Shown: positions 1 through 64,000 of the stretch, piece by piece | Numbering within the stretch: position 1 is the first letter of the stretch | Layout: every line of letters starts with the position of its first letter | Source of the DNA: Dyadobacter sediminis | Lineage (GTDB): Bacteria > Bacteroidota > Bacteroidia > Cytophagales > Spirosomataceae | Length of the DNA stretch: 64,000 nt | Reading direction: 5' to 3' | Assembly (NCBI RefSeq): GCF_005860765.1 | Contig: NZ_VCEI01000028.1 | Coordinates: forward strand, 372,001-436,000 | Translations under genes and position numbers: made by a program | Notes under the pieces: generated by a model | What the model saw: the letters and a program-made list of their open reading frames with translations, nothing else | Database searches by the model: none | Told to the model about the DNA's origin: nothing

Positions 1-1584
1 AGAAGAAACGGCGAATGCTGGGGAAATTTACGCAAAGGCAATAATGAGGATTTTATCTTTGGTTTCGATTGCGGCGTCACCGATAGTGAAGACGGACGCG
101 TCATGCATGCAGGCAACTCCATCCTGCTGAACGACCTGAACGGAGACGGCAAAAAAGACCTGCTCGTTGGCCATGTCAGCAATGAACACATTTCTTTTCT
201 CACCAATTCAGCTTCCGGACTGATCGGAAATTTTACAGCTTACACCAATTCCTATCCGCCGACCGATCCGGTTTTACTGCATATTTTTCCGGCCGCTTAC
301 ATGGAAGACGTGGATTTTGACGGTGTGAAAGATTTGCTGGTTGCTCCGAATGTTTCTTCCAATGACGGGAACTTAACCGATTTCAGATCTTCCGGCTGGT
401 TTTACCACAATGCTGGCACAAACATAAAGCCCGATTTCAAATTACAGCAGAAAAACTTTCTTCAGGATCAGATGATCGATGTGGGGGAAAATGCCGCGCC
501 GACGTTTTTTGATGTGGACGGCGACGGCGACCTGGATATGGTGATCGGGACCGGCGGCAGGCCGGGCGCTGCGGGGTTCAAAGGAAGTTTGTGGCTTCTG
601 GAAAATACCGGAACCGCAGCCATGCCGGCATTTAAGCTTGCAACCGAAAATTATCTGAACATCACCGCTGCATTGTCCGTTTACAACCTGAAACCGCAGT
701 GGGCGGATTTTAACGGAGACGGCATGACCGATCTTGGGTTTGCGGCAACTTCGTCTGCAAGTCTGAAGCTGGAATATCGTTACATTCCCAACAAAGCCGC
801 TGCTGGCGCTGCTCCACAGTTCAATATGGCTGATGCCGTGACCATTGCTTTACCGGCAGACGTACAGATCGGTGATTCACCCTACTTTTATGACGGCGAC
901 GACGACGGCGATCTGGATTTGCTTCTGGGAAAGCCGCAGGGGAATATTTATTATTATAAAAATGCAGGAAACAGCAAGCAATTTGCTTTTAACCTTGAAA
1001 CAAATGCATTTGCAGGCGTCGGCAACAATGATTTCACAGGCGGTTCGCCGCAACTTGCTGTCATGGATTTTGATCTGGACGGGCAGCCGGATCTGCTTAC
1101 AGCTGATAACAGCGGAACAATCCGCATTTTTCACGGTGCAGCATGGGGCAAATGGACGCAAAGGGAAAGTCTGCTGGTAGCCGGCAACGGCAAGGCTACT
1201 GCGCCTGTATTCGGAAATTATCTTGCCGTTGCTGCAGGTGATTATAACGGGGACAAAAAAATGGATCTTGCCATCGGGAACAATGCCGGGGGCATAGGAC
1301 TGCTGACCAATGTGCTGCCGATTACCGTTACAGGAACGGAGCCGGTTCAAAGCATTGATTTTAAGGTATATCCCAATCCGGTAGCGGATTATGTCAGCGT
1401 ACATTCTTCCAGAGGCGGATCTTTGCGCATACTGACTGCCAACGGCAAGCCGGTGCTTGCAAACCGGAATGTAAAAGCGAACATGACATTGGAAATTTCT
1501 ACATTAAACTGGCCGGCAGGACTTTATATACTGGAACTTGAACATGGCAGCAGCCGGAATGTGAAGAAGATAGTTGTTCGCTAA
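1..1584 (+). CDS. Secreted FG-GAP/VCBS repeat protein with type IX sorting domain (5' partial)
   Basis: The reading frame is open from base 1, upstream of the first ATG at 103, so the N-terminus lies outside the window. The visible part is a run of FG-GAP/VCBS units with repeated calcium-binding-like motifs (DLNGDGKKD, DVDGDGDLD, DFNGDGMTD, DGDDDGDLD, DFDLDGQPD), the pattern of a beta-propeller. The last ~75 residues, starting near VYPNPVADYVSV and ending FKKIVVR-like (VKKIVVR), resemble a type A type IX secretion C-terminal sorting domain. By family knowledge it is exported and surface-attached or secreted; the ligand is unknown. The fold and export route are well supported, the function is not. 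Confidence 0.85.
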   Translation, partial: RRNGECWGNLRKGNNEDFIFGFDCGVTDSEDGRVMHAGNSILLNDLNGDGKKDLLVGHVSNEHISFLTNSASGLIGNFTAYTNSYPPTDPVLLHIFPAAYMEDVDFDGVKDLLVAPNVSSNDGNLTDFRSSGWFYHNAGTNIKPDFKLQQKNFLQDQMIDVGENAAPTFFDVDGDGDLDMVIGTGGRPGAAGFKGSLWLLENTGTAAMPAFKLATENYLNITAALSVYNLKPQWADFNGDGMTDLGFAATSSASLKLEYRYIPNKAAAGAAPQFNMADAVTIALPADVQIGDSPYFYDGDDDGDLDLLLGKPQGNIYYYKNAGNSKQFAFNLETNAFAGVGNNDFTGGSPQLAVMDFDLDGQPDLLTADNSGTIRIFHGAAWGKWTQRESLLVAGNGKATAPVFGNYLAVAAGDYNGDKKMDLAIGNNAGGIGLLTNVLPITVTGTEPVQSIDFKVYPNPVADYVSVHSSRGGSLRILTANGKPVLANRNVKANMTLEISTLNWPAGLYILELEHGSSRNVKKIVVR

Positions 1585-1678
1585 ATTGCCTTTTTTAATG
1601 ATCTGACTGCATTTGGAAGGCAATTTTATTGAGTAGATACCTTTTGATTTTAGCTTAAAAGTATAAAATCCTGTCTTC

Positions 1679-2761
1679 ATGCAAGCTCTTCTAGGTGTCA
1701 TTTTTCATTTTGTCGGCGGTTTCGCCTCCGGTAGTTTCTATATTCCGTACAAACAGGTTAAAGGCTGGGCCTGGGAGTCATACTGGATCGTAGGCGGGCT
1801 TTTTTCATGGCTTATCGTGCCGCCGCTTGCCGCTTATCTCACGATTCCGGATTTTACAGAAATCATAGCGCATACCAACGACGGAGTTCTCTTTATTACT
1901 TATCTATTCGGTGTTTTGTGGGGAATCGGCGGACTTACGTACGGACTTGGCGTACGTTATCTGGGCGTTTCCCTGGGTAGCAGTATTATTCTCGGACTTT
2001 GTTCGGTTTTTGGTGCGCTTATCCCCTCAGTTTATTATCAATATGCTCCAAAGCCCGGAAAAGACACCATTTCGGATTTGTTTACCAATAGCTGGGGCCA
2101 GATGGTCCTGCTTGGCTTGCTGGTTTGCGTGATCGGGATTGTCATCTGCGGAAAAGCGGGTGCAATGAAAGATAACGATCTTAAAAAAAGCGGTTACATA
2201 CCGGACGACAAGACCGAGTTTAAAATCGGACTGGGCCTTACGGTTTCCATTATTTCCGGTATTCTCAGCGCATGTTTTGCCTTCGGGATTGATGCCGGCA
2301 AAATTATGGCCGAAGATGCAAACGAGCTTTGGAAAGCAGTGAATCCGGGTCAGGGCGAATTTTTATTTCAAAACAATGTCACGTACGTTATCATTCTTTT
2401 AGGCGGACTTACGACCAATCTGATCTGGTGCATGATCCTGAATGCACGCAACAAGACTTTCTGCAACTATACCGACAGCAGCACGCCTTTGCTGAACAAT
2501 TACATCTTTTCTGCACTGGCCGGAACAACGTGGTTTATGCAGTTCTTCTTTTACGGAATGGGCGAGAGCAAACTTGGAAACGGCCCGAGCTCGTGGATTC
2601 TGCATATGGCATTTATTATTCTGGTCGCCAATTCCTGGGGATTGATCCTGAAAGAATGGAACGGGATCAGCAGGAAAACACTCCGGACGATCATTACCGG
2701 AATTCTGGTCATCGTGCTTTCCGTACTGATTGTCGGCTATGGAAATTACCTGCGTGAGTAA
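1679..2761 (+). CDS. rhaT: L-rhamnose/H+ symporter family permease (RhaT-like)
   Basis: The 360-residue product consists of about ten hydrophobic helices. Its N-terminus (GVIFHFVGGFASGSFYIPYK) and the segment GLTYGLGVRYLGVSLGSSI match the drug/metabolite-transporter-like RhaT family, which imports L-rhamnose with protons across the inner membrane. The start is the ATG at 1679. Neighbouring FG-GAP proteins and a sugar epimerase fit a carbohydrate-use setting, but no rhamnose isomerase, kinase or aldolase is visible here, so the substrate is inferred from the family alone. Confidence 0.85.
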   Translation: MQALLGVIFHFVGGFASGSFYIPYKQVKGWAWESYWIVGGLFSWLIVPPLAAYLTIPDFTEIIAHTNDGVLFITYLFGVLWGIGGLTYGLGVRYLGVSLGSSIILGLCSVFGALIPSVYYQYAPKPGKDTISDLFTNSWGQMVLLGLLVCVIGIVICGKAGAMKDNDLKKSGYIPDDKTEFKIGLGLTVSIISGILSACFAFGIDAGKIMAEDANELWKAVNPGQGEFLFQNNVTYVIILLGGLTTNLIWCMILNARNKTFCNYTDSSTPLLNNYIFSALAGTTWFMQFFFYGMGESKLGNGPSSWILHMAFIILVANSWGLILKEWNGISRKTLRTIITGILVIVLSVLIVGYGNYLRE

Positions 2762-2777
2762 TATTTCTTTTCCCAAG

Positions 2778-2810
2778 AGCTAAAAGCTAAAAGCTAATTG
2801 CTAAAAGCTA
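2778..2810. repeat. Heptamer tandem repeat (AGCTAAA, about 4.7 copies)
   Basis: Units at 2778, 2785, 2792, 2799 and 2806 read AGCTAAA, AGCTAAA, AGCTAAT, TGCTAAA and a partial AGCTA. The array lies between the permease stop and the FG-GAP start and ends 29 bases before the ATG at 2840. It could change length by slippage; any effect on expression is a guess. Confidence 0.8.
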
Positions 2811-2839
2811 TTTTAATACATTCTTAAACCTTTTACCCG

Positions 2840-4045
2840 ATGAAAAAAATGCAGAGTTCAATCAAGTTGATCTGTTTGTTGTCACTTGTATTGCTGGGAA
2901 TAAAAACGGTTCAGGCTCAATCCGCACAGAAAAAAGGAAAAGAAGTTACATTTAAAAAGCAGGAGCTCATCACGAAATTCATCTCTGAAGGCGCGGCATT
3001 CGGCGATGTGAACAAGGACGGCAAAAAAGATGTGCTTGCCGGTGCTTACTGGTTTGAAGCACCCGACTGGAAAGCACACGAACTGGCTAAACCCGATTCT
3101 TTTATCGTAAACGGAAGTTACAGCGATTCTTTTCTTGACTTTGCCATGGATGTAAATCAGGATGGCTGGATTGATCTGATCCGTATTGACTGGCCCGGAA
3201 AAGCGGCAGTATGGCATGAAAATCCGCAGGGAAAAACCGGTTACTGGCCAACGCATGTCATTCATTCTTCAGTCGGAAATGAATCGCCGCAACTTGTGGA
3301 CATGGACGGTGACAACCGGCTGGATTTGTTATGCAATGATCCGACGGCCAAAAAGGTAATCTGGCTGAAATGTCCTTCCAAAAAGGGAGAAACGGAATGG
3401 GAAAAATACATCATCAGCAACGATGAGAAAAATTCCACGCACATGTACACGCACGGTATCGGTTATGGCGATATCAATGGCGACGGCAGAAAGGATGTGC
3501 TGGTCAAATCAGGCTGGTGGGAAGGCCCGAAAGAAGGTCCGGCAAAGCATCCCAAAGATGCAGACTGGACTTTTCATCCCGCAGATCTTGGCGAGGATTG
3601 TTCACAGATGTACGTTATGGACCTGAATGGCGACGGCCTGAATGACGTTCTGAGTGCGTCCGCGCATAATTACGGCATATGGTGGCATGAACAGGGAAAA
3701 GACAAGGACGGAAAGGAAACCTGGAAGCACCACGAAATTGACAAGACTTTTTCTCAGACACACGGCCTGGCTCTGGCGGACATCAACGGGGACGGAAACA
3801 TGGATTTCGTTACCGGGAAAAGATATTTTGCGCATAACGGCAACGATCCGGGCGAATTTGAGCCTGCTGTGATCTGCTGGTATGAATACAAGCCGGGAAA
3901 AACACCTGAATGGATCAAACATGAAATTGACAGTGATTCCGGCGTCGGGCTGCATGTTACCGTAGAAGACATGAACAATGACAAACTTCCGGATATAGTT
4001 ACGGGAAATAAAAAAGGAGTTCGGATTTTCACGCAGCAGAAGTAA
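2840..4045 (+). CDS. Secreted FG-GAP/VCBS repeat protein
   Basis: The product has 401 residues with an N-terminal signal peptide (LICLLSLVLLGIKTVQAQS). Repeated units carry DVNKDGKKD, DVNQDGWID, DMDGDNRLD, DINGDGRKD, DLNGDGLND, DINGDGNMD and DMNNDKLPD, the acidic loops of a calcium-binding seven-bladed propeller. No C-terminal sorting domain is visible, so it is probably periplasmic or outer-membrane associated. The 27-kb FG-GAP protein has the same compact layout. It lies 44 bp upstream of the epimerase on the same strand, suggesting co-transcription. The biochemical role is unknown. Confidence 0.85.
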   Translation: MKKMQSSIKLICLLSLVLLGIKTVQAQSAQKKGKEVTFKKQELITKFISEGAAFGDVNKDGKKDVLAGAYWFEAPDWKAHELAKPDSFIVNGSYSDSFLDFAMDVNQDGWIDLIRIDWPGKAAVWHENPQGKTGYWPTHVIHSSVGNESPQLVDMDGDNRLDLLCNDPTAKKVIWLKCPSKKGETEWEKYIISNDEKNSTHMYTHGIGYGDINGDGRKDVLVKSGWWEGPKEGPAKHPKDADWTFHPADLGEDCSQMYVMDLNGDGLNDVLSASAHNYGIWWHEQGKDKDGKETWKHHEIDKTFSQTHGLALADINGDGNMDFVTGKRYFAHNGNDPGEFEPAVICWYEYKPGKTPEWIKHEIDSDSGVGLHVTVEDMNNDKLPDIVTGNKKGVRIFTQQK

Positions 4046-4089
4046 GTGCTGTTTTTGTAATGACATGAACCTGTTCAAAATTCAATGAA

Positions 4090-4935
4090 ATGAAATTCGG
4101 CATCAACACGTACCTGTTTTCTTCACCGTTCACAAACGAAAGCATTTCCTGTTTTCCACTTTTCAAAAAATGGGGCTTTGACTTTGTTGAAATTGCATTG
4201 GAAGATCCGGCAAACATTGATCCCGAACTTGTCAGAAAAGCGTTGGATGACAACGGACTGGAATGCCGTTCGGTATGTGCGGCAACCGGTAAGGGGCGCG
4301 ACCTGCGCGGCAACCGCAAGGAACAGATTACTTCTATGGAGTATATTCAGGAACTGATCAATATTGCGCCGGTTCTGGGCAGCAGCCTTGTTGCCGGACC
4401 TGTCTATTCAGCGGTCGGAAGGGCTGGTCTGGTTCCGGAAGAAAAGAAATCAAAACAATGGAATCTTGTCGTCAAAAACCTGAAATCACTTACTTCCTAT
4501 GCGGAAAAACAAAAGGTTAAGCTGGCCATTGAGCCGCTTAACCGTTATGAAACCGATTTTATCAACACCTGCGATCAGGCGATTCAATTAATAGAGGATG
4601 TCGGGAGCAATGCATTGTTTGTACATCTGGATTCCTTTCATATGAATCTGGAAGAAAAAGATCCGGCGCTGGCTATCAAAAAAGCGGGCGGAAAACTGGC
4701 TTTGCTGCATGCTTCGGGCAGCGACAGAGGAACGCCCGGCGGCGATCAGATCAACTGGGAACGGATTTTTGCAGCATTGGACAACATTAATTATCAGGGA
4801 GATATTGTCATTGAATCCTTTACGCCGGACGTCAAAATCATCGCAAAAGCAGCTTCCATCTGGCGTAAAATAGAACCTTCTAAGGAAGTCATTGCAATCG
4901 ATGGCCTGAACTTTCTTCGATCGCTTGCATTTTAA
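4090..4935 (+). CDS. Sugar phosphate isomerase/epimerase family TIM barrel (D-psicose/tagatose 3-epimerase type)
   Basis: The 281-residue product begins MKFGINTYLFSSPF and contains blocks typical of the xylose-isomerase-like TIM-barrel family. These include FDFVEIALEDP, the metal-ligand stretch LAIEPLNRYETDFINT, VHLDSFHMNLEE and VIESFTP; the Glu, Asp, His and Glu in them are the expected divalent-metal ligands. This pattern fits ketose 3-epimerases (D-psicose/D-tagatose type) better than endonuclease IV. It follows the FG-GAP gene at 44 bp and is probably cytoplasmic. The exact sugar is not determinable. Confidence 0.8.
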   Translation: MKFGINTYLFSSPFTNESISCFPLFKKWGFDFVEIALEDPANIDPELVRKALDDNGLECRSVCAATGKGRDLRGNRKEQITSMEYIQELINIAPVLGSSLVAGPVYSAVGRAGLVPEEKKSKQWNLVVKNLKSLTSYAEKQKVKLAIEPLNRYETDFINTCDQAIQLIEDVGSNALFVHLDSFHMNLEEKDPALAIKKAGGKLALLHASGSDRGTPGGDQINWERIFAALDNINYQGDIVIESFTPDVKIIAKAASIWRKIEPSKEVIAIDGLNFLRSLAF

Positions 4936-5021
4936 CGGATGTTGTCATTAAACAGCATGAAAATTTGCTCTTGAATTGTGCAAATAGGCGAGTAGCAGTT
5001 ATCCGAAGTATTTATAAATTA

Positions 5022-5047
5022 ATGGCGCCGGTGATTTCCGGCGCCAT
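5022..5047. terminator. Bidirectional hairpin terminator
   Basis: A perfect 10-bp stem (ATGGCGCCGG / CCGGCGCCAT) with a TGATTT loop sits between the convergent epimerase and TonB-dependent receptor genes. Confidence 0.7.
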
Positions 5048-5058
5048 CTGTTTCAATC

Positions 5059-7983
5059 TTAATTCAATAATCCGTCAAATGTAAGGGCAACGTAGTACAA
5101 GCCGCCCAATGTGGGGCCGCCGGCGTACTGTATATAATTTCTGTTGAAAATGTTACTGCCGCCAACTTTGACATTTGCTTTTATCTGCGGCACTTTATAA
5201 GTAACCTGTGCATCGAAAGTATGGATTTCAGGAACCTTACCGTTTACAAGCGGACTTTCCCACATAAATGCCTGCTGCCATCTGTAAACCACGCTGAACC
5301 CAAGGTTTTTCACAATCTGACGATTCCCGAACTGAACATTGGCCGTCCATTCCGGCGTATTGAATCCGGTTACAAAAATATCCGTAGTCGCATTGGACTT
5401 GATTTTATTGAAGCTTGTATTTCCTGAAATCGTAAAGTTTTTGTAGAAATTGTAAGTCAGGCCAAGTGCCGAGCCATAATTTCTATACTGGTTTTTTGCA
5501 TTGGTATAAACCCGGTAACGATCCTGTCCGGCATCGCGGTTGGCATCCAGCATGGCAAGCACTGCGGCGTCGGAGCCAATGGTTTGTCCGCGCGGAACAT
5601 CCACTTGTACCTGACCGAGAAAACCATCGTAAGTATTGGTATAAGCGTCAAAGTCAAAAACCAGTGTATTGTTCAGGAAAACACTTTTGTAACCGAACTC
5701 GTAAGAATGGATTTGTTCCGGACGGCCTTTGTCAAGCTGCGCTTTTACGAGTAAGTTCCGGTTTGCAAGCGCTGCATCGTTGCGGTTTGCACCCGCGGCA
5801 ACTGCTGCATTGACAGCTGCATTGAAAATAACACCGGATGCTCTTGTGTAGCTGTTGTCCAGATAACCCAGACCTTCATTGATATACGACAAACTGCCTA
5901 CGCGCTTCACACGGCCATTGTTTACGTAAGAAAGTGCTTCAAACAAGCCCGGAAAACGATAACCCTGCTGATAGGTAAAACGGAAATTGTTGTTCGGAGT
6001 AGGAGAGTAAACGGCTGCAAGGCGCGGCGTGAGCTTAGGGTCAAATTCAGGATTGTAGTCATACCGCAATGAACCGAACAATTTCAGCCGGTCTTTAAAA
6101 AACTGTTTCGTAACCTGCGCGAAAGCACCTACTTTTTTATAGTTGATCTTGTCACCGAATGTTCCGTCTTCAAGCTGTCTTCCGCGATCCGCAATTGGTC
6201 TGGAAAAATCGACGAACGTATTGCCGTCGGGAGTAATCCTGTAATTTCTTGCGTCACCGCCGATCAGCAGGTCAAAATATTTCGTGTATTTGGAAAGGTC
6301 CCATTGTCCTTCAATGTGATACAAATGGCTTTTTTGAATCAAAGCGGCACCGCCGGAAGCCGGAGCATCCGGAATTGTAGACGATTTGATATCCCAGTTA
6401 TTAATGCTGCGGATCAATGCTTTCTGATCTTCAAATGCCTTTGTTCCCGGAACCGCCCGGTTTGCATCGGCAACGCCACGCGCATACTGTGTTGCAGCGG
6501 CAAGATTTGCGTCCGTCAGTGCGCCGCCATTTTGTTCGGCATACGTGTTTAATGCTGTTTTGTACGCAGCGCCCCATGTGCTTCCGCTTCCGCCCGTGGA
6601 CAAGTCCATATTATCGGCAAGCGGCTTTACATTGAAAGAATCACCGGAATTCTCTGATGAAATATAAGCCCTTACCAAAAAGTTGCTGCCTTTCAGGTCG
6701 ATTTTATGATTCTGAACAAGGACGTTGTCCAGTTGTATTTTATTTCCGCGCTGAAACACGCCGTCCATTTTACCAACTCGGTAACTGTAAGAAATTTCCG
6801 CCTGATCACTAAGTCTGTAATGCAAAGCTGCATCAAATTTCAGATTGTCCACATGCGGGCTGATCAAGTCTTTTTCCCAGTATCCGGTACGGGCCACATT
6901 CAGCGTTTGATTGGCTTTCCCATTGATGGTCAATCCGCTTACCGAAACGGTGTTACTTCCGGCCAGTACGTCGTCGCCGTACTTGTTCCATCCGTCAAAA
7001 GCCGCGTTATTGGCTCCGTTCAGCGATGGAAAACTCGGATTGGCACTTTTGAGATTGTTCGGGTTCTGATCCAGTCTTGTATCCGCAAGCCAGTCGGTAC
7101 CTTTCATGTAACCGAAATTCAGCTTGAAGGCAATTTTGTTGTTAAATGCTTTGGCATAGCGAATAGCCGTTTCAGTCAGAATACTGGCATCGCGACCGGT
7201 TCCGCCCACATGATTTACACCGGTTTTCTGATATACACTCAGGCCCTGATAAAAGAAAGGGCTTTTGGTCAAAAGGTTCGACATTCCATTGATTGCATTC
7301 AAACCATAAAGAGCGGAAGCTGCTCCGGGCGTAATTTCAACGCTGGCAATATCCAGTTCGGTAGGCCCGATGGAATTTCCGAGCGGAACGCCGAGTGTAG
7401 CCGCCTGCATGTCAATGCCGTCTACAAGCTGCATAAACCGGTAATTGCTCGGGATATTGAAACCGCGCGTATTGGGAATTTTAAAGGTCAGACTGGAAGT
7501 AGTCATCTGTACGCCTTTCACATTTTCCAGTGCGTCGTAAAAGGAAGGAGAAGGGGATTCACGTATGGCACGGATATCCAGTTTGGCAATGGCGACCGGC
7601 GATTTCAGAATGCTTTCTTCCACTCTGGAAGCCGTAACCACTATTTCCTGAGCAAGTTGCGTTTGTGTTACAAGTTCCACATTCAGGTTGGAGCCGGGGC
7701 CGGTAACTTCAAATTCCTGCGTCTGGAAACCAACGCTTGATATGATGAGTGTAAACGGATACTTGGCTTTGGACCTTAATTTGAAACTGCCGTCGGATTC
7801 GGTCGTTGTTCCGGTTACCGTTCCTTTTATAAGAACACTGACACCGGGAAGGGAAGTTTTATCGTTCTTATCTACGATTTTACCGGATATTTCAATAAAA
7901 TTATTTCCTTGGGAAAATGATAAAACAGGAAGAAGTAAAAGAACGAGGACGAAAAGATTTTTTACAATAAAATTGGCTTTCAT
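5059..7983 (-). CDS. TonB-dependent receptor with carboxypeptidase-regulatory-like N-domain
   Basis: The start is placed at the ATG at 7983, which gives a clean signal peptide (MKANFIVKNLFVLVLLLLPV...SFSQG); an in-frame ATG at 8019 would add 12 residues. After the signal comes a CarboxypepD-reg-like domain (ISGKIVDKNDKTSLPGVSV). A TonB box/plug region follows (EIVVTASRVEESILKSP, FYDALENVKGVQM, TRGFNIPSNYRFMQLVDGID), then a long beta-barrel ending in an aromatic-containing strand. No SusD partner is adjacent, so it is not a classical Sus pair. It should import a large ligand through the outer membrane; the substrate is unknown. A good promoter lies at 8045-8075. Confidence 0.9.
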   Translation of the reverse strand: MKANFIVKNLFVLVLLLLPVLSFSQGNNFIEISGKIVDKNDKTSLPGVSVLIKGTVTGTTTESDGSFKLRSKAKYPFTLIISSVGFQTQEFEVTGPGSNLNVELVTQTQLAQEIVVTASRVEESILKSPVAIAKLDIRAIRESPSPSFYDALENVKGVQMTTSSLTFKIPNTRGFNIPSNYRFMQLVDGIDMQAATLGVPLGNSIGPTELDIASVEITPGAASALYGLNAINGMSNLLTKSPFFYQGLSVYQKTGVNHVGGTGRDASILTETAIRYAKAFNNKIAFKLNFGYMKGTDWLADTRLDQNPNNLKSANPSFPSLNGANNAAFDGWNKYGDDVLAGSNTVSVSGLTINGKANQTLNVARTGYWEKDLISPHVDNLKFDAALHYRLSDQAEISYSYRVGKMDGVFQRGNKIQLDNVLVQNHKIDLKGSNFLVRAYISSENSGDSFNVKPLADNMDLSTGGSGSTWGAAYKTALNTYAEQNGGALTDANLAAATQYARGVADANRAVPGTKAFEDQKALIRSINNWDIKSSTIPDAPASGGAALIQKSHLYHIEGQWDLSKYTKYFDLLIGGDARNYRITPDGNTFVDFSRPIADRGRQLEDGTFGDKINYKKVGAFAQVTKQFFKDRLKLFGSLRYDYNPEFDPKLTPRLAAVYSPTPNNNFRFTYQQGYRFPGLFEALSYVNNGRVKRVGSLSYINEGLGYLDNSYTRASGVIFNAAVNAAVAAGANRNDAALANRNLLVKAQLDKGRPEQIHSYEFGYKSVFLNNTLVFDFDAYTNTYDGFLGQVQVDVPRGQTIGSDAAVLAMLDANRDAGQDRYRVYTNAKNQYRNYGSALGLTYNFYKNFTISGNTSFNKIKSNATTDIFVTGFNTPEWTANVQFGNRQIVKNLGFSVVYRWQQAFMWESPLVNGKVPEIHTFDAQVTYKVPQIKANVKVGGSNIFNRNYIQYAGGPTLGGLYYVALTFDGLLN

Positions 7984-8044
7984 AAAAACCGGCGGGTGGT
8001 TGTTTAAATTAATTTGCAAATGTTTAATCTATCGGATTAGTAGA

Positions 8045-8075
8045 CAAAAGTAGTTTAGTTTTATTAAGGATCAAA
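8045..8075 (-). promoter_or_regulatory. Bacteroidota promoter of the TonB-dependent receptor
   Basis: On the minus strand TTTG (8072-8075), a 19-bp spacer and TACTTTTG (8045-8052) match the TTTG / TAnnTTTG consensus exactly. It lies about 60 nt upstream of the ATG at 7983. Confidence 0.65.
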
Positions 8076-8176
8076 TTTTTGAAGATCAATTTCTAGTAAA
8101 AGAGAAATTCGAGAAATAGGTAAAAGCTAATTATTGCGGCAAGTAAACAGCTGGAATCAGCAATAAGGGTATGAAA

Positions 8177-8203
8177 AAAGCCCCTGAACGAATCAGAGGC
8201 TTT
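8177..8203 (-). terminator. Rho-independent terminator of mqo
   Basis: Read on the minus strand, AAAGCCTCTGA pairs with TCAGGGGCTTT (one mismatch, 5-nt loop) and is followed by a T run, 22 nt after the mqo stop. Confidence 0.75.
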
Positions 8204-8225
8204 AAATAGCAAATATGATTTATAA

Positions 8226-9752
8226 TCAGGCAGTGATTCCTTCTTCAAGCTGCGATGCGCTCAACTGCAAAACTTCAGTTGTTCTTGCGCGCGTTTTAGC
8301 CGCCAGATTTGCATCCTTGGCCAGCGATTTTCCAACAGACGGAATGATCTTTTTCAATTCTTCCTGCCATTCTTTGGATTTTGCCTCTTTAAAGCATTTG
8401 TTAATCAGTTCCAGCATAATGGAAACGGACGTAGAAGCACCCGGAGATGCGCCCAGCAGCGCAGCCAGAGAACCGTCCGCAGCCGTTACCATTTCGGTTC
8501 CAAATTCCAGTACACCGCCCACTTTCTTGTCTTTTTTGATTACCTGAACACGTTGTCCGGCCATTTCCAGATCCCAGTCTTCCAGTTTAGCTTCCGGCAA
8601 GTAATCTTTCAATGCCATCAGACGATCCTGCGGCGATTGTCTCACCTGATCAATCAGATACTTTGTCAACGGAATATTGTGAATTCCCGCAGCCAGCATC
8701 GGCCTGATGTTATTCAGCTTAATGGAAAGCGGAAGGTCGAGGAACGACCCGTTTTTCAGGAATTTGGTAGAAAAACCTGCATAAGGCCCGAACAGCAATG
8801 CTTTTTTGCCTTCGATCATACGTGTATCCAGGTGCGGTACCGACATAGGAGGAGAGCCGACAGAAGCTTTTCCATATACTTTTGCCTGATGTTTTTCAAT
8901 GATCTCGGGTTTATTGCAAACGAGCCACTGGCCGCTTACCGGAAATCCGCCGAATCCTTTACCTTCCGGAATACCTGATTTTTCAAGCAATGGAAGAGAG
9001 CCGCCGCCAGCACCAATGAATACGAACTTGGTTTTGACTTTAGTCTCTTTTCTCGTAGTGCGGTCTTTTACCTCGATAATCCACGAACCGTCTTTATGAC
9101 GATCAAAATCGTCCACTTCATGATTCAGGTAAAGATTGACACCTTCCTGTTTTTCAAGATGATCAAACATGAATTTGGTAAGTGTTCCGAAATTCACATC
9201 CGTTCCCAGTTCCATTCGGGTTGCTGCCACTTTCTCATTCGGATCTCTTCCTTCCATCACAACCGGAATCCAGTTGCTTATTTCCTTGCTATCTTCACTG
9301 AATTCCATTTCCCGGAACAAATGATGCTTTGTAAGTGCTTCATAGCGTTTTCTCAGGTATTCCACATTTTCTTCACCCCAGACAAAGCTCATGTGCGGAA
9401 TGTTATGGATAAAAGCATCCGGAGATTCAATCACCCCGGTTTCAACAAGAAAAGACCAGAATTCTTTGGAGACTTCGAAAGACTCGGCAATTTTAATGGC
9501 CTTCTTTGTTTCAATAGAGCCGTCTTCAAGTTGCGGCGTGTAGTTCAGTTCGCAGAAGGCAGAGTGTCCGGTTCCGGCATTGTTCCAGGGATCCGAACTT
9601 TCGGCAGTAACACGGTCAAGACGTTCGAAAATGGATATTGTGATAGATGGGTTTAATTTTTTAAGCAAAACTCCAAGAGTTGCACTCATGATACCGGCCC
9701 CAATCAAAACAACATCAGGGGAGATCGTTTTTGAAGATTTTTTGGTAACCAT
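8226..9752 (-). CDS. mqo: Malate:quinone oxidoreductase
   Basis: The 508-residue length is usual for this FAD-dependent, membrane-associated enzyme that oxidises L-malate and reduces quinone in the TCA cycle. The N-terminus carries the FAD-binding loop (VVLIGAGIMSATLGVLL). Family blocks follow: SSDPWNNAGTGHSAFCELNYTP, GGGSLPLLEKSGIPEGKGFGGFPVSGQWL, and a C-terminal ADGSLAALLGASPGAST. It is monocistronic, with its own terminator downstream. The ATG at 9752 puts the Rossmann loop at the usual distance from the N-terminus. Confidence 0.95.
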   Translation of the reverse strand: MVTKKSSKTISPDVVLIGAGIMSATLGVLLKKLNPSITISIFERLDRVTAESSDPWNNAGTGHSAFCELNYTPQLEDGSIETKKAIKIAESFEVSKEFWSFLVETGVIESPDAFIHNIPHMSFVWGEENVEYLRKRYEALTKHHLFREMEFSEDSKEISNWIPVVMEGRDPNEKVAATRMELGTDVNFGTLTKFMFDHLEKQEGVNLYLNHEVDDFDRHKDGSWIIEVKDRTTRKETKVKTKFVFIGAGGGSLPLLEKSGIPEGKGFGGFPVSGQWLVCNKPEIIEKHQAKVYGKASVGSPPMSVPHLDTRMIEGKKALLFGPYAGFSTKFLKNGSFLDLPLSIKLNNIRPMLAAGIHNIPLTKYLIDQVRQSPQDRLMALKDYLPEAKLEDWDLEMAGQRVQVIKKDKKVGGVLEFGTEMVTAADGSLAALLGASPGASTSVSIMLELINKCFKEAKSKEWQEELKKIIPSVGKSLAKDANLAAKTRARTTEVLQLSASQLEEGITA

Positions 9753-10084
9753 CAGGAAAAAAGTAGATATGTTAAAAGGGCGTTAGCCCGGAAAAGTACA
9801 AAATACTATCTGGTAACAATTTAAACAGCACAATTTGTTTCGAAAATAGTATAATTCTTAAAAATAAAGTCAAGCCAAGCGGCAAGTTCTTTTTTAGTCC
9901 CAATTAAAACTTTTTTAGGTGCTATTGATTTAAATCTTTTCTTACCAAATGGACAAAGAAAAAGGTTACTGTTTTTACAGTAACCTTGAATTAAGTTAAC
10001 AGATACTATAAAATGAATCTTACGATTATCATTTACAGCATATCTGTATAGCTACAAAATAGTAAATTTCTGATTTATAATTTA
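9753..10084. other. Intergenic region between mqo and the collagen-like lipoprotein gene
   Basis: About 330 AT-rich bases without a convincing ORF. It should hold the mqo promoter, but no perfect TAnnTTTG was found, and it contains the hairpin terminator at 9962-9987. Confidence 0.5.
9962..9987 (-). terminator. Terminator downstream of the collagen-like lipoprotein gene
   Basis: A perfect 10-bp stem (AAGGTTACTG / CAGTAACCTT, 6-nt loop) is followed on the minus strand by TTTCTTTG. It lies about 100 nt after the stop at 10085. Confidence 0.65.
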
Positions 10085-10633
10085 TTACTCTTTCAATCCA
10101 AGAGCAGCCATTGTTTCTTTGTAATTCGTCCAATCTACATTGGCATTCGTACGAAGACTCTCGGAAGGAATGATGACAGCTTTTATTCCTTCGAACTGAC
10201 GTTCCGGTGCTGTTTGCTGCTCTGTTTCCGACCAGCTTACCGGACGTATGTCAACATAAAAGTTTGATCCGCGCAAAAGCGTTACAAAGTTGAAATTTGT
10301 GAACTTGCCTTCTCCAAATTCCACTTTGCCCGGTTGTGCCCACCATAGTCCCTGGCTTTTTATAAAGACAACGACTACACTTTTGGAGATCATTACAGAA
10401 TCTTCAGAAGACAAGTTTGCTTTACCAAGTGTGTATCCGCCTTTTGTACTTTGTACGGCACCCGTAACAATTTCTTTTGCCATTATGCCGTCTTTCCCAT
10501 TTGCGCCGGCTGCACCTGTTTCTCCCTTAGGTCCCTGAGCACCTGCCGGTCCGACATCACCTTTTGGGCCGTCACATCCTATTCCTACACCAACAATTGC
10601 TATCCATGCAATAATCGTTAATTTTTTAATCAT
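10085..10633 (-). CDS. Lipoprotein with a short collagen-like Gly-X-Y segment
   Basis: The ATG at 10633 gives MIKKLTIIAWIAIVGVGIGC, a textbook lipoprotein signal with lipidated Cys20; an in-frame start at 10690 would bury this signal. Directly after the Cys come about nine Gly-X-Y triplets (GPKGDVGPAGAQGPKGETGA...GKDG, residues 22-49), then a ~130-residue globular part with no recognised domain. By analogy with other bacterial collagen-like lipoproteins, the triplets could form a short trimeric stalk on the envelope. The gene is isolated between intergenic regions. Confidence 0.75.
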   Translation of the reverse strand: MIKKLTIIAWIAIVGVGIGCDGPKGDVGPAGAQGPKGETGAAGANGKDGIMAKEIVTGAVQSTKGGYTLGKANLSSEDSVMISKSVVVVFIKSQGLWWAQPGKVEFGEGKFTNFNFVTLLRGSNFYVDIRPVSWSETEQQTAPERQFEGIKAVIIPSESLRTNANVDWTNYKETMAALGLKE

Positions 10634-11022
10634 AGTAGTACAAGTTTTAGTTAAAAGGTAAAATGGGAATTTGTGAGTAATGGATTCCAAGACAAATTAA
10701 GTAGTTATTGTTTCAATTACCTAGGAAATTTGGCCAGGTTTAACTTTGCATATGCAACAAATGATCAAGATAGAACAATATGATTCATATTGTTTAACTA
10801 AATTTGAATGTTGTAAGTCAGCTATTGCCCAGTTGTGTCTCAAGGCAATATTTTAGCACAATACTAAAAATGAGTAATGTTTTATAAGCTAAAATGTGTC
10901 AGGCTACGTTAGATATCGTAGTTTTAATTTTAATATGTAAGTAGTACAGATATTGGCTAACTGCAAAAATCCAGCTTTATCAATCAATTTAATAAAGAAT
11001 ACACTATATCAAAAACAGTTTT
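10634..11022. other. AT-rich intergenic region upstream of the C25 protease genes
   Basis: Roughly 390 bases between divergent genes, with no plausible ORF. A plus-strand -7-like TAACTTTG occurs at 10741-10748, but no matching -33 element sits at the right distance. It marks the left edge of the AT-richer segment. Confidence 0.45.
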
Positions 11023-14007
11023 ATGAAGACAAAAAACTTTACTAGGTTAATTTTTCTTTTAGCAGTCTGTATTCAGGTACAAATAACTGTTGGACATGCA
11101 CAAACGCCATGGAGTGGAAAGTATGGGAACGAATGGCTTGCGGGAAAGTATGGCCAATCGTGGTTGCGTATCGGTGTTTCCAAGAATGGCATTTACAAGG
11201 TTGCGTTACCAGTCGCTTTCCAGAATAAGCCTAATTTACTGCATTTATATCGTCGAGGTGTTGAAGTTGCACTGGTAAGTGCAACCAATACAGAAATAGA
11301 ATTTTACGGTGTGCCCAATGATGGAGCCTCGGATGCTTTGTTGTATCGTTTGCCTACAAGCAGAAAAAATACCAACTTCAGCATTTACTCGGATGAAAGT
11401 GCATACTTTCTGACATTTGATTCTACACCTCGAACAGCAACAGTACAGGTTTCTCTTGTTCCTGATCAGGCAGTAACTCCACAGCAATTTCATTATGCTA
11501 CCTATTTCAAAGAGTTTACAATTGAAAACTCTCATATGACTACTTATCCGAGTCGTCCTGCAACCCTTAACAGTTATTTTGAAGAAGGAAAAGCAGGAAC
11601 CGGAACAAGGATAGCAAATAATTCTGCGGACATTAAAACCTCCAATCCGAAACCTGTTATTTTTTCAAACTCGTATGTAGCCGAACCATTTATTTATCAG
11701 CTTAAATCAAGGTTTGGATCTGCTGTACCGAAAGTTAACGTTCGTCTGAAAGGTCGTGGCTTTCTGTTTAGCGCTACCTCAAATGTTGGCGTATATGCCG
11801 GCAAAGACAACACTCCGGCTTCTTTGAGACTAACCGGATCTACAGCAGTTACCGGATTCCTTGATCAGGACTATAATTTTGAATTACAGGAAACAGACAT
11901 AGAAAACGGACAGGGTACACTTGGTTTCAAATCAACCGGTGGTGCTTCGGACGGGTTTTCTGTTTCTTACTATTCTGTAACGTATGAGCAGAAAATTGAT
12001 ATGCAGGGAGGAAATTCTTATGAATTCAACTTTCCGGCTTCCAATTCCAATACAAGATTTACCATACTGAATACACCATCTGGAAATCTCAGGTTTCTGG
12101 ACGTTACCGACGCAGATCATCCAAGGATTATTAATGGAAATGCTTCTGATCTGATGGTTTCACGAAACGGGGGTGTGATGAAACTGCTGGCTTCAAATGA
12201 AAGTACAACAGTTACTCCTTCCTCGGTAACCTTCCAGCAAATAAACCCGGCTGATTTTGATTATCTCATTGTGACGAACGAAACGTTATCATCAGGAGCT
12301 CAAACGTATGCCGATTATCGTAAAAATGGATCGCCAGGTAAAAAGTATAAACCAATTGTCAAGAAAATTACGGACGTCTACAACCAGTTTAATTATGGCG
12401 AGCCAAGTGCCGTTGCAATTAGAAGGTTTGTTGATTTTATGATTTCCGATGAGAATAAAGACAAGTATCTGCTGCTTTTAGGAAAATCAATAACGTACTA
12501 TGAAAGAAGTACCCGGGAAGTTCCCGATGAAGTTCCGACTGTCGGATTTCCTGCTTCTGATTTGTTGCTTGTTGACGGACTTGGCGGTACGCCTGATGAT
12601 GTTCCTTCTATTCCTTATGGAAGGATTTCTGCTATAACCAATCAGCAATTAATTGACTATTTAAATAAGGTAAAGACTTATGAAAGCCAGACCGATGTTT
12701 CATGGAGGAAAAACGTACTGCATCTAAGCGGAGGTAAAGGAAACCTGCAGGTTCAGGAATTTGCCAAAAATTTGTCCGACATTGCTTCTGCATCGAACCT
12801 TTCGAATGCGCCTTATTATGGTAAAGTTATTGCTGTGCCGAAAGCTCTTGATTTAGCAACCAATGCAATTCAGGAAATTTCAATAGCACCTTATGTAAAT
12901 GGAACGATTGATCCGTCTATAACTGGGATTGGAATGGTTACTTATTTCGGACACGGAGGTGTTGATGTAACCGATCTTAATTTTGGGTATGCTACTGATC
13001 CGGCAAAAGGCTATGCAAATACCAGTAAATATCCGATTTTGTTCTATAATGGCTGTGGTGTAAATAACGTGTTCAGTAACCGTTTTAAGTTATTTTCAGA
13101 AGCACCCGGAAGTCCGTCGTTCAGGCGGCCGATGTCTCTGGACTGGTTGCTGGCTGCTGACAAAGGAGCAATAGCTGTATTTGGTAATGACTGGGATGCC
13201 TATGCTACTACTTCCAATGAATATTTGGATAAGCTTTATCTGGAAATTTTCCCAAAATCAGATTTGGAAAGAAGATCGATCGGAGGAATTATTCAGGATG
13301 TTGCCTTGAAAACAAAGCTTGAAAAAGGATATTCATACGATCCGATTACAAACGGCAGAGTAGCGTCCTACTATGATTACGACAGAGCAAATATTCATCA
13401 AATTATTTTACAGGGAGATCCGGCTCTTCGCATTTTGGTAACCGACGGGCCCCTTCCGGTTGAGCTGATTTCTTTTGATGCAACATTGGCAGAAAAGAAT
13501 AAAGTGGATGTAACCTGGAAAACGGCCTGGGAAAAAGACAACAGCCATTTTGTAGTGGAAAGAAGTTACAATGCCAAAAATTTTGAAGAAATTGGATTTG
13601 CAGAAGGTAAAGGAGATTCCAATACGGAAAGCACTTATCTGTTTAGTGATACAAATCCTCTTGCCGGTACAAGTTATTACCGTTTAAAGCAAATTGATAA
13701 GGCAGCAGTATCCGGAGACAAAACTTCGGCGGAAAAAATCAGTTACTCCAAAATTGTTTCCATCAACAGGCCTGAGACAAGTATGCTGGTTATTTCACCT
13801 AATCCTGCAACGGATCTGGTCGAAATTGTTCTTGATGCTCCGGTTAAAATAAAAAACTGGGACATACTGAATCAGCAAGGAAAAGTATTTAAAAGGGCGG
13901 GAACAGGAAATAAAGTAAATCTTGCCAATTTCCCAGCCGGAGAGTACATTATTAAAATCCTTACTGAAAATGAAGATATTTATTTTAAGAAAATTGTGAA
14001 AATGTAA
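11023..14007 (+). CDS. Gingipain-like C25 cysteine peptidase with type IX sorting domain (paralogue 1)
   Basis: The 994-residue product has a signal peptide, then a ~350-residue N-terminal beta-rich region. The Peptidase C25 domain runs from about residue 410 to 800. The likely catalytic His644 is in YFGHGG and Cys678 in NGCGV, 34 residues apart, close to the spacing in gingipains. The C-terminus (from about ISPNPATDLVEIV to YFKKIVKM) is a type A type IX sorting domain. It is probably a secreted or cell-surface protease. It is not PorU: it carries a cargo-type sorting domain and has a tandem paralogue. A hairpin separates it from the next gene. Confidence 0.85.
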   Translation: MKTKNFTRLIFLLAVCIQVQITVGHAQTPWSGKYGNEWLAGKYGQSWLRIGVSKNGIYKVALPVAFQNKPNLLHLYRRGVEVALVSATNTEIEFYGVPNDGASDALLYRLPTSRKNTNFSIYSDESAYFLTFDSTPRTATVQVSLVPDQAVTPQQFHYATYFKEFTIENSHMTTYPSRPATLNSYFEEGKAGTGTRIANNSADIKTSNPKPVIFSNSYVAEPFIYQLKSRFGSAVPKVNVRLKGRGFLFSATSNVGVYAGKDNTPASLRLTGSTAVTGFLDQDYNFELQETDIENGQGTLGFKSTGGASDGFSVSYYSVTYEQKIDMQGGNSYEFNFPASNSNTRFTILNTPSGNLRFLDVTDADHPRIINGNASDLMVSRNGGVMKLLASNESTTVTPSSVTFQQINPADFDYLIVTNETLSSGAQTYADYRKNGSPGKKYKPIVKKITDVYNQFNYGEPSAVAIRRFVDFMISDENKDKYLLLLGKSITYYERSTREVPDEVPTVGFPASDLLLVDGLGGTPDDVPSIPYGRISAITNQQLIDYLNKVKTYESQTDVSWRKNVLHLSGGKGNLQVQEFAKNLSDIASASNLSNAPYYGKVIAVPKALDLATNAIQEISIAPYVNGTIDPSITGIGMVTYFGHGGVDVTDLNFGYATDPAKGYANTSKYPILFYNGCGVNNVFSNRFKLFSEAPGSPSFRRPMSLDWLLAADKGAIAVFGNDWDAYATTSNEYLDKLYLEIFPKSDLERRSIGGIIQDVALKTKLEKGYSYDPITNGRVASYYDYDRANIHQIILQGDPALRILVTDGPLPVELISFDATLAEKNKVDVTWKTAWEKDNSHFVVERSYNAKNFEEIGFAEGKGDSNTESTYLFSDTNPLAGTSYYRLKQIDKAAVSGDKTSAEKISYSKIVSINRPETSMLVISPNPATDLVEIVLDAPVKIKNWDILNQQGKVFKRAGTGNKVNLANFPAGEYIIKILTENEDIYFKKIVKM

Positions 14008-14011
14008 TAGA

Positions 14012-14051
14012 AAAGCACGGACAAACGTTCTAGCAACAATGTCCGTGCTTT
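14012..14051 (+). terminator. Hairpin between the two C25 protease genes
   Basis: A perfect 12-bp stem (AAAGCACGGACA / TGTCCGTGCTTT) with a 16-nt loop starts 5 nt after the first C25 stop and ends 27 nt before the second gene. The T tail is weak, so it may attenuate rather than stop transcription. Confidence 0.55.
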
Positions 14052-14078
14052 CATTATTTCATACTAAATACACACGAT

Positions 14079-17000
14079 TTGAAAACTTTTCTATCTTCCA
14101 TTCTACTCTTTTTTTTATTCTCAGTTAATCAATTGTTTGCGCAGGAAAGCGCTTCTTTTGCAAACAGCTGGATTTCCTATGGCAAACCTTATGTGAAAAT
14201 CGGCATTACTGCCAAAGGAATATATAAGGTACCATTTGCTTCTCTTCCGGCAGGTTTTTCAACCGTCCAACCATCTAATCTACAACTCTGGCATCGTGGA
14301 AAACAGGTTGCAATCCTGAGTACTGATAACAATGAAATTCTCTTTTTTGGTGTACCAAATGACGGATCAAGCGATTCCGTATTTTACCAGCCAACAAGCT
14401 CCCGATTGAATCCGTATTTCAGCATGTATTCCGATGAAAGTTCTTACTTTCTGACAAATGGAGAAACAGCAGGATTACGGGCGGAAGTCATTAACAAACC
14501 GGCAGATACGAGTATTCCTGTACAAACTTATTTCAGAAAAACCAATCTGAATGTATTCAAGGATGTATACTCGATGACAACAGAAGATCCGAATGCTCCT
14601 AATTTACGAAACAGCTTTTTTGAATTTTCTGCGAGCAAAACAGGACCTGCCATTATTGATGGTAAAACAGCAGCTTACCCTTTTGAACTTTCAGGTATAA
14701 AAAAAAACGAATTAGAGAAAGCTACGGTTAAGTTGCTTTTACATGGAAGAAGCAGTAATTCCCGAAGTATTGAGATTTCAGTTGGAAAAAATGAACAATC
14801 ATTAAGGCTTGTGAAATCTCTTTCCAGCGCAGGTTTTGGTGCAACAGAATACACCTTTGAACTTGAAGAAGGCGACACAGACGAGAATGGAAAGGGCATA
14901 TTTACATTTAAGTCGGGAAGTACGGAAGATAAACTAAAAAGATTTTCACTTACCTATTTTCGTATTTCTTATCCGGCATCCACGGCAATTCAGGGAAAAA
15001 CCAGCTACTTTGACCTGCCTGCTGTCTCGGAGCCTTTTAGCCGTATTTCCTTGTCCGGCAATTTTGCAAATGCAAAGTTCCTTGACATTACAGATCCCGA
15101 CAAGCCCAGGATTATCATGGGTAAAGCAGATAATCTAGTAATTTCAAGAACATCCGGCAAGATGGCCAATATGTTGGTTACTGATGAAACAAGCATTGTA
15201 AATCCAGCCAAAATCAGTAATGTACAATTTAACAAACAAGATGTAAATTCCATTAATTACATTATTGTTTCCAGTGAAAATCTACTGCAAGGAGCAAACA
15301 GTTATGCAGCTTACCGTTCATCTGTTAACGGAGGAAGCTTCAAAACGGCTGTTGTAAATATTAAAGATATTTACAATCAATTTAACTATGGAGAACCGAG
15401 CCCTGTTGCCATTCGTAATTTTGTAAATTTTGCACTGTCGTCGGGATTAAAAGACAAGTATCTTTTACTCCTAGGAAAGTCGGTTACACACAATGAAAGA
15501 ATGGTAAGAGAATTGCCGGATGAAGTTCCGACAGTAGGCTATCCGGCTTCTGATATATTGCTTGTGGAAGGACTTGCCGGAGCACCCAAGAACGTTCAGG
15601 CCATTCCTGTTGGAAGAGTATCAGCAATAACTAATCAAAATGTTCTGGATTACCTTCAAAAGGTTAAAGATTATGAATCAAATATTTCCGGAGAATATGG
15701 ATGGCGCAAAGAAGTGCTTCATTTGAATGGCGGTAAATCAACCGAAGAAATAACGCAGTTGAAAAATGAACTGGCATCTCTCGAACCTTTTGTTATTAAC
15801 GGGAGTATTGGCGGCAAAGTAACACCATTTGCCAAGCAGCAGGCAATGGCTGAGGTCGAATCAGTAAATATAACGTCTCAGGTAAATGAAGGTGTAGGAC
15901 TGATTACTTACTTTGGGCATGGATCAACGATACGTACAGACTTGAATATGGGGTATATTACGGATGGCGACCGCGGATATAACAATGCCGGTAAATATCC
16001 GATGATGTACTTCAATGGTTGCGGAGTAGGAAATATTTTCAGTGCGCGCTTCAATCCAAATCCGAACGCTTCTGACCGTTATGCTTTATCGCTCGACTGG
16101 CTACTTGCAAAGAACAGGGGCTCTGTAGCAATTGTTGCAAACTCCTTTGAAAGCTTTGTCAGCCCGTCAGCCAAATATCTGCAGGTTCTTTATGAGAAAA
16201 TGTTTTCAGATCCGGCAACTGTTAACTTGTCAATAGGTAAGATTTTGACAGCCGTAGCAAATCAGGTACTTACGTCAGATAATGGTGTATACGCTATTGC
16301 CAATATTCATCAATCCATACTTCAGGGTGATCCGGCATTAAAGCTCATAACAGTAAGCAAGCCTGATTATTCTCTTGATGTTAACAATAGCATAAAGATA
16401 TATTCAAAATCTCCTGATAAAACCATTGGATCTTCTGATACATTAAAACTACAGATTGGCATTTTTAATCAGGGAAGGTTTTTGAAGGATGATAAATTAC
16501 CTGTTAAAATAACTTTTCACTTTAAGGAGGGAACCAGTTCTCAAATAGAAACCATTGCAGCTTTTCCTTATCAGAGTACATTGGATATTGTATTTCCAAA
16601 CAAAAATCAAAATATTCAGAGGGTGGAAGTACAATTGGATCCGGACAACATACTGGATGAGTTGAATGAAAAGAATAATCTGGCAGAGCTGGAAATTAAC
16701 TGGGAAATAGCAGAGAACGAAATGCTGTATCCAGTTGAAACCATCAAGGACATTATTCCTCCATTGCTTAATGTCAAGGTAAATAACAGAATGATCAGAA
16801 ATGAGGAGGTGTTACTGCAAAACCCACTATTAAATATTACAGTGAATGATGATCGTCTGATTGTCGGGGATACGGCTTTGGTAGATATTTTTATCAAACC
16901 TTGCTGGAATGGGAACTGCGAGTTTGAACCGGTAAATTACACTGCTGGCAAATATGATATTCAATCCCTAACTGCTCGTTCTTTTCAAATTAACTACTAT

Positions 17001-17396
17001 TTTGATAACCTTGTAATAGGAAAGTATGAACTGTTGATCAATGTTCGGGATCAGTCAGGAAATTCATCCTTGCAACCTTACAGAATACGTTTTGAGATTA
17101 GTGAAGAGGTATCACAATGGAGTGTTACAAGCAGTCCTAATCCATCTTCATCGTACATTCGGTTTGAAGCTAAAACAGTTGATTTTGAACAGATTGAATC
17201 TCTGGAGTACTCGGTTTATAATCTGAAAGGAATCAAGGTTGGGGAAAAAATTATTGATAAAGTGCAAGCAGATGTGAATGAATGGTATTGGCAGCCTGAC
17301 AATCAACCTTCTGGTTTATACATTTATAAAGTTACCAGAAAAGGAAAGGACTCAACAAGTAAGCAGCTGACCGGAAGAATTCTGATTGTTAAATAA
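14079..17396 (+). CDS. Gingipain-like C25 cysteine peptidase with type IX sorting domain (paralogue 2)
   Basis: This 1105-residue paralogue of the preceding gene shares segments such as DIYNQFNYGEPSPVAIRNF and KDKYLLLLGKS. The start is a TTG at 14079, needed to keep the signal peptide (MKTFLSSILLFFLFSVNQLF-AQ); no in-frame ATG precedes it closely. Likely catalytic residues are His614 (YFGHGS) and Cys648 (NGCGVG). After the protease domain it has ~250 extra residues with a CARDB-like beta-sandwich (LDPDNILDELNEKNN) and an Ig-like stretch, then a type IX sorting domain (SSPNPSSSYIRF to GRILIVK). Expected to be exported to the surface or medium. Confidence 0.85.
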   Translation: MKTFLSSILLFFLFSVNQLFAQESASFANSWISYGKPYVKIGITAKGIYKVPFASLPAGFSTVQPSNLQLWHRGKQVAILSTDNNEILFFGVPNDGSSDSVFYQPTSSRLNPYFSMYSDESSYFLTNGETAGLRAEVINKPADTSIPVQTYFRKTNLNVFKDVYSMTTEDPNAPNLRNSFFEFSASKTGPAIIDGKTAAYPFELSGIKKNELEKATVKLLLHGRSSNSRSIEISVGKNEQSLRLVKSLSSAGFGATEYTFELEEGDTDENGKGIFTFKSGSTEDKLKRFSLTYFRISYPASTAIQGKTSYFDLPAVSEPFSRISLSGNFANAKFLDITDPDKPRIIMGKADNLVISRTSGKMANMLVTDETSIVNPAKISNVQFNKQDVNSINYIIVSSENLLQGANSYAAYRSSVNGGSFKTAVVNIKDIYNQFNYGEPSPVAIRNFVNFALSSGLKDKYLLLLGKSVTHNERMVRELPDEVPTVGYPASDILLVEGLAGAPKNVQAIPVGRVSAITNQNVLDYLQKVKDYESNISGEYGWRKEVLHLNGGKSTEEITQLKNELASLEPFVINGSIGGKVTPFAKQQAMAEVESVNITSQVNEGVGLITYFGHGSTIRTDLNMGYITDGDRGYNNAGKYPMMYFNGCGVGNIFSARFNPNPNASDRYALSLDWLLAKNRGSVAIVANSFESFVSPSAKYLQVLYEKMFSDPATVNLSIGKILTAVANQVLTSDNGVYAIANIHQSILQGDPALKLITVSKPDYSLDVNNSIKIYSKSPDKTIGSSDTLKLQIGIFNQGRFLKDDKLPVKITFHFKEGTSSQIETIAAFPYQSTLDIVFPNKNQNIQRVEVQLDPDNILDELNEKNNLAELEINWEIAENEMLYPVETIKDIIPPLLNVKVNNRMIRNEEVLLQNPLLNITVNDDRLIVGDTALVDIFIKPCWNGNCEFEPVNYTAGKYDIQSLTARSFQINYYFDNLVIGKYELLINVRDQSGNSSLQPYRIRFEISEEVSQWSVTSSPNPSSSYIRFEAKTVDFEQIESLEYSVYNLKGIKVGEKIIDKVQADVNEWYWQPDNQPSGLYIYKVTRKGKDSTSKQLTGRILIVK

Positions 17397-17413
17397 CTTT
17401 AACAATCAGAATT
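17378..17413. terminator. Bidirectional terminator between the C25 gene and the lasso-type cyclase gene
   Basis: A perfect 16-bp stem (AATTCTGATTGTTAAA / TTTAACAATCAGAATT) with a TAAC loop spans the C25 stop codon and lies 6 bp from the stop of the convergent gene. Confidence 0.75.
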
Positions 17414-17419
17414 TCTCGT

Positions 17420-19357
17420 CTAAGATAGTTTTTTCTCATTAAACCATTCCAGCCAAAGCGCAAGTGATATGGTTCTGGTAATATGGAACCATGGCCTGAC
17501 TTTATGCGTATAGGGAATTCGGTTGTTTTCAAGAACTGTGGTTTGCTCATTAAACTTTTTCCTATCTACATATTCCCAAACCAGCTTTGTATCATTCAGG
17601 AATTCTTCGGCTTGTTTGTAAAGCCGGAGCGTAATTTCCTGTCCATGCGATGATGCTAATGTAGCTTTGCTGCTGCGGCCAAGTACCTCATCGGATAACA
17701 GCCCTTTCATTGCTTCCCGAAAGTGTTCACGGCCTTTACCGTTTCCGTATTTAATGACATTCGGTACCGCCATGCATACTTCAAACAAGTCTTTATCAAG
17801 AAAAGGAGATCTGTTGCTTATTCCGTAATGTTCACCAAGTACAAACTGTTGCTCTATTGCTGTAACTGCTCTTGGCGTAAATACATCTTCAAACAACGGT
17901 TGAAAATGCTCCGGCAAATTGCTGCGTAAAGATGTAGGTAAAACAGGCTCCACAGATGCAAGAATTGGTCTTTGCAAATATTCATCTTTTAAAATGGAAA
18001 TTGGAGCATTAACTGCCTGATGCCGTAAGCGATTGATGAAATTACCTAATCCGCGCTTTAAAAAGTAAGTATTGGATATTCTCAATGTGCTATGTATTTC
18101 CCTGTACACTTTCACGAGATCTTTCAAGGATAAATTTCTTGCATCTGAGATACGGTTATAAAGAAAATTCTGAAGAACAAGATTATACTTTTGTTCAAAG
18201 GAGTATGAATTCCAATTTGGATATTGTTCAGTTAAGGAAAAATAGGGTACCCTTTTGCGTAAAAGGTTTTCAAAGTCATGCCATTTTTTTTCCTTGAAAG
18301 TTTCTCCTAATACTTCCATTCCACTTCCAATAACAGAATCGCCGCCACTTCCACGTAAAAGGATATTACAATCAAGATATTTGGCAAAAGGCATCATGGT
18401 TGTAATCAATGAAGGAGAAAGTGTGGATACTTCCGGTTCACCGTATAATGCAGTATGTGTTTTGATCAAATCAAAATCTTCCTTTGATTGGTATACTTCA
18501 TGGTGTATGGATCCTATTTTGTTTACAACGCTTTCAGAATAATAACTTTCATCCATTTCCTTGCTTGCACTTTTGTGATATAAAGTGTGCAAGGTGCGGG
18601 ATGGAAAAATATGTTTAAACATTGTACTCACCGAAGAGGAGTCAAGTCCGCCACTCAAATGAGAAGCAACATTCAACGACTCATTTAAAGCAGATGATCG
18701 TACAGAATCTTTAAAAATGTTGTAAACAGCTTCGCCATAATCTTTTAATGATGATAAATGAGACCATTTCTCAGGATTAAAGGTTACGTAAGGCTCCGTA
18801 ACAACTTTGTTTTCATACACTGTTACTATATGACCTGGGAGAACGGATTTTATCTGATCATAAAACGAATCATAGGAGTGCTTTGTCGTAAGATCCATCC
18901 TGAAACGGTGGTACGATGTAATTGCACTATCATTAATGTTTAGATATGGCTGAACTTCTTTATTTGAAACAAGCGAAGCAAGGCTTGTTGAAAAAGCAAA
19001 AAACTTTTTTGGAATGTGCAGGTAAAATAAGGGAATAGTGCCGAACAACTCACGAGCCAACAATATTTGGTTGTTGACTTCATCATAACAAATAGCTATC
19101 CTTAATTTGTTATCACAATTTTTTAAGATTTTACGGCAAAAATCAAAAGAGAGTATTTCATCATGTAAAAAATTACTTAATGAAGTACTCTCTTTATTGT
19201 TAATATCGAAACTTGCTACAAGAAATTTATTGAAGGGATCGTGGTCTAAATGATGAGTACCGATTAGACCATGATTAAATTCAATTGCTTTTTCAAAAAA
19301 AGGCTTGTTATTATTAGAAGTTACAAATTGATAATTTATAAAGCCTTCAATCAGCAA
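17420..19357 (-). CDS. Asparagine-synthetase-like lasso-peptide macrocyclase (C protein candidate)
   Basis: The 645-residue product has the two-domain plan of class B asparagine synthetases. The N-terminal glutaminase-like domain (LLARELFGTIPLFYLHIPKKFFAFSTSL, residues 99-126) lacks the catalytic Cys2 (N-terminus MLIEGF), so it cannot release ammonia from glutamine. The synthetase domain keeps the ATP-pyrophosphatase loop SGGLDSSS (235-242) and a second motif GSGGDSVIGSG (336-346). Loss of Cys2 with a retained PP-loop is typical of lasso cyclases, which adenylate an Asp/Glu side chain of the core and join it to the core N-terminus. The start is TTG at 19357 (no ATG lies between the upstream stop and conserved sequence), 34 bp after a lasso-type precursor gene. 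No B1/B2 gene is adjacent. A non-lasso amide ligase is the alternative. Confidence 0.8.
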   Translation of the reverse strand: MLIEGFINYQFVTSNNNKPFFEKAIEFNHGLIGTHHLDHDPFNKFLVASFDINNKESTSLSNFLHDEILSFDFCRKILKNCDNKLRIAICYDEVNNQILLARELFGTIPLFYLHIPKKFFAFSTSLASLVSNKEVQPYLNINDSAITSYHRFRMDLTTKHSYDSFYDQIKSVLPGHIVTVYENKVVTEPYVTFNPEKWSHLSSLKDYGEAVYNIFKDSVRSSALNESLNVASHLSGGLDSSSVSTMFKHIFPSRTLHTLYHKSASKEMDESYYSESVVNKIGSIHHEVYQSKEDFDLIKTHTALYGEPEVSTLSPSLITTMMPFAKYLDCNILLRGSGGDSVIGSGMEVLGETFKEKKWHDFENLLRKRVPYFSLTEQYPNWNSYSFEQKYNLVLQNFLYNRISDARNLSLKDLVKVYREIHSTLRISNTYFLKRGLGNFINRLRHQAVNAPISILKDEYLQRPILASVEPVLPTSLRSNLPEHFQPLFEDVFTPRAVTAIEQQFVLGEHYGISNRSPFLDKDLFEVCMAVPNVIKYGNGKGREHFREAMKGLLSDEVLGRSSKATLASSHGQEITLRLYKQAEEFLNDTKLVWEYVDRKKFNEQTTVLENNRIPYTHKVRPWFHITRTISLALWLEWFNEKKLS

Positions 19358-19391
19358 AATTCAAATCTTTAAGCAAATCAAAATTATTTTT

Positions 19392-19544
19392 TTAACCTTC
19401 AGAAGAAAAGTCATCAGGAGGAGTAAGGTCAGGAAGACTTCCCAACTTTCCTTTTGTCAGCTTACTAACATTCCCGTGCTTTTTCAGAATTGGCTTGCGG
19501 TAAGCCTTTTTGGTCTGTGTAGAGTGCGAAGTCACTGTTCTCAT
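19392..19544 (-). CDS. Putative lasso-peptide precursor (A peptide)
   Basis: This 50-residue ORF is easily missed because of its size. Residues 15-32 read YRKPILKKHGNVSKLTKG, an exact match to the RRE-recognised lasso leader signature YxxPxLxxxGxxxxLTxG. Thr30 occupies the conserved -2 position, so the predicted leader is residues 1-31. The core would be residues 32-50, GKLGSLPDLTPPDDFSSEG. Core Gly1 and Asp8 would close an 8-residue macrolactam; no other Asp/Glu lies at core positions 7-9. The 11-residue tail is Pro- and acid-rich with Phe15 as a possible steric plug. It is followed after 34 bp by the cyclase-like gene and preceded by a promoter at 19586-19616. Product type and ring size are inferences. 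Confidence 0.8.
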   Translation of the reverse strand: MRTVTSHSTQTKKAYRKPILKKHGNVSKLTKGKLGSLPDLTPPDDFSSEG

Positions 19545-19585
19545 TTTTAAAATGTTGTTAATATGATTAATACCAGTATCCAGCG

Positions 19586-19616
19586 TAAATTTAGTTAGAT
19601 AAACTTAATTAACAAA
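19586..19616 (-). promoter_or_regulatory. Promoter of the lasso-type precursor/cyclase operon
   Basis: On the minus strand TTTG (19613-19616), a 19-bp spacer and TAAATTTA (19586-19593) match the TTTG / TAnnTTTG consensus at all but the last base. The ATG of the precursor lies about 42 nt downstream. Confidence 0.55.
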
Positions 19617-19669
19617 TATTTTGAACCCGGATAGGGAAAATCGAAGTTGTATTTTACTAAAACTGGCTG

Positions 19670-20395
19670 CTACTTACTTCCGTACTCGATTATCTTTCTG
19701 ATTTTATGCGACCCTGACTCAATCTTGCCTGATCCGATGCAGTTTTCATTCTGACAAAGTTCCAGGGCTGTCTGATCATCCGAGATTAATCCTACTCCGA
19801 GTGCATATTGCTTTACGCCGATATATTTGTTGATTATCGATGTATCTCTACGCTCTTCTACTGTCACCGTTTTATCAAAAGACTGTGCATCGATGCTCGC
19901 AGGCTGACCGATATGCTGATAATGATAATTTTCTTCGTCCAGGTCATTATAGCTGTTGCCATTCCATTCCAGGTTTGCGTCCACCGGAAACGCCATGGAA
20001 AAATACATCCGGCTATCCATGTTGGTCAGGATCTTGTCGGGATATTTCTGTACCGTAAATTCCTTCACCTTTTGCCAGTAATCTGCTGAGGTGTTCCGGG
20101 TAGAACGGGAGAAGGTGTAAGTCGAAACGCCTTCATTGGTTTCCACTCTGATCACTTCATCTTTTTCCTGCCATGCTTTTACCACCGGATCTTTCTGGCT
20201 TGTGGAATACACTTCTTCCTGAACCTGATAAATGGAGTACCTTCCTGCTTCCAACGGAAAATAGTTGTAGTCACTGACTGGTTCCGTCGTCTTTGTATCG
20301 CATGAAAAAACTGCAACCATGATCAGAAGCAGAAACGGGTTACTCAAACCGGCTTTTTTGGGCAACCAACTGTTAATGTGTGTATGGATCTTCAT
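19670..20395 (-). CDS. Hypothetical lipoprotein
   Basis: The 241-residue product has a hydrophobic segment ending in a lipobox (LLLIMVAVFSC), so it is probably lipidated at about Cys32. No domain is recognised in the mature part. It lies 37 bp downstream of uridine kinase on the same strand and ends 126 bp before the lasso-type precursor start, with a separate promoter in between. It is therefore more likely linked to the kinase transcript than to the peptide operon. An immunity or export role for the peptide cannot be argued from sequence. Confidence 0.7.
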   Translation of the reverse strand: MKIHTHINSWLPKKAGLSNPFLLLIMVAVFSCDTKTTEPVSDYNYFPLEAGRYSIYQVQEEVYSTSQKDPVVKAWQEKDEVIRVETNEGVSTYTFSRSTRNTSADYWQKVKEFTVQKYPDKILTNMDSRMYFSMAFPVDANLEWNGNSYNDLDEENYHYQHIGQPASIDAQSFDKTVTVEERRDTSIINKYIGVKQYALGVGLISDDQTALELCQNENCIGSGKIESGSHKIRKIIEYGSK

Positions 20396-20432
20396 AATCT
20401 GAATAACTATGCTTGCTTGTATAAATATAAAA

Positions 20433-21080
20433 CTAGTCCAAAACCTTTCGTTCTTCCAGTTTTCCTTTGAGAAAACCGATTAACACCTGAAGGCCTGTAT
20501 CAAAACGAGAATTGTTGTTGATAATTACGTCTGCTTCGGAACGCAGCGGCAGAATAAATTTGTCATAAGTCGGTGCAACATGATGTTCCCACCGGTACAA
20601 AACATCATTCAGGTCATAACCGCGCTCATTGTTGTCACGAATAATTCTTCTTTTTATTTTCACATGCTCCTTGGCGTCCACAAAAATTTTCAGATCAATC
20701 AGTCTGGAAATTTCCGGAAAATAAAATACAAAAATCCCTTCTACAATAATAATCGGTCTTGGTTCAAAAACCAGAATTTCGGGCTGAATGAGCGGATTAT
20801 TGAAAGTGTACTCCTTCTGATGGACTTCTCTGCCGGCGCGGAGCACAGCGATATGTTCCGCAAACAAATGATGATCAATCGTTTCAGGCAAATCAAAATT
20901 TTCAACGCCGTTTTCATCTTTCGGTATTTCATGAATCGGACGGTAATAATTGTCCTGCGAAATGCGTGTGATTTCATCTTTGCCAAAAGCATCGATCAGG
21001 CTTTTCATGAAAAAGGTCTTACCGGACGCGCTGCCGCCGGTAATTCCGATGATATAAGGTAGTTTTTCGGGGGTTATCAT
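20433..21080 (-). CDS. udk: Uridine kinase
   Basis: The 215-residue product has a Walker A loop near the N-terminus (GITGGSASGKTFF). Uridine kinase blocks follow: ISQDNYYRP, NFDLPETIDHHLF, the Walker-B-like IIIVEGIFVFYFPEI, and the lid RRIIRDNNERGYDLNDVLYRWEHHVAPTYDKFI. It phosphorylates uridine and cytidine with a nucleoside triphosphate in pyrimidine salvage, in the cytoplasm. Length fits the family. It lies 53 bp downstream of the PorZ-like gene and 37 bp upstream of a lipoprotein gene, so co-transcription is plausible. Confidence 0.92.
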   Translation of the reverse strand: MITPEKLPYIIGITGGSASGKTFFMKSLIDAFGKDEITRISQDNYYRPIHEIPKDENGVENFDLPETIDHHLFAEHIAVLRAGREVHQKEYTFNNPLIQPEILVFEPRPIIIVEGIFVFYFPEISRLIDLKIFVDAKEHVKIKRRIIRDNNERGYDLNDVLYRWEHHVAPTYDKFILPLRSEADVIINNNSRFDTGLQVLIGFLKGKLEERKVLD

Positions 21081-21133
21081 AAAGGTCGAGCATGAAACCT
21101 GATTTTTACAGATTTCATAGATTTTAAATATAC

Positions 21134-22963
21134 TTATTCAATAACGGCGAGTTTTCCGGCAAATTTTTCATTTCCATCATTTGTAACAACGAAAACCATA
21201 TAAATTCCTCCTCTGGCCCGTCGTCCGGTGTAATCATTCAGATTCCACGATGCCGTTCCGCCCTGAGATGCCGTTTCGTAAATCAGCCGGCCGGAAAGTT
21301 CGGTAATTTTAACAATGGATTTATCCAGAAGCCCTTTTATTCCAACCAATCCTGCAAAACCCGGCCTGACAGGATTCGGGAAAATGGTTACAGCAGAAAG
21401 ATTTTCCGCTGAAGCAGATGCGTTGCTCCGATAAGAAACCATGCCGTTGGGCGTATCTATAAAAACCATTCCGTTTTCAGCATCAAACCGCAATGCATGG
21501 ATGTAATCCGACGGAAGAGGAGAGTCCGTTGCTGTAAATTGCCGGATCAATTCCATGCCGTCCGCACTGAAAAGGAATAATCCGTTTGCAGTTCCGATCC
21601 ACTTTCTGTTTCCGGGTTCAACAGCTATGGCGGTACATTTTTCATTGGCAAAAAGCCTGCGCTGGCCATAAACCGGCAATATGGCATCTGTGCGGCCGGC
21701 ATTCAGAATATCATCTGTAATAAAATAGCCTACTCCTTTATCACTTGCAAACCAAACGTAGCCGTCCTGATCCAGCGCAAGACTGTGGATGGAAGATGAC
21801 GGCAAACTTCCATTGCCGATGGAAACGGAAAGTACGCGCTGTTTATTTTTTTCTTTATTCTCAACCAGAATGCCACCGCCAAGATAATCCGGAAGCCGTG
21901 CCCAGCTAAGTCCGTTCCGGTCAATGACAACAGAATCTGGACGCGGCGAAATGGTGGTGTCTTTTTGCTCCGGAACAAAAGATGTAAAATCCGGACCCGA
22001 GTTACGGATCAGGCCGTTTTTATAATCTGCAATCCATAATGTTCCATCAGCAGTTTGCAATGCTTCGGCCGGTGATTTGATTGAAGTGTTGTTCGTGATT
22101 GTTGCACTGTTGTTTTCATCAATCGTAACAATTTTATCGTCCAGTGCGACAATCAGGGACTTTTCATGCTTTGATATCGAGTAACGTTTGCTTTGGGAAG
22201 AATAAACGTTCTGCCATGCTCCGCCGGCTCTTTCATAAATTCCTTTTCCGGAAAATCCTGCATAAAGTTTATTGTTGTACTGACATACAGCCACCGCATT
22301 AGCCGGCGTTCCGACCGGTTTCCAGTTGGCAAAATACTGACGGTTAACATCAGGCTGCATGGATGCAGCAAGGATTCCGTTTGAAGTGACTGCATAAATG
22401 GAATCACTGGAAAAGGCAATGTTACTGACAGCTACTTCCGAGCCGTTTAAGCCAATGTAGCGATATGTTTCTTCAACCTGACGCAGCCTGGTATCCAGTA
22501 CCAGAATTCCGAATCTTGTGGATAAATAAGCAAGTTCCTGATGAAAAGTAACCTGTTTTATTTCTTTATTGTCGGGAAGCCCGGCGGCATTCTGAAGAAC
22601 AGGCCATGGAATTATTTCTTTTGGTTCCGCATTTTGATCTATATAAACAAGATCAATAAAGCCGCTGCGGTAAGCAACCAGTAACAGGCTGTCTTCAGAA
22701 TCGTAAGCCATGCTGCTGACTCCGCTTTCGCTTAACCCGTCCAGTTTGGACCATATTCTGATTTTCTTATCCGAAAGGTTTACGCTGAAAAGGCCGTTGT
22801 AAGTGGAACAGAAAATGTGGTCGTTAGCCTGAACAACTTGCTTTGCTGAAAGATAACTGAAATGCGTTTCCCATGATCCGAGCGGCACATGCTGCGCTTT
22901 GATATGGCCATTTACAGTCATAAATAGAAAAGCAAGCACCACAAACCGTCCCATTTTCATCAT
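21134..22963 (-). CDS. porZ: PorZ-like type IX secretion protein (beta-propeller with C-terminal sorting domain)
   Basis: The 609-residue product has a signal peptide (MVVLAF-like, cleaved near NGHIKAQ). The family-typical start of the mature protein is GSWETHFSYLSAKQVVQANDHIFCSTYNGLFSV. Repeated propeller units of two-component-regulator type follow (GLSESGVSSMAYDSEDSLLLVAYRSGFIDLVYID; SSIHSLALDQDGYVWFASDKGVGYF). The C-terminus (ITIFPNPVRPGFAGLVGIKGL... GRRARGGIYMVFV) is the sorting domain characteristic of PorZ. PorZ works at the cell surface with PorU in attaching anionic lipopolysaccharide to type IX cargo. It is shorter than the Porphyromonas protein. Fits the many sorting-domain proteins nearby. 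Confidence 0.75.
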   Translation of the reverse strand: MMKMGRFVVLAFLFMTVNGHIKAQHVPLGSWETHFSYLSAKQVVQANDHIFCSTYNGLFSVNLSDKKIRIWSKLDGLSESGVSSMAYDSEDSLLLVAYRSGFIDLVYIDQNAEPKEIIPWPVLQNAAGLPDNKEIKQVTFHQELAYLSTRFGILVLDTRLRQVEETYRYIGLNGSEVAVSNIAFSSDSIYAVTSNGILAASMQPDVNRQYFANWKPVGTPANAVAVCQYNNKLYAGFSGKGIYERAGGAWQNVYSSQSKRYSISKHEKSLIVALDDKIVTIDENNSATITNNTSIKSPAEALQTADGTLWIADYKNGLIRNSGPDFTSFVPEQKDTTISPRPDSVVIDRNGLSWARLPDYLGGGILVENKEKNKQRVLSVSIGNGSLPSSSIHSLALDQDGYVWFASDKGVGYFITDDILNAGRTDAILPVYGQRRLFANEKCTAIAVEPGNRKWIGTANGLFLFSADGMELIRQFTATDSPLPSDYIHALRFDAENGMVFIDTPNGMVSYRSNASASAENLSAVTIFPNPVRPGFAGLVGIKGLLDKSIVKITELSGRLIYETASQGGTASWNLNDYTGRRARGGIYMVFVVTNDGNEKFAGKLAVIE

Positions 22964-23043
22964 TTAACTTTTCCTTTTGTTCCTGTTTCAAACCAGAAAT
23001 GAAAAATTGGTATTTTCTGAATCTGTTGGGCGAATGCTGTCTT

Positions 23044-25020
23044 TCAGTTTTCTACGGTCACCAGTGCAGATCCTTTTCCGGTTCCTGTTCCACAACCGCT
23101 TTTCAGGGAACTGATCTTGAATTCCGTTGTGGATGCAGGCGAAACCGAGATCAGATATGGATTCAGAAATGTTCCGTTAATGGCCGTTCCGTCAGACAGT
23201 GTAAATGACCATGGCGGCATTCCGTTGCTGAATTTCAATTGAATACGGGTTGATCTTCCTGCGGAAACGGTACTCTTGCCGGATACTTCGCCCACTGCTT
23301 TGTCCGGTGCCACGACGTCAATTTCCTGAATTGCGCTGGAAACAGCCGGAGAGGAAGAAATAATACGTATTTTCTGCGTACGGATTGTGTCTTCCGATGC
23401 AGAACCGCTGATCTTTACTTTCATCGTAGCAGGCGTTACAGTAGTCGGCAGGTCTACGAATCTTCCCGTTTTATCAGTTATCTGCACTACAAAACGGTTA
23501 CCCGGATTGTAGCGTCCTTCTGTTTTGTAGGGTATTTCAATGGAAGAGCCGGAACAAACCATATTCTGCGGCAGCTTGTCAAGCGTGATGCTTGCCGGCG
23601 CACTTTTTACCGAAATTTTTGCTGATCCTGAAAACTTGCCGACGCCGCATAATCCGCCTGCAGACGTAATCTGGTAATTGGTGTCATATATGGGCTTGAC
23701 CTTGATCTTGTAAACCGGTTCCTGAATGTTGTTTTCATACGTTCCGTCGGAAAGCAGCACAAACCACGGGCCGCCACCGGTGAATTTTACCGTCAGTTCG
23801 CCGGATTCATTTTCTCCAAGGTGCAGCGAATCTTTCTGTAGAATGGCCGTAGCAGGTGAAACAATTGTTACGTTGGTCGTCTGGCTTACAAGGTACGGCG
23901 CTGAGGAGATTACCCTGAGCTTGTATTCTCCGGGTTTGTAACTGGTCGGGATCTGCGTTACGATCTGGCCGGTCGTGTCGGGTGTGGAAATGGTTTTGAA
24001 AGCGCCGGTCCTTTCTGCGATCTGGACCACAAAATGGTTGCCTTCCTTGTACTTGCCGGTTGCATTGAACGGCACCTGAAAAGGTACTCCGCTGCAAAGC
24101 CGGGCAATTTTCTCAGCTTCTTTCAGTTCCAGTTTCGGCTCCGGATTGTTGTTGACATTCACAATGGCTTCGCCGGACGTGGTTCCGCTTCCGCAGGCGT
24201 TGGCGACAGCCGTCAGCCTGTATGCTCTTACGTCTTTTGGCCTGACCGAAATATAATGCGGATTGGATAAGGTCTGTAAAACGGTACTGCTGTCCGAGAG
24301 CCGGAAAGACCAGGGAGCCGCGCCGGTAAGATTTACTTTGAGCATAGCCTCCTGTCCGGGCATAATGCGTACTGACTGCGTTCCGTCGGCAACTTCGAGG
24401 CGGGCAGCTGGCAACTGCAGCAAACGAACCGGCACTTCCTGACTTTTGATAATCGGCTGCGTACTTACAATCTGAATACGGTATACTTCTCCGCCGATCT
24501 TATACGAAGGAATAACTGCTTTTACCGGACTTTTCTTGACGGGCAACGAAATAGGAACAGACTTTCCGTTCGCATCAATCATATGTGCAACAAAAGTGTT
24601 TTCTTCATCAAATGGCCCGACTGTCGAAAACGGAATGGTGATGGCCGTTCCGGGGCAAACAGTGAGAAAAGAAATATCGTCAACTATTATTTTATAGGAC
24701 TGAATGCTGTCAGCAAGTGTCTTTGCCGGTTTTTCAAGTTTTTCTTCAGCTGCCTGCTCCGTCAATGTATCCTGTGAGACACCGGATACATGCTCCGGTT
24801 GCTGCACTTTGCCTGAAGAATCAATCCGCACAGAATCAATGACTTCGGCAGTATTCAGCCGGTTTGTGTCCGGTCTGGCCCGAAGTGATTGTTTTGCAGG
24901 AGCGTTTACAGCCCGCTTTGCTGAAGACTGTTTTTTGGGCGTTGTGCTTCTTTTCTGTGCATTAGCAGCATTGGCATAAAACAGCAGTCCGAAAAAAATG
25001 AAAAAGACGAATCTTGACAT
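23044..25020 (-). CDS. Secreted protein with three ~180-residue two-module repeats
   Basis: The 658-residue product has a signal peptide (FVFFIFFGLLFYANAANAQ) and a ~90-residue low-complexity basic/acidic linker. Three tandem repeats begin near residues 121, 308 and 488. In each, an A module starts C-x-G with a PF/PY..G.F/Y...N.FV.QI.D..G pattern. A B module follows with G..PW.F.LSDGT and ends in CG.G...G.A.V.V. One Cys opens and one closes each repeat (122/276, 309/458, 489/643), which could form disulfides after export. The fold looks like an Ig/PKD-type beta-sandwich. No sorting domain is clear. It sits just upstream of the PorZ-like gene; function unknown. Confidence 0.7.
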   Translation of the reverse strand: MSRFVFFIFFGLLFYANAANAQKRSTTPKKQSSAKRAVNAPAKQSLRARPDTNRLNTAEVIDSVRIDSSGKVQQPEHVSGVSQDTLTEQAAEEKLEKPAKTLADSIQSYKIIVDDISFLTVCPGTAITIPFSTVGPFDEENTFVAHMIDANGKSVPISLPVKKSPVKAVIPSYKIGGEVYRIQIVSTQPIIKSQEVPVRLLQLPAARLEVADGTQSVRIMPGQEAMLKVNLTGAAPWSFRLSDSSTVLQTLSNPHYISVRPKDVRAYRLTAVANACGSGTTSGEAIVNVNNNPEPKLELKEAEKIARLCSGVPFQVPFNATGKYKEGNHFVVQIAERTGAFKTISTPDTTGQIVTQIPTSYKPGEYKLRVISSAPYLVSQTTNVTIVSPATAILQKDSLHLGENESGELTVKFTGGGPWFVLLSDGTYENNIQEPVYKIKVKPIYDTNYQITSAGGLCGVGKFSGSAKISVKSAPASITLDKLPQNMVCSGSSIEIPYKTEGRYNPGNRFVVQITDKTGRFVDLPTTVTPATMKVKISGSASEDTIRTQKIRIISSSPAVSSAIQEIDVVAPDKAVGEVSGKSTVSAGRSTRIQLKFSNGMPPWSFTLSDGTAINGTFLNPYLISVSPASTTEFKISSLKSGCGTGTGKGSALVTVEN

Positions 25021-25042
25021 GTAAGATTTTAATTAAAAAAAT

Positions 25043-25753
25043 TTAATGCATTGCTACCAGCTGGCTTCCCCGTAAAATCGGTACAATATCGTAAAGGTCC
25101 GTCTGCAGGCAGTAAGAAATATCTTTCTGGATCCCGAGCCGCTGCAAACGCCTTACGTGTGAAGAGTTGGAAACGCTTGCCAGCAGGTTGTTGCGGCTTT
25201 GTTCATACAGGCGCTGAGCCATCAGTGTGCCGTCTTCCAAAAGCATATACTGATCTTTCAGAGCATCTGCGAGCGCGCCAGCAAAAAGCGTATCTTCCAG
25301 GTTAGGCCTTCCTTTCCAGCCGGCACAGAGAACGAGCACGTCATACGGTTCAGACCTGAGATGATTGGCGAGCGCGCCGAGATTAAGAAAGGATCCGACC
25401 ATTACTTTTACTGCCGAGGTTTTTGCTTTGGCAATAGATAACGTTCCGTTGGTTGTAGTCATTGCAATTTCGGCACCGATCAGACGCTCGTTCATATAAC
25501 TGAACGGGGAATTGTCAAGATCAAAACCTTCCACTTTGCGTGCATCGCGTTCGGCTGCTGCAAAATAGCCCTTATCCTGTAAAAATTTACATTCTTCAAT
25601 CGTGGCAACAGGTGTTATGCTTTTTACGCCATAAGCCAGGCCGGTAACCATACAGGAAGTTGCCCTGAAAACATCGGCGACAACAACAATGGAATTATCT
25701 AGTTTATGCAAATGAAGTAAATCGGGTGTCAGACAAATATCAAGGTGTTTCAT
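25043..25753 (-). CDS. comB: 2-phosphosulfolactate phosphatase family protein (ComB)
   Basis: The 236-residue product matches ComB proteins: VVVADVFRATSCMVTGLAYGVKSITPVATIEE, AAERDARKVEGFDLDNSPF, AMTTTNGTLSIAKA and LCAGWKGRPNLEDTLFAGAL. ComB hydrolyses 2-phosphosulfolactate in coenzyme M synthesis in archaea. In Bacteroidota, which lack that pathway, the family is common and its physiological substrate is uncertain; sulfonate or sulfonolipid metabolism has been a suggestion. It lies 35 bp downstream of gcvT on the same strand, so the two are probably co-transcribed. Family assignment is strong, substrate is not. Confidence 0.85.
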   Translation of the reverse strand: MKHLDICLTPDLLHLHKLDNSIVVVADVFRATSCMVTGLAYGVKSITPVATIEECKFLQDKGYFAAAERDARKVEGFDLDNSPFSYMNERLIGAEIAMTTTNGTLSIAKAKTSAVKVMVGSFLNLGALANHLRSEPYDVLVLCAGWKGRPNLEDTLFAGALADALKDQYMLLEDGTLMAQRLYEQSRNNLLASVSNSSHVRRLQRLGIQKDISYCLQTDLYDIVPILRGSQLVAMH

Positions 25754-25788
25754 AAATGCAATCGGAACGATGGGAAAGCGGTTGAGGG

Positions 25789-26871
25789 TTAGTTTTTGAC
25801 AAAGGGCAGTTTCACTACTTTGGCTTTCAGCAATCTGTCACGGACTTTTACAAAGATTTCCGTGTCGGGCTTGCTGTAAGCGGCCGGAACATATCCCATA
25901 CCGATGCCTTTTTGTAAAGTAGGCGATTGGGTGCCGGAAGTGACTTCGCCCAGTTTGTTGCCGTCGGCATCACACAGTTCGTAATGGCCTCTCGGAATTC
26001 CTCTGTCGATCATTTCAAAACCGACAAGCTTTCTTTTCAGACCGGCTTCTTTCTGCGCTTTTAATGCCGAAGCACTGATAAAATCTTTATTGAATTTGGT
26101 AACCCAGCCCAAACCGGCTTCCAGTGGAGATGTTGTATCGTCGATGTCATTTCCGTAAAGACAGAACCCTTTTTCCAGTCTCAAAGTATCTCTTGCGCCC
26201 AACCCGACGGGCTTGATCCCGAATTCTTCTCCGGCTTCAAAAATGGCGTTCCACATTTTTTCAGCATCCTCTTTGTCTACATATATTTCAAAACCGCCGG
26301 AGCCTGTATAACCTGTTGCCGAAATAATGACATTTTCAATTCCGGCCATTTCTCCGATCTTGAATGTGTAATATTCCATGGCGGCCAGGTTTTCGCTTGT
26401 CAGTTTCTGCAGCGTAGCCGTTGCATCCGGACCCTGAACTGCCAAAAGACAAAGGTCATCCGAAACATTGCTCATTGCTGCACCTTCCGTATTCTGGCTT
26501 TGGATCCAGTTCCAGTCTTTTTCTATATTGGAAGCATTTACGACCAGAAAATATTCATCGTCACTGACTTTATAAACCAGCAGATCATCTACAATTCCGC
26601 CGGCAGCATTAGGCAGATAACTGTACTGTACTTTTCCATTGTACAAAGCCGAAGCATCATTGGAAGTAACTTTCTGCACAAGAGCGGTTGCATTTGGCCC
26701 TTTGATGCTGAATTCGCCCATATGCGATACGTCAAAGACGCCGACATTATTTCTTACAGTGTGGTGTTCATCAAGATCCGAGGAATAGCGCACAGGCATT
26801 TCAAAACCGGCAAAAGGAACCATTTTGGCGCCAAGCCGGACATGGACATGATGCAGAGGGACAGTTTTCAT
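25789..26871 (-). CDS. gcvT: Glycine cleavage system aminomethyltransferase (T protein)
   Basis: The 360-residue product is full length. Typical blocks are [100 protein letters not shown] and [21 protein letters not shown]. It transfers the methylene group of the aminomethyl-lipoyl H protein to tetrahydrofolate and releases ammonia. The gcvP and gcvH genes are not in the window. A promoter at 26900-26933 precedes it. Confidence 0.95.
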
Positions 26872-26899
26872 GAATGATTAATTGGTTCACATTAATTTA

Positions 26900-26933
26900 C
26901 AAAAGTATGCAAAGCCGGTCAAAGCGACACAAA
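26900..26933 (-). promoter_or_regulatory. Promoter of gcvT
   Basis: On the minus strand TTTG (26930-26933), a 22-bp spacer and TACTTTTG (26900-26907) match the Bacteroidota consensus; the -7 box lies 29 nt upstream of the gcvT ATG. Confidence 0.6.
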
Positions 26934-27031
26934 AAACTCTTTTTTCAGAAACAAGGATGTAGTATTTGAAGTATATTGTGAAAATATAGGTTAAAAGGTT
27001 TATTTATGAGCATTGATTACATTCCGGAAAT

Positions 27032-28201
27032 ATGAAGAAGTACTTGTTGATCCTTTCGGTTTTTTGCATGGCCGGAAAGTCGTATGCGCAGACTGCTACT
27101 TTCAGCGGCGAAGTTATTGATGACAACATCAGCATCGGCTACGGCGTTACTGCAGGCGATGTGGACGGCGACGGAAAACAGGACATTCTGCTGGCGGATA
27201 AAAAAGAAATTGTCTGGTATAAAAACCCGGGTAAAAAAGGAGAAAAATGGGTCCGGTATATCATTGCAAAAGATCTTACCGAGCAGGATAATGTATGCAT
27301 TGCAGCCCGGGATATTGACGGAGACGGAAAAGTGGAAGTAGCCGTCGGGGCGCAATGGAATCCTTCCGAAACAAAAGATGCAAAAAAATCCGGGGCTGTG
27401 TTTTATATGCTTTCTCCCGAAGACCGGGCGCAGCTTTGGGAACCTGTGCGCCTGCACCACGAGGTGACCATTCACCGCATGCAATGGTTGAAAAAAGCAG
27501 ACGGCGGATTTCAGCTTGCCGTACTGCCGCTGCATGGTGAAGGAAACACCGGGGGACAAGGAGCAGGCGTTAAACTCATTACATTTGACGTACCGGAAAA
27601 CCGCAAAGGCATCTGGAGCTACGAATTGCTGGAAACCAACATGCATATGACGCATAACATGCATCCGATGGAAGTGCCGGGCAGGATTCTCGGACTTGCG
27701 GTTGCAGGAAAAGAAGGCGTGCAGATTTTTCTGAACGGAGCGGATGGCTGGGCTACATCGGGTAACTGGATGGTTCCAAATAAGGGCGTCGGGGAAATCA
27801 GAACAGGAAGCCTGAGTAAAAACCAGCTTTTTACGGCAACGATTGAGCCCATGCACGGCAATTCAGTTGTCGTTTATTCAAAGGATAATCGTACAGTACT
27901 TACAGATAAAATTAAAGAAGGCCATGCTTTGCTGTGCGCGGATTTTTTCGGACAGGGAAGAGATCAGATCGTAATGGGCTGGCGAAATCCGGATGAAGGC
28001 GGGCGGACTGGCGTTCGCATATTCGTCGGTTCCGATGCTGAAGGCAAGAAATGGCAGGAATATGTGCTGGATGAAAAAATAAAAATGGCCTGTGAAGATA
28101 TTTCATCCGCCGATCTGGACGGCGATGGCGATCTGGATATTATTGCTTCCGGGCGTTCTACAAAAAATGTGGCTGTTTACTGGAACCAGCTTAAAAAGTA
28201 A
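27032..28201 (+). CDS. Secreted FG-GAP/VCBS repeat protein
   Basis: The 389-residue product has a signal peptide (MKKYLLILSVFCMAGKSYAQ). FG-GAP units with acidic loops occur at both ends (DVDGDGKQD, DIDGDGKVE near the N-terminus; DLDGDGDLD at the C-terminus). A less obvious middle part is His/Met-rich (NMHMTHNMHPMEV). No type IX sorting domain is visible. It is a single gene, divergent from gcvT and convergent with the peptidase operon, closed by a strong terminator. Its compact layout matches the FG-GAP gene at 2.8 kb. Function unknown. Confidence 0.8.
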   Translation: MKKYLLILSVFCMAGKSYAQTATFSGEVIDDNISIGYGVTAGDVDGDGKQDILLADKKEIVWYKNPGKKGEKWVRYIIAKDLTEQDNVCIAARDIDGDGKVEVAVGAQWNPSETKDAKKSGAVFYMLSPEDRAQLWEPVRLHHEVTIHRMQWLKKADGGFQLAVLPLHGEGNTGGQGAGVKLITFDVPENRKGIWSYELLETNMHMTHNMHPMEVPGRILGLAVAGKEGVQIFLNGADGWATSGNWMVPNKGVGEIRTGSLSKNQLFTATIEPMHGNSVVVYSKDNRTVLTDKIKEGHALLCADFFGQGRDQIVMGWRNPDEGGRTGVRIFVGSDAEGKKWQEYVLDEKIKMACEDISSADLDGDGDLDIIASGRSTKNVAVYWNQLKK

Positions 28202-28217
28202 TCAGTTTGCCCACAAA

Positions 28218-28253
28218 CAAAAACGGATCGCAGTTTTCTGCGATCCGTTTTTG
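28218..28253. terminator. Strong bidirectional terminator
   Basis: A perfect 16-bp stem (CAAAAACGGATCGCAG / CTGCGATCCGTTTTTG) with a TTTT loop and T-rich flanks serves the FG-GAP gene and the convergent zinc peptidase operon. Confidence 0.85.
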
Positions 28254-28277
28254 TTTTTATTAAAAGTCCCTTTCCGA

Positions 28278-28958
28278 TTAATCTCTGCGTCCCATCAAAA
28301 TGCTTACATAATAAAGCAAGGTTGCCAGAGAACCGATGGCTGCAACAAGATAAGTACGTGCTGCCCATTTCAATGCATCGGCAGACATGATGTATTCTCT
28401 TTCGTTTACAATCCGGTTATTTTTAATCCAGGCCAAAGCGCGGTTACTTGCATCGTATTCAACCGGAAGCGTAATAAAGCTGAACAAGGTAGTCGCTGCA
28501 AACAAGGCAACGCCGATTGTCAGCGGAATCAAAGTTGTATTAATCATCAGGATTCCAGCCAGAATAATCCATTGCATGTAACTGGAAGCAATGCTCAGGA
28601 ACGGCACCATTTGTGACCGGAACTGAAGCCATTTGTAAGCTGTAGCGTGCTGTACGGCATGTCCGCATTCGTGTGATGCGACTGCTGCTGCCGAAACGCT
28701 GCGTCCATGATATACATCCGGGCTCAGGTTTACCGTTTTATCCTGTGGATTATAATGGTCCGTAAGTTTTCCTTCTACGGATAACACTCTCACGTCGTAA
28801 ATTCCGCTTTCACGGAGCATGGTTTCGGCGATTTCCTTACCGCTCATTCCGTTACTCAGGCCTACTTGCGAGTACTCTTCAAATTTACTCTTTAACCGCC
28901 ACTGCACATAAAAGCTGATGGCCATTACGAGTATACCAATCAAATATGCTCCACCCAT
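28278..28958 (-). CDS. Membrane zinc metallopeptidase (YugP-like family)
   Basis: The 226-residue product starts with a membrane segment (YLIGILVMAISFYVQWRLK). It carries the zinc-binding HExxH-type motif ASHECGHAVQHA and further membrane helices near the C-terminus. Other family blocks are GMSGKEIAETMLRESGI, DHYNPQDKTVNLSPDVYHGRSVSA and LPVEYDASNRAL. The family is a predicted integral membrane neutral zinc peptidase of unknown substrate. It is the last gene of an operon with rfaE2, 8 bp away. Confidence 0.88.
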   Translation of the reverse strand: MGGAYLIGILVMAISFYVQWRLKSKFEEYSQVGLSNGMSGKEIAETMLRESGIYDVRVLSVEGKLTDHYNPQDKTVNLSPDVYHGRSVSAAAVASHECGHAVQHATAYKWLQFRSQMVPFLSIASSYMQWIILAGILMINTTLIPLTIGVALFAATTLFSFITLPVEYDASNRALAWIKNNRIVNEREYIMSADALKWAARTYLVAAIGSLATLLYYVSILMGRRD

Positions 28959-28966
28959 AATTTTAT

Positions 28967-29455
28967 CTAGTTATATCCCTGTTTTATTTTTTCAATCAGT
29001 GAACTTGTCGAATATCCCTGCACAAGAGCGATCGTTTTTACTTCACCTCCATTATTCAAAACAAAATCCGCGCCAGCAATGTTTTCGACCGTATAATCGT
29101 CTCCTTTTACCAAAATGTCAGGTTTTATAGCTTCAATAAGCTGACTTGGCGTCGGGTCGTCGAACAAAATGACAGCATCAACGAATGAAAGTGCTGCCAT
29201 CAGGCGTGCTCTTGCATATTCGTTCACAACGGGGCGCAAAGGTCCTTTCAGGCGGCTTACGGATGCATCCGTGTTCAGTCCGAGGATCAGCCTGTCACCC
29301 AAAGCACGTGCTTTTTCCAGGTAATCGATATGCCCGAGGTGAACGATATCAAAGCAGCCGTTTGTGAAAACAACTTTCTGACCTGCGCGCTGCCAGTCTC
29401 CGATTGTGGTGATTGCTTCTTCCAGTCTTAGGATTTTGCTTTCGGTATGATTCAT
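28967..29455 (-). CDS. rfaE2: D-glycero-beta-D-manno-heptose 1-phosphate adenylyltransferase
   Basis: The 162-residue product is a stand-alone nucleotidyltransferase domain. It has VVFTNGCFDIVHLGHIDYLEKARALGDRLILGLNTDASVSRLKGP with the HxGH motif, LAALSFVDAVILFDDPTP-like sequence and PDILVKGDDYTVENI. It activates heptose 1-phosphate as ADP-heptose for lipopolysaccharide inner core. E. coli fuses this domain to a kinase; here it is separate. Its order beside the flippase-like gene and the zinc peptidase suggests one operon. Confidence 0.9.
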   Translation of the reverse strand: MNHTESKILRLEEAITTIGDWQRAGQKVVFTNGCFDIVHLGHIDYLEKARALGDRLILGLNTDASVSRLKGPLRPVVNEYARARLMAALSFVDAVILFDDPTPSQLIEAIKPDILVKGDDYTVENIAGADFVLNNGGEVKTIALVQGYSTSSLIEKIKQGYN

Positions 29456-29530
29456 GGATAAGTCGGTTTTCAGAAGTCGGAAATCAGTCAGAAAAATAAA
29501 TTTGCCGTTAATGCCAAAATCAGAAATAAT

Positions 29531-30565
29531 CTAGCTTTTGGCAGTAACGTGTGCTTCCTGTTCCACAGGTTTCTTGCTTTTGGTAAGTACGTATAAGAAT
29601 GCCAAAGCGCCTGTGATCAGCATAAATATCATTTGTGCACCGTGAATAAAGGTCGCTAGCGTAATTCCGTCATTCTGGGAAAGTCCGTAAAGCACCATGA
29701 CATTGCCAACCAAGAGATGGTAAGCGCCGATTCCGCCCTGCGTAGGAGCCGTCATGCCAATGGCGCCGACTACAAGCAACGTGAGGCCGGCAAGCGGGCC
29801 GAGGTCTGACGTTTCCGGAATACAAAAGAAAAGAACGTACGAAACAAAATAATACATGACCCAGATGGCAATGGTGCTTAAAATGAACAACCCGGGACTG
29901 CGCAGCTTTCGGATGCTCAGTAATCCTTCCAGCATTCCCTTTACAAAATGCAGCACTTTCTGAATAATTGCATGCTGCTGAAGTTTGTTCCGGAACGTAA
30001 GGTTCCTGTAAATAAAAACAGCAGCAACCGAAATCAGCACAATTCCTGCGAGCAGTACGGTCAGCAGCATACTGCTACCCGAATTTCCTTGTCCGCCGGC
30101 AACTTTACTTTGGAAAAAATCAGTGAAAAAAGTACTCAGCCTGTCAAATTCAAGAATGAAGTTCAGACCGATCATGACCAGCAAAACAAGGACGTCAAAT
30201 ATCCTTTCAGCAACGACGGTACCAAAGCTCAGGTTGACGGGAATGCGTTCAAGCCGGTACAAGGTGCCGCACCGTGTGACTTCGCCCATTCGCGGTACAA
30301 TGTAATTGGCAAAATAGCCTGTAAGAACGGAAATAATGCTGTTCCAGAGTCCGGGTTTATGTCCGAGCGGTTCCATCAGCATTCCCCAGCGCCACGCCCG
30401 TATAATATGCGCACAAAGCAGAAAAAAACAGGAAACAGCAATCCATCGCCAGTCCGACTCCGCAAATCTGTCCAGCATTTCTGCCAGATTGATATCTTTG
30501 AATACAAACCAGATCAGACCGCCTGCAAGCAGGAGCGATACTGCATAACGTAGAATATTTTTCAT
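29531..30565 (-). CDS. Flippase-like lysylphosphatidylglycerol-synthase-TM family membrane protein
   Basis: The 344-residue product has about eight transmembrane helices and the conserved blocks of the LPG-synthase transmembrane (UPF0104-like) family. These include VLTGYFANYIVPRMGEVTRCGTLYR, GTVVAERIFDVLVLLV and GLTLLVVGAIGMTAPTQGGIGAYHLLVGNVMVLYGLS. There is no C-terminal aminoacyl-transferase domain, so it is not a complete MprF. Such proteins are thought to move lipids or lipid-linked sugars across the inner membrane. It lies between panD (46 bp upstream) and rfaE2 (75 bp downstream). Confidence 0.85.
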   Translation of the reverse strand: MKNILRYAVSLLLAGGLIWFVFKDINLAEMLDRFAESDWRWIAVSCFFLLCAHIIRAWRWGMLMEPLGHKPGLWNSIISVLTGYFANYIVPRMGEVTRCGTLYRLERIPVNLSFGTVVAERIFDVLVLLVMIGLNFILEFDRLSTFFTDFFQSKVAGGQGNSGSSMLLTVLLAGIVLISVAAVFIYRNLTFRNKLQQHAIIQKVLHFVKGMLEGLLSIRKLRSPGLFILSTIAIWVMYYFVSYVLFFCIPETSDLGPLAGLTLLVVGAIGMTAPTQGGIGAYHLLVGNVMVLYGLSQNDGITLATFIHGAQMIFMLITGALAFLYVLTKSKKPVEQEAHVTAKS

Positions 30566-30611
30566 TGGCTGTGATATAGTGAATGTTAGTGCAAATAAAA
30601 ATAAATCTACA

Positions 30612-30962
30612 TTAAACTACCAACTGATTATTATGATCCGGAAAAACAATCATGGGTTTAAAGGTTTTTGCTTCTTCCTGCGACATGGAGCCGTAAGCGA
30701 TAATGATAATAACATCGCCGATCTGGACTCTTCTTGCTGCTGCGCCGTTGAGGCATATCATTCCGCTTCCGCGCTCACCTTTAATGACATAGGTTACAAA
30801 ACGTTCGCCGTTATTATTATTTACAATATGCACCTGTTCGTTTTCAACTAGTCCGGCGGCGTCAATAAGATCTTCATCAATTGTGATACTGCCGACATAA
30901 TTCAATTCAGCCTGGGTTACTTTTACCCGGTGAATCTTCGATTTCATCATTGTTATTTGCAT
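30612..30962 (-). CDS. panD: Aspartate 1-decarboxylase
   Basis: The ATG at 30962 is chosen because it places the self-cleavage site YVGS exactly at Gly24-Ser25, the position used in E. coli PanD; an upstream in-frame ATG at 30995 would add 11 residues. The product (116 residues) has [52 protein letters not shown] and IIIAYGSM. The proenzyme cleaves itself to form a pyruvoyl group and makes beta-alanine from aspartate for pantothenate. panC lies 1.8 kb away, beyond an opposite-strand gene. Confidence 0.93.
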
Positions 30963-31260
30963 TTCCTTCTGGTCGGGATTCTGGTTAATCTGCATTAATT
31001 CCCAAAGTTACAGGAATAATATGCAGCCTTCAAAACATCAGTATGCTGCTTAGGGTTCCAATCCGTTCTCTGCCGGCATCGGGTATCAGGATGTGAAATG
31101 AAAACGGTACAGCCATGCGGGAATCAGCCGCTGTTCATGCATAAAGGATCTTTGGCCCGCCGGCACGCCATTATATTCCGGAGCTGATCCAGAGCATAAG
31201 TAATAATCCGGTTTTTGATGCTTTATCTTTATTATCAACTTTTTTCCATTAAAAGATCCA
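30963..31260. other. Intergenic region between divergent panD and the oxidoreductase gene
   Basis: About 300 bases without a convincing ORF. It presumably carries the promoters of both genes, but no perfect TAnnTTTG pair was found. Confidence 0.45.
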
Positions 31261-32733
31261 ATGAGTACAGAAAATAAACCGAAGGATGTTTCTCGCCGTG
31301 ACTTTTTACAAAAGAGTACGGCAGCGGCAATTGGCAGTTTTTTTATAGTTCCCCGTCATGTTTTAGGTAAAGGATATCGTGCACCGAGTGATAAACTGAA
31401 CATTGCCGGAGTCGGGGTTGGAGGTAAAGGTTTTTCGGATACTAATAACGCATGGAACAAAGGAGCTGAAAATCTGGTCGCGTTATGCGATGTGGACTGG
31501 GGCCAGGCTAAAAAGAATTTTGAGCTGCATCCGGATGCCAAAAAATACAAGGATTTCCGCAAGATGTTCGACGAAATGGAAAAGGACATCGATGCGGTTA
31601 CCGTTTCAACTACAGACCATATGCACGCCATTATTGCCATGGCAGCCATGCAGAGAGGGAAACACGTGTATGTTCAGAAGCCTTTAACGCACGATATTTA
31701 CGAAGCGCGCATGCTGACCGAGGCTGCACGGAAATACAAGGTTGTAACGCAAATGGGAAATCAGGGCGCATCGAACCCTGCACAGACCCAGATGAAAGAA
31801 TGGTTTAACAAAGGCCTGATCGGAAATGTGCATGAGGCGCACGTATGGACAAACCGCCCCGTATGGCCGCAGGGAATTCCGGTTCCAACCGGAAAGTTCG
31901 ACGTGCCTTCGGATATTGACTGGGAACTTTGGGTCGGCTCGGCAGAGTGGGTGGATTACAACCCGGCATGGCATCCGTTCAAGTGGCGCGGCTGGTGGAA
32001 TTTCGGAACGGGCGCTCTGGGCGATATGGGCTGTCACCTGATCGATCCGGCTTTCCGTACGCTCGGACTGGGTTATCCAACGGAACTGGAATGCAGCGTA
32101 GGACAGGTTTTTATCAAAGACTGGACTCCGGAATACATTCCCGAAGGCTGCCCGCCGTCTTCACGTGTGCAATTGAAATTTCCTGCCAATAAAATTAACA
32201 AATCCGAAGTTACGCTTACATGGCACGACGGTGGTTTGCGTCCTTTTCATCCGGAACTGATCCCGGCAAACGATCCGCTCGGAGAACCGGACAGCAGCAA
32301 CGGCGTTCTGCTAATCGGTGAAAAAGGCGTAATGACCTGCGGTACTTACGGAGTGGATCCGAAAGTTTATCTGAAAGATGGTACCAAGCTGGAATACAAA
32401 CAAGGCGATTTTGGTAACAAATACACGACGATGCCGGAATATGGCCATCATGTTTCCTGGTCGGACGCCTGCAAAGCCGGTTTTAACAGCAAGGAACACA
32501 AGGCACTTACATCTTCTTTCGATTACGCAGGTCCTTTGACTGAAACCGTTATCATGGGAAATCTCGGTATCCGCAGTTATAACCTGCGCGAAGCGAGAGC
32601 AGACGGAAAAGGATTTAATTATCCGGGCCGCAAGAAGCTGCTTTGGGATGGAAACAACATGAAAGTAACCAACTTCGACGGCGCAAACCAGTTTGTAAAA
32701 CGCAAATACAGAGGCGACTGGAAATTGTCTTAA
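31261..32733 (+). CDS. Exported Gfo/Idh/MocA family oxidoreductase (Tat signal)
   Basis: The 490-residue product begins with a twin-arginine signal (VSRRDFLQKSTAAAIGSFFIVP). The NAD(P)-binding half has NIAGVGVGGKGFSD, VALCDVDWGQAKK, VTVSTTDHMHAIIAMAAMQRGKHVYVQKPLTHD. The C-terminal half (WHPFKWRGWWNFGTGALGDMGCHLIDPAFR) belongs to the Bacteroidota secreted Gfo/Idh group, probably acting on sugars or sugar derivatives in the periplasm. The cofactor is presumably bound before Tat export. It is a single gene inserted between panC and panD on the opposite strand, with a strong terminator behind it. Substrate unknown. Confidence 0.9.
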   Translation: MSTENKPKDVSRRDFLQKSTAAAIGSFFIVPRHVLGKGYRAPSDKLNIAGVGVGGKGFSDTNNAWNKGAENLVALCDVDWGQAKKNFELHPDAKKYKDFRKMFDEMEKDIDAVTVSTTDHMHAIIAMAAMQRGKHVYVQKPLTHDIYEARMLTEAARKYKVVTQMGNQGASNPAQTQMKEWFNKGLIGNVHEAHVWTNRPVWPQGIPVPTGKFDVPSDIDWELWVGSAEWVDYNPAWHPFKWRGWWNFGTGALGDMGCHLIDPAFRTLGLGYPTELECSVGQVFIKDWTPEYIPEGCPPSSRVQLKFPANKINKSEVTLTWHDGGLRPFHPELIPANDPLGEPDSSNGVLLIGEKGVMTCGTYGVDPKVYLKDGTKLEYKQGDFGNKYTTMPEYGHHVSWSDACKAGFNSKEHKALTSSFDYAGPLTETVIMGNLGIRSYNLREARADGKGFNYPGRKKLLWDGNNMKVTNFDGANQFVKRKYRGDWKLS

Positions 32734-32741
32734 AATACAAG

Positions 32742-32780
32742 ACATCCGTAACGCTGCAGCTTTTGCAGCGTTACGGATGT
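32742..32780. terminator. Bidirectional terminator between oxidoreductase and panC
   Basis: A perfect 17-bp stem (ACATCCGTAACGCTGCA and its complement) with a GCTTT loop abuts the panC stop codon. Confidence 0.85.
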
Positions 32781-33623
32781 TTAAAAAACGATGTTGTCAA
32801 TCAATCTTACCGGGCCGAGGAAAACGGCAATGCAAATGGCATTGCTTCCTTCCGGGCCAATGCGCTCTACGGATTGCAGCGTTTTAAGGTCAGCAATCTC
32901 TATGTAATCGAGTGTAAATTCTTTCATAGAAAGGAATTCACTTTTTGCGAGTTCAGTTACGTCATGAACCTGTTTGCCTGCGAGCAGGTTTTCTTTTGCT
33001 GATGTCAGCACTTTGTAAATGGCAGGAGCAATAGCTCTTTCAGCTTCATTAAGCCGCCGGTTTCTCGACGACATGGCCAGTCCGTCACGCTCGCGTACGG
33101 TTGGGCAAATAACGAGTTCCAGATCAAATGAAAGGTCCGCTACAAGCCTTTTGATAATGGAAACCTGCTGCAGATCTTTTTGGCCAAAATAAGCCTTATG
33201 CGGCCGGACGATATTAAAGAGCTTTGAAACCACAATTCCGACACCGTTGAAATGTCCCGGCCGGGAAGCGCCTTCCATAACCGTTTCAAGCGTTCCGAAA
33301 TTAATTTTCAGCACCGCCTTTTCCGGGTACATTTCTTCGACAGTTGGCGCAAAAACAGCCGAGCAGCCGGCTTTTTCAAGCATGGCATAATCTTCTTCAG
33401 GCGTTCTGGGATATTTCAGAAGATCTTCGGGATTATTGAACTGCGTGGGGTTGACAAAGATGCTGCAAACCGTAATGTCAGTCTGCCGGATAGCACTTTC
33501 GATCAGTGAAATATGTCCTTCATGCAGGGCCCCCATGGTAGGAACAAGGCCGATGGTACGTTGCTGTAAAAGCTGCTGATCGAGGTAATTTCTGAGGCTT
33601 TTGACTGAAGTAAATACTTCCAT
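32781..33623 (-). CDS. panC: Pantoate--beta-alanine ligase
   Basis: The 280-residue product is full length. Signature blocks are IGLVPTMGALHEGHISLIESA (HIGH-type motif), VCSIFVNPTQFNNPEDLLKYPRT, PGHFNGVGIVVSKLFNIVRPHKAYFGQKDLQQVSIIKRL and RERDGLAMSSRNRRL. It joins pantoate and beta-alanine with ATP to give pantothenate. It is divergent from the glycogen-synthase-like gene, an arrangement that looks typical for Bacteroidota. Confidence 0.95.
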   Translation of the reverse strand: MEVFTSVKSLRNYLDQQLLQQRTIGLVPTMGALHEGHISLIESAIRQTDITVCSIFVNPTQFNNPEDLLKYPRTPEEDYAMLEKAGCSAVFAPTVEEMYPEKAVLKINFGTLETVMEGASRPGHFNGVGIVVSKLFNIVRPHKAYFGQKDLQQVSIIKRLVADLSFDLELVICPTVRERDGLAMSSRNRRLNEAERAIAPAIYKVLTSAKENLLAGKQVHDVTELAKSEFLSMKEFTLDYIEIADLKTLQSVERIGPEGSNAICIAVFLGPVRLIDNIVF

Positions 33624-33762
33624 TTAAAATATAAATCAGGGGCAGTAAGCAAATCCTTTCCTGTGCTTTTTAACCTGGGCAGGAACAACAGGCAGGATTC
33701 AAGAATATCTGAGGCAGGCAATCCCAATCTGAACGCAATATTACATTTAGTTTGGAATATCT

Positions 33763-33794
33763 TTTGAAAATGCGATTTTTTTTGTATAATTTTG
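33763..33794 (+). promoter_or_regulatory. Promoter of the glycogen-synthase-like gene
   Basis: TTTG (33763-33766), a 20-bp spacer and TAATTTTG (33787-33794) match the Bacteroidota consensus exactly, 34 nt upstream of the ATG at 33829. Confidence 0.65.
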
Positions 33795-33828
33795 CAAAAC
33801 TTTTTTTCACAAACTGCTAAAAGGATCT

Positions 33829-34635
33829 ATGGAGAAACTACGAATTTTGTATGTAGCCAGTGAAATCAATCCCTTCCTTCAAACCACAGATGTTGCCGAT
33901 TACGTAAGAAAACTTCCTCAGGCAATGCAGGAACTAGGTGCAGAAATCAGAATTCTGGTTCCCCGTTTTGGTTTAATCAATGAGCGCAAAAACCGGCTTC
34001 ATGAAGTAGTTCGACTGTCTGGAATAAATATTACTGTAGGAGATGAAGAAAAGCCGTTGATCATTAAAGTAGCTTCCATTCCGAATGCCAAGTTACAAGT
34101 CTATTTTATAGATAATGACGATTATTTTCACAGAAAGTCGGTATTCTTTGATAAAGAGAATAACTTTTTCGATGATAACGATGAGCGTGCCATTTTCTTT
34201 TGCAAAGGGGTGCTGGAAACGGTTAAGAAACTGGGATGGGCTCCGGATGTGGTACATTGTAATGACTGGATGACTGCTTTGATCCCGTTATATCTGAAAA
34301 CCACTTACCGCAACGATCCGATGTTCAAGGATACGAAAAGTGTCTTTACGGTACATAACAATGCTTTTGATTACAAATTTGATGCGGATCTGCAAAGCAA
34401 GGCCAAAGCCATGGATGTAAGTGACGAGGCGTTGTCCCATCTTCATTCTGCAGATTTTGAAGGCTTTGTTAAAATCGGCTGTGCTTATGCGGATGCCGTT
34501 ATCAAAGCGGACGATCACTGCAGCGAAAGCCTGAACCAGATTTTCAACAGTGCTCCGAAGCGTGTCGAGCTGGACGAGCACAATGAGAAATTCTCCGAGT
34601 CGTATTACAACCTGTATACAGACCTGATGAATTGA
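33829..34635 (+). CDS. Single-domain glycogen/starch-synthase-like protein (GT5 N-terminal domain)
   Basis: The 268-residue product matches only the N-terminal half of GT5 glycogen synthases: LRILYVASEINPFLQTTDVADYVRKLPQAMQELGAEIRILVPRFG, VVHCNDWMTALIPLYLKTTY and SVFTVHNNAFDYKF. The usual ADP-glucose-binding KTGG-type motif is altered (TDVADY), and the C-terminal nucleotide-binding half is absent. Catalysis as a normal synthase is therefore doubtful. It ends cleanly at a terminator, so it is a natural short protein rather than a broken gene. glgX lies far off at the right end. Confidence 0.75.
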   Translation: MEKLRILYVASEINPFLQTTDVADYVRKLPQAMQELGAEIRILVPRFGLINERKNRLHEVVRLSGINITVGDEEKPLIIKVASIPNAKLQVYFIDNDDYFHRKSVFFDKENNFFDDNDERAIFFCKGVLETVKKLGWAPDVVHCNDWMTALIPLYLKTTYRNDPMFKDTKSVFTVHNNAFDYKFDADLQSKAKAMDVSDEALSHLHSADFEGFVKIGCAYADAVIKADDHCSESLNQIFNSAPKRVELDEHNEKFSESYYNLYTDLMN

Positions 34636-34652
34636 TCCTGATAAAAAATCAT

Positions 34653-34687
34653 AAAAAACGGCGGCTTCTTCAAGTCGCCGTTTTTTT
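34653..34687 (+). terminator. Rho-independent terminator
   Basis: A 15-bp stem with one G-T pair (AAAAAACGGCGGCTT / AAGTCGCCGTTTTTT), a 4-nt loop and a seven-T tail, 17 nt after the glycogen-synthase-like stop. Confidence 0.85.
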
Positions 34688-34837
34688 GTGCCAAATTTTT
34701 TTTAGCGATGTGTTCGAACACTCTTGAAAGAATGGGTCAATTTCATTTTTCCGGGAAAATTTAGTTTGTGAGGCAAGCCTGATTCCTATTTATTTGCACA
34801 TTCTCATATACATACACTTAAACTTACAACTTCAAAT

Positions 34838-36676
34838 ATGTGCGGAATTGTAGCTTACACCGGCAGCAGAGAAGCGTGCCATCTGATCCTGAAAGGTCTG
34901 AAAAGACTCGAATACCGTGGTTATGACAGTTCAGGAATTGCGCTGCTCGAAAATGGCGAGTTGAATATTTACAAGAAAAAAGGAAAAGTTGCCGATCTGG
35001 AAAGCCAGCTTTCTGAAAAGCCATTTTCCGCAACGACCGGAATCGGCCATACGCGCTGGGCCACACACGGCGAGCCTAATGATGTCAATGCACATCCTCA
35101 TTTTTCCAACAACCGCAGACTTGCCATTATCCATAACGGAATTATTGAAAATTATGCGGCCATCAAGCAAAACCTGACGCAGAAAGGGCACGTTTTTCAC
35201 AGCGATACCGATACAGAAGTTCTTATCCATTTCATTGAAGACATTCAGCAGGAAACCGGAAACGCTCTCGAGGCCGCAGTTCGTCTGGCTTTAAAGGAAG
35301 TAGTAGGTGCTTATGCCATTGTTGTCATGTCTGCGGATCATCCCGGCCAGCTGATCGCAGCCCGGAAAGGCAGCCCGCTTGTGATCGGCATTGGTGAAAA
35401 CGAGTATTTTTTTGCTTCTGACGCTACGCCGATTATTGAATATACTAAAAATGTGGTTTATCTCGATGATTATGAAGTAGCAACCGTAAACCAGGGCAAA
35501 CTGAGCATCCGGAATCTGGACAGTACAGAAACGGTTCCTTACATACAGCTGCTCGAAATGGAGCTGGATACGATTGAAAAAGGCGGTTATGACCATTTCA
35601 TGATCAAAGAAATTTTTGAACAGCCCCGTTCCATTGCGGACAGCATGCGCGGAAGACTCCGGGCAGCGGACATGCATCTGCAACTGGGCGGACTCAACAA
35701 TTATCTGGAAAAACTTGCCTGTGCCGAGCGGATTATTCTGGTAGGCTGCGGAACTTCATGGCATGCCGGACTCGTGGCCGAATATCTGTTTGAAGAACTT
35801 GCACGCATCAATGTGGAAGTGGAGTATGCATCCGAGTTCCGTTACCGCAATCCTGTTATTAGGGAAAATGACATGGTGATAGCCATTTCACAATCCGGAG
35901 AAACTGCGGACACGCTTGCTGCCATTGAACTTGCAAAATCAAAAGGAGCTACGATTTTCGGAGTATGCAATGTGGTCGGATCTTCTATTGCACGCGCCAC
36001 GCACGCAGGCGCTTACACACATGCCGGTCCGGAAATAGGCGTGGCAAGTACAAAAGCTTTTACGGCGCAGGTAACCGTACTTACTTTGATCGCCATTGCC
36101 GTCGCCAGAAGGAAAAATACGATTTCGGAAGAAACTTACCGCCAGTTGCTCGGAGCGCTTGAAGCCATACCCGGCAAGGTGGAAAAAGTGTTTGAGCATG
36201 CTTCCCGGATCAAGGAAATTGCTTACATTTTTACTTATGCACGGAATTTTATTTACCTCGGCCGCGGCTTTAATTTTCCCGTAGCACTGGAAGGAGCACT
36301 TAAGCTGAAGGAAATTTCCTATATACATGCAGAAGGTTATCCCGCCGCCGAAATGAAGCACGGGCCGATTGCATTGATTGATGAAGATATGCCCGTTGTG
36401 TTTCTGGCAACCAGAGACAGTTCCTATGAAAAGATCGTTTCCAACATTCAGGAAGTGAAGGCAAGAAGAGGACGGGTTATTGCAATTGTAACGGAAGGAG
36501 ATACTTTGATTCCGGAAATGGTCGATTTTGTGATTGAAGTTCCGGAAGTGCATGAAATCCTGACGCCGCTTGTTTCGGTGATTCCGTTGCAGCTGCTTTC
36601 CTATTACATTGCCGTCATGCGCGGAAGAAATGTAGACCAGCCCAGAAATCTTGCAAAATCGGTAACGGTAGAGTAG
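34838..36676 (+). CDS. glmS: Glutamine--fructose-6-phosphate aminotransferase (isomerizing)
   Basis: The 612-residue length is standard. The N-terminal glutaminase domain begins MCGIVAYTGSREA with the nucleophile Cys2 and has GIGHTRWATHGEPNDVNAHPH. Two SIS domains follow (LVGCGTSWHAGLVAEYLFEEL, AISQSGETADTLAAI; YLGRGFNFPVALEGALKLKEISYIHAEGYPAAEMKHGPIALI). It ends with the active-site lysine region DQPRNLAKSVTVE. It makes glucosamine 6-phosphate for peptidoglycan and LPS. gldD follows at 61 bp. No glmS ribozyme is visible upstream. Confidence 0.96.
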   Translation: MCGIVAYTGSREACHLILKGLKRLEYRGYDSSGIALLENGELNIYKKKGKVADLESQLSEKPFSATTGIGHTRWATHGEPNDVNAHPHFSNNRRLAIIHNGIIENYAAIKQNLTQKGHVFHSDTDTEVLIHFIEDIQQETGNALEAAVRLALKEVVGAYAIVVMSADHPGQLIAARKGSPLVIGIGENEYFFASDATPIIEYTKNVVYLDDYEVATVNQGKLSIRNLDSTETVPYIQLLEMELDTIEKGGYDHFMIKEIFEQPRSIADSMRGRLRAADMHLQLGGLNNYLEKLACAERIILVGCGTSWHAGLVAEYLFEELARINVEVEYASEFRYRNPVIRENDMVIAISQSGETADTLAAIELAKSKGATIFGVCNVVGSSIARATHAGAYTHAGPEIGVASTKAFTAQVTVLTLIAIAVARRKNTISEETYRQLLGALEAIPGKVEKVFEHASRIKEIAYIFTYARNFIYLGRGFNFPVALEGALKLKEISYIHAEGYPAAEMKHGPIALIDEDMPVVFLATRDSSYEKIVSNIQEVKARRGRVIAIVTEGDTLIPEMVDFVIEVPEVHEILTPLVSVIPLQLLSYYIAVMRGRNVDQPRNLAKSVTVE

Positions 36677-36737
36677 GCGGAAAATATTGTTGCATGCTTT
36701 TCGTTAATTTTGGGCGCTCATTTACCGGTTACTCAGC

Positions 36738-37331
36738 ATGATATCAAAGCATTCCGTTTTATTGCTTGTCCTTTTTGTTTCTGTTACTATTTTTTCGTGT
36801 GGAAAAGAGGAGCAAAGTTATGCTCCGAAGCCAAAAGGCTATAACCGGATCGAACTCCCTGCGCATCAGTATCAGAAGCTTTTGCAGGAACATCCTTACA
36901 GCTTCGAATTTTCGAAATATGCAGTTGTTGTTCCGGATACTTTTCCAATGGCGGAAAAAGACTGGGTTTTTATCAATTACCCGCAGTTCAAAGCCAGTAT
37001 TCAGCTGACTTACAAAACAATCCGGAACGATCCGAAACGATTGAGCGACTTTATAAATGATACGTACAAACTGACAAGCAAACACCAGATCCGGGCTTCA
37101 TCCATTCAGGAACAGCGGGTTCTGACACAAAGCGGAAAAATGGCAATGCTGTTTAAAATAGAAGGAGATGTTCCAAGCCCTTATCAATTTTACATAACAG
37201 ACAGCACGACGCATTTTTTAAGAGGCGCCATTTATTTCCCGACTGCAACAAAAAATGATTCGCTGGCTCCGGTTATCGATTATCTGCAGAAAGACATGCT
37301 TCAGCTTTTAAATACGCTGGAATGGAGATAA
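36738..37331 (+). CDS. gldD: Gliding motility lipoprotein GldD
   Basis: The 197-residue product has a lipoprotein signal (SVLLLVLFVSVTIFSC, Cys21). The GldD blocks are YAPKPKGYNRIELPAHQYQ, YSFEFSKYAVVVPDTF, WVFINYPQFKASIQLTYK, AMLFKIEGDVPSPYQFYITDSTTHFLRGAIYF and DYLQKDMLQLLNTLEW. GldD is needed for gliding and type IX secretion in Flavobacterium and sits in the envelope. It follows glmS by 61 bp; a -7-like TAATTTTG at 36705-36712 could give it its own promoter, but the -33 spacing is short. Confidence 0.92.
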   Translation: MISKHSVLLLVLFVSVTIFSCGKEEQSYAPKPKGYNRIELPAHQYQKLLQEHPYSFEFSKYAVVVPDTFPMAEKDWVFINYPQFKASIQLTYKTIRNDPKRLSDFINDTYKLTSKHQIRASSIQEQRVLTQSGKMAMLFKIEGDVPSPYQFYITDSTTHFLRGAIYFPTATKNDSLAPVIDYLQKDMLQLLNTLEWR

Positions 37332-37406
37332 AATCCGGAACGATATTGCAGTGAAAATTGTAAGCATGTATCTTTGATATCATGCACCTCAGCTTCCTTA
37401 CAGATT

Positions 37407-38123
37407 ATGCCAAGAAAACCGCCAAAAAACCAGCTGCTTCTCGATTATTCGGTTCGTGGTGACAGGATTGTCCTGCATCTCGGAGAAACCGGGAGCCAGC
37501 AAGTGGGAAACCGGCTTTTTGAAGGTCTGGTGAATGGCGAATGGATGATTGAGCCGGCCGGTGAAGCTGCGGATATTTCCTATGCACAGGATATTCTAAA
37601 TCAGATCGGGCATAAACTTCCTTATCCGGAGGTTGTCAAAATAGCTCAGATGCATGATGCAGATCCGGTATTCAAAGGATTTTCTGCCATTTTTGATCGG
37701 AAAGGCTGGATTTTTGTAAATGCGGCAGCGGACATTCATGAACGGAATTATCACATTCATCTGCTGGCTGTGTCACTTGGACTGCATGCTTCTTATGCCA
37801 ACCCTGAAACGTTGCTGCAACGTTCCGAAAAGCTGATTTTTGATGTCATGCTTCCGTTTAAAGAAGTGGAGAGCTTTTTTCGTACAGGTATTTCCAGAAT
37901 TCCGGCAAGTTTGGCCGCAGAAATTGCCGGATTCTTTAAAGTACCTTTTGCAATTGTTCTGAAGAGAGCTTTGTCACTGGAAATTATAACGGACGAACAA
38001 TACCGCAGCTTTGTAAAGGTAAAGCCTGCCGTTCCTTCCAGACAGCGTGAACTCTTTGTTTCCAAGGAAGGCAATATGGACGATCTTGAGACGCAGCTAT
38101 TTTCCCAGGGCCTGGAAGAATAA
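37407..38123 (+). CDS. Protein with a degenerate ImmA/IrrE-like fold (no HExxH)
   Basis: The start is taken at the ATG at 37407 (MPRKPPKNQLLLDY, 238 residues); a TTG at 37374 would add 11 residues. The C-terminal two-thirds follow the ImmA/IrrE order: GWIFVNAAADIHERNYHIHLLAVSLGLHASY, a helix ending KLIFDVMLPFKEVESFF, then SLAAEIAGFFKVPFAIVLKRALSLEIITDEQY. The position where HExxH is expected reads HIHLLAVSLGLH, so zinc peptidase activity is probably lost. It lies 75 bp after gldD on the same strand. Its stop is one base from that of the convergent SDR gene. Function unknown; the family link is my inference. Confidence 0.6.
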   Translation: MPRKPPKNQLLLDYSVRGDRIVLHLGETGSQQVGNRLFEGLVNGEWMIEPAGEAADISYAQDILNQIGHKLPYPEVVKIAQMHDADPVFKGFSAIFDRKGWIFVNAAADIHERNYHIHLLAVSLGLHASYANPETLLQRSEKLIFDVMLPFKEVESFFRTGISRIPASLAAEIAGFFKVPFAIVLKRALSLEIITDEQYRSFVKVKPAVPSRQRELFVSKEGNMDDLETQLFSQGLEE

Positions 38124-38124
38124 C

Positions 38125-38919
38125 TTATTTAACAGAATTCAGGCTGCTCAGATCCGGCAAAGGACTTACGGAAGTCCAGCCGCCGTCTACAACAAGGCTT
38201 TGTCCGGTAATATGTCCTGAAAACGGTGAAAGCAGAAACAGCGCTGCATTGGCAATATCTTCGCAAATGGCCGGCCGGCCCATGGGCGTTATGGCGGACC
38301 AGATTTTCGGATAAGCCGGATCTTCGGCAAGTGTCCGTTCCGTAAGCGTTGCGCCCGGAGCTACTGTATTAATTGTAATCCCATGCGGGGAAAGTTCCAG
38401 TACCAGATTTTTGGCAAGCATTTCCAGGCCCGCTTTCGTCATCGCATACGCACCCAGAAACTGATGCGCCTGATGCCCGACAACTGAAGACATCAGCAGG
38501 ATTCTTCCGCCTGATTTTTGCGACCGCATTTGCCGGGCTACTGCTTGGGTAAGCAGGAATGAACCCATCAGATTTACTTCCAGTACTTTTTTCAGGTTTT
38601 CCGCCGGGTATTCAAAGAAGTCCCCGAACAGCGTAATGCCTGCATTGGCAACGGTAATCGTCAGTTTTCCAAAGCAGCGCATGGCTTCATCCACCATGGC
38701 ATCTATTACATCCTGCTTGGATGCGTCTCCGGCAAAAGCAATGCATTCGCCACCTTTGTCGCGGATCTTGCGTGCAGCATCGGCTGCCAGCGTTTCATTG
38801 GCGTCATTCAGGATAACACATGCGCCCTGGCAGGAAAGTTGCTTGGCAATTTCGAACCCGATTCCCTGACCGGCACCGGTAACAATGGCAGCCTGATTAT
38901 CAAATAAGTGGCTATTCAT
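38125..38919 (-). CDS. Short-chain dehydrogenase/reductase
   Basis: The 264-residue classical SDR has the cofactor loop TGAGQGIG (residues 14-21), an Asp after the second strand (ILNDANE) suggesting NAD preference, NAG (NAGITLFGDF), the catalytic Ser (MSSVVGHQAHQ) and YxxxK (YAMTKAG), and PGATLTERTLA. It lies 54 bp downstream of a sugar-acid dehydratase on the same strand. A role in oxidising a sugar or sugar acid in the same pathway is plausible. Substrate not determinable. Confidence 0.88.
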   Translation of the reverse strand: MNSHLFDNQAAIVTGAGQGIGFEIAKQLSCQGACVILNDANETLAADAARKIRDKGGECIAFAGDASKQDVIDAMVDEAMRCFGKLTITVANAGITLFGDFFEYPAENLKKVLEVNLMGSFLLTQAVARQMRSQKSGGRILLMSSVVGHQAHQFLGAYAMTKAGLEMLAKNLVLELSPHGITINTVAPGATLTERTLAEDPAYPKIWSAITPMGRPAICEDIANAALFLLSPFSGHITGQSLVVDGGWTSVSPLPDLSSLNSVK

Positions 38920-38973
38920 TTTTGCTTTATGTTTTAAACTTTCCAGGATGCCTTATGCATCCCGGAAAACCTG

Positions 38974-40692
38974 CTAGTGTGAATCTCTTGTAACTTTATC
39001 GCCCGAACCGCCCCGCAGGAAGTCCAGATCTGCACCTTCGTGCGCCTGCATTACATGGTTTATATGAAGGTTAACGTAGCCGCGGCTATATCCCATATCC
39101 AGCGGTTTCCAGTATGCCCGCCGGTTGTTCAGTTCTTCATCGGAGACTTCCAGGTTCAGTTTTCTGTTTTCAACATCCAGCTCAATGATATCTCCATCCT
39201 GTACAAGCGCGAGCGTTCCGCCTACCGCTGCCTCCGGGGAAACATGCAAAACAACTGTTCCAAAACCCGTACCGCTCATGCGTCCGTCCGAAATGCGGAT
39301 CATGTCCACAATTCCTTTTGCCAGGATTTTCTTGGGAAGTGACATATTTCCGACTTCCGGCATGCCGGGATAACCTTTCGGGCCTACGTTTTTAAGTACG
39401 AGAATGCAGTTTTCGTCCACATCGAGATCCGGATCGTCAAGCCGGTGTTTGTAATCATCAATATCTTCAAAAACAACAGCTCTTCCGCGGTGCTTCATCA
39501 ATGCAGGATTTAACGACGCGGAAGGTTTGATAACAGCTCCGTGCTCACAAAGATTTCCTCTTACAACCGCCAGACCCGTCAGGTTTTTTACGGGTTCTTC
39601 AAGCGTTGCAATTACTTCCGGATTGTAGCATTCTGCCGTACTGCTGTTTTCGGCCATGGTTTTTCCATTTACCGTAATGACATCTTTATGCAGAAGACTG
39701 ATCATTTCCTTGATCACAACGGGCAGGCCGCCGGCATAGTAAAAGTCCTCCATAAAATAGCCGCCCGACGGCTGAAGGTTCAGCAGCAGCGGAATTTTGG
39801 CGCAAAGGTCATTGAAATGATCCAGCGAAAGATCCACGCCGATCCTTCCGGCAATGGCCAGCAAATGGATTACAAAATTGGTAGAACCTCCGATGGCGGC
39901 ATTCAGCATAATGGCATTCTCGAAAGCTTCTTTGGTCAGGATCTGCGACATGCGCAGGTCTTCATTTACCATCTGGACAATCCTTCTTCCGGATAAATGG
40001 GCAAGTACTTTTCGGCGGGAATCCGCAGCAGGAATTGCTGCATTTTCGGGCAAAGTGAGCCCAAGCGACTCCACCATACAGGCCATTGTAGAAGCCGTTC
40101 CCATCACGGCGCAATGTCCGTTGCTTCTGCACATGCAGGCTTCTGCCGTTGTGAGTTCTTCCTGCGATATTTCACCTTTCCGGTACATTTCACTGAACCG
40201 CCACACATCGCTTGTGCCGATGTTTGTTCCGCGGTATCTGCCGGTGAGCATCGGGCCGCCCGAAACGACAATCGTCGGAATGTCTACGCTTGCGGCGCCC
40301 ATGACGAGCGAAGGAGTTGTTTTGTCACATCCGCAAAGCAGCACAACGCCGTCAATCGGATTGGCACGAATCGATTCTTCCACATCCATACTGGCCAGGT
40401 TGCGGTAAAGCATGGCCGTTGGCTTGATCAAGGTTTCTCCCAGCGACATCACAGGAAATTCGAGCGGAAAACCGCCGGCTTCCCAGACGCCGCGCTTTAC
40501 AGATTCTGCAAGTTCACGAAAATGCCCGTTGCAAGGCGTTAGCTCTGAAAAAGTATTGCATATTCCGATCACGGGTCTTCCGTCAAATTCATCCGCAGGA
40601 TAACCCTGATTTTTCATCCATGCCCTGTATATAAATCCGTCTTTTCCTGATTTGCCAAACCAGCCGCGGCTGCGTAACTTATTTTCTCCCAT
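38974..40692 (-). CDS. IlvD/Edd family sugar-acid dehydratase
   Basis: The ATG at 40692 gives MGENKLRSRGWFG, the usual start of this subgroup; the longer frame to 40755 has an unconserved leader. The product (572 residues) has Cys-containing iron-sulfur sites (CNTFSELTPCNGHFRELAE, LLCGCDKTTPSLVMGAA, CRSNGHCAVMGTASTMACM) and GNLCEHGAVIKPSA, DGRMSGTGFGTVVLHVSPEAA. The CAVMGTASTM version, unlike CGGMYTANTM of IlvD, points to a sugar-acid (arabonate/xylonate-type) dehydratase rather than branched-chain amino acid synthesis. It is transcribed with the downstream SDR. Confidence 0.87.
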   Translation of the reverse strand: MGENKLRSRGWFGKSGKDGFIYRAWMKNQGYPADEFDGRPVIGICNTFSELTPCNGHFRELAESVKRGVWEAGGFPLEFPVMSLGETLIKPTAMLYRNLASMDVEESIRANPIDGVVLLCGCDKTTPSLVMGAASVDIPTIVVSGGPMLTGRYRGTNIGTSDVWRFSEMYRKGEISQEELTTAEACMCRSNGHCAVMGTASTMACMVESLGLTLPENAAIPAADSRRKVLAHLSGRRIVQMVNEDLRMSQILTKEAFENAIMLNAAIGGSTNFVIHLLAIAGRIGVDLSLDHFNDLCAKIPLLLNLQPSGGYFMEDFYYAGGLPVVIKEMISLLHKDVITVNGKTMAENSSTAECYNPEVIATLEEPVKNLTGLAVVRGNLCEHGAVIKPSASLNPALMKHRGRAVVFEDIDDYKHRLDDPDLDVDENCILVLKNVGPKGYPGMPEVGNMSLPKKILAKGIVDMIRISDGRMSGTGFGTVVLHVSPEAAVGGTLALVQDGDIIELDVENRKLNLEVSDEELNNRRAYWKPLDMGYSRGYVNLHINHVMQAHEGADLDFLRGGSGDKVTRDSH

Positions 40693-40806
40693 TAGTTGCC
40701 ATCGTTTACATGTAAATAAGTAAAGGCCAACAGCAGTAAAATATAATTCCGGCAACCCTTTAAAATAAAAATTGTATATTCGTTTTGCACGTGCCCGGGA
40801 TTGTCC

Positions 40807-42057
40807 ATGATTTTGAAGAGAGATTATAAATTGTTGCTTTACTTGCTTTTACAGCTGTTTGCATTGCCTTCGTCCGCTCAGTACCAGAATGACAATTTTA
40901 TTGAAAGATTGTTAAAAAAACATCCTGAAAGATTCTCCGAAATTCTTGATAACCCTGAAAAATACCAGGTTCAGATTCTTTACACCCGCATTGACCGCAA
41001 CAAGAAAAACGAGCCGCATTTAACAACGCATGGCTATCGTGTCAACAGCTCCAACTATTTTTATCCTGCCAGTACAGTGAAATTATCGGCAGTAGTTCTG
41101 GCACTCGACAAGTTGAACCGTCTTGGAATTGACAAGTACACGCCGATGATTACACGGGCCGACAGGCCTGAACAAACGGCAGTTTCAAAGGATACGTCAT
41201 CGGAAAACGGCTTGCCTTCGGTAGCGCATTATGCAAAGAAAATACTGCTTGCAAGCGATAACGATGCCTTTAACCGTCTTTATGAATTCATCGGACAAGA
41301 GGAATATAATGCATCCCTGCATCAAAAAGGCTACACCAATGTAAGGATTCTGCACCGGCTGGAATCGCCGCTCAGTGCTGAAGAAAACAGATATACCAAT
41401 CCGGTCCGGTTTGAAAAGGATGGAAAAGTAGTTTATGAGCAGCCGGCGCAGTATTGCAGTAAAGATTACAAATCTGAAAAGCCCGTTCTGAGAGGCAAAG
41501 GATATATAAAAAACGGAGAACTGATTAATGAACCTTTTGACTTTTCCTCTAAAAACTATTTTGCACTTGCAGAGCAGCACCGGCTTTTGCAGGCCATTAT
41601 TTTTCCTGAACAGGTTCCCGTTGAACAACGCTTCAATTTAACCAGTGAAGATTACCGGTTTATATATCAGTATATGTCTCAATTTCCGGTGGAAACGAGT
41701 TTTCCTGCGAGTTACACGGATGATTATTACGACGGATATGTAAAGTTCCTGCTTTTTGGCGCAACAAAAACGCGTTTGCCAAGGCATATCCGGCTATTCA
41801 ACAAATCCGGTGACGCATACGGCTATTTGCTCGACAATGCTTACATCGCTGATTTTGAAAAAGGAATTGAATTCATGCTGACAGCCGTTATTTACTGCAA
41901 TGAAGACCAGATTTTCAACGACGACAAATACGAGTACGACAGCAAAGGTTTTCCTTTTATGGTCAATCTGGGAAAGACGATCTTTGAATATGAACTGAAC
42001 CGCAAAAGAACGGTGAGGCCCGATTTAAGCCGGTATGAAGTGGAATATGATAAATAG
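40807..42057 (+). CDS. Secreted serine hydrolase (class A beta-lactamase-like fold)
   Basis: The ATG at 40807 gives a signal peptide (KLLLYLLLQLFALPSSAQ); a TTG at 40801 is possible. The product has 416 residues. The catalytic SxxK is Ser89-Thr-Val-Lys92 (PASTVKLSAVVLAL), and SDN occurs at 150-152 (LASDNDAFNRLYE). These are the first two motifs of class A beta-lactamase/transpeptidase-like enzymes. The third motif is not clear; KSGDAYGYLLDNAY near the C-terminus could fill it. Longer than class A enzymes. It could act on peptidoglycan or other amides; resistance should not be assumed. Confidence 0.75.
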   Translation: MILKRDYKLLLYLLLQLFALPSSAQYQNDNFIERLLKKHPERFSEILDNPEKYQVQILYTRIDRNKKNEPHLTTHGYRVNSSNYFYPASTVKLSAVVLALDKLNRLGIDKYTPMITRADRPEQTAVSKDTSSENGLPSVAHYAKKILLASDNDAFNRLYEFIGQEEYNASLHQKGYTNVRILHRLESPLSAEENRYTNPVRFEKDGKVVYEQPAQYCSKDYKSEKPVLRGKGYIKNGELINEPFDFSSKNYFALAEQHRLLQAIIFPEQVPVEQRFNLTSEDYRFIYQYMSQFPVETSFPASYTDDYYDGYVKFLLFGATKTRLPRHIRLFNKSGDAYGYLLDNAYIADFEKGIEFMLTAVIYCNEDQIFNDDKYEYDSKGFPFMVNLGKTIFEYELNRKRTVRPDLSRYEVEYDK

Positions 42058-42063
42058 AAAATC

Positions 42064-42459
42064 TCAGGAAACCCTGAATTTCAGTCTCGGCGCAATCTGG
42101 CAAATGTAGATATTAATAAGATGGCCGATAATCAGTAAGGCCGAACCCGCATAACTGAGCCAGGTAAAAACCGGGCTATAACTTTCCAGTATCAGCGAAA
42201 CAGAAAATAAGGCCAAAGCACCCCAGAGCAATATGCGAACCGGCAAGGATTTATGATCGCGCGTGGCATAGTAAACCGCAATGCCGTTCACGATTATAAA
42301 CAGGTAATCCAGAGAAAGCAAGCCTTCATGCGTATGAAACTTCTGCAGGAAACCGGAGCCGAATGCCAGTGCAGGCATAATCAGGCAATGTATGATGCAC
42401 AATACAGAACCCAGAATTCCAAAATAGTCGGCCTTGCCATGTGAGTGTGTTGCTTTCAT
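42064..42459 (-). CDS. MerC-domain inner membrane protein
   Basis: The 131-residue product (ATG at 42459, MKATHSHGKADYFG) has four hydrophobic helices and the MerC signature GSVLCIIHCLIMPALAF with its paired cysteines. MerC was first described in mercury uptake, but in Bacteroidota these proteins often sit beside Fur-family regulators and metal receptors, as here. An in-frame ATG at 42474 coincides with the predicted transcription start, which favours 42459. The promoter at 42479-42509 is overlapped by the shared operator, so metal-dependent repression is likely. It is probably a metal-handling membrane protein; the metal is unproven. Confidence 0.8.
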   Translation of the reverse strand: MKATHSHGKADYFGILGSVLCIIHCLIMPALAFGSGFLQKFHTHEGLLSLDYLFIIVNGIAVYYATRDHKSLPVRILLWGALALFSVSLILESYSPVFTWLSYAGSALLIIGHLINIYICQIAPRLKFRVS

Positions 42460-42478
42460 ACCAGATACAATCATGTTG

Positions 42479-42509
42479 CAAAAATAAGGTTTTAGGTTTC
42501 AACATGCAA
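42479..42509 (-). promoter_or_regulatory. Promoter of the merC-like gene
   Basis: On the minus strand TTG (42507-42509), a 20-bp spacer and TATTTTTG (42479-42486) match the Bacteroidota consensus. The -33 TTG is part of the operator palindrome at 42504-42520. Confidence 0.65.
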
Positions 42510-42520
42510 CAGGGTTGCAA
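42504..42520. promoter_or_regulatory. Putative Fur/Zur-type operator (copy 1)
   Basis: The sequence ATGCAACAGGGTTGCAA is one base off the perfect 7-3-7 palindrome TTGCAACnnnGTTGCAA found at 46049-46065. It lies between divergent merC and the Fur-family gene and covers the -33 element of the merC promoter. Confidence 0.65.
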
Positions 42521-42642
42521 GATATTTTATTTTTGCCTTTACTTTTAACCTTTGTTAAAGATCCGAAAGTTCCGAACTTAGAACTTAACTTTGGCCGGAA
42601 AGGTTTTATAGTCACCACACAAGTAACTATTTGTTTTAAACA

Positions 42643-43056
42643 ATGGAACAATTAAGAGAAATGCTTAAAGGACATCAGCTTCGCACGACAACTTGCCGGG
42701 AAGATGTACTTTCAACATTTATAAGCAAAAAGAATGCCCTTTCGCACGGTGACCTGGAAGGAATGCTGGGCGAAAATTATGATCGTGTGACGATTTACCG
42801 TACGCTGAAAACTTTTCTGGAAAAAGGGATTATACATAAAGTCCTTGATGATGAAGGCTTGCGTTATGCGCTTTGTTCACAGAGCTGCTCGGAGGAAAAG
42901 CATCAGCACGATCATATTCACTTCAAATGCAATGAATGCGGCGAAACCAACTGCATCGAAAACCTGCACATTCCTGCCGTGAAACTGCCGGAAGGTTACA
43001 TACCGGAAAACTTTAATTTGCTGATTCAGGGAACCTGCCCGAAATGCAAATCGTAG
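42643..43056 (+). CDS. Fur-family metal-responsive repressor (Zur candidate)
   Basis: The 137-residue product has the Fur winged-helix N-domain (GHQLRTTTCREDVLSTF, LSHGDLEGMLGENYDRVTIYRTLKTFLEKGIIHKV) and the metal-binding C-domain. Metal-binding residues visible are HQHDHIHFKCNECGETNCIE and a C-terminal CPKC pair, giving the two CxxC structural zinc pairs. It is divergent from merC across a 17-bp palindrome and 0.6 kb from a receptor/lipoprotein operon carrying the same palindrome, so it likely controls both. A -7-like TAACTTTG at 42586-42593 precedes it. Zinc is the most likely co-repressor by context; iron or another metal remains possible. Confidence 0.85.
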   Translation: MEQLREMLKGHQLRTTTCREDVLSTFISKKNALSHGDLEGMLGENYDRVTIYRTLKTFLEKGIIHKVLDDEGLRYALCSQSCSEEKHQHDHIHFKCNECGETNCIENLHIPAVKLPEGYIPENFNLLIQGTCPKCKS

Positions 43057-43062
43057 CTGCCA

Positions 43063-43617
43063 TTATTTAACAGTTAACGTAAAATCAAGGTTTACGTCAT
43101 CGCTTCCCGGCACAGCTGAACCGTTTTTGGTGCCTGGCTGGTGACGAAGCTGTACTTTTAGCTTGCCGGTTCCGGCTGCACCTGTAAGCGCCTCGCCTTT
43201 CAGTCCAATGTTGAAATTGTTGGCATCTTTATCGCCGTAAGTATAAGTAAGCAGGGTAGCAGGAGCAGGCGTGTAAATCAGCAGATGCTCCTCCGCTTTT
43301 TCCTGAATTTCTTCAGTAACGTCTTCGGCCGGCGTTTTACTTTCATCCTTCATTTCTACTGTCAGCGTGTAAGCCGTATTCGGTTTCAGCAAAATAGTGT
43401 CAAACTGGACCGGAGCATTGCCGCCGTCGCCGTCTGTATCCTTGTAGGAAAATGTATTTACCGTAGTCGTTCCTTTTTCTGCAAATTTTAGAGTAATCGT
43501 TGTAATCAGTTCATTTTCATCATCAGGCTCCACGTTTTCTCCTGCATCTTTGCATTGGGTAAAAGTCAATGCTGTGAATAAAAGCAAAGCCAACGTCCGT
43601 TTTTGGTTCATTTTCAT
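43063..43617 (-). CDS. Lipoprotein of the metal-receptor operon
   Basis: The ATG at 43617 (a TTG at 43623 lies just upstream) gives a 184-residue lipoprotein with lipobox ALTFTQC. The mature part is acidic, contains DTDGDGG, and has two short beta-rich stretches, but no family I can name with confidence. It lies 28 bp downstream of the TonB-dependent receptor on the same strand and should share its regulated promoter. This suggests a metal-binding or delivery role at the outer membrane. Its stop is 6 bp from that of the convergent Fur-family gene. Confidence 0.7.
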   Translation of the reverse strand: MKMNQKRTLALLLFTALTFTQCKDAGENVEPDDENELITTITLKFAEKGTTTVNTFSYKDTDGDGGNAPVQFDTILLKPNTAYTLTVEMKDESKTPAEDVTEEIQEKAEEHLLIYTPAPATLLTYTYGDKDANNFNIGLKGEALTGAAGTGKLKVQLRHQPGTKNGSAVPGSDDVNLDFTLTVK

Positions 43618-43645
43618 AATCAAGGTTTATATTTGGTTAAGATTC

Positions 43646-46012
43646 TTAAGCTCCGAAACTGTATTTGAAGCGTATGGATATATTCCGGCCCATTTCGTCA
43701 GCATAGTAACGGAAGCGGTTCAGGTAATCCCGGTAAGCTGTATTGAACAGGTTCTGAACGGTAATGCCCGTTTCAAGCTGATGTTTGTTTGAAAGCTGTA
43801 TGGACGAGCCGGCCTGGATGGTCCAGATTGAGTAAGCTTTGGGCGGTGGTGCAAAATCACTTTCCGCAGGAACCCGTTTTTGTCTTGCTACAAATAAATT
43901 TCCTGCCGAAATATAAGTCTGATGCCAGTTTCCAAAATCCGGCAGATCGTATTTCAGCTGATTATCAATCCGGTTTGCCGGAATCATGACGAGGTAATTA
44001 TCATTGCGGCGGTCATATGCCTGAAGATAACTCAGCTTGCTGCTGAAAGTCGTCGTTTTAACAAATTTCCAGCTTGCGGAAACATCCACTCCTTTGAAAG
44101 TCGCGTCCGTTTGCGTGTATTTGAAATAAGGAAAAGCGCCCCGGATCGTCAGAATCGGTTCCGGTTGCGGTTTCAGATAAATATAATCCGAGATAAAATT
44201 ATAATATCCGCCAACTTCAAAAGTCAGTCTTTCGCCGGCATACTTTACACTTCCGATTGTATTAACGGCCATTTCAGGCTGTAAGGAAGCATCGCCTTTT
44301 TCATAAGCTGCGGCTCCGTGATGCACACCGTCGCTGAAAAGCTCGCTTACATTCGGTGCCCGCCATGCCGTTCCGGCGTTTAATCTTGCAGAAAGACGTC
44401 CTGAAAAATTCTTTGTTGCGCCGAGCGTTCCTGAAAAGTTTTTAAAATCAAAGTCGTCCGATAATTTTTCCTTGCTGACAATCCGGTATGTTTTCAGTTT
44501 GCGGTAATCGTACCGTACGCCTGCTTCCAGTTCCCAGCTGTTTTTAACCAGTCTTTCCATCCAGAAAACACCGATATTGAACTGGTTAAAATTAGGAATC
44601 AACGGCCTTCCGCTCATCAGATTGTACTGATACAATGTACTTACGCCCACTTGTCCGGCCAGTTTCCCGGCAATGGGTTTATGATCCCAGACGATATCAT
44701 TGGTCAGCGTGGATAATTTAAATGTGAGCTCCGGATGGTTCAAAGCCGCTATGGAATCATTTCTGGAACGGTGCAGATCATATTCGTTCCGGTTGTTGAT
44801 CTGCCGTGCAGCAGTCCACTGAATTTTGTTGCCGTTCTGAAAATGATAATGCGTTTCTGCTTTGATGAGGTCATGCGTAACATTCTGGTTTGGCCTTGCA
44901 ATGGCGTAGCTGAAACCGGATTTTATAAAAGGTTCTCCATTTTTGATAACGTTCAGCAAGTCCGTTACGCTGCCAATATGAGAACCGGAGAAAATACCGA
45001 TTTTTGTGTCAAAACGGCTGTAAAACAAATCAATTCCAAAACCTTTGTTGCGGTAACCGGCTGCAAGTGAGAAGTTGTTTTCATTGGTTCCGGTATTATC
45101 CAGATAATAGTCCGGCGTTCTGATATTTCCGCTTTTCTTGATTGTTCCCTGCGCCCGCCAGCCAAAACCTTTGAGCGTTTTTATGCCGCCCTGCACAGTT
45201 CCCGACAAAACACCCTGACGGCCGTTTGAAAAACCGACGGTATTCAGTTCACTGCTCAGCGGTTTGTCAAAAGGAAGTTCTTCAGGTTCCACCAGAATGA
45301 CGCCGCCGATTGCATCCGAACCGTAACGTACGCCTGCAGCGCCTTTTACAACCGAAAGCCGCGTTGCTATAAACGGATCAATTTCGGGCGCATGTTCCGA
45401 GCCCCATTGCTGGCCTTCCTGCCGCACGCCGTTGTTCATGATCAGAACGCGGTTACTGTGTAGCCCGTGAATGACCGGTTTGGAAATGGAAGATCCGGTT
45501 TGTAATGAAGTTACGCCGGGCAATCCTTTCAGGCTTTCGGCCAGACTTTTGCCTCTTGTATTTTCAAGCTCGTTTCCACTGATCGTACTCAGGGGCTGCG
45601 AAGCAGGAGTATCTGAACGGTGCGCTGTTATTTCAACATCTTTCAAATGAATTTCCTGTTCCTGAAGACTGAAGTCTTCAATATGGCCGGATGTCAGATC
45701 AATGGTCTGCCTGAACGCGCTATAACCGACAATCCTACATTCCAGCGTATACGTTCCGGGACACAGATCACGCAATTCATAACGGCCTTTTTCATCTGTA
45801 AAAACCCCGCTGTTTTGTCCGATGATTAAAACGGTTGCGCCAATTACCGGCTGGCTGGAATGTTTGTCTCTGACCACACCTTTTACAAAGCAGGCGCAAT
45901 TGCTGTTTTGCCCAAAGACGGAAACCGAAAATAAAATCAGTAAGAAGCTGTATACAAGCTTGTTAAATAATTTACATTTGGTCTTTACAGTTGAGATGCC
46001 GGGAAAACTCAT
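43646..46012 (-). CDS. TonB-dependent receptor, probable metal importer
   Basis: The ATG at 46012 (MSFPGIS) is preferred over 46045 because the promoter and operator lie between them. The 788-residue product has a signal peptide (KLVYSFLLILFSVSVFGQ), a carboxypeptidase-regulatory-like domain (FVKGVVRDKHSSQPVIGATV) and a plug (TISGNELENTRGKSLAESLKG). The plug continues with a His/Glu-rich segment, VIHGLHSNRVLIMNNGVRQ, then GSEHAPEID. The barrel ends ISIRFKYSFGA. The plug pattern recalls zinc receptors of the ZnuD kind. It is co-transcribed with a lipoprotein gene and has the shared operator in its promoter. Metal is inferred. Confidence 0.87.
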   Translation of the reverse strand: MSFPGISTVKTKCKLFNKLVYSFLLILFSVSVFGQNSNCACFVKGVVRDKHSSQPVIGATVLIIGQNSGVFTDEKGRYELRDLCPGTYTLECRIVGYSAFRQTIDLTSGHIEDFSLQEQEIHLKDVEITAHRSDTPASQPLSTISGNELENTRGKSLAESLKGLPGVTSLQTGSSISKPVIHGLHSNRVLIMNNGVRQEGQQWGSEHAPEIDPFIATRLSVVKGAAGVRYGSDAIGGVILVEPEELPFDKPLSSELNTVGFSNGRQGVLSGTVQGGIKTLKGFGWRAQGTIKKSGNIRTPDYYLDNTGTNENNFSLAAGYRNKGFGIDLFYSRFDTKIGIFSGSHIGSVTDLLNVIKNGEPFIKSGFSYAIARPNQNVTHDLIKAETHYHFQNGNKIQWTAARQINNRNEYDLHRSRNDSIAALNHPELTFKLSTLTNDIVWDHKPIAGKLAGQVGVSTLYQYNLMSGRPLIPNFNQFNIGVFWMERLVKNSWELEAGVRYDYRKLKTYRIVSKEKLSDDFDFKNFSGTLGATKNFSGRLSARLNAGTAWRAPNVSELFSDGVHHGAAAYEKGDASLQPEMAVNTIGSVKYAGERLTFEVGGYYNFISDYIYLKPQPEPILTIRGAFPYFKYTQTDATFKGVDVSASWKFVKTTTFSSKLSYLQAYDRRNDNYLVMIPANRIDNQLKYDLPDFGNWHQTYISAGNLFVARQKRVPAESDFAPPPKAYSIWTIQAGSSIQLSNKHQLETGITVQNLFNTAYRDYLNRFRYYADEMGRNISIRFKYSFGA

Positions 46013-46034
46013 TCTAATGTATGTTACAATGTTG

Positions 46035-46065
46035 CAAACATACAATCATTGCAACTATGTTGCAA
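46035..46065 (-). promoter_or_regulatory. Promoter of the metal-receptor operon
   Basis: On the minus strand TTG (46063-46065), a 20-bp spacer and TATGTTTG (46035-46042) match the consensus. The -33 TTG is the outer edge of the operator. The ATG at 46012 follows about 22 nt after the -7 box. Confidence 0.7.
46049..46065. promoter_or_regulatory. Putative Fur/Zur-type operator (copy 2, perfect palindrome)
   Basis: TTGCAACTATGTTGCAA is a perfect 7-3-7 inverted repeat covering the -33 element and spacer of the receptor promoter. A further GTTGCAA half-site is at 46031-46037, by the -7 box. Confidence 0.7.
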
Positions 46066-46122
46066 GAAGAATTCTGAAGTATTTTGTTATTTTAAGTCCA
46101 ATCTGGCGCCTGAAACTTAACT

Positions 46123-46917
46123 TTGTCCATTATTAGGCGTTTCCTTTTTCCTGCTTTGTCTGATCTTCTTATTGCAAAAATCGTTTTAATGCCGCCGCTG
46201 ATTGCAGGCGTAACGCTGGCAGTCCGAAAGTGGGGCGAGGGAATTGGCGGATTGATCGGCGGATTTCCATGGGTTGCAGGCCCGATTTCCTTTTTTATTG
46301 CCTTGGAGCACGGCGCATTGTTTGCTGCTTCCACCGTCACTTCCGCTTTGCTGGGATCCATCGGAACCACATTGTTTGCACTGGTTTATGCGCTTGTAGC
46401 TTCCAGGTTTTCCTGGCTGCCGACGGTTTTGATCAGCTATGCAGCATTTTTTGCCGTTGCCTTTTTATCTCTTGGACGTACGGTTTCACTGCCCGCAGCT
46501 GCCGGCCTGAATTTGCTTGTGCTTACATTTGTCCTTTATTTCTTTCCGAAATCCCGGCCTGTAACAGAAACAAAAAAGCAGCCTTTGTACGACATTCCGT
46601 TAAGGATGCTTGTGGCTACGTTTTTTGTCGTTTTGCTGACGCAGGCCGCGGATTATCTCGGCCCGACTTGGAGCGGAATTTTAACGCCTTTCCCGATCAT
46701 GACTTCTACGCTGGCTGTTTTTACACATGCACAGCGCGGCGCCGATGCGGCAAGCCGGGTATTGCACGGACTTTTACTCGCGAGTTACGGATTTGTAGTA
46801 TTTCTGATTGGCGTTTCCTGGCTTGTTCCTCAAATTCCGATCGGTCCAGCTTATTCAATTTTGATGATTGTTACGATGATCGTCAATTTTGTGACGATCA
46901 GGGTTGTCAAGGAATAA
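46123..46917 (+). CDS. Integral membrane protein with two GlpM-like halves
   Basis: The 264-residue product is almost wholly hydrophobic with about eight helices. The start is uncertain: the frame opens after a stop at 46111 and offers only TTG at 46123, TTG at 46156 or ATG at 46189. Two similar blocks occur: WGEGIGGLIGGFPWVAGPISFFIALEHG (residues 36-65) and YLGPTWSGILTPFPIMTSTLAVFTHAQRG in the second half. Both resemble the GlpM membrane family, which is about half this length, so this looks like an internal duplication or fusion. Function unknown. It converges on the propeller gene with an 17-bp gap. Confidence 0.65.
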   Translation: MSIIRRFLFPALSDLLIAKIVLMPPLIAGVTLAVRKWGEGIGGLIGGFPWVAGPISFFIALEHGALFAASTVTSALLGSIGTTLFALVYALVASRFSWLPTVLISYAAFFAVAFLSLGRTVSLPAAAGLNLLVLTFVLYFFPKSRPVTETKKQPLYDIPLRMLVATFFVVLLTQAADYLGPTWSGILTPFPIMTSTLAVFTHAQRGADAASRVLHGLLLASYGFVVFLIGVSWLVPQIPIGPAYSILMIVTMIVNFVTIRVVKE

Positions 46918-46934
46918 TGGTGAGTTAAAGGAAT

Positions 46935-47996
46935 TCAGACTCGTTCCAGTTTTACCGGATATGTTTTCTTTGCATTCCACTGGCAAACGTAGATGTTTTC
47001 GTCTGTGTCGACACAGACGTCGTGACAATGCATAAAAATCGGCTTTTCCTGAAGCATGAGCTGCAATTCTCCGTTTCTGTATTCCGGTTGGGTTCCGCCG
47101 GGATTGGAAATGACCTTGTTATTTTTGTCCAGAATCGTTACAAAACCCGAGTTCGGAGTCTGATTCAAATAGCGCAGTCTGGACCAGCAGACACCGGCAA
47201 AGAGCTGCTCTCCTTTAAAAACCGGCCGGCATACAAAAGCGCCCGGCAGAAAAATAGTACTCAGATATTTGCCGTCCAGCGTAAACCGCTTGAATGCATT
47301 ATGTGCTCTCGAGGTTATTAAGAGCGTCGGATTGGATTTGTCACGGTAATCAATGGCAATTCCATGCGCTGTTGAAAATTGTGCATCCAAATCGCCTGAA
47401 CCGCCGAATTTGTCTATGAATTCACCTTTTGGCGTATATCTCAAAATCCATTGGGAACCATACCCGTCGGCAACATAAATGGTTCCGTCGGGCCCGATCG
47501 CACTTTCTGTAGGCTTGAAAGCATCGCTTTCCTTGTATGCGCCAACCTTTGAAGGATGTTCTATGGTCAGCAGGATTTTACCTTTCAGATCGGTTTTAAA
47601 GACTTTTCCGATATTCGGATCGCAGATAAACAGAAATTCTTCTCCGTTTGCATTCCATAACGTAAGCCCGTGGCCGCCCGGAAACTCATGTCCCCAGGAT
47701 TCAAGCAGCTTGCCCGAACGATCATAAACCAGAATATTGTTTTTGATCTCGTCGCCTACCATAATCAGCCTTCCCTTACTGTCCTGAACCATCTCATGAC
47801 AGTTATTGACAGGGAATTTGGAAGCATCCAGATTTCCCCAGCCCTGATGAACCTTATATTGGTAAGATCCGTGGCCAATGGTTTCACCGTCCGGTTTTGG
47901 TTTTGCTTTCAGAATATAGAATGGCTTGAACGTTACGGCGGCAGCGGTAAGTGCTGCTATTTTGGAAAAATGACGACGGGATTGTTTTTCTGCCAT
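46935..47996 (-). CDS. Exported NHL-type beta-propeller protein (Tat signal)
   Basis: The 353-residue product begins with a twin-arginine signal (KQSRRHFSKIAALTAAAVTFKP). Repeating units such as DSKGRLIMVGDEIKNNILVYDRSGKLLESWG, GPDGTIYVADGYGSQWILRYTPKGEFIDKFGG and DTDENIYVCQWNAKKTYPVKLERV indicate a six-bladed NHL propeller, as in the lyase domain of peptidylglycine alpha-amidating enzymes. It is probably periplasmic. Catalytic residues of the lyase are not certain here, so a structural or binding role is equally possible. Single gene. Confidence 0.8.
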   Translation of the reverse strand: MAEKQSRRHFSKIAALTAAAVTFKPFYILKAKPKPDGETIGHGSYQYKVHQGWGNLDASKFPVNNCHEMVQDSKGRLIMVGDEIKNNILVYDRSGKLLESWGHEFPGGHGLTLWNANGEEFLFICDPNIGKVFKTDLKGKILLTIEHPSKVGAYKESDAFKPTESAIGPDGTIYVADGYGSQWILRYTPKGEFIDKFGGSGDLDAQFSTAHGIAIDYRDKSNPTLLITSRAHNAFKRFTLDGKYLSTIFLPGAFVCRPVFKGEQLFAGVCWSRLRYLNQTPNSGFVTILDKNNKVISNPGGTQPEYRNGELQLMLQEKPIFMHCHDVCVDTDENIYVCQWNAKKTYPVKLERV

Positions 47997-48074
47997 AAAA
48001 AATCTTTTTTACAAAAGACATGACATACTTTTTCTTACTATTTGCAATGCAGCGGAATTTTCATTATTCCGGTT

Positions 48075-49034
48075 TTAACTTGCAGAATAACGTTTTCCAT
48101 AGCGGTTCAGCCAATCCATCAATCTGTTTACATCCTGCATTTTAAACAATTCACTGCCGGCATTCATGGTTGCAGCTGTTCCGCAGGCAACGCCCATACG
48201 TACAGCTTCCCGGAAAGATTTGCCTTGATAAAGTGTCCAGATTATGCCTGCAAGCATGCTGTCGCCCGCACCCACCGTACTTTTGGGCTGAACCGGAGGC
48301 GCAGGAATGTGCTCCACCTGATCTTCGGTTACGAGCATGGCACCCATGGCACCCATGGAAACGACAACGACTTCACATTGGCCTCTGATAATCAATGCGC
48401 GGGCAGCATCGTCCACTTCGTCCATTTCCAGCTTGTCAACGCCTACAAGTTCACTAAGTTCTGTAATATTCGGTTTCAGCAAGTATACGCCCGCTTCTGT
48501 GGCATACCTCAGTGCATCTCCGGAAGTGTCGGCTATGAATTTTGCTCCCTGTTTATGCGCGATTTTGGCAATTTCACCATAAAAATCTGCGGGTACGCCG
48601 GGTGGAAGGCTGCCGCTGGCAATGATATAGGCAGGTTTCGGATCAAGCTCTTCCATAGTTTCCAGAATAGAGCGGACTTCAGTCGGCATCATTTCAGTGC
48701 CCGGCATTCCGAACCGGTACTGAAAGCCGGTACTGGTTTCCAGTACATGAAAGTTTTCTCTTGTCCATTGCTTGGTTTCAATCACCATCGTTCCGACGCC
48801 CTCGGCTTTAACGAGCTTGTGAAGCCTGTGGCCGGTCGGGCCACCGATGGTAAAAATGGCAACAGGATTTCCGCCCAGCCGGTGAATGGCCTTCGCCACG
48901 TTGATCCCGCCGCCGCCAGCTTCAAAATTCGGTGCGTCACAACGAAGTTTATTGTCAGGCACAATGCGTGCTACATTGGAACTTTTGTCAAGAGCAGGAT
49001 TTATTGTAAGCGTTACAATGGGTCCGGTAGCCAT
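48075..49034 (-). CDS. pfkB: PfkB-type 6-phosphofructokinase / sugar-phosphate kinase
   Basis: The 319-residue product closely follows E. coli PfkB in signature order: LTINPALDKSSN, DNKLRCDAPNFEAGGGGINVAKAIHRLGG, WTRENFHVLE, YIIASGSLPPGVP, LLKPNITELSELVG and the catalytic STVGAGDSMLAGI. It phosphorylates fructose 6-phosphate or a related sugar phosphate with ATP in the cytoplasm. No fructose or tagatose pathway genes lie next to it, so minor phosphofructokinase activity is the simplest reading. Confidence 0.87.
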   Translation of the reverse strand: MATGPIVTLTINPALDKSSNVARIVPDNKLRCDAPNFEAGGGGINVAKAIHRLGGNPVAIFTIGGPTGHRLHKLVKAEGVGTMVIETKQWTRENFHVLETSTGFQYRFGMPGTEMMPTEVRSILETMEELDPKPAYIIASGSLPPGVPADFYGEIAKIAHKQGAKFIADTSGDALRYATEAGVYLLKPNITELSELVGVDKLEMDEVDDAARALIIRGQCEVVVVSMGAMGAMLVTEDQVEHIPAPPVQPKSTVGAGDSMLAGIIWTLYQGKSFREAVRMGVACGTAATMNAGSELFKMQDVNRLMDWLNRYGKRYSAS

Positions 49035-49168
49035 AAAAATAAAGTTATCTGTTCGCAGGTTAATAGGATGAAATTACGCTAATAAAATAAAAAAAACTGT
49101 TTTTACAGCTTTCATTACGAATTCTTCACGGAACAATGCAATTGGTAACCCGAAAAATTGCTGCGTAA

Positions 49169-49215
49169 AACAAAAGCCCTCTGTATTTATCTACCAAATA
49201 CAGAGGGCTTTTGTT
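49169..49215 (-). terminator. Strong terminator of clpX
   Basis: A perfect 20-bp stem (AACAAAAGCCCTCTGTATTT and its complement) with a 7-nt loop, 14 nt after the clpX stop. Confidence 0.85.
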
Positions 49216-49229
49216 GTAAAACGAGCTGA

Positions 49230-50474
49230 TTAAGCAACAGACCGGAGAAGCGACATGGACGACTTTTCAAACTTGTCTTTTGCGTAATCCAGCGAAAGCG
49301 TAAATTCTTTGATGTCTTTCTGCGAAGGAAGGTCAAACATGGCATCCGTCATAATGGATTCGCAGATGGAACGCAATCCGCGTGCGCCGAGTTTGTAGCT
49401 CATTGCCTGATCCACAATAAAGTCCAGAACTTCCTCTTCGAAATGTAACGTAATACCTTCCATCGCGAACAACTTGCTGTATTGTTTTACCAAAGCATTT
49501 TTAGGCTCTGTAAGGATGCGGCGAAGTGTTTCACGATCCAGCGGGTTCAAATGTGTAAGTACCGGAAGTCGGCCGATCAGCTCAGGAATCAATCCGAAAG
49601 ATTTAAGGTCCATGGCTGTTACATAGCGCATCAGATTGCCTTTATCAAATATTTCAATGATTCTGTTGTCGCCGGAAAAACCGATCGGACGCGTGTTGAT
49701 CCGTTTTCCGATATGGCGCTCGATTCCGTCAAAAGCACCGCCGCAGATGAAAAGAATATTCTCCGTGTTCAGTGTAATCATTTTCTGATCCGGATGCTTG
49801 CGGCCACCCTGAGGCGGAACGTTCACAATTGAACCTTCCAGTAATTTGAGCAAAGCCTGCTGCACACCTTCACCGCTGACATCACGCGTAATCGAAGGAT
49901 TGTCCGATTTACGGGCAATTTTATCAATCTCGTCAATGTAAACGATTCCTCTTTCAGCTGCTTCCACGTTATAATCTGCTGCCTGCAGCAAACGCGTAAG
50001 AATGGTTTCAACATCTTCTCCGACATAACCGGCTTCCGTAACAACCGTTGCATCCGCAACGCAAAAAGGAACCTGAAGAATGCGTGCGATAGATTTGGCA
50101 AGATACGTTTTCCCGGTTCCGGTTTCGCCCACCATAATGATATTTGATTTTTCTATCACCACATCGTCATCCGTATGAAGCTGGTTCAGGCGTTTGTAGT
50201 GATTATAGACCGCAACAGCCAGCGAACGCTTTGCTTCGTCCTGTCCGATTACATATTGTTCGAGAAAATGCTTGATTTCAGCAGGCGGGATCGGTTTAAG
50301 CTTGGGCAGCTTTGTTTTCTTTTCTTTTTTATCCTCCTTTGATCCTAACTCCTCACTAATTACCTGATGTCCCTGTGCAATGCAGTGATTACAAATATGT
50401 GCATCTATTCCGGAGAGTAATAAATCTACTTCGTTTTTCTTACGTCCGCAGAACGAACAACTTACTTGTGCCAT
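49230..50474 (-). CDS. clpX: ATP-dependent Clp protease ATP-binding subunit ClpX
   Basis: The 414-residue product has the N-terminal zinc-binding domain ([18 protein letters not shown]), Walker A GETGTGKT, Walker [12 protein letters not shown], the IGF-like region for ClpP contact (FIGF replaced by a [14 protein letters not shown]-containing stretch) and the C-terminal small domain ([21 protein letters not shown]). It unfolds tagged proteins for ClpP. It is separated from clpP by 347 bp with a clpP terminator, so it has its own promoter. Confidence 0.96.
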
Positions 50475-50766
50475 TGATTCGATATAAACAGTTATTAATT
50501 TTTCCGTTTCACCTTTGCAGAAAATAGCCTGGCCGGAAAATCATGTTAACAAGAAGACGAAAATTAATGTTTCAAAATCCGCCTCATAGTTTTTCATTTA
50601 TATTAAAGTGATTCTCAAAAAACCCGTTTGATATAAATGATTTTTGGTGCTTAGACTGAAAACAGAATAACTTTTTGGTTATTGTTATATGCTATAACTT
50701 AATTTGCCTTTGTACAAATTTCCAACTTTTTAACCGGCTTACCAAATACCGTACAAGCCACAAAAT
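50475..50766. other. Upstream region of clpX
   Basis: An AT-rich stretch with no convincing ORF between clpX and the clpP terminator. It should carry the clpX promoter; no perfect TAnnTTTG pair was found. Confidence 0.45.
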
Positions 50767-50803
50767 AAAAACCGTCCTGTTCCGAAGCAACAGGACGGTT
50801 TTT
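50767..50803 (-). terminator. Terminator of clpP
   Basis: A perfect 15-bp stem (AAAAACCGTCCTGTT / AACAGGACGGTTTTT) with a 7-nt loop and T-rich tail, 18 nt after the clpP stop. Confidence 0.85.
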
Positions 50804-50821
50804 ATTTTCAATAAATTCGCA

Positions 50822-51496
50822 TTATTTATCTCTTGTCAATACTTCGTCGATCAGTCCGTATTCTTTCGCTTCAATCGCACGCAGCCATTTGTCACGGTCC
50901 GAATCCAGGCCGATCTGCTCAGGCGTTTGTCCGGTATGATGTGCCAGGATTTCATACAGTTCGTGACGCAGCTTTACAATTTCACGCGTTGTAATTTCGA
51001 TATCTACCGAAGTTCCCTGCGCTCCGCCGGATGGCTGGTGAATCATTACACGGGCATGCGGAAGCGCGGAACGCTTGCCGGCAGCACCGCCCGCCAGCAA
51101 TACAGCGCCCATGGATGCCGCAAGGCTCGTACAAACTGTTGCAACGTCCGGACGTACATACTGCATGGTATCATAAATACCCAAACCTGCGTAAACAGAA
51201 CCGCCCGGGCTGTTTATATACATCAGAATATCTTTTTTGGCATCTGCAGATTCGAGAAAAAGAAGCTGGGCAACAATAATATTGGCAATATTGTCATCCA
51301 CTCCGGTTCCCATAAATATAATGCGGTCGGCCATAAGGCGTGAAAATACGTCCACTTCACGGAAGTTCATCGGGCGCTCTTCAATGACCGAACGGGTCAT
51401 GTTTTCAACTGTATGGTTTACGTAACCGTCCACTGTAAGACCGTTCATGCCAAGGTGATGAACGGCATATTTTCTAAATTCATTTCCGTAGTTCAT
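50822..51496 (-). CDS. clpP: ATP-dependent Clp protease proteolytic subunit ClpP
   Basis: The 224-residue product has [53 protein letters not shown]-type family sequence. The catalytic Ser is in [12 protein letters not shown], His in [11 protein letters not shown], and Asp in the [10 protein letters not shown] region. Length and motif order are normal. It forms the proteolytic chamber fed by ClpX. It has its own terminator and is separated from tig by an opposite-strand regulator. Confidence 0.96.
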
Positions 51497-51692
51497 GAAT
51501 AAACTTTAATTTAATTTACATTTAATAGGTAAATGACTGAAAGAACAAAAAGCAATATAGGTTAGTTTCTATACATTAATGATGTGCATTTATTCTTTGA
51601 CTTTTACAAAATTGACTAAATCATTGAATAATCCTTGTCAATGCTGGTGATAAATTATCGAAAATTGCGACAGTCACCTGTAAAAGATGTCA

Positions 51693-51705
51693 TTACATTG
51701 TGTAA
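51693..51705. promoter_or_regulatory. Small palindrome upstream of the XRE regulator gene
   Basis: TTACATTGTGTAA is a perfect 5-3-5 inverted repeat 36 nt upstream of the regulator ATG, in the divergent region shared with clpP. It could be an autoregulatory operator; this is only positional. Confidence 0.3.
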
Positions 51706-51740
51706 CAAATTGTCCTGAAACAGTAAAATACAGATATGCT

Positions 51741-52118
51741 ATGAATATTGCATCTCATTTATCCGAAAGAATCCGTCAGATCCGATTGCAAAAAGGCCTT
51801 TCTCAGGAAAATATGGCTGATATGCTCGGATTGTCCACAACGGCATACGGCGACCTGGAAAGAGGCCGCACGGAACTGTCGGTTTCCCGTCTTGAAAATA
51901 TTGCCCGGTTACTCGATGTTCCGTTGTCCGGACTGCTCGGCCTAGAATCCGCAACGATGTCGGAAACCGAATGGCTGCGCCAGGAAAATACAAGGCTTCT
52001 GGCTGCAAACAGCAGGTTACAGCATGAACTGGAACAATGGAAACTGAAATTCAGGCAATGGTTCGGAGAAGGAATGATACGGGAAATAGGGCAGCAGCGC
52101 GAACGGATCGGCTTCTAA
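51741..52118 (+). CDS. XRE-family transcriptional regulator with coiled-coil tail
   Basis: The ATG at 51741 is preferred (125 residues, MNIASHLSERIRQIR); the frame runs back to 51687 but the added residues are unconserved-looking. Residues 6-65 form a Cro/CI helix-turn-helix (IRQIRLQKGLSQENMADMLG, TTAYGDLERGRTELSVSRLENIARLLDV). The C-terminus (EWLRQENTRLLAANSRLQHELEQWKLKFRQW) is a short coiled coil, probably for dimerisation. It is divergent from clpP and convergent with tig, splitting the usual tig-clpP-clpX run. Targets unknown. Confidence 0.85.
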   Translation: MNIASHLSERIRQIRLQKGLSQENMADMLGLSTTAYGDLERGRTELSVSRLENIARLLDVPLSGLLGLESATMSETEWLRQENTRLLAANSRLQHELEQWKLKFRQWFGEGMIREIGQQRERIGF

Positions 52119-52124
52119 AAAAAA

Positions 52125-52154
52125 CACCGCCCCGAATTTGAATCCGGGACGGTG
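52125..52154. terminator. Bidirectional terminator between the XRE gene and tig
   Basis: CACCGCCCCG pairs with CGGGACGGTG (one mismatch), flanked by A runs on the left and a later A/T tract on the right; just after the XRE stop. Confidence 0.65.
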
Positions 52155-52181
52155 AAAAAAAAGTTTTTATAAATACTCAGA

Positions 52182-53531
52182 TCAAGCTTCTGTAGTTTCT
52201 CCTTTGGCCAGTTTCTCAAATTCGCTGATTTCGATAGTCTGTTCATCGGTAGCAACCTGACTGCGGATCAGATCCAGAATTTTATTATCGAAAACCTGAT
52301 TGAAAACGTTGGTATAATTGTCACGTTCCTTGTCGGCCAAATAGCCTTGCGCAACGCGGTCAATGGTTTCTTTCATGTTGTCGTCGTCGCCGTAGATGCC
52401 AAACTGGCCTTTTACCATTTCGCGTGTGAAGTCCAGAATTTCAGGATACTCAACCTTTACGCTTTCCTTGTCGGCAATCTTGTTTTTGATCAGGCTCAGT
52501 TTCAAAGATTTCTGGAAATCTTCAAATTGTTCTTCAATTTGCTCACGGGTAAATTTGCCTTCATTGGTGCGTTCCAGCCAATCTTTCAGGAACTCGCCCG
52601 GAAGATCAATGGAAATGCTGTTCAGTAAAGCCTGCTCGATGTCGCGGCGGAGCAATGCTTCCGTTTCGCGTTCGTAGTTGCTTTTTATAATTTCCAGTAC
52701 TTTCTCGTTGAATTGCTCTTCGTTTTCAACCTGGCCCGGCCCCAGAACTTTGTCGAAAAATTCCTGATTGATTTCTGACGGTTCCTGACGCGTAATATCT
52801 TCGACGATCAGCGTATATTCTCCCGAAAGCGTTTCGATATCTTCTTTTTTCTTGCCGGTTACATGTGCAATCGCTGCTTCGTCAACGAAAGTATCCTGAA
52901 TATCGAAAGTAATGACATCGCCTTTTTTGATGCCTATGAATTTAGCCTGGCTTTCTTCTTTTACCTGTTTGGTAGGAATGGCGGTACGTGTCGTAAATTC
53001 AGACGATTCCTGTTTCAGTTCCCCGAAGACCATATCACCGGCTTCGCTTGTTTCCGGATGTGCATTTTCAGCAAATCTTTCACGCAGGCTGTCGATTGTT
53101 TTGGTCAGCTCATTATCGTCAACATGAATTGTGTAACGCTTTACTGCCGGAAGTTCGCTCAGGTTTACTTCAAAATCGGAAGCAACGCCCAGGTTATAGC
53201 TGAACTCAAAACCATTCGGATTGTCCCAGTTTACAGCTTCGGCTTTATCGCGGTCTGGAACCGGGTCGCCTACGACCTGCAGTTTGTTTTCTCTGATGTA
53301 GTTGCTTACCGCGTTGCTCAGAAGACTGTTGACCTCATCAACCAGAATGCTTTTTCCATACATGCGCTGAATGACATGTGACGGTACTTTTCCCGGGCGA
53401 AATCCTTTCAAATTAACGCGTTTAGAATAATCCTTTATGGTTTTATCAACTTTTGGCTGATAATCATCCTTGGTTAGCGTTACTTTGAGAGAGGCTAATG
53501 TAGGTGAATTTTTTTCTAACAAAACTTCCAT
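52182..53531 (-). CDS. tig: Trigger factor (ribosome-associated chaperone)
   Basis: The 449-residue product has the ribosome-binding N-domain with GFRPGKVPSHVIQRMYGKS (signature loop), a weakly conserved PPIase-like middle (AGDMVFGELKQESSEF ... AKFIGIKKGDVITFDIQ) and a helical C-domain (GPGQVENEEQFNEKVLEIIKSNYERETEALLRRDIEQALL). It binds nascent chains at the ribosome exit and has prolyl isomerase-like activity in many bacteria. Location beside clpP/clpX is conserved across bacteria. Confidence 0.95.
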   Translation of the reverse strand: MEVLLEKNSPTLASLKVTLTKDDYQPKVDKTIKDYSKRVNLKGFRPGKVPSHVIQRMYGKSILVDEVNSLLSNAVSNYIRENKLQVVGDPVPDRDKAEAVNWDNPNGFEFSYNLGVASDFEVNLSELPAVKRYTIHVDDNELTKTIDSLRERFAENAHPETSEAGDMVFGELKQESSEFTTRTAIPTKQVKEESQAKFIGIKKGDVITFDIQDTFVDEAAIAHVTGKKKEDIETLSGEYTLIVEDITRQEPSEINQEFFDKVLGPGQVENEEQFNEKVLEIIKSNYERETEALLRRDIEQALLNSISIDLPGEFLKDWLERTNEGKFTREQIEEQFEDFQKSLKLSLIKNKIADKESVKVEYPEILDFTREMVKGQFGIYGDDDNMKETIDRVAQGYLADKERDNYTNVFNQVFDNKILDLIRSQVATDEQTIEISEFEKLAKGETTEA

Positions 53532-53583
53532 GAGTCGCTTGTGATATATTGGTAAGTACCTTTTAGATTAACAGAAAAAATAA

Positions 53584-53616
53584 AAATGCCCTCAAAACGA
53601 TGTCCTGAGGGCATTT
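53584..53616 (-). terminator. Terminator of tRNA-Leu
   Basis: On the minus strand AAATGCCCTCA pairs perfectly with TGAGGGCATTT (11-nt loop) and is followed by a T-rich tail; it lies 77 nt after the tRNA 3' end and before tig. Confidence 0.75.
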
Positions 53617-53692
53617 GACGGGTTTTACTACGGAGCAATCCATTTTTCTGAAAAAACAGGAATCTGACGCCCCGTCATTCCCTTGTTATTTG

Positions 53693-53774
53693 TACGGGCG
53701 GAGGGAATCGAACCCCCACGCCTTGCGGCACTAGATCCTAAGTCTAGCACGTCTACCAGTTCCGCCACGCCCGC
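53693..53774 (-). tRNA. tRNA-Leu (anticodon UAG)
   Basis: The minus strand folds into an 82-nt class II tRNA. The acceptor stem is GCGGGCG / CGCCCGT with discriminator A. The anticodon stem CTAGA / TCTAG encloses loop CTTAGGA, giving anticodon TAG (reads CUA). There is a long variable arm (TGCCGCAAGGCG) and a GGTTCGATTCC T-arm. No CCA is encoded. Confidence 0.95.
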
Positions 53775-53818
53775 TTGCTTATTTCCTTTTTGCAACGCCT
53801 ATCGTTGAATTGGGAGTG

Positions 53819-53850
53819 CAAAGGTATTTTAATTTTTTATATACATGCAA
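53819..53850 (-). promoter_or_regulatory. Promoter of tRNA-Leu
   Basis: On the minus strand TTG (53848-53850), a 21-bp spacer and TACCTTTG (53819-53826) match the consensus; the -7 box lies 45 nt upstream of the mature 5' end. Confidence 0.55.
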
Positions 53851-53943
53851 GTTTTTTTAAAAATTTTATCTTTTGGTAAAATGATATTGAAGAATGTCAC
53901 TAAAATTTGTTATTTTGGTGAAGCATACTAATTAAATAAAGAA

Positions 53944-56235
53944 GTGGAGCAACTCGTTGAATCCCTCACCATTGATCTGGAGCAGGAGCGAAAGGATATT
54001 CTTAAGAAATACCGTAGATTGTTACGGACAGCAAAACCTTTTTTAAAGGATAATGATGCGAAATTAATCAAAAAAGCTTTTTACACTTCCGTCGATGCGC
54101 ATAAAGACATGCGCCGCCGGTCGGGAGAACCATACATTTATCATCCGCTGGCCGTTGCCCAGATTGTCGTGGAAGAAATCGGGCTGGGTACGACGGGCAT
54201 CGTGGCGGCATTGCTTCATGACGTTGTCGAGGATACCGACATGCGCATTGAGGATATCGAACGTCTTTTCGGTAAGAAAGTAGCCAAAATCATTGACGGC
54301 CTGACCAAAATTTCAGGCAGGTTTGAATACGGAACTTCCCAGCAGGCGGAAAATTTCCGGAAAATGCTGCTTACGCTTTCGGACGACGTAAGGGTTATTC
54401 TGGTAAAACTGGCGGACAGGCTGCATAATATGCGGACGCTGGACAGCATGCCGCGCGACAAACAGCTGAAGATCGCTTCCGAAACGATTTTTATCTATGC
54501 CCCGCTGGCGCACAGGCTCGGATTGTACAGCATCAAATCCGAACTGGAAGAACTGTACCTCAAATACACCGAACCGCAGGAATACCGCGCGATTGCCAGA
54601 AAATTACGGGAAACAAAAGGCATTCGTGACCGGTTTATCGCCAAATTCATGGAGCCGATTGCGCAGGATCTGGAATCTGCCGGACTGAATTTTATCCTGA
54701 AAGGCCGTCCGAAATCCATTTATTCCATCTGGAATAAGATGCGCAAGCAGAACAAGCCCTTTGAGGAAATATATGACCTTTTTGCCATCCGGATCGTGCT
54801 GGAATCCACAGCTGAAAATGACCGTGAAAAGGCAATCTGCTGGCAGGCATACTCGATCGTAACGGATCATTACAAGCCCAATCCGGACCGTTTGAAAGAC
54901 TTTCTAAGCACGCCGCGCGCCAACGGATACCAATCGCTGCACTCGACGGTGATGAGCAAAAGCGGACAGTGGGTGGAAGTGCAGATCCGTACGACACGCA
55001 TGGACGAGATTGCGGAAAAAGGCTATGCGGCACACTGGAAATACAAAGGCAACGATACCAAAGTGCGCGGCAACATTGAACAATGGATTACGCAGGTACG
55101 GGAAACGCTGGAAAACGGTTTCGGCGACAAAACGGCAGCCATTGAATTTCTGGATGAATTCCGGAGCAATCTTTTCAATGAGGAAGTTTTTGTTTTTACG
55201 CCCAAAGGAGAACTGAAAGTACTGCAGAGCGGCTCAACCGCGCTGGATTTTGCCTTTGATATTCACTCGGAAGTCGGTGCGCACTGCATGGCGGCAAAAG
55301 TGGGCGGGATTCTGGTTCCGATCAGTTATGTGCTGAACAACGGCGATCAGATCGAGATCATTACGAGCAGCAAGCAAAAACCCAATGAAGACTGGCTTCG
55401 TATCGTCGTCACTTCCAAGGCAAGGGCCAGAATCAAGGATTTTCTGAAAGAAGACAACCGCCGTCACGAAACGGACGGAAGGCAAATGGTCGAGAAAAAG
55501 CTGAAAGTGCTCGGCATAGACCTTAATGCCGAAGTAACCAATCAGCTGCGGGCTTTCTTTGAATGTAAAACGGCTGCCGACTTTTTTTACCGGATCGGAA
55601 AAGGGTATATCCATCTCGACGAATTAAAAAGGTTCAAGAAAGACAAAGAGGCAAAGGAACGAAAAGTCTCGGATAACAATGCTGCTGCAAATGCCGCACA
55701 GGCGCCTGCAAGCGACGGAAAAACGCTCACCAAATACCTGAAACACATTCATGGCGACCGTGCTGACAGCGACACGCTTCTGATCGGCGACGACATGGAC
55801 AAAATTGATTACAAACTGGCCCAATGCTGCAATCCGATTGCCGGTGACGACGTTTTCGGTTTTGTAACGATCAACGAAGGCATCAAAATTCATAGAACCA
55901 CTTGTCCGAACGCTGCGGAGCTGATGTCCAAGCATGTAAACCGCATTATCAAGGCAAAATGGGAATCCGGAAAAGAAGAAGCATTTCTGGCCGGTCTTTA
56001 CCTTTCCGGAACTGACCGCGTAGGGCTTGTCAATGACGTGACAAGGATTATTTCCAATGAGCTGCACATCAATATGCGGGGACTGACGATTGATACCAAA
56101 GACGGCGTTTTTAAAGGCGATATCAAGCTTTATGTGCAGGATACCATGCACCTGGACATGCTGATCAATAAACTGGAAGAAGTAGAAGGCGTGTACAATG
56201 TGCAGCGTTTCGATACGAATCTGAATGCCAAGTAG
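53944..56235 (+). CDS. Bifunctional (p)ppGpp synthetase/hydrolase (RelA/SpoT homologue)
   Basis: The 763-residue product starts at a GTG (53944); an in-frame stop at 53929 rules out an upstream ATG. The HD hydrolase domain is intact (His67 in YIYHPLA, His92-Asp93 in LLHDVVEDT). The synthetase domain follows (KGRPKSIYSIWNKMRKQ, YDLFAIRIVLE, RANGYQSLHSTV), then TGS (VFTPKGELKVLQSGSTALDFAF), a Cys-rich zinc-finger region (QCCNPIAGDDVFGF) and a C-terminal ACT domain. It makes and degrades the stringent-response alarmone. The gene order rel-fur-purA is typical of Bacteroidota. Confidence 0.95.
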   Translation: MEQLVESLTIDLEQERKDILKKYRRLLRTAKPFLKDNDAKLIKKAFYTSVDAHKDMRRRSGEPYIYHPLAVAQIVVEEIGLGTTGIVAALLHDVVEDTDMRIEDIERLFGKKVAKIIDGLTKISGRFEYGTSQQAENFRKMLLTLSDDVRVILVKLADRLHNMRTLDSMPRDKQLKIASETIFIYAPLAHRLGLYSIKSELEELYLKYTEPQEYRAIARKLRETKGIRDRFIAKFMEPIAQDLESAGLNFILKGRPKSIYSIWNKMRKQNKPFEEIYDLFAIRIVLESTAENDREKAICWQAYSIVTDHYKPNPDRLKDFLSTPRANGYQSLHSTVMSKSGQWVEVQIRTTRMDEIAEKGYAAHWKYKGNDTKVRGNIEQWITQVRETLENGFGDKTAAIEFLDEFRSNLFNEEVFVFTPKGELKVLQSGSTALDFAFDIHSEVGAHCMAAKVGGILVPISYVLNNGDQIEIITSSKQKPNEDWLRIVVTSKARARIKDFLKEDNRRHETDGRQMVEKKLKVLGIDLNAEVTNQLRAFFECKTAADFFYRIGKGYIHLDELKRFKKDKEAKERKVSDNNAAANAAQAPASDGKTLTKYLKHIHGDRADSDTLLIGDDMDKIDYKLAQCCNPIAGDDVFGFVTINEGIKIHRTTCPNAAELMSKHVNRIIKAKWESGKEEAFLAGLYLSGTDRVGLVNDVTRIISNELHINMRGLTIDTKDGVFKGDIKLYVQDTMHLDMLINKLEEVEGVYNVQRFDTNLNAK

Positions 56236-56361
56236 CTTCTTTGAACGATTCTGTTTCTGCCGTGTTTATGAATTGTTACCGGTAAGGCAGTAACAGGAAG
56301 ACTGTCGAAGTAACTGTGATTTAAGTAAAAAAGCGTATTTTCGCGCAAGAATATTAAAGAT

Positions 56362-56865
56362 ATGCCACAAGCCAGCAAACCGAATTTTGAAGCCGCAAAG
56401 AAAATCCTGACGGCTTACCTGGAAAACAAGGGACTTCGTAAAACGCCTGAGCGTTTTGCGATATTGGAGGAGATTTATACCCGGGAAGATCATTTTGATG
56501 TGGATGAACTTTACATCAGCATGAAAAACAAACGCTACCGGGTCAGTCGTGCAACTGTTTACAATACGCTTGACGTCCTGGTTGATTGTGACTTGGTTAC
56601 CAAACACCAGTTCGGTAAAAACCTGGCACAGTTTGAAAAATCATACGGCAACAAGCAGCACGATCACCTGATTTGTACGGATTGTCATAAAGTAATGGAA
56701 TTCTGCGATCCAAGGATTCAATCTATTCAGAACATGGTTGGTGAAATGCTGAATTTCAGCGTGATGCATCACTCTCTGATTTTTTACGGAAACTGCACCA
56801 AAGAAAACTGCCAGAACAGGAACGAGATTTCCAAGGAGCCGACGGCAGTTTACGAGGACAGATAA
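56362..56865 (+). CDS. Fur-family transcriptional regulator (Fur/PerR type)
   Basis: The 167-residue product has the Fur winged helix (NKGLRKTPERFAILEEIYTREDHFDVDELYISM, YRVSRATVYNTLDVLVDCDLV) and metal-binding domain (QHDHLICTDCHKVMEFCDP). A C-terminal Cys pair (NCTKENCQ) lies near the end. It differs clearly from the 42-kb Fur protein, including a longer C-terminus. It lies between rel and purA on the same strand. Likely senses iron or peroxide; specificity cannot be assigned from sequence. Confidence 0.9.
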   Translation: MPQASKPNFEAAKKILTAYLENKGLRKTPERFAILEEIYTREDHFDVDELYISMKNKRYRVSRATVYNTLDVLVDCDLVTKHQFGKNLAQFEKSYGNKQHDHLICTDCHKVMEFCDPRIQSIQNMVGEMLNFSVMHHSLIFYGNCTKENCQNRNEISKEPTAVYEDR

Positions 56866-56943
56866 ACGGATTCATACCGGAACAGACTGCTTATTTCAGG
56901 TCGTTCCAACCTTACCATATTTATTTCAGTAATCAAAAATTGA

Positions 56944-58239
56944 ATGAAAGTTGACGTATTACTTGGTCTTCAGTGGGGAGACGAGGGAAAAGGTAAAATT
57001 GTGGATGTACTTGCACCACGTTATCAGGTCGTAGCCCGGTTTCAGGGTGGCCCGAATGCAGGGCATACACTTGAATTTGACGGTATCAAGCACGTTTTAC
57101 ATCAGATTCCTTCCGGAATTTTTCGTAGTGATATCCAGAATATCATCGGTAACGGCGTTGTGCTGGATCCGATCGTGTTCAAAAGGGAAATCGACAATCT
57201 CGCCAAATATAATCTGGACCTGATCAGCAATCTCTTTGTGTCAAAAAAGGCGTCATTGATCCTTCCGACGCATGCCTTGCTGGATGCTGCCTACGAACGT
57301 TCCAAAGGCGATTCCAAAATCGGTTCAACGCTGCGTGGCATCGGACCGACTTATCAGGATAAAATAGCGAGATTGGGCCTCAGAGTAGGCGATATTTTAT
57401 CACCGCGATTTGCAGACAAGTACAAAAAACTCGTTGATGCGCATAAAGTAATTCTTGATTTTTATTCTTTTGATTACGCTGATCTGTTACCGGCAGCAGA
57501 AGAAAACTTCTTCGCAGCAATTGAATTCATGAAGCAGTTTACACTTGTAGACAGCGAATATGTAGTTAATGATGCACTGACAGAAGGTAAAACGGTTCTG
57601 GCAGAAGGAGCACAAGGCTCTTTGCTTGACATTGATTTCGGTTCGTATCCGTTTGTGACCAGTTCCACAACCATGACGGCAGGCGCATGTACAGGTCTTG
57701 GAATCGCGCCAAGTCAGGTAGGAGAGGTTTTCGGGATTTTCAAAGCTTATTGTACCCGTGTCGGAAGCGGGCCTTTTCCAACGGAACTGCTGGAGGAAAC
57801 CGGTGAAAAAATGCGTCAGGAAGGACGTGAGTTCGGTGCTACAACGGGTCGTCCCCGCCGCTGCGGCTGGCTGGATCTTCCTGCACTGAAATATGCCATT
57901 ATGATCAACGGTGTTACACAGCTGATCATGATGAAAGTGGACGTTCTCACCATTTTTGATTCCATCAAGGTTTGTACGGATTACCGCTTGCCGGACGGAT
58001 CACTTACGAATCATCTTCCGTATGACTTGTGCGATGAAACTGTCACGCCTGTTTACAAAGAATTTGCAGGATGGCAGCAATCGCTGGACGGCATTCACGA
58101 TTTTGAAGCAATCCCGGATGCATTAATGGCTTACGTGAAATTCCTGGAAGAAGAGCTTAAACTGCCGATTACGTTTATTTCGACCGGCCCGGACAGAGAA
58201 GCGCTCATCAGCCGCGAAACTTCTGCACTTTTAAGTTAA
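56944..58239 (+). CDS. purA: Adenylosuccinate synthetase
   Basis: The 431-residue product has the signature start VLLGLQWGDEGKGKIVDVLA, then FQGGPNAGHTL, GSTLRGIGPTYQDKIAR, EGAQGSLLDIDFGSYPFVTSS and GATTGRPRRCGWLDLPAL. It joins IMP and aspartate with GTP in AMP synthesis. Length is standard. It lies 78 bp after the Fur-family gene. Confidence 0.97.
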   Translation: MKVDVLLGLQWGDEGKGKIVDVLAPRYQVVARFQGGPNAGHTLEFDGIKHVLHQIPSGIFRSDIQNIIGNGVVLDPIVFKREIDNLAKYNLDLISNLFVSKKASLILPTHALLDAAYERSKGDSKIGSTLRGIGPTYQDKIARLGLRVGDILSPRFADKYKKLVDAHKVILDFYSFDYADLLPAAEENFFAAIEFMKQFTLVDSEYVVNDALTEGKTVLAEGAQGSLLDIDFGSYPFVTSSTTMTAGACTGLGIAPSQVGEVFGIFKAYCTRVGSGPFPTELLEETGEKMRQEGREFGATTGRPRRCGWLDLPALKYAIMINGVTQLIMMKVDVLTIFDSIKVCTDYRLPDGSLTNHLPYDLCDETVTPVYKEFAGWQQSLDGIHDFEAIPDALMAYVKFLEEELKLPITFISTGPDREALISRETSALLS

Positions 58240-58278
58240 GTACCGGAGTAAATACCGAAACGGATTCATATTCCATTT

Positions 58279-58324
58279 GTCAGCCCCAACGGAGCCGGAA
58301 ACATTCGCACTCTGTTCGGGCTGA
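58279..58324. terminator. Candidate bidirectional terminator
   Basis: GTCAGCCC...GGAG pairs with CTC...GGGCTGAC (stem ~15 bp with two mismatches, 16-nt loop) between convergent purA and the helicase gene. Confidence 0.5.
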
Positions 58325-58331
58325 CCATTTT

Positions 58332-61280
58332 TCAGGCAAGCAAATTCAGAACATCTTCGCGGGAAAGTGATTTTATAAACCCGTCTTCGTTGGATATCAG
58401 GTCGTCTGCAAGCTGCTTTTTGGTTTTCTGCAGCGCCAGAATCTTTTCTTCTACCGAATTCTTTGTTATAAACTTGTAAGTAAAAACCGTCTTATCCTGT
58501 CCAATGCGATGCGCTCTGTCCACAGCCTGCGCTTCAATGGCAGGATTCCACCACGGGTCCAGAATAAAGACATAATCGGCGGCAGTCAGATTTAAACCCA
58601 AGCCGCCTGCTTTCAGTGAAATCAGGAAGATCTTGATTTGGTCATTTTCCTGAAAAGTTTCCACCTGTTCCTGCCGGTTTTTTGTCGAGCCGTCCAGATA
58701 GGCAAAAGTAATGTTTTTCTCTTCCAGGTAATTCCTGAACAAATCCAGATGCTTGATGTATTGGCTGAAAATCAGAATTTTGTGCTTTTCGGCCATAACC
58801 GTTTGCAACTTGTAAATCACGTCTTCAAATTTCCCAGAACTAAACTCATATTCCGGATTCACCATCAAAGGATGATTGGCCAGTTGCCGCAATTTGGTTA
58901 ATCCTTGCAAAACGACCAGTTGCGATTTGGATATCCCTTCTTTATCAATACTTTGCAAGATAAGGTTACGGTAATATGCCTTGGCTTCTTCATAGGCTTT
59001 CTCCTGTTCTTCCGACATATCGCAGTATTGCACACTTTCTACTTTTTCCGGCAGGTCCGTTGCAACCTGTGACTTCAGGCGTCTGAGAATGAAAGGTTTG
59101 ATCAGATTGTATAGCCGTTTTGTTTTCTCTTCATCACCGCGCTTTTCAATCGGAACCTGAAATTCATCGCGGAAAAAAGACTGGCTTCCCAGAAGTCCGG
59201 GATTTACAAACGACATTTGAGACCACAGATCCAGCGTATTGTTCTCGACCGGCGTTCCCGTCAGTATCAGCCGGTAAGCGGCGTTCAGGTTTTTTACCGC
59301 TTTGGTAATGATCGAAGCCGGATTTTTTATGGCCTGCGATTCGTCCAGAATGACATAATGAAAACGGTATAAACGGAGAAAGTCAATGTCAAGCCTTATA
59401 ATTCCGTATGAAGTCAGAATAAGGTCGTACTCGTCAAACTGAGCCGTGTCTTTTTCCCGGTTTGTTCCGGTATAAACAAGCACTTTCAGTTCCGGTGTAA
59501 AGCGTTTTGCTTCAAGCTGCCAGTTGTAAAGCAGCGAAGTGGGCATAATCAGCATGGAAGGCTCGGTCGTACCGGATTCTTTTTGAGATTGCAAGAGCGC
59601 CAGGGTCTGTACCGTTTTACCCAATCCCATATCATCCGCAAGACAGCCTCCAAAACGGTATTGTTTCAGAAACTGCAGCCAGTCATAACCCGCTTTTTGA
59701 TAAGGTCGCAACGTTCCATTAAAGTGGACAGGCGGTTCAGCAGGATCAATGTGATTGAAATCCCTTAAATTTTCAAGTTTCCGGCTGATGATGGCCGAAG
59801 CAAGATTTTCTTCTTTCAGTTCCTGAATCAAGGCAAGATGGTGCATGCGCAGCCGGAGATGGCCATCGTCATTTCCACTTTCGGTAAATGAAAAGAATTC
59901 GGAATATTTTGTAAACCACCATTCCGGAATCACCGCTGTTTCTCCGTTCGGAAGTAAAAATTCTTTTTTGCGGTTCAGAATGTAATTCCTGAGCTGAATA
60001 AACGGGATCTCAAAATCGCCAAACCAGACTTTGGCATTGATGTCAAACCAGTCATGGCCTTCCTGAATGGAAATATCCAGTGAAGAGTAGCCCAGAAAAT
60101 AGCGTTTGGAGTCGTTTGTATTTTGTTTTACAGCAATGCCTTTTTCAGCAAGCCATGCTGCATGGATCTGAAGCCAGCCAAAAGCCTGCGATTTCGGCAT
60201 CTGTATTTTGCCGTTTTTAAGTTCGAGGCCATGTTCCCGGAGGAGATCCGCACTGGTATTTTCGACGTCAATCCGGCGCTTAACTTTGTTGAAAAGATAG
60301 TCATTTCCCTTTTTCTCCATGTACACGCTGGACGCATGTGCCAGATTATCATAGTGAAAACTGAAATTTCCATACTGAAACGAAAGGTCAAATATGACGT
60401 CACTATCGTCGTCTTCAATAGTAGCAACTTCGTCATTGTCCGAATTTGCAAAAAGCAATGGTGCTTTTCTGGAAAGAGAACTGAATTCAGAAATGGTGAG
60501 GACCGTTTTCGGCTGGGAGGACACATTCCGGATTTCAAATCCGCGCGCTACAACATCGTAGGAAGCAATCAGCGGTGCAACAAAACGTTCATAATACTGC
60601 TCTTCAACCTGTCCGGGAATGGCAATGAATTTTTTAGCAAGAAACGGCTTTATCTTTTTTCCGTCCACATGGCCTTCAAACTGGTACAAATGGCCTTCCA
60701 GAACAAGCCACGCAGGTTCTTCACAGATCAGAAATGCGTTTTTGTATTGAAATTCCAGCTTTTGCTGTTGATGCCGGATGGCAGGAAAGTAGTGCGTGTT
60801 TTCTGCATTGCGTATAAAATGAAAGCGGATTGTTGCCTTGTCTTTTTCCAGGATCACCGGCTTCCACAACGGATTTCCATCGTTGCCCATTATAAACAAG
60901 TCCTTGTCATAGAGCCGTTCCAGGATTTTTTCCTTGCAGCTTTCCACATACGTTGCAATGGATTCCTGGATTGTTTTGTCGCCTTTGTTGGGATCGTAAA
61001 CTTTAAGGAAAAAATCTACGGTACTCAGCTTTTTGGAATTGAATTTGCGCAGGATATTATCCTGCTGAATATCATCGATCAGTTTTACAAGTTCAAAATC
61101 CCTTGCATCCAGTCCTGCCCTGAATTCCTTGATGTTTTTGGAAGAAATACTCTGAACCTGAAATGTAAATTCTCCCTGTGCATTAAGCTGCACTGCAAAC
61201 GATTCAAAAATATATCCCAAATACTCGTGATTCAGAATCGAGTAGACGATTTTAAAGGGTTCGGCAGGAGAGACTTTCAT
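58332..61280 (-). CDS. SNF2-family DEAD/DEAH-box helicase
   Basis: The ATG at 61280 (MKVSPAEPFKIVYSIL) is chosen; the frame continues to 61484 but those 68 residues look non-coding. The product has 982 residues. The N-terminal ~500 residues have no recognised domain except a possible SWIM-less extension. The SNF2 core then starts (RPYQKAGYDWLQFLKQYRFGGCLADDMGLGKTVQTLALL). It carries motif II DESQ (YVILDESQAIKN), RLILTGTPVENN, and the C-terminal helicase half (ILIFSQYIKHLDLFRNYL, FLISLKAGGLGLNLTAADYVFILDPWWNPAIEAQAVDRAHRIGQ). Such ATPases move on DNA or act on RNA polymerase or nucleoid complexes; the target is unknown. Single gene, not next to a restriction or defence module. Confidence 0.88.
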   Translation of the reverse strand: MKVSPAEPFKIVYSILNHEYLGYIFESFAVQLNAQGEFTFQVQSISSKNIKEFRAGLDARDFELVKLIDDIQQDNILRKFNSKKLSTVDFFLKVYDPNKGDKTIQESIATYVESCKEKILERLYDKDLFIMGNDGNPLWKPVILEKDKATIRFHFIRNAENTHYFPAIRHQQQKLEFQYKNAFLICEEPAWLVLEGHLYQFEGHVDGKKIKPFLAKKFIAIPGQVEEQYYERFVAPLIASYDVVARGFEIRNVSSQPKTVLTISEFSSLSRKAPLLFANSDNDEVATIEDDDSDVIFDLSFQYGNFSFHYDNLAHASSVYMEKKGNDYLFNKVKRRIDVENTSADLLREHGLELKNGKIQMPKSQAFGWLQIHAAWLAEKGIAVKQNTNDSKRYFLGYSSLDISIQEGHDWFDINAKVWFGDFEIPFIQLRNYILNRKKEFLLPNGETAVIPEWWFTKYSEFFSFTESGNDDGHLRLRMHHLALIQELKEENLASAIISRKLENLRDFNHIDPAEPPVHFNGTLRPYQKAGYDWLQFLKQYRFGGCLADDMGLGKTVQTLALLQSQKESGTTEPSMLIMPTSLLYNWQLEAKRFTPELKVLVYTGTNREKDTAQFDEYDLILTSYGIIRLDIDFLRLYRFHYVILDESQAIKNPASIITKAVKNLNAAYRLILTGTPVENNTLDLWSQMSFVNPGLLGSQSFFRDEFQVPIEKRGDEEKTKRLYNLIKPFILRRLKSQVATDLPEKVESVQYCDMSEEQEKAYEEAKAYYRNLILQSIDKEGISKSQLVVLQGLTKLRQLANHPLMVNPEYEFSSGKFEDVIYKLQTVMAEKHKILIFSQYIKHLDLFRNYLEEKNITFAYLDGSTKNRQEQVETFQENDQIKIFLISLKAGGLGLNLTAADYVFILDPWWNPAIEAQAVDRAHRIGQDKTVFTYKFITKNSVEEKILALQKTKKQLADDLISNEDGFIKSLSREDVLNLLA

Positions 61281-61621
61281 TGTATGATCGTTGGCTGGAA
61301 ATAAAGCTTTTGATTGAAATAGATCACTATTCAAATAAAAAACTGTCTTTTTTAATTTTAAGAACTTTAAATATAATTCAAACCGTGCCAATAAAAAAGT
61401 TTCCGCCTTGGAAGTAGCTTCACATTTTCCGGTTTGGCAGATAAAGCAGACCAATGTAAAGCAAGGTTGTAGGAAATTTTCCACGCATGCATATGGCCTT
61501 ATATTTGCTTGTATTCAAATGACAATAAGTCAGTTGTTTAGCAAGGAACAGCAGCTGGAACGGATTTTAGATCAAATGGAACCTCACAATTTAGGAAGCA
61601 TGGAAACCAACTTCAGGAATC
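61281..61621. other. Intergenic region with ambiguous reading frame
   Basis: About 340 bases upstream of the helicase and of the hypothetical gene. A plus-strand frame from ATG 61520 to 61776 reads KEQQLERILDQME-like sequence but runs into the next gene in another frame. It is not called as a gene. Confidence 0.4.
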
Positions 61622-62095
61622 ATGGAAACCAACCAGAATTTGTTAGTGAATGTTGCAAGACTTTGGAGGATGCTCAACAAAAGCGAGTTGTTCTACAAAA
61701 CAATTATGAGCATAGAAGAACTGGGATCGATAAGGAAACTATGCAGTCAGGGACATATGACTTCTGTCCTTTTTAAAAAGGAATTGTGTTCCGTGTATGA
61801 CTATAACAAATGTTACCTGCACGATCCCGACCTGAGCCACATTACTGTGGATGTTAACGTTGATCATATAGTAAGCAACCGGAACAATCCCGGCTTTATA
61901 ATTTCTCTGATTATTGAGCAGTATGACAAGATTCTGGAAAGTTATAAAAATGTCCTGATTCATCTGGATGAACATAGCAGTCTGGCCAAATTACTCAATG
62001 AGCACATGGACGTATTAAGCAGCAGGAAGGTGTTGCTTTACAACGAAATCAGTAACCTGGGAAATCAGGAATTGTCCGAGCTGAATGTTGCATGA
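61622..62095 (+). CDS. Hypothetical protein
   Basis: The 157-residue product (ATG at 61622, preceded by AGGAAT) is probably cytoplasmic and largely helical (NLLVNVARLWRMLNKSELFYKT; IEQYDKILESYKNVLIHLDEHSSLAKLLNEHMDVL). No domain is recognised with confidence. A 13-bp sequence including the start, CATGGAAACCAAC, also occurs 22 bp upstream (61599-61611) in a different frame, so the true start is uncertain. It ends before a strong terminator shared with glgX. Confidence 0.6.
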   Translation: METNQNLLVNVARLWRMLNKSELFYKTIMSIEELGSIRKLCSQGHMTSVLFKKELCSVYDYNKCYLHDPDLSHITVDVNVDHIVSNRNNPGFIISLIIEQYDKILESYKNVLIHLDEHSSLAKLLNEHMDVLSSRKVLLYNEISNLGNQELSELNVA

Positions 62096-62120
62096 AACAG
62101 TACGGATGAATTTTCGTGAT

Positions 62121-62151
62121 AAAAAAGAGCGGCTGTATGCCGCTCTTTTTT
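62121..62151. terminator. Bidirectional terminator overlapping the glgX stop
   Basis: A perfect 13-bp stem (AAAAAAGAGCGGC / GCCGCTCTTTTTT) with a TGTAT loop between the convergent hypothetical gene and glgX. Confidence 0.85.
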
Positions 62152-64000
62152 ATGCCGTCCGGCATTTCAGTACCATGACAGAACGTGCCTGAACTTCAAT
62201 GGTTTCTCCGGGTTTAAATTCCTGTTCATCTTCACCCAGAAATCCGTCACTTGTGTCAATGACTTTGTGCCATGCATTGTCGCATTCATCTGCCGGAAGT
62301 ATGTAGTCAAGGGAATCTTCATGTGCATTGAAAATAATGAAAAAACTATCGTCATAAATTCTTGCACCATCGTAGTTTACACAGCGTATCCCTTTGCCGT
62401 TCAGGTAAACACTCAGGGATTTGGCCAGGTCATGCTGCCAGTTTTCTTCGGTCATCTGACTTCCATCGGGCATAAACCACATGATATCGTCGCGGCCTGC
62501 GCCGGTAACAGGCAATCCCTGAAACCACCGTCTGCGCCGGAAAGACGGATGTTTTTTAATGAAGCGGATAATGCCCTTTGTAAACTCCAGTAATTCATGG
62601 TCAGCAGACTGCCAGTTCAGCCATGAAATTTCATTATCCTGGCAGTATGCATTGTTGTTTCCGTTCTGCGTCCTGCCGAGTTCATCGCCGGCAACGAGCA
62701 TGGGAACGCCCTGCGATAAAAACAAAGTAGCCAGTAGATTGCGTTTTTGCCTGTTACGCAGTGCAATAATTTCTGCCTGATCCGTTGGACCTTCCACGCC
62801 GCAGTTCCAGCTGTTGTTATCATTTGCGCCGTCGTTGTTGTCTTCTCCGTTTGCTTCATTGTGCTTGTCATTATAGCTCACAAGGTCGTTCAGTGTAAAA
62901 CCGTCGTGTGCCGTAATCAGGTTTATGCTGGCTGTCGGCCTGCGGTATCCGCCTTTGTAAAGGTCAGGACTTCCCGTAAAGCGCATTGCAAAGTCAGCCA
63001 GCATACTTTCTGATCCGCGCCAGTAATTGCGGATACAATCGCGGTACATGCCGTTCCATTCCGCCCAGCCACCCGGAAATTTGCCTACCATATACCCATC
63101 CGCATTGATATCCCAGGGCTCGGCGATCAATTTTACCTGTGAAATTACAGGGTCCTGATGAATGATATTAAAGAACGAGCTTAATGTATCCGTATCGTGC
63201 AGTACCCGTGCAAGCGCGGAAGCCAGGTCAAAGCGGAAGCCGTCCACATGCATTTCTGTGATCCAGTAACGCAGGCTGTCCATAATCATGGCCAGCGCAT
63301 TGGGAAGCCGGGCATTGATGGTGTTGCCGGTTCCTGTATAATCCATGTAATACCGCGGTTCATCGTCTTTCAGGCGGTAATAGGATGCATTGTCCAAACC
63401 TTTGTAGGACAGCGTAGGACCCATATGATTTCCTTCTGCAGTATGGTTGTACACCACATCCAGTATAATTTCAATCCCTGCTTTATGCAGCTCTTTTACC
63501 ATATTTTTGAACTCTGCTACTTCTTCTCCTTTCCCTTTTGCGCTGCTGTAACGGCTGTCCGGGGCAAAGAAGCAAAGGGAGTTGTAACCCCAGTAGTTGG
63601 TCAGTCCGTTTTCAAGCAGATGCCTGTCAGCAATAAAATAATGAATGGGCAAAAGTTCTATAGCCGTAATACCAAGTTCTTTCAGATATTTGATAGTTAC
63701 CGGATGTGCCAGCGCCGCATAGGTGCCGCGTATTTCTTCGGGTATTTCATTGTTCAGTATGGTGAAACCTTTTACATGCGCTTCGTAAATAATAGTGTCA
63801 TGATAAGGAATGTTTGGCCGGCTGTCATTTTCCCAGTCAAAGGAGTAGTCTACGACTACGGATTTTGGAATAAAAGGCGCGCTGTTGGATTCACTGAAAC
63901 CCAGATCTTCTTTTTCATGACCGACTTCATAGCCAAACAATGCATCGTCCCATCTGATTTTCCCGGCAAGTGATTTTGCATAAGGATCAATCAGTAATTT
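62150..64000 (-). CDS. glgX: Glycogen debranching enzyme GlgX (5' partial)
   Basis: The frame is open through the right end of the window (upstream of 63940 it reads KLLIDPYAKSLAGKIRWDDA), so the N-terminal CBM48 domain lies outside. The visible ~616 residues are the GH13 barrel and C-domain. Catalytic regions are DVVYNHTAEGNHMG, GFRFDLASAL (nucleophile Asp), LIAEPWDI (acid/base Glu) and NLITAHDGFTLNDLVSYN (transition-state Asp). GlgX hydrolyses alpha-1,6 branches of limit dextrins. Apart from the truncated-looking GT5 protein at 33.8 kb, no other glycogen gene is in view. Confidence 0.93.
   Translation of the reverse strand, partial: KLLIDPYAKSLAGKIRWDDALFGYEVGHEKEDLGFSESNSAPFIPKSVVVDYSFDWENDSRPNIPYHDTIIYEAHVKGFTILNNEIPEEIRGTYAALAHPVTIKYLKELGITAIELLPIHYFIADRHLLENGLTNYWGYNSLCFFAPDSRYSSAKGKGEEVAEFKNMVKELHKAGIEIILDVVYNHTAEGNHMGPTLSYKGLDNASYYRLKDDEPRYYMDYTGTGNTINARLPNALAMIMDSLRYWITEMHVDGFRFDLASALARVLHDTDTLSSFFNIIHQDPVISQVKLIAEPWDINADGYMVGKFPGGWAEWNGMYRDCIRNYWRGSESMLADFAMRFTGSPDLYKGGYRRPTASINLITAHDGFTLNDLVSYNDKHNEANGEDNNDGANDNNSWNCGVEGPTDQAEIIALRNRQKRNLLATLFLSQGVPMLVAGDELGRTQNGNNNAYCQDNEISWLNWQSADHELLEFTKGIIRFIKKHPSFRRRRWFQGLPVTGAGRDDIMWFMPDGSQMTEENWQHDLAKSLSVYLNGKGIRCVNYDGARIYDDSFFIIFNAHEDSLDYILPADECDNAWHKVIDTSDGFLGEDEQEFKPGETIEVQARSVMVLKCRTA

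Follow-up and report, generated by a model that had tools for sequence, protein, structure and literature searches.

The window, by which we mean the whole 64,000-nucleotide stretch of Dyadobacter sediminis DNA analyzed here, contains a small minus-strand gene that very probably encodes a lasso peptide precursor, with its ring-closing enzyme alongside. The initial annotation had proposed a 50-codon ORF at 19392-19544, and its position, strand, and length were confirmed, with ATG as the start codon. The locus is laid out as follows, in window coordinates:

14079..17396, plus strand: PorU2-type C25 peptidase of the type IX secretion system (T9SS), convergent; NF052324 match of 865.6 bits; a marker of the locus, not counted as part of the system
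17420..19357, minus strand: lasso cyclase (C), 645 aa, TTG start, asparagine-synthase domain with the ATP motif SGGLDSS, 34 bases downstream of the precursor
19392..19544, minus strand: lasso precursor gene (A), 50 aa, ATG start; translation MRTVTSHSTQTKKAYRKPILKKHGNVSKLTKGKLGSLPDLTPPDDFSSEG
19452-19544, minus strand: precursor leader, 31 aa
19395-19451, minus strand: predicted core, GKLGSLPDLTPPDDFSSEG
19392-19394, minus strand: precursor stop codon
19587..19616, minus strand: promoter-like site TTTG-N19-TAAATTT, upstream of the precursor and recurring in the genus
19670..20395, minus strand: lipoprotein-like neighbor, 241 aa, matched beside the cyclase in 44 of 48 Dyadobacter loci
20433-21080: uridine-kinase-type protein, upstream of the precursor
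21134-22963: PorZ, upstream of the precursor

This C25 peptidase has a tandem partner: both are PorU2-type T9SS enzymes, lying downstream and convergent at 11023-17396, near PorZ.

The leader motif of the precursor (YRKPILKKHGNVSKLTKG / YRKPILKKHGNVSKLTK) contains the YxxPxL...LT signature with Thr at -2, and the core has Gly1 and Asp8, all as the initial annotation had stated. Its further contention that these features define a lasso precursor goes too far, because the class is defined by its enzymes and B1 and B2 are missing at the locus. Support for the lasso-precursor reading comes from a leader-model match, from the lasso-type cyclase directly after the gene, and from homologs in relatives. 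The leader model is the curated NCBIfam model NF033521 (lasso_leader_L3), which matches the precursor, as expected of a lasso leader, with 23.5 bits against a cutoff of 19. A search with such lasso-leader HMMs had been proposed as a check. Contrary to what had been supposed, the gene is within reach of annotation, since a curated model recognizes it.

From each of 48 Dyadobacter genomes (the genus sample), one main precursor-cyclase locus and one B locus were taken. A profile search yielded 55 precursor matches with all 48 genomes represented; the absence of small homologous ORFs beside cyclases in relatives had been named as grounds for giving up the reading, and they are present in every genome. 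By comparison of positions, 54 of the 55 matches adjoin a cyclase (two with a YcaO gene between) and one is solitary. One of the 55 is broken by a stop; in this genome (G012, stretch L029) the precursor is interrupted near its start, yet a cyclase ORF of 645 aa is present. The lasso_leader_L3 model at E<=0.01 matched 37 of 42 precursors scanned (out of 53 intact ones). Residues Y15, P18, L20, G24, and T30 are invariant across 42 aligned precursors, an invariance that is partly by construction, as these were gathered by a pattern fixing or nearly fixing those same positions. The independent evidence for the leader is the NF033521 match together with the profile search, which recovered the pattern-collected set plus two.

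At 55 cyclase loci, 53 precursors are intact, and their cores comprise 47 different sequences. In 44 of these, core residue 8 or 9 is Asp or Glu, against about 33% expected from core composition, and Gly is the first residue in 36. By eye, a Gly-Ser occurs shortly ahead of an acidic residue in every distinct core, and the median core charge is -2. Lasso cores have an N-terminal residue lying 7-9 residues from an Asp or Glu, and the window core has Gly1 and Asp8. An 8-residue ring within a 19-mer core is thus predicted, and for the predicted product, GKLGSLPDLTPPDDFSSEG minus water, a monoisotopic mass of 1912.905 Da was computed, with [M+2H]2+ at 957.460; a phosphate would add 79.966. The window core ends in SSEG and lacks the C-terminal Ser that serves as acceptor in the paeninodin type; some of the 47 cores do end in Ser. 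Precursors of related genera, in stretches L109-L127, mostly read KLTLKxGSxxDGFG; if their Thr is also at -2, the core would start with Lys and have its acid at position 7, pointing to an unusual ring or to another cleavage site.

Lasso precursors are accompanied by an asparagine-synthase-type macrolactam cyclase, and such an enzyme adjoins the window precursor, with PF00733 matched at 108.3 bits; its top NCBIfam model is the lasso cyclase model NF033535, at 185.8 bits and below the cutoff of 525. We count this low score against our main reading. Residues S235, G236, G237, D239, S240, and S241 are conserved in at least 47 of the 48 genus cyclases. The cyclase profile hit no lasso cyclase among solved structures, which we likewise count against the main reading; its matches there were asparagine synthetases, beta-lactam synthetase, CarA, and a hydroxyamidotransferase. 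The nearest named cyclase is that of Dyadobacter flavalbus NS28 (91% identical); if genome G001 belongs to that strain, its core is identical to the window's. A scan of genome contigs with the cyclase family profile (P0002) returned one locus only. The window genome has one cyclase of this type and one precursor of this family.

The promoter-like site resembles the -33/-7 promoter type of Bacteroidota. A TTG-N17-23-TAnnTTT site was found in 47 of 53 precursor upstream regions, whereas 200 shuffled sets averaged 4.5 and reached at most 11; the upstream regions are related rather than independent sequences. The C25 peptidase was matched beside the main cyclase in 47 of 48 genus loci. Outside the genus, the lipoprotein-like family lies within 10 kb of at least 41 of 79 cyclase hits, and it is also found in at least 35 genomes having no cyclase hit. 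Its structural model has a mean pLDDT of 80.6, with weak fold matches (TM about 0.42) to uncharacterized putative lipoproteins, and it may or may not belong to the system, for example as an immunity or receptor protein.

No B1 or B2 was found beside the window precursor-cyclase pair, although lasso clusters have both, or a fused B. The window genome is a 6.2-Mb draft in 33 contigs, and PF13471 (B2) and PF05402 (B1) have two matches each in it, as close pairs on contigs C22 and C1. The first pair lies in the following set:

Window genome (G000), contig C22, positions 9302-12079 of stretch L006: B1-B2-kinase-NTase set, between BaiN/uvrC and GALM/FtsH

This set contains no cyclase and no precursor. 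Its B2 was recognized as a lasso B2 by NF033537 (80.5 bits, cutoff 33); no PDB match to it was found at E<=1, which counts against the main reading. The C22 B1 scored 66.7 bits with the lasso PqqD model, under the cutoff of 80, and matched the solved lasso RRE TbiB1 (5v1u) with an E value of 4.2e-10. The NTase matched PF14907 with 151 bits (cutoff 31.2). The kinase was recognized weakly, by PF07475 at 19 bits (cutoff 33.3) and TIGR04352 at 38.8 bits (cutoff 200), and retains its P-loop. The HPr-type kinase and NTase that accompany B1-B2 in paeninodin/Bsf-type systems are therefore found, at a distant locus and with a weak kinase match. At the level of the genome, B1 and B2 occur in the window genome and in 48 of 48 genus genomes.

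The pair on contig C1 lies in a second lasso-type cluster (L007:7529-14126), which holds B1, B2, kinase-like and NTase-like genes, a cyclase, and an ATP-grasp protein (PF14397). A precursor candidate with a WxxP motif, picked by eye, is found there on the opposite strand at 12921-13043; no family model matched it.

The separation seen in the window genome extends throughout the genus. PF13471 matches occur in 48 of 48 genomes (a single one in 47), as do PF05402 matches (a single one in 45). The B locus is colinear in all 48, in the order B1-B2-kinase-NTase-GALM-FtsH, with BaiN matched in 48 and uvrC in 47; the interval between BaiN and B1 is about 2.8 kb, with further genes, in 13 of 16 examined genomes and about 0.3 kb in the other three. 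No cyclase or precursor match was found in any of the 48 B-locus stretches. Conversely, matches to B1, B2, kinase, and NTase were absent from all 48 main precursor-cyclase loci; the flank covered was about 1.5 kb for 30 of these, and genome-wide searches place B2 elsewhere. The two loci lie on different contigs in 28 genomes and on the same contig in 20, where they are 0.56-4.8 Mb apart. In the single-contig genomes G005, G016, G033, G063, and G069 they are separated by 0.6-2.6 Mb, which, together with the other shared-contig genomes, rules out an assembly gap or artefact. Genus-wide synteny of the loci also speaks against a phage or plasmid origin as a recent mobile insert.

Within the genus, median pairwise identity falls from 73% (B1) through 61% (B2 and kinase alike) and 45% (NTase) to 32% (cyclase); the comparison genes give 94% (FtsH), 74% (BaiN), and 49% (lipoprotein). 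By these sequence comparisons the cyclase diverges faster than B1, B2, and the kinase, with the NTase intermediate. With species distance removed, cyclase distances had partial correlations of 0.14 with B1 and 0.25 with B2, and across the four B-locus genes the values were 0.07-0.28. Such weak values speak neither for nor against the pairing of the loci, and we dropped co-evolution as support for it.

In 200 genomes sampled from the family, of which 34 are Dyadobacter, B2 was matched in 106 and the cyclase profile (E<=1e-40) in 91. A cyclase and a B2 scoring over the Pfam cutoff occur together in 53 genomes outside the genus. For 28 of these, a B2 is no more than 20 kb from a cyclase; in the remaining 25 it is on the same contig at 0.17-6.3 Mb (10 genomes) or on another contig (15). 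These positions were compiled by hand, and some weak cyclase hits may be other amidotransferases. We read 20 stretches from 16 genomes of related genera, 12 of them from genomes with B2 near the cyclase. In 10 of the 12, PorU2, lipoprotein, cyclase, B1, and B2 stand together, the same kind of locus as that of the window pair. Every component, including kinase, NTase, and precursor, was matched in L116 and L128; in L110, L111, and L127 the NTase alone went unmatched, with an ORF of about 390 aa in its place; L112 has neither an NTase nor a precursor match; L109, L113, L114, and L117 have no kinase match; and L115 and L118 are located away from PorU2. Four split genomes of one related genus (g26) were read: in G206, G230, and G234 the cyclase is accompanied by B1, kinase, and NTase while B2 lies elsewhere, and in G202 both B1 and B2 are away from it.

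Midpoint-rooted trees were built from 37 B1, 37 B2, and 33 kinase sequences, with 20 of the 48 genus genomes included. In all three, Dyadobacter forms one group and the C1 set is far off. In the B1 and B2 trees the genus groups with the unlinked g26 copies and not with the clustered ones (support of 0.997 and 0.995, with 0.71 and 0.43 for the genus alone). A simple relocation of clustered B genes is for this reason unsupported, and the split may reflect the use of an already unlinked B1-B2.

We propose, at a probability of roughly 80%, that the precursor at 19392-19544 and the cyclase at 17420-19357 are matured in trans by the unlinked C22 B1-B2-kinase-NTase set, yielding a lasso peptide. The pairing of the C22 enzymes with the window precursor is inferred from uniqueness and synteny. 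In the established lasso pathway, as outlined in the pertinent sections of PMC10368454, PMC13381572, and PMC10885120, the YxxPxL leader is held by B1 and cut off by B2, for which Thr(-2) is a recognition element; the cyclase links the N-terminus so exposed to the acidic residue of the ring. Here, C22 B1 would bind the YxxPxL leader, and C22 B2 would cut after Lys31, one residue beyond the Thr. The cyclase would then activate Asp8 and join it to Gly1 around the C-terminal tail, giving the 19-mer of 1912.905 Da. More speculatively, the kinase might phosphorylate the conserved ring Ser; Ser5 is a candidate acceptor because BsfK, according to the part of PMC10368454 concerned with it, phosphorylates an internal core Ser (Ser3).

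Several other explanations of the locus have to be weighed. The frame at 19392-19544 is only 50 codons long and might resemble a lasso precursor by chance. For this we used 30 third-order Markov copies of the window as a control, considering ORFs of 30-100 aa: the strict leader pattern matched one of 512 such ORFs in the window and none of 24,246 in the copies, and the loose pattern matched once in the window versus 19 times in all 30 copies. On the strength of this control and of conservation in 48 of 48 genus genomes, we reject a chance ORF, the probability of which we consider negligible. Nor do we find it at all likely that the pair is a decaying remnant of a once complete cluster. B1 and B2 are missing from the locus, the precursor is broken in G012, and stops fall within the cyclase match in G024, G025, and G030, all of which such decay would explain; against it, the window cyclase is an intact 645-codon ORF with conserved active-site residues, and the promoter-like site is kept upstream of 47 of 53 precursors. 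Codon differences in the precursor also argue against decay: relative to G001, 8 are synonymous and 1 is non-synonymous, and for more distant relatives the counts are 20 and 11 (G006) or 18 and 11 (G011).

It is improbable that the window pair is independent of the distant set, with another protease freeing the core or the cyclase acting directly on the precursor, and with the C22 operon devoted to another kind of RiPP, for instance a linear phosphorylated peptide. The C22 operon does resemble the RRE-kinase-NTase sets that part of PMC13381572 describes for linear phosphorylated peptides, and, judging by the title of one paper, pseudomycoidin can be obtained without leader and leader peptidase. 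However, the C22 operon has a lasso B2, and no signal peptidase was seen there. Moreover, 43 of 48 genus genomes have a family precursor at the cyclase only, none of the 48 B regions has a precursor match, and the same kinds of genes stand in one stretch in related genera. The presence of a second B1-B2 pair, on C1, in the genome that carries the window precursor counts against the pairing with C22, and the C1 pair might serve the window precursor instead. We regard this as very unlikely: apart from the C1 B2, the genus search gave no second B2 (PF13471 matches once in 47 of 48 genomes), the C1 pair branches far from the genus B1/B2, and the precursor candidate picked by eye in its cluster carries a WxxP leader, WxxP versus YxxP dictating RRE binding specificity in the account given in part of PMC13381572. 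We thus retain maturation in trans by the C22 set as the main reading.

Compared with known systems, the window peptide is a new member of the lasso family. Dyadobacter shares with A-C-B1-B2 lasso clusters the YxxPxL leader with Thr(-2), the asparagine-synthase-type cyclase, the PqqD-like B1, and the transglutaminase-like B2. It differs from them in that A-C and B1-B2 are unlinked (by 0.56-4.8 Mb in the 20 of 48 genomes with both on one contig) and in that no exporter was noticed among the neighbors read at either locus. The phosphorylated lasso systems of paeninodin, pseudomycoidin, and Bsf likewise combine B1-B2 with an HPr-type kinase and a nucleotidyltransferase; in the portions of PMC10368454 and PMC8498205 that treat them, their genes are described as a single cluster, whereas the Dyadobacter genes are split, and paeninodin uses a C-terminal Ser, whereas the window core has none and carries a ring Ser at position 5. 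In unclustered lanthipeptide systems, as covered in part of PMC8960859, the leader protease is also encoded apart from the precursor and modifying enzyme, but these belong to another RiPP class. In Dyadobacter not just the protease but also the leader binder, kinase, and NTase are separated from precursor and cyclase, and in 48 of 48 genomes they occupy a syntenic site. Linear polyphosphorylated peptides, in the relevant part of PMC13381572, share an RRE, an HprK-like kinase, and an NTP transferase; they have no cyclase and a SipW-type signal peptidase, and C22 has a lasso B2 instead. Among the papers listed from open-licence full texts, we recognized no description of Dyadobacter lasso peptides or of unlinked lasso B1-B2, and only one paper, with a passing mention, was found for 'lasso peptide' with Dyadobacter or Spirosoma; prior mention elsewhere is possible. 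To our knowledge, a precursor-cyclase pair separated genus-wide from B1, B2, kinase, and NTase is an undescribed variant.

Some genomes hold more than one cassette. More than one precursor match was found in five genus genomes, with four in G026 and two each in G021, G028, G036, and G061. G026 has three P0002-type cyclases and one B2; around its fourth precursor, the 10 kb read contained no cyclase match. Solitary precursors also occur in the related genus g26, at two places in G107 and at one in G073. Lasso-type precursors of this kind lie at L168:4786-4941, L169:4762-4902, L170:4730-4873, and L171:5013-5162, again without a cyclase match across the 10 kb read; by eye, three of these four adjoin ORFs that appear secreted. 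In G028 (L053:956-4996) and G021 (L055:869-4911), a precursor, a YcaO protein (PF02624), and a lasso-type cyclase stand in a row, with cores ending in WDPC, possibly producing a lasso/azoline or thioamide hybrid; no B1 or B2 match was found beside these rows. G021 also has, on its contig C2 (L057:3596-10444), another asparagine-synthase-type gene with a GATase domain match, with a PqqD-like match and a kinase-like gene nearby and no PF13471 match near it; a small minus-strand ORF with a WxxP motif at 4768-4917, seen by eye, may be the precursor there.

As one B set coexists with several cassettes in G026 and with solitary precursors, we tentatively suggest a broader arrangement, to which we give somewhat less than even odds. 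One B1-B2-kinase-NTase set at a fixed core-genome site would serve, in trans, fast-changing precursor-cyclase cassettes and even solitary precursors, and the product would be a core-genome phosphorylated lasso peptide having a physiological or signalling role rather than that of an accessory antibiotic. If one B1-B2 set does accept several precursor-cyclase pairs, it would be a useful natural tool for producing many lasso peptides.

Searches demanding precursor, cyclase, B1, and B2 in one neighborhood would see two incomplete fragments here, and the pathway could be missed or discarded. Lasso peptides are usually discussed as accessory antibiotics. A lasso system in 48 of 48 genomes of a genus is unusual for such compounds and raises a testable question about its cellular role; occurrence in the core genome and the acidic nature of the peptide suggest a physiological role more than an antibiotic one.
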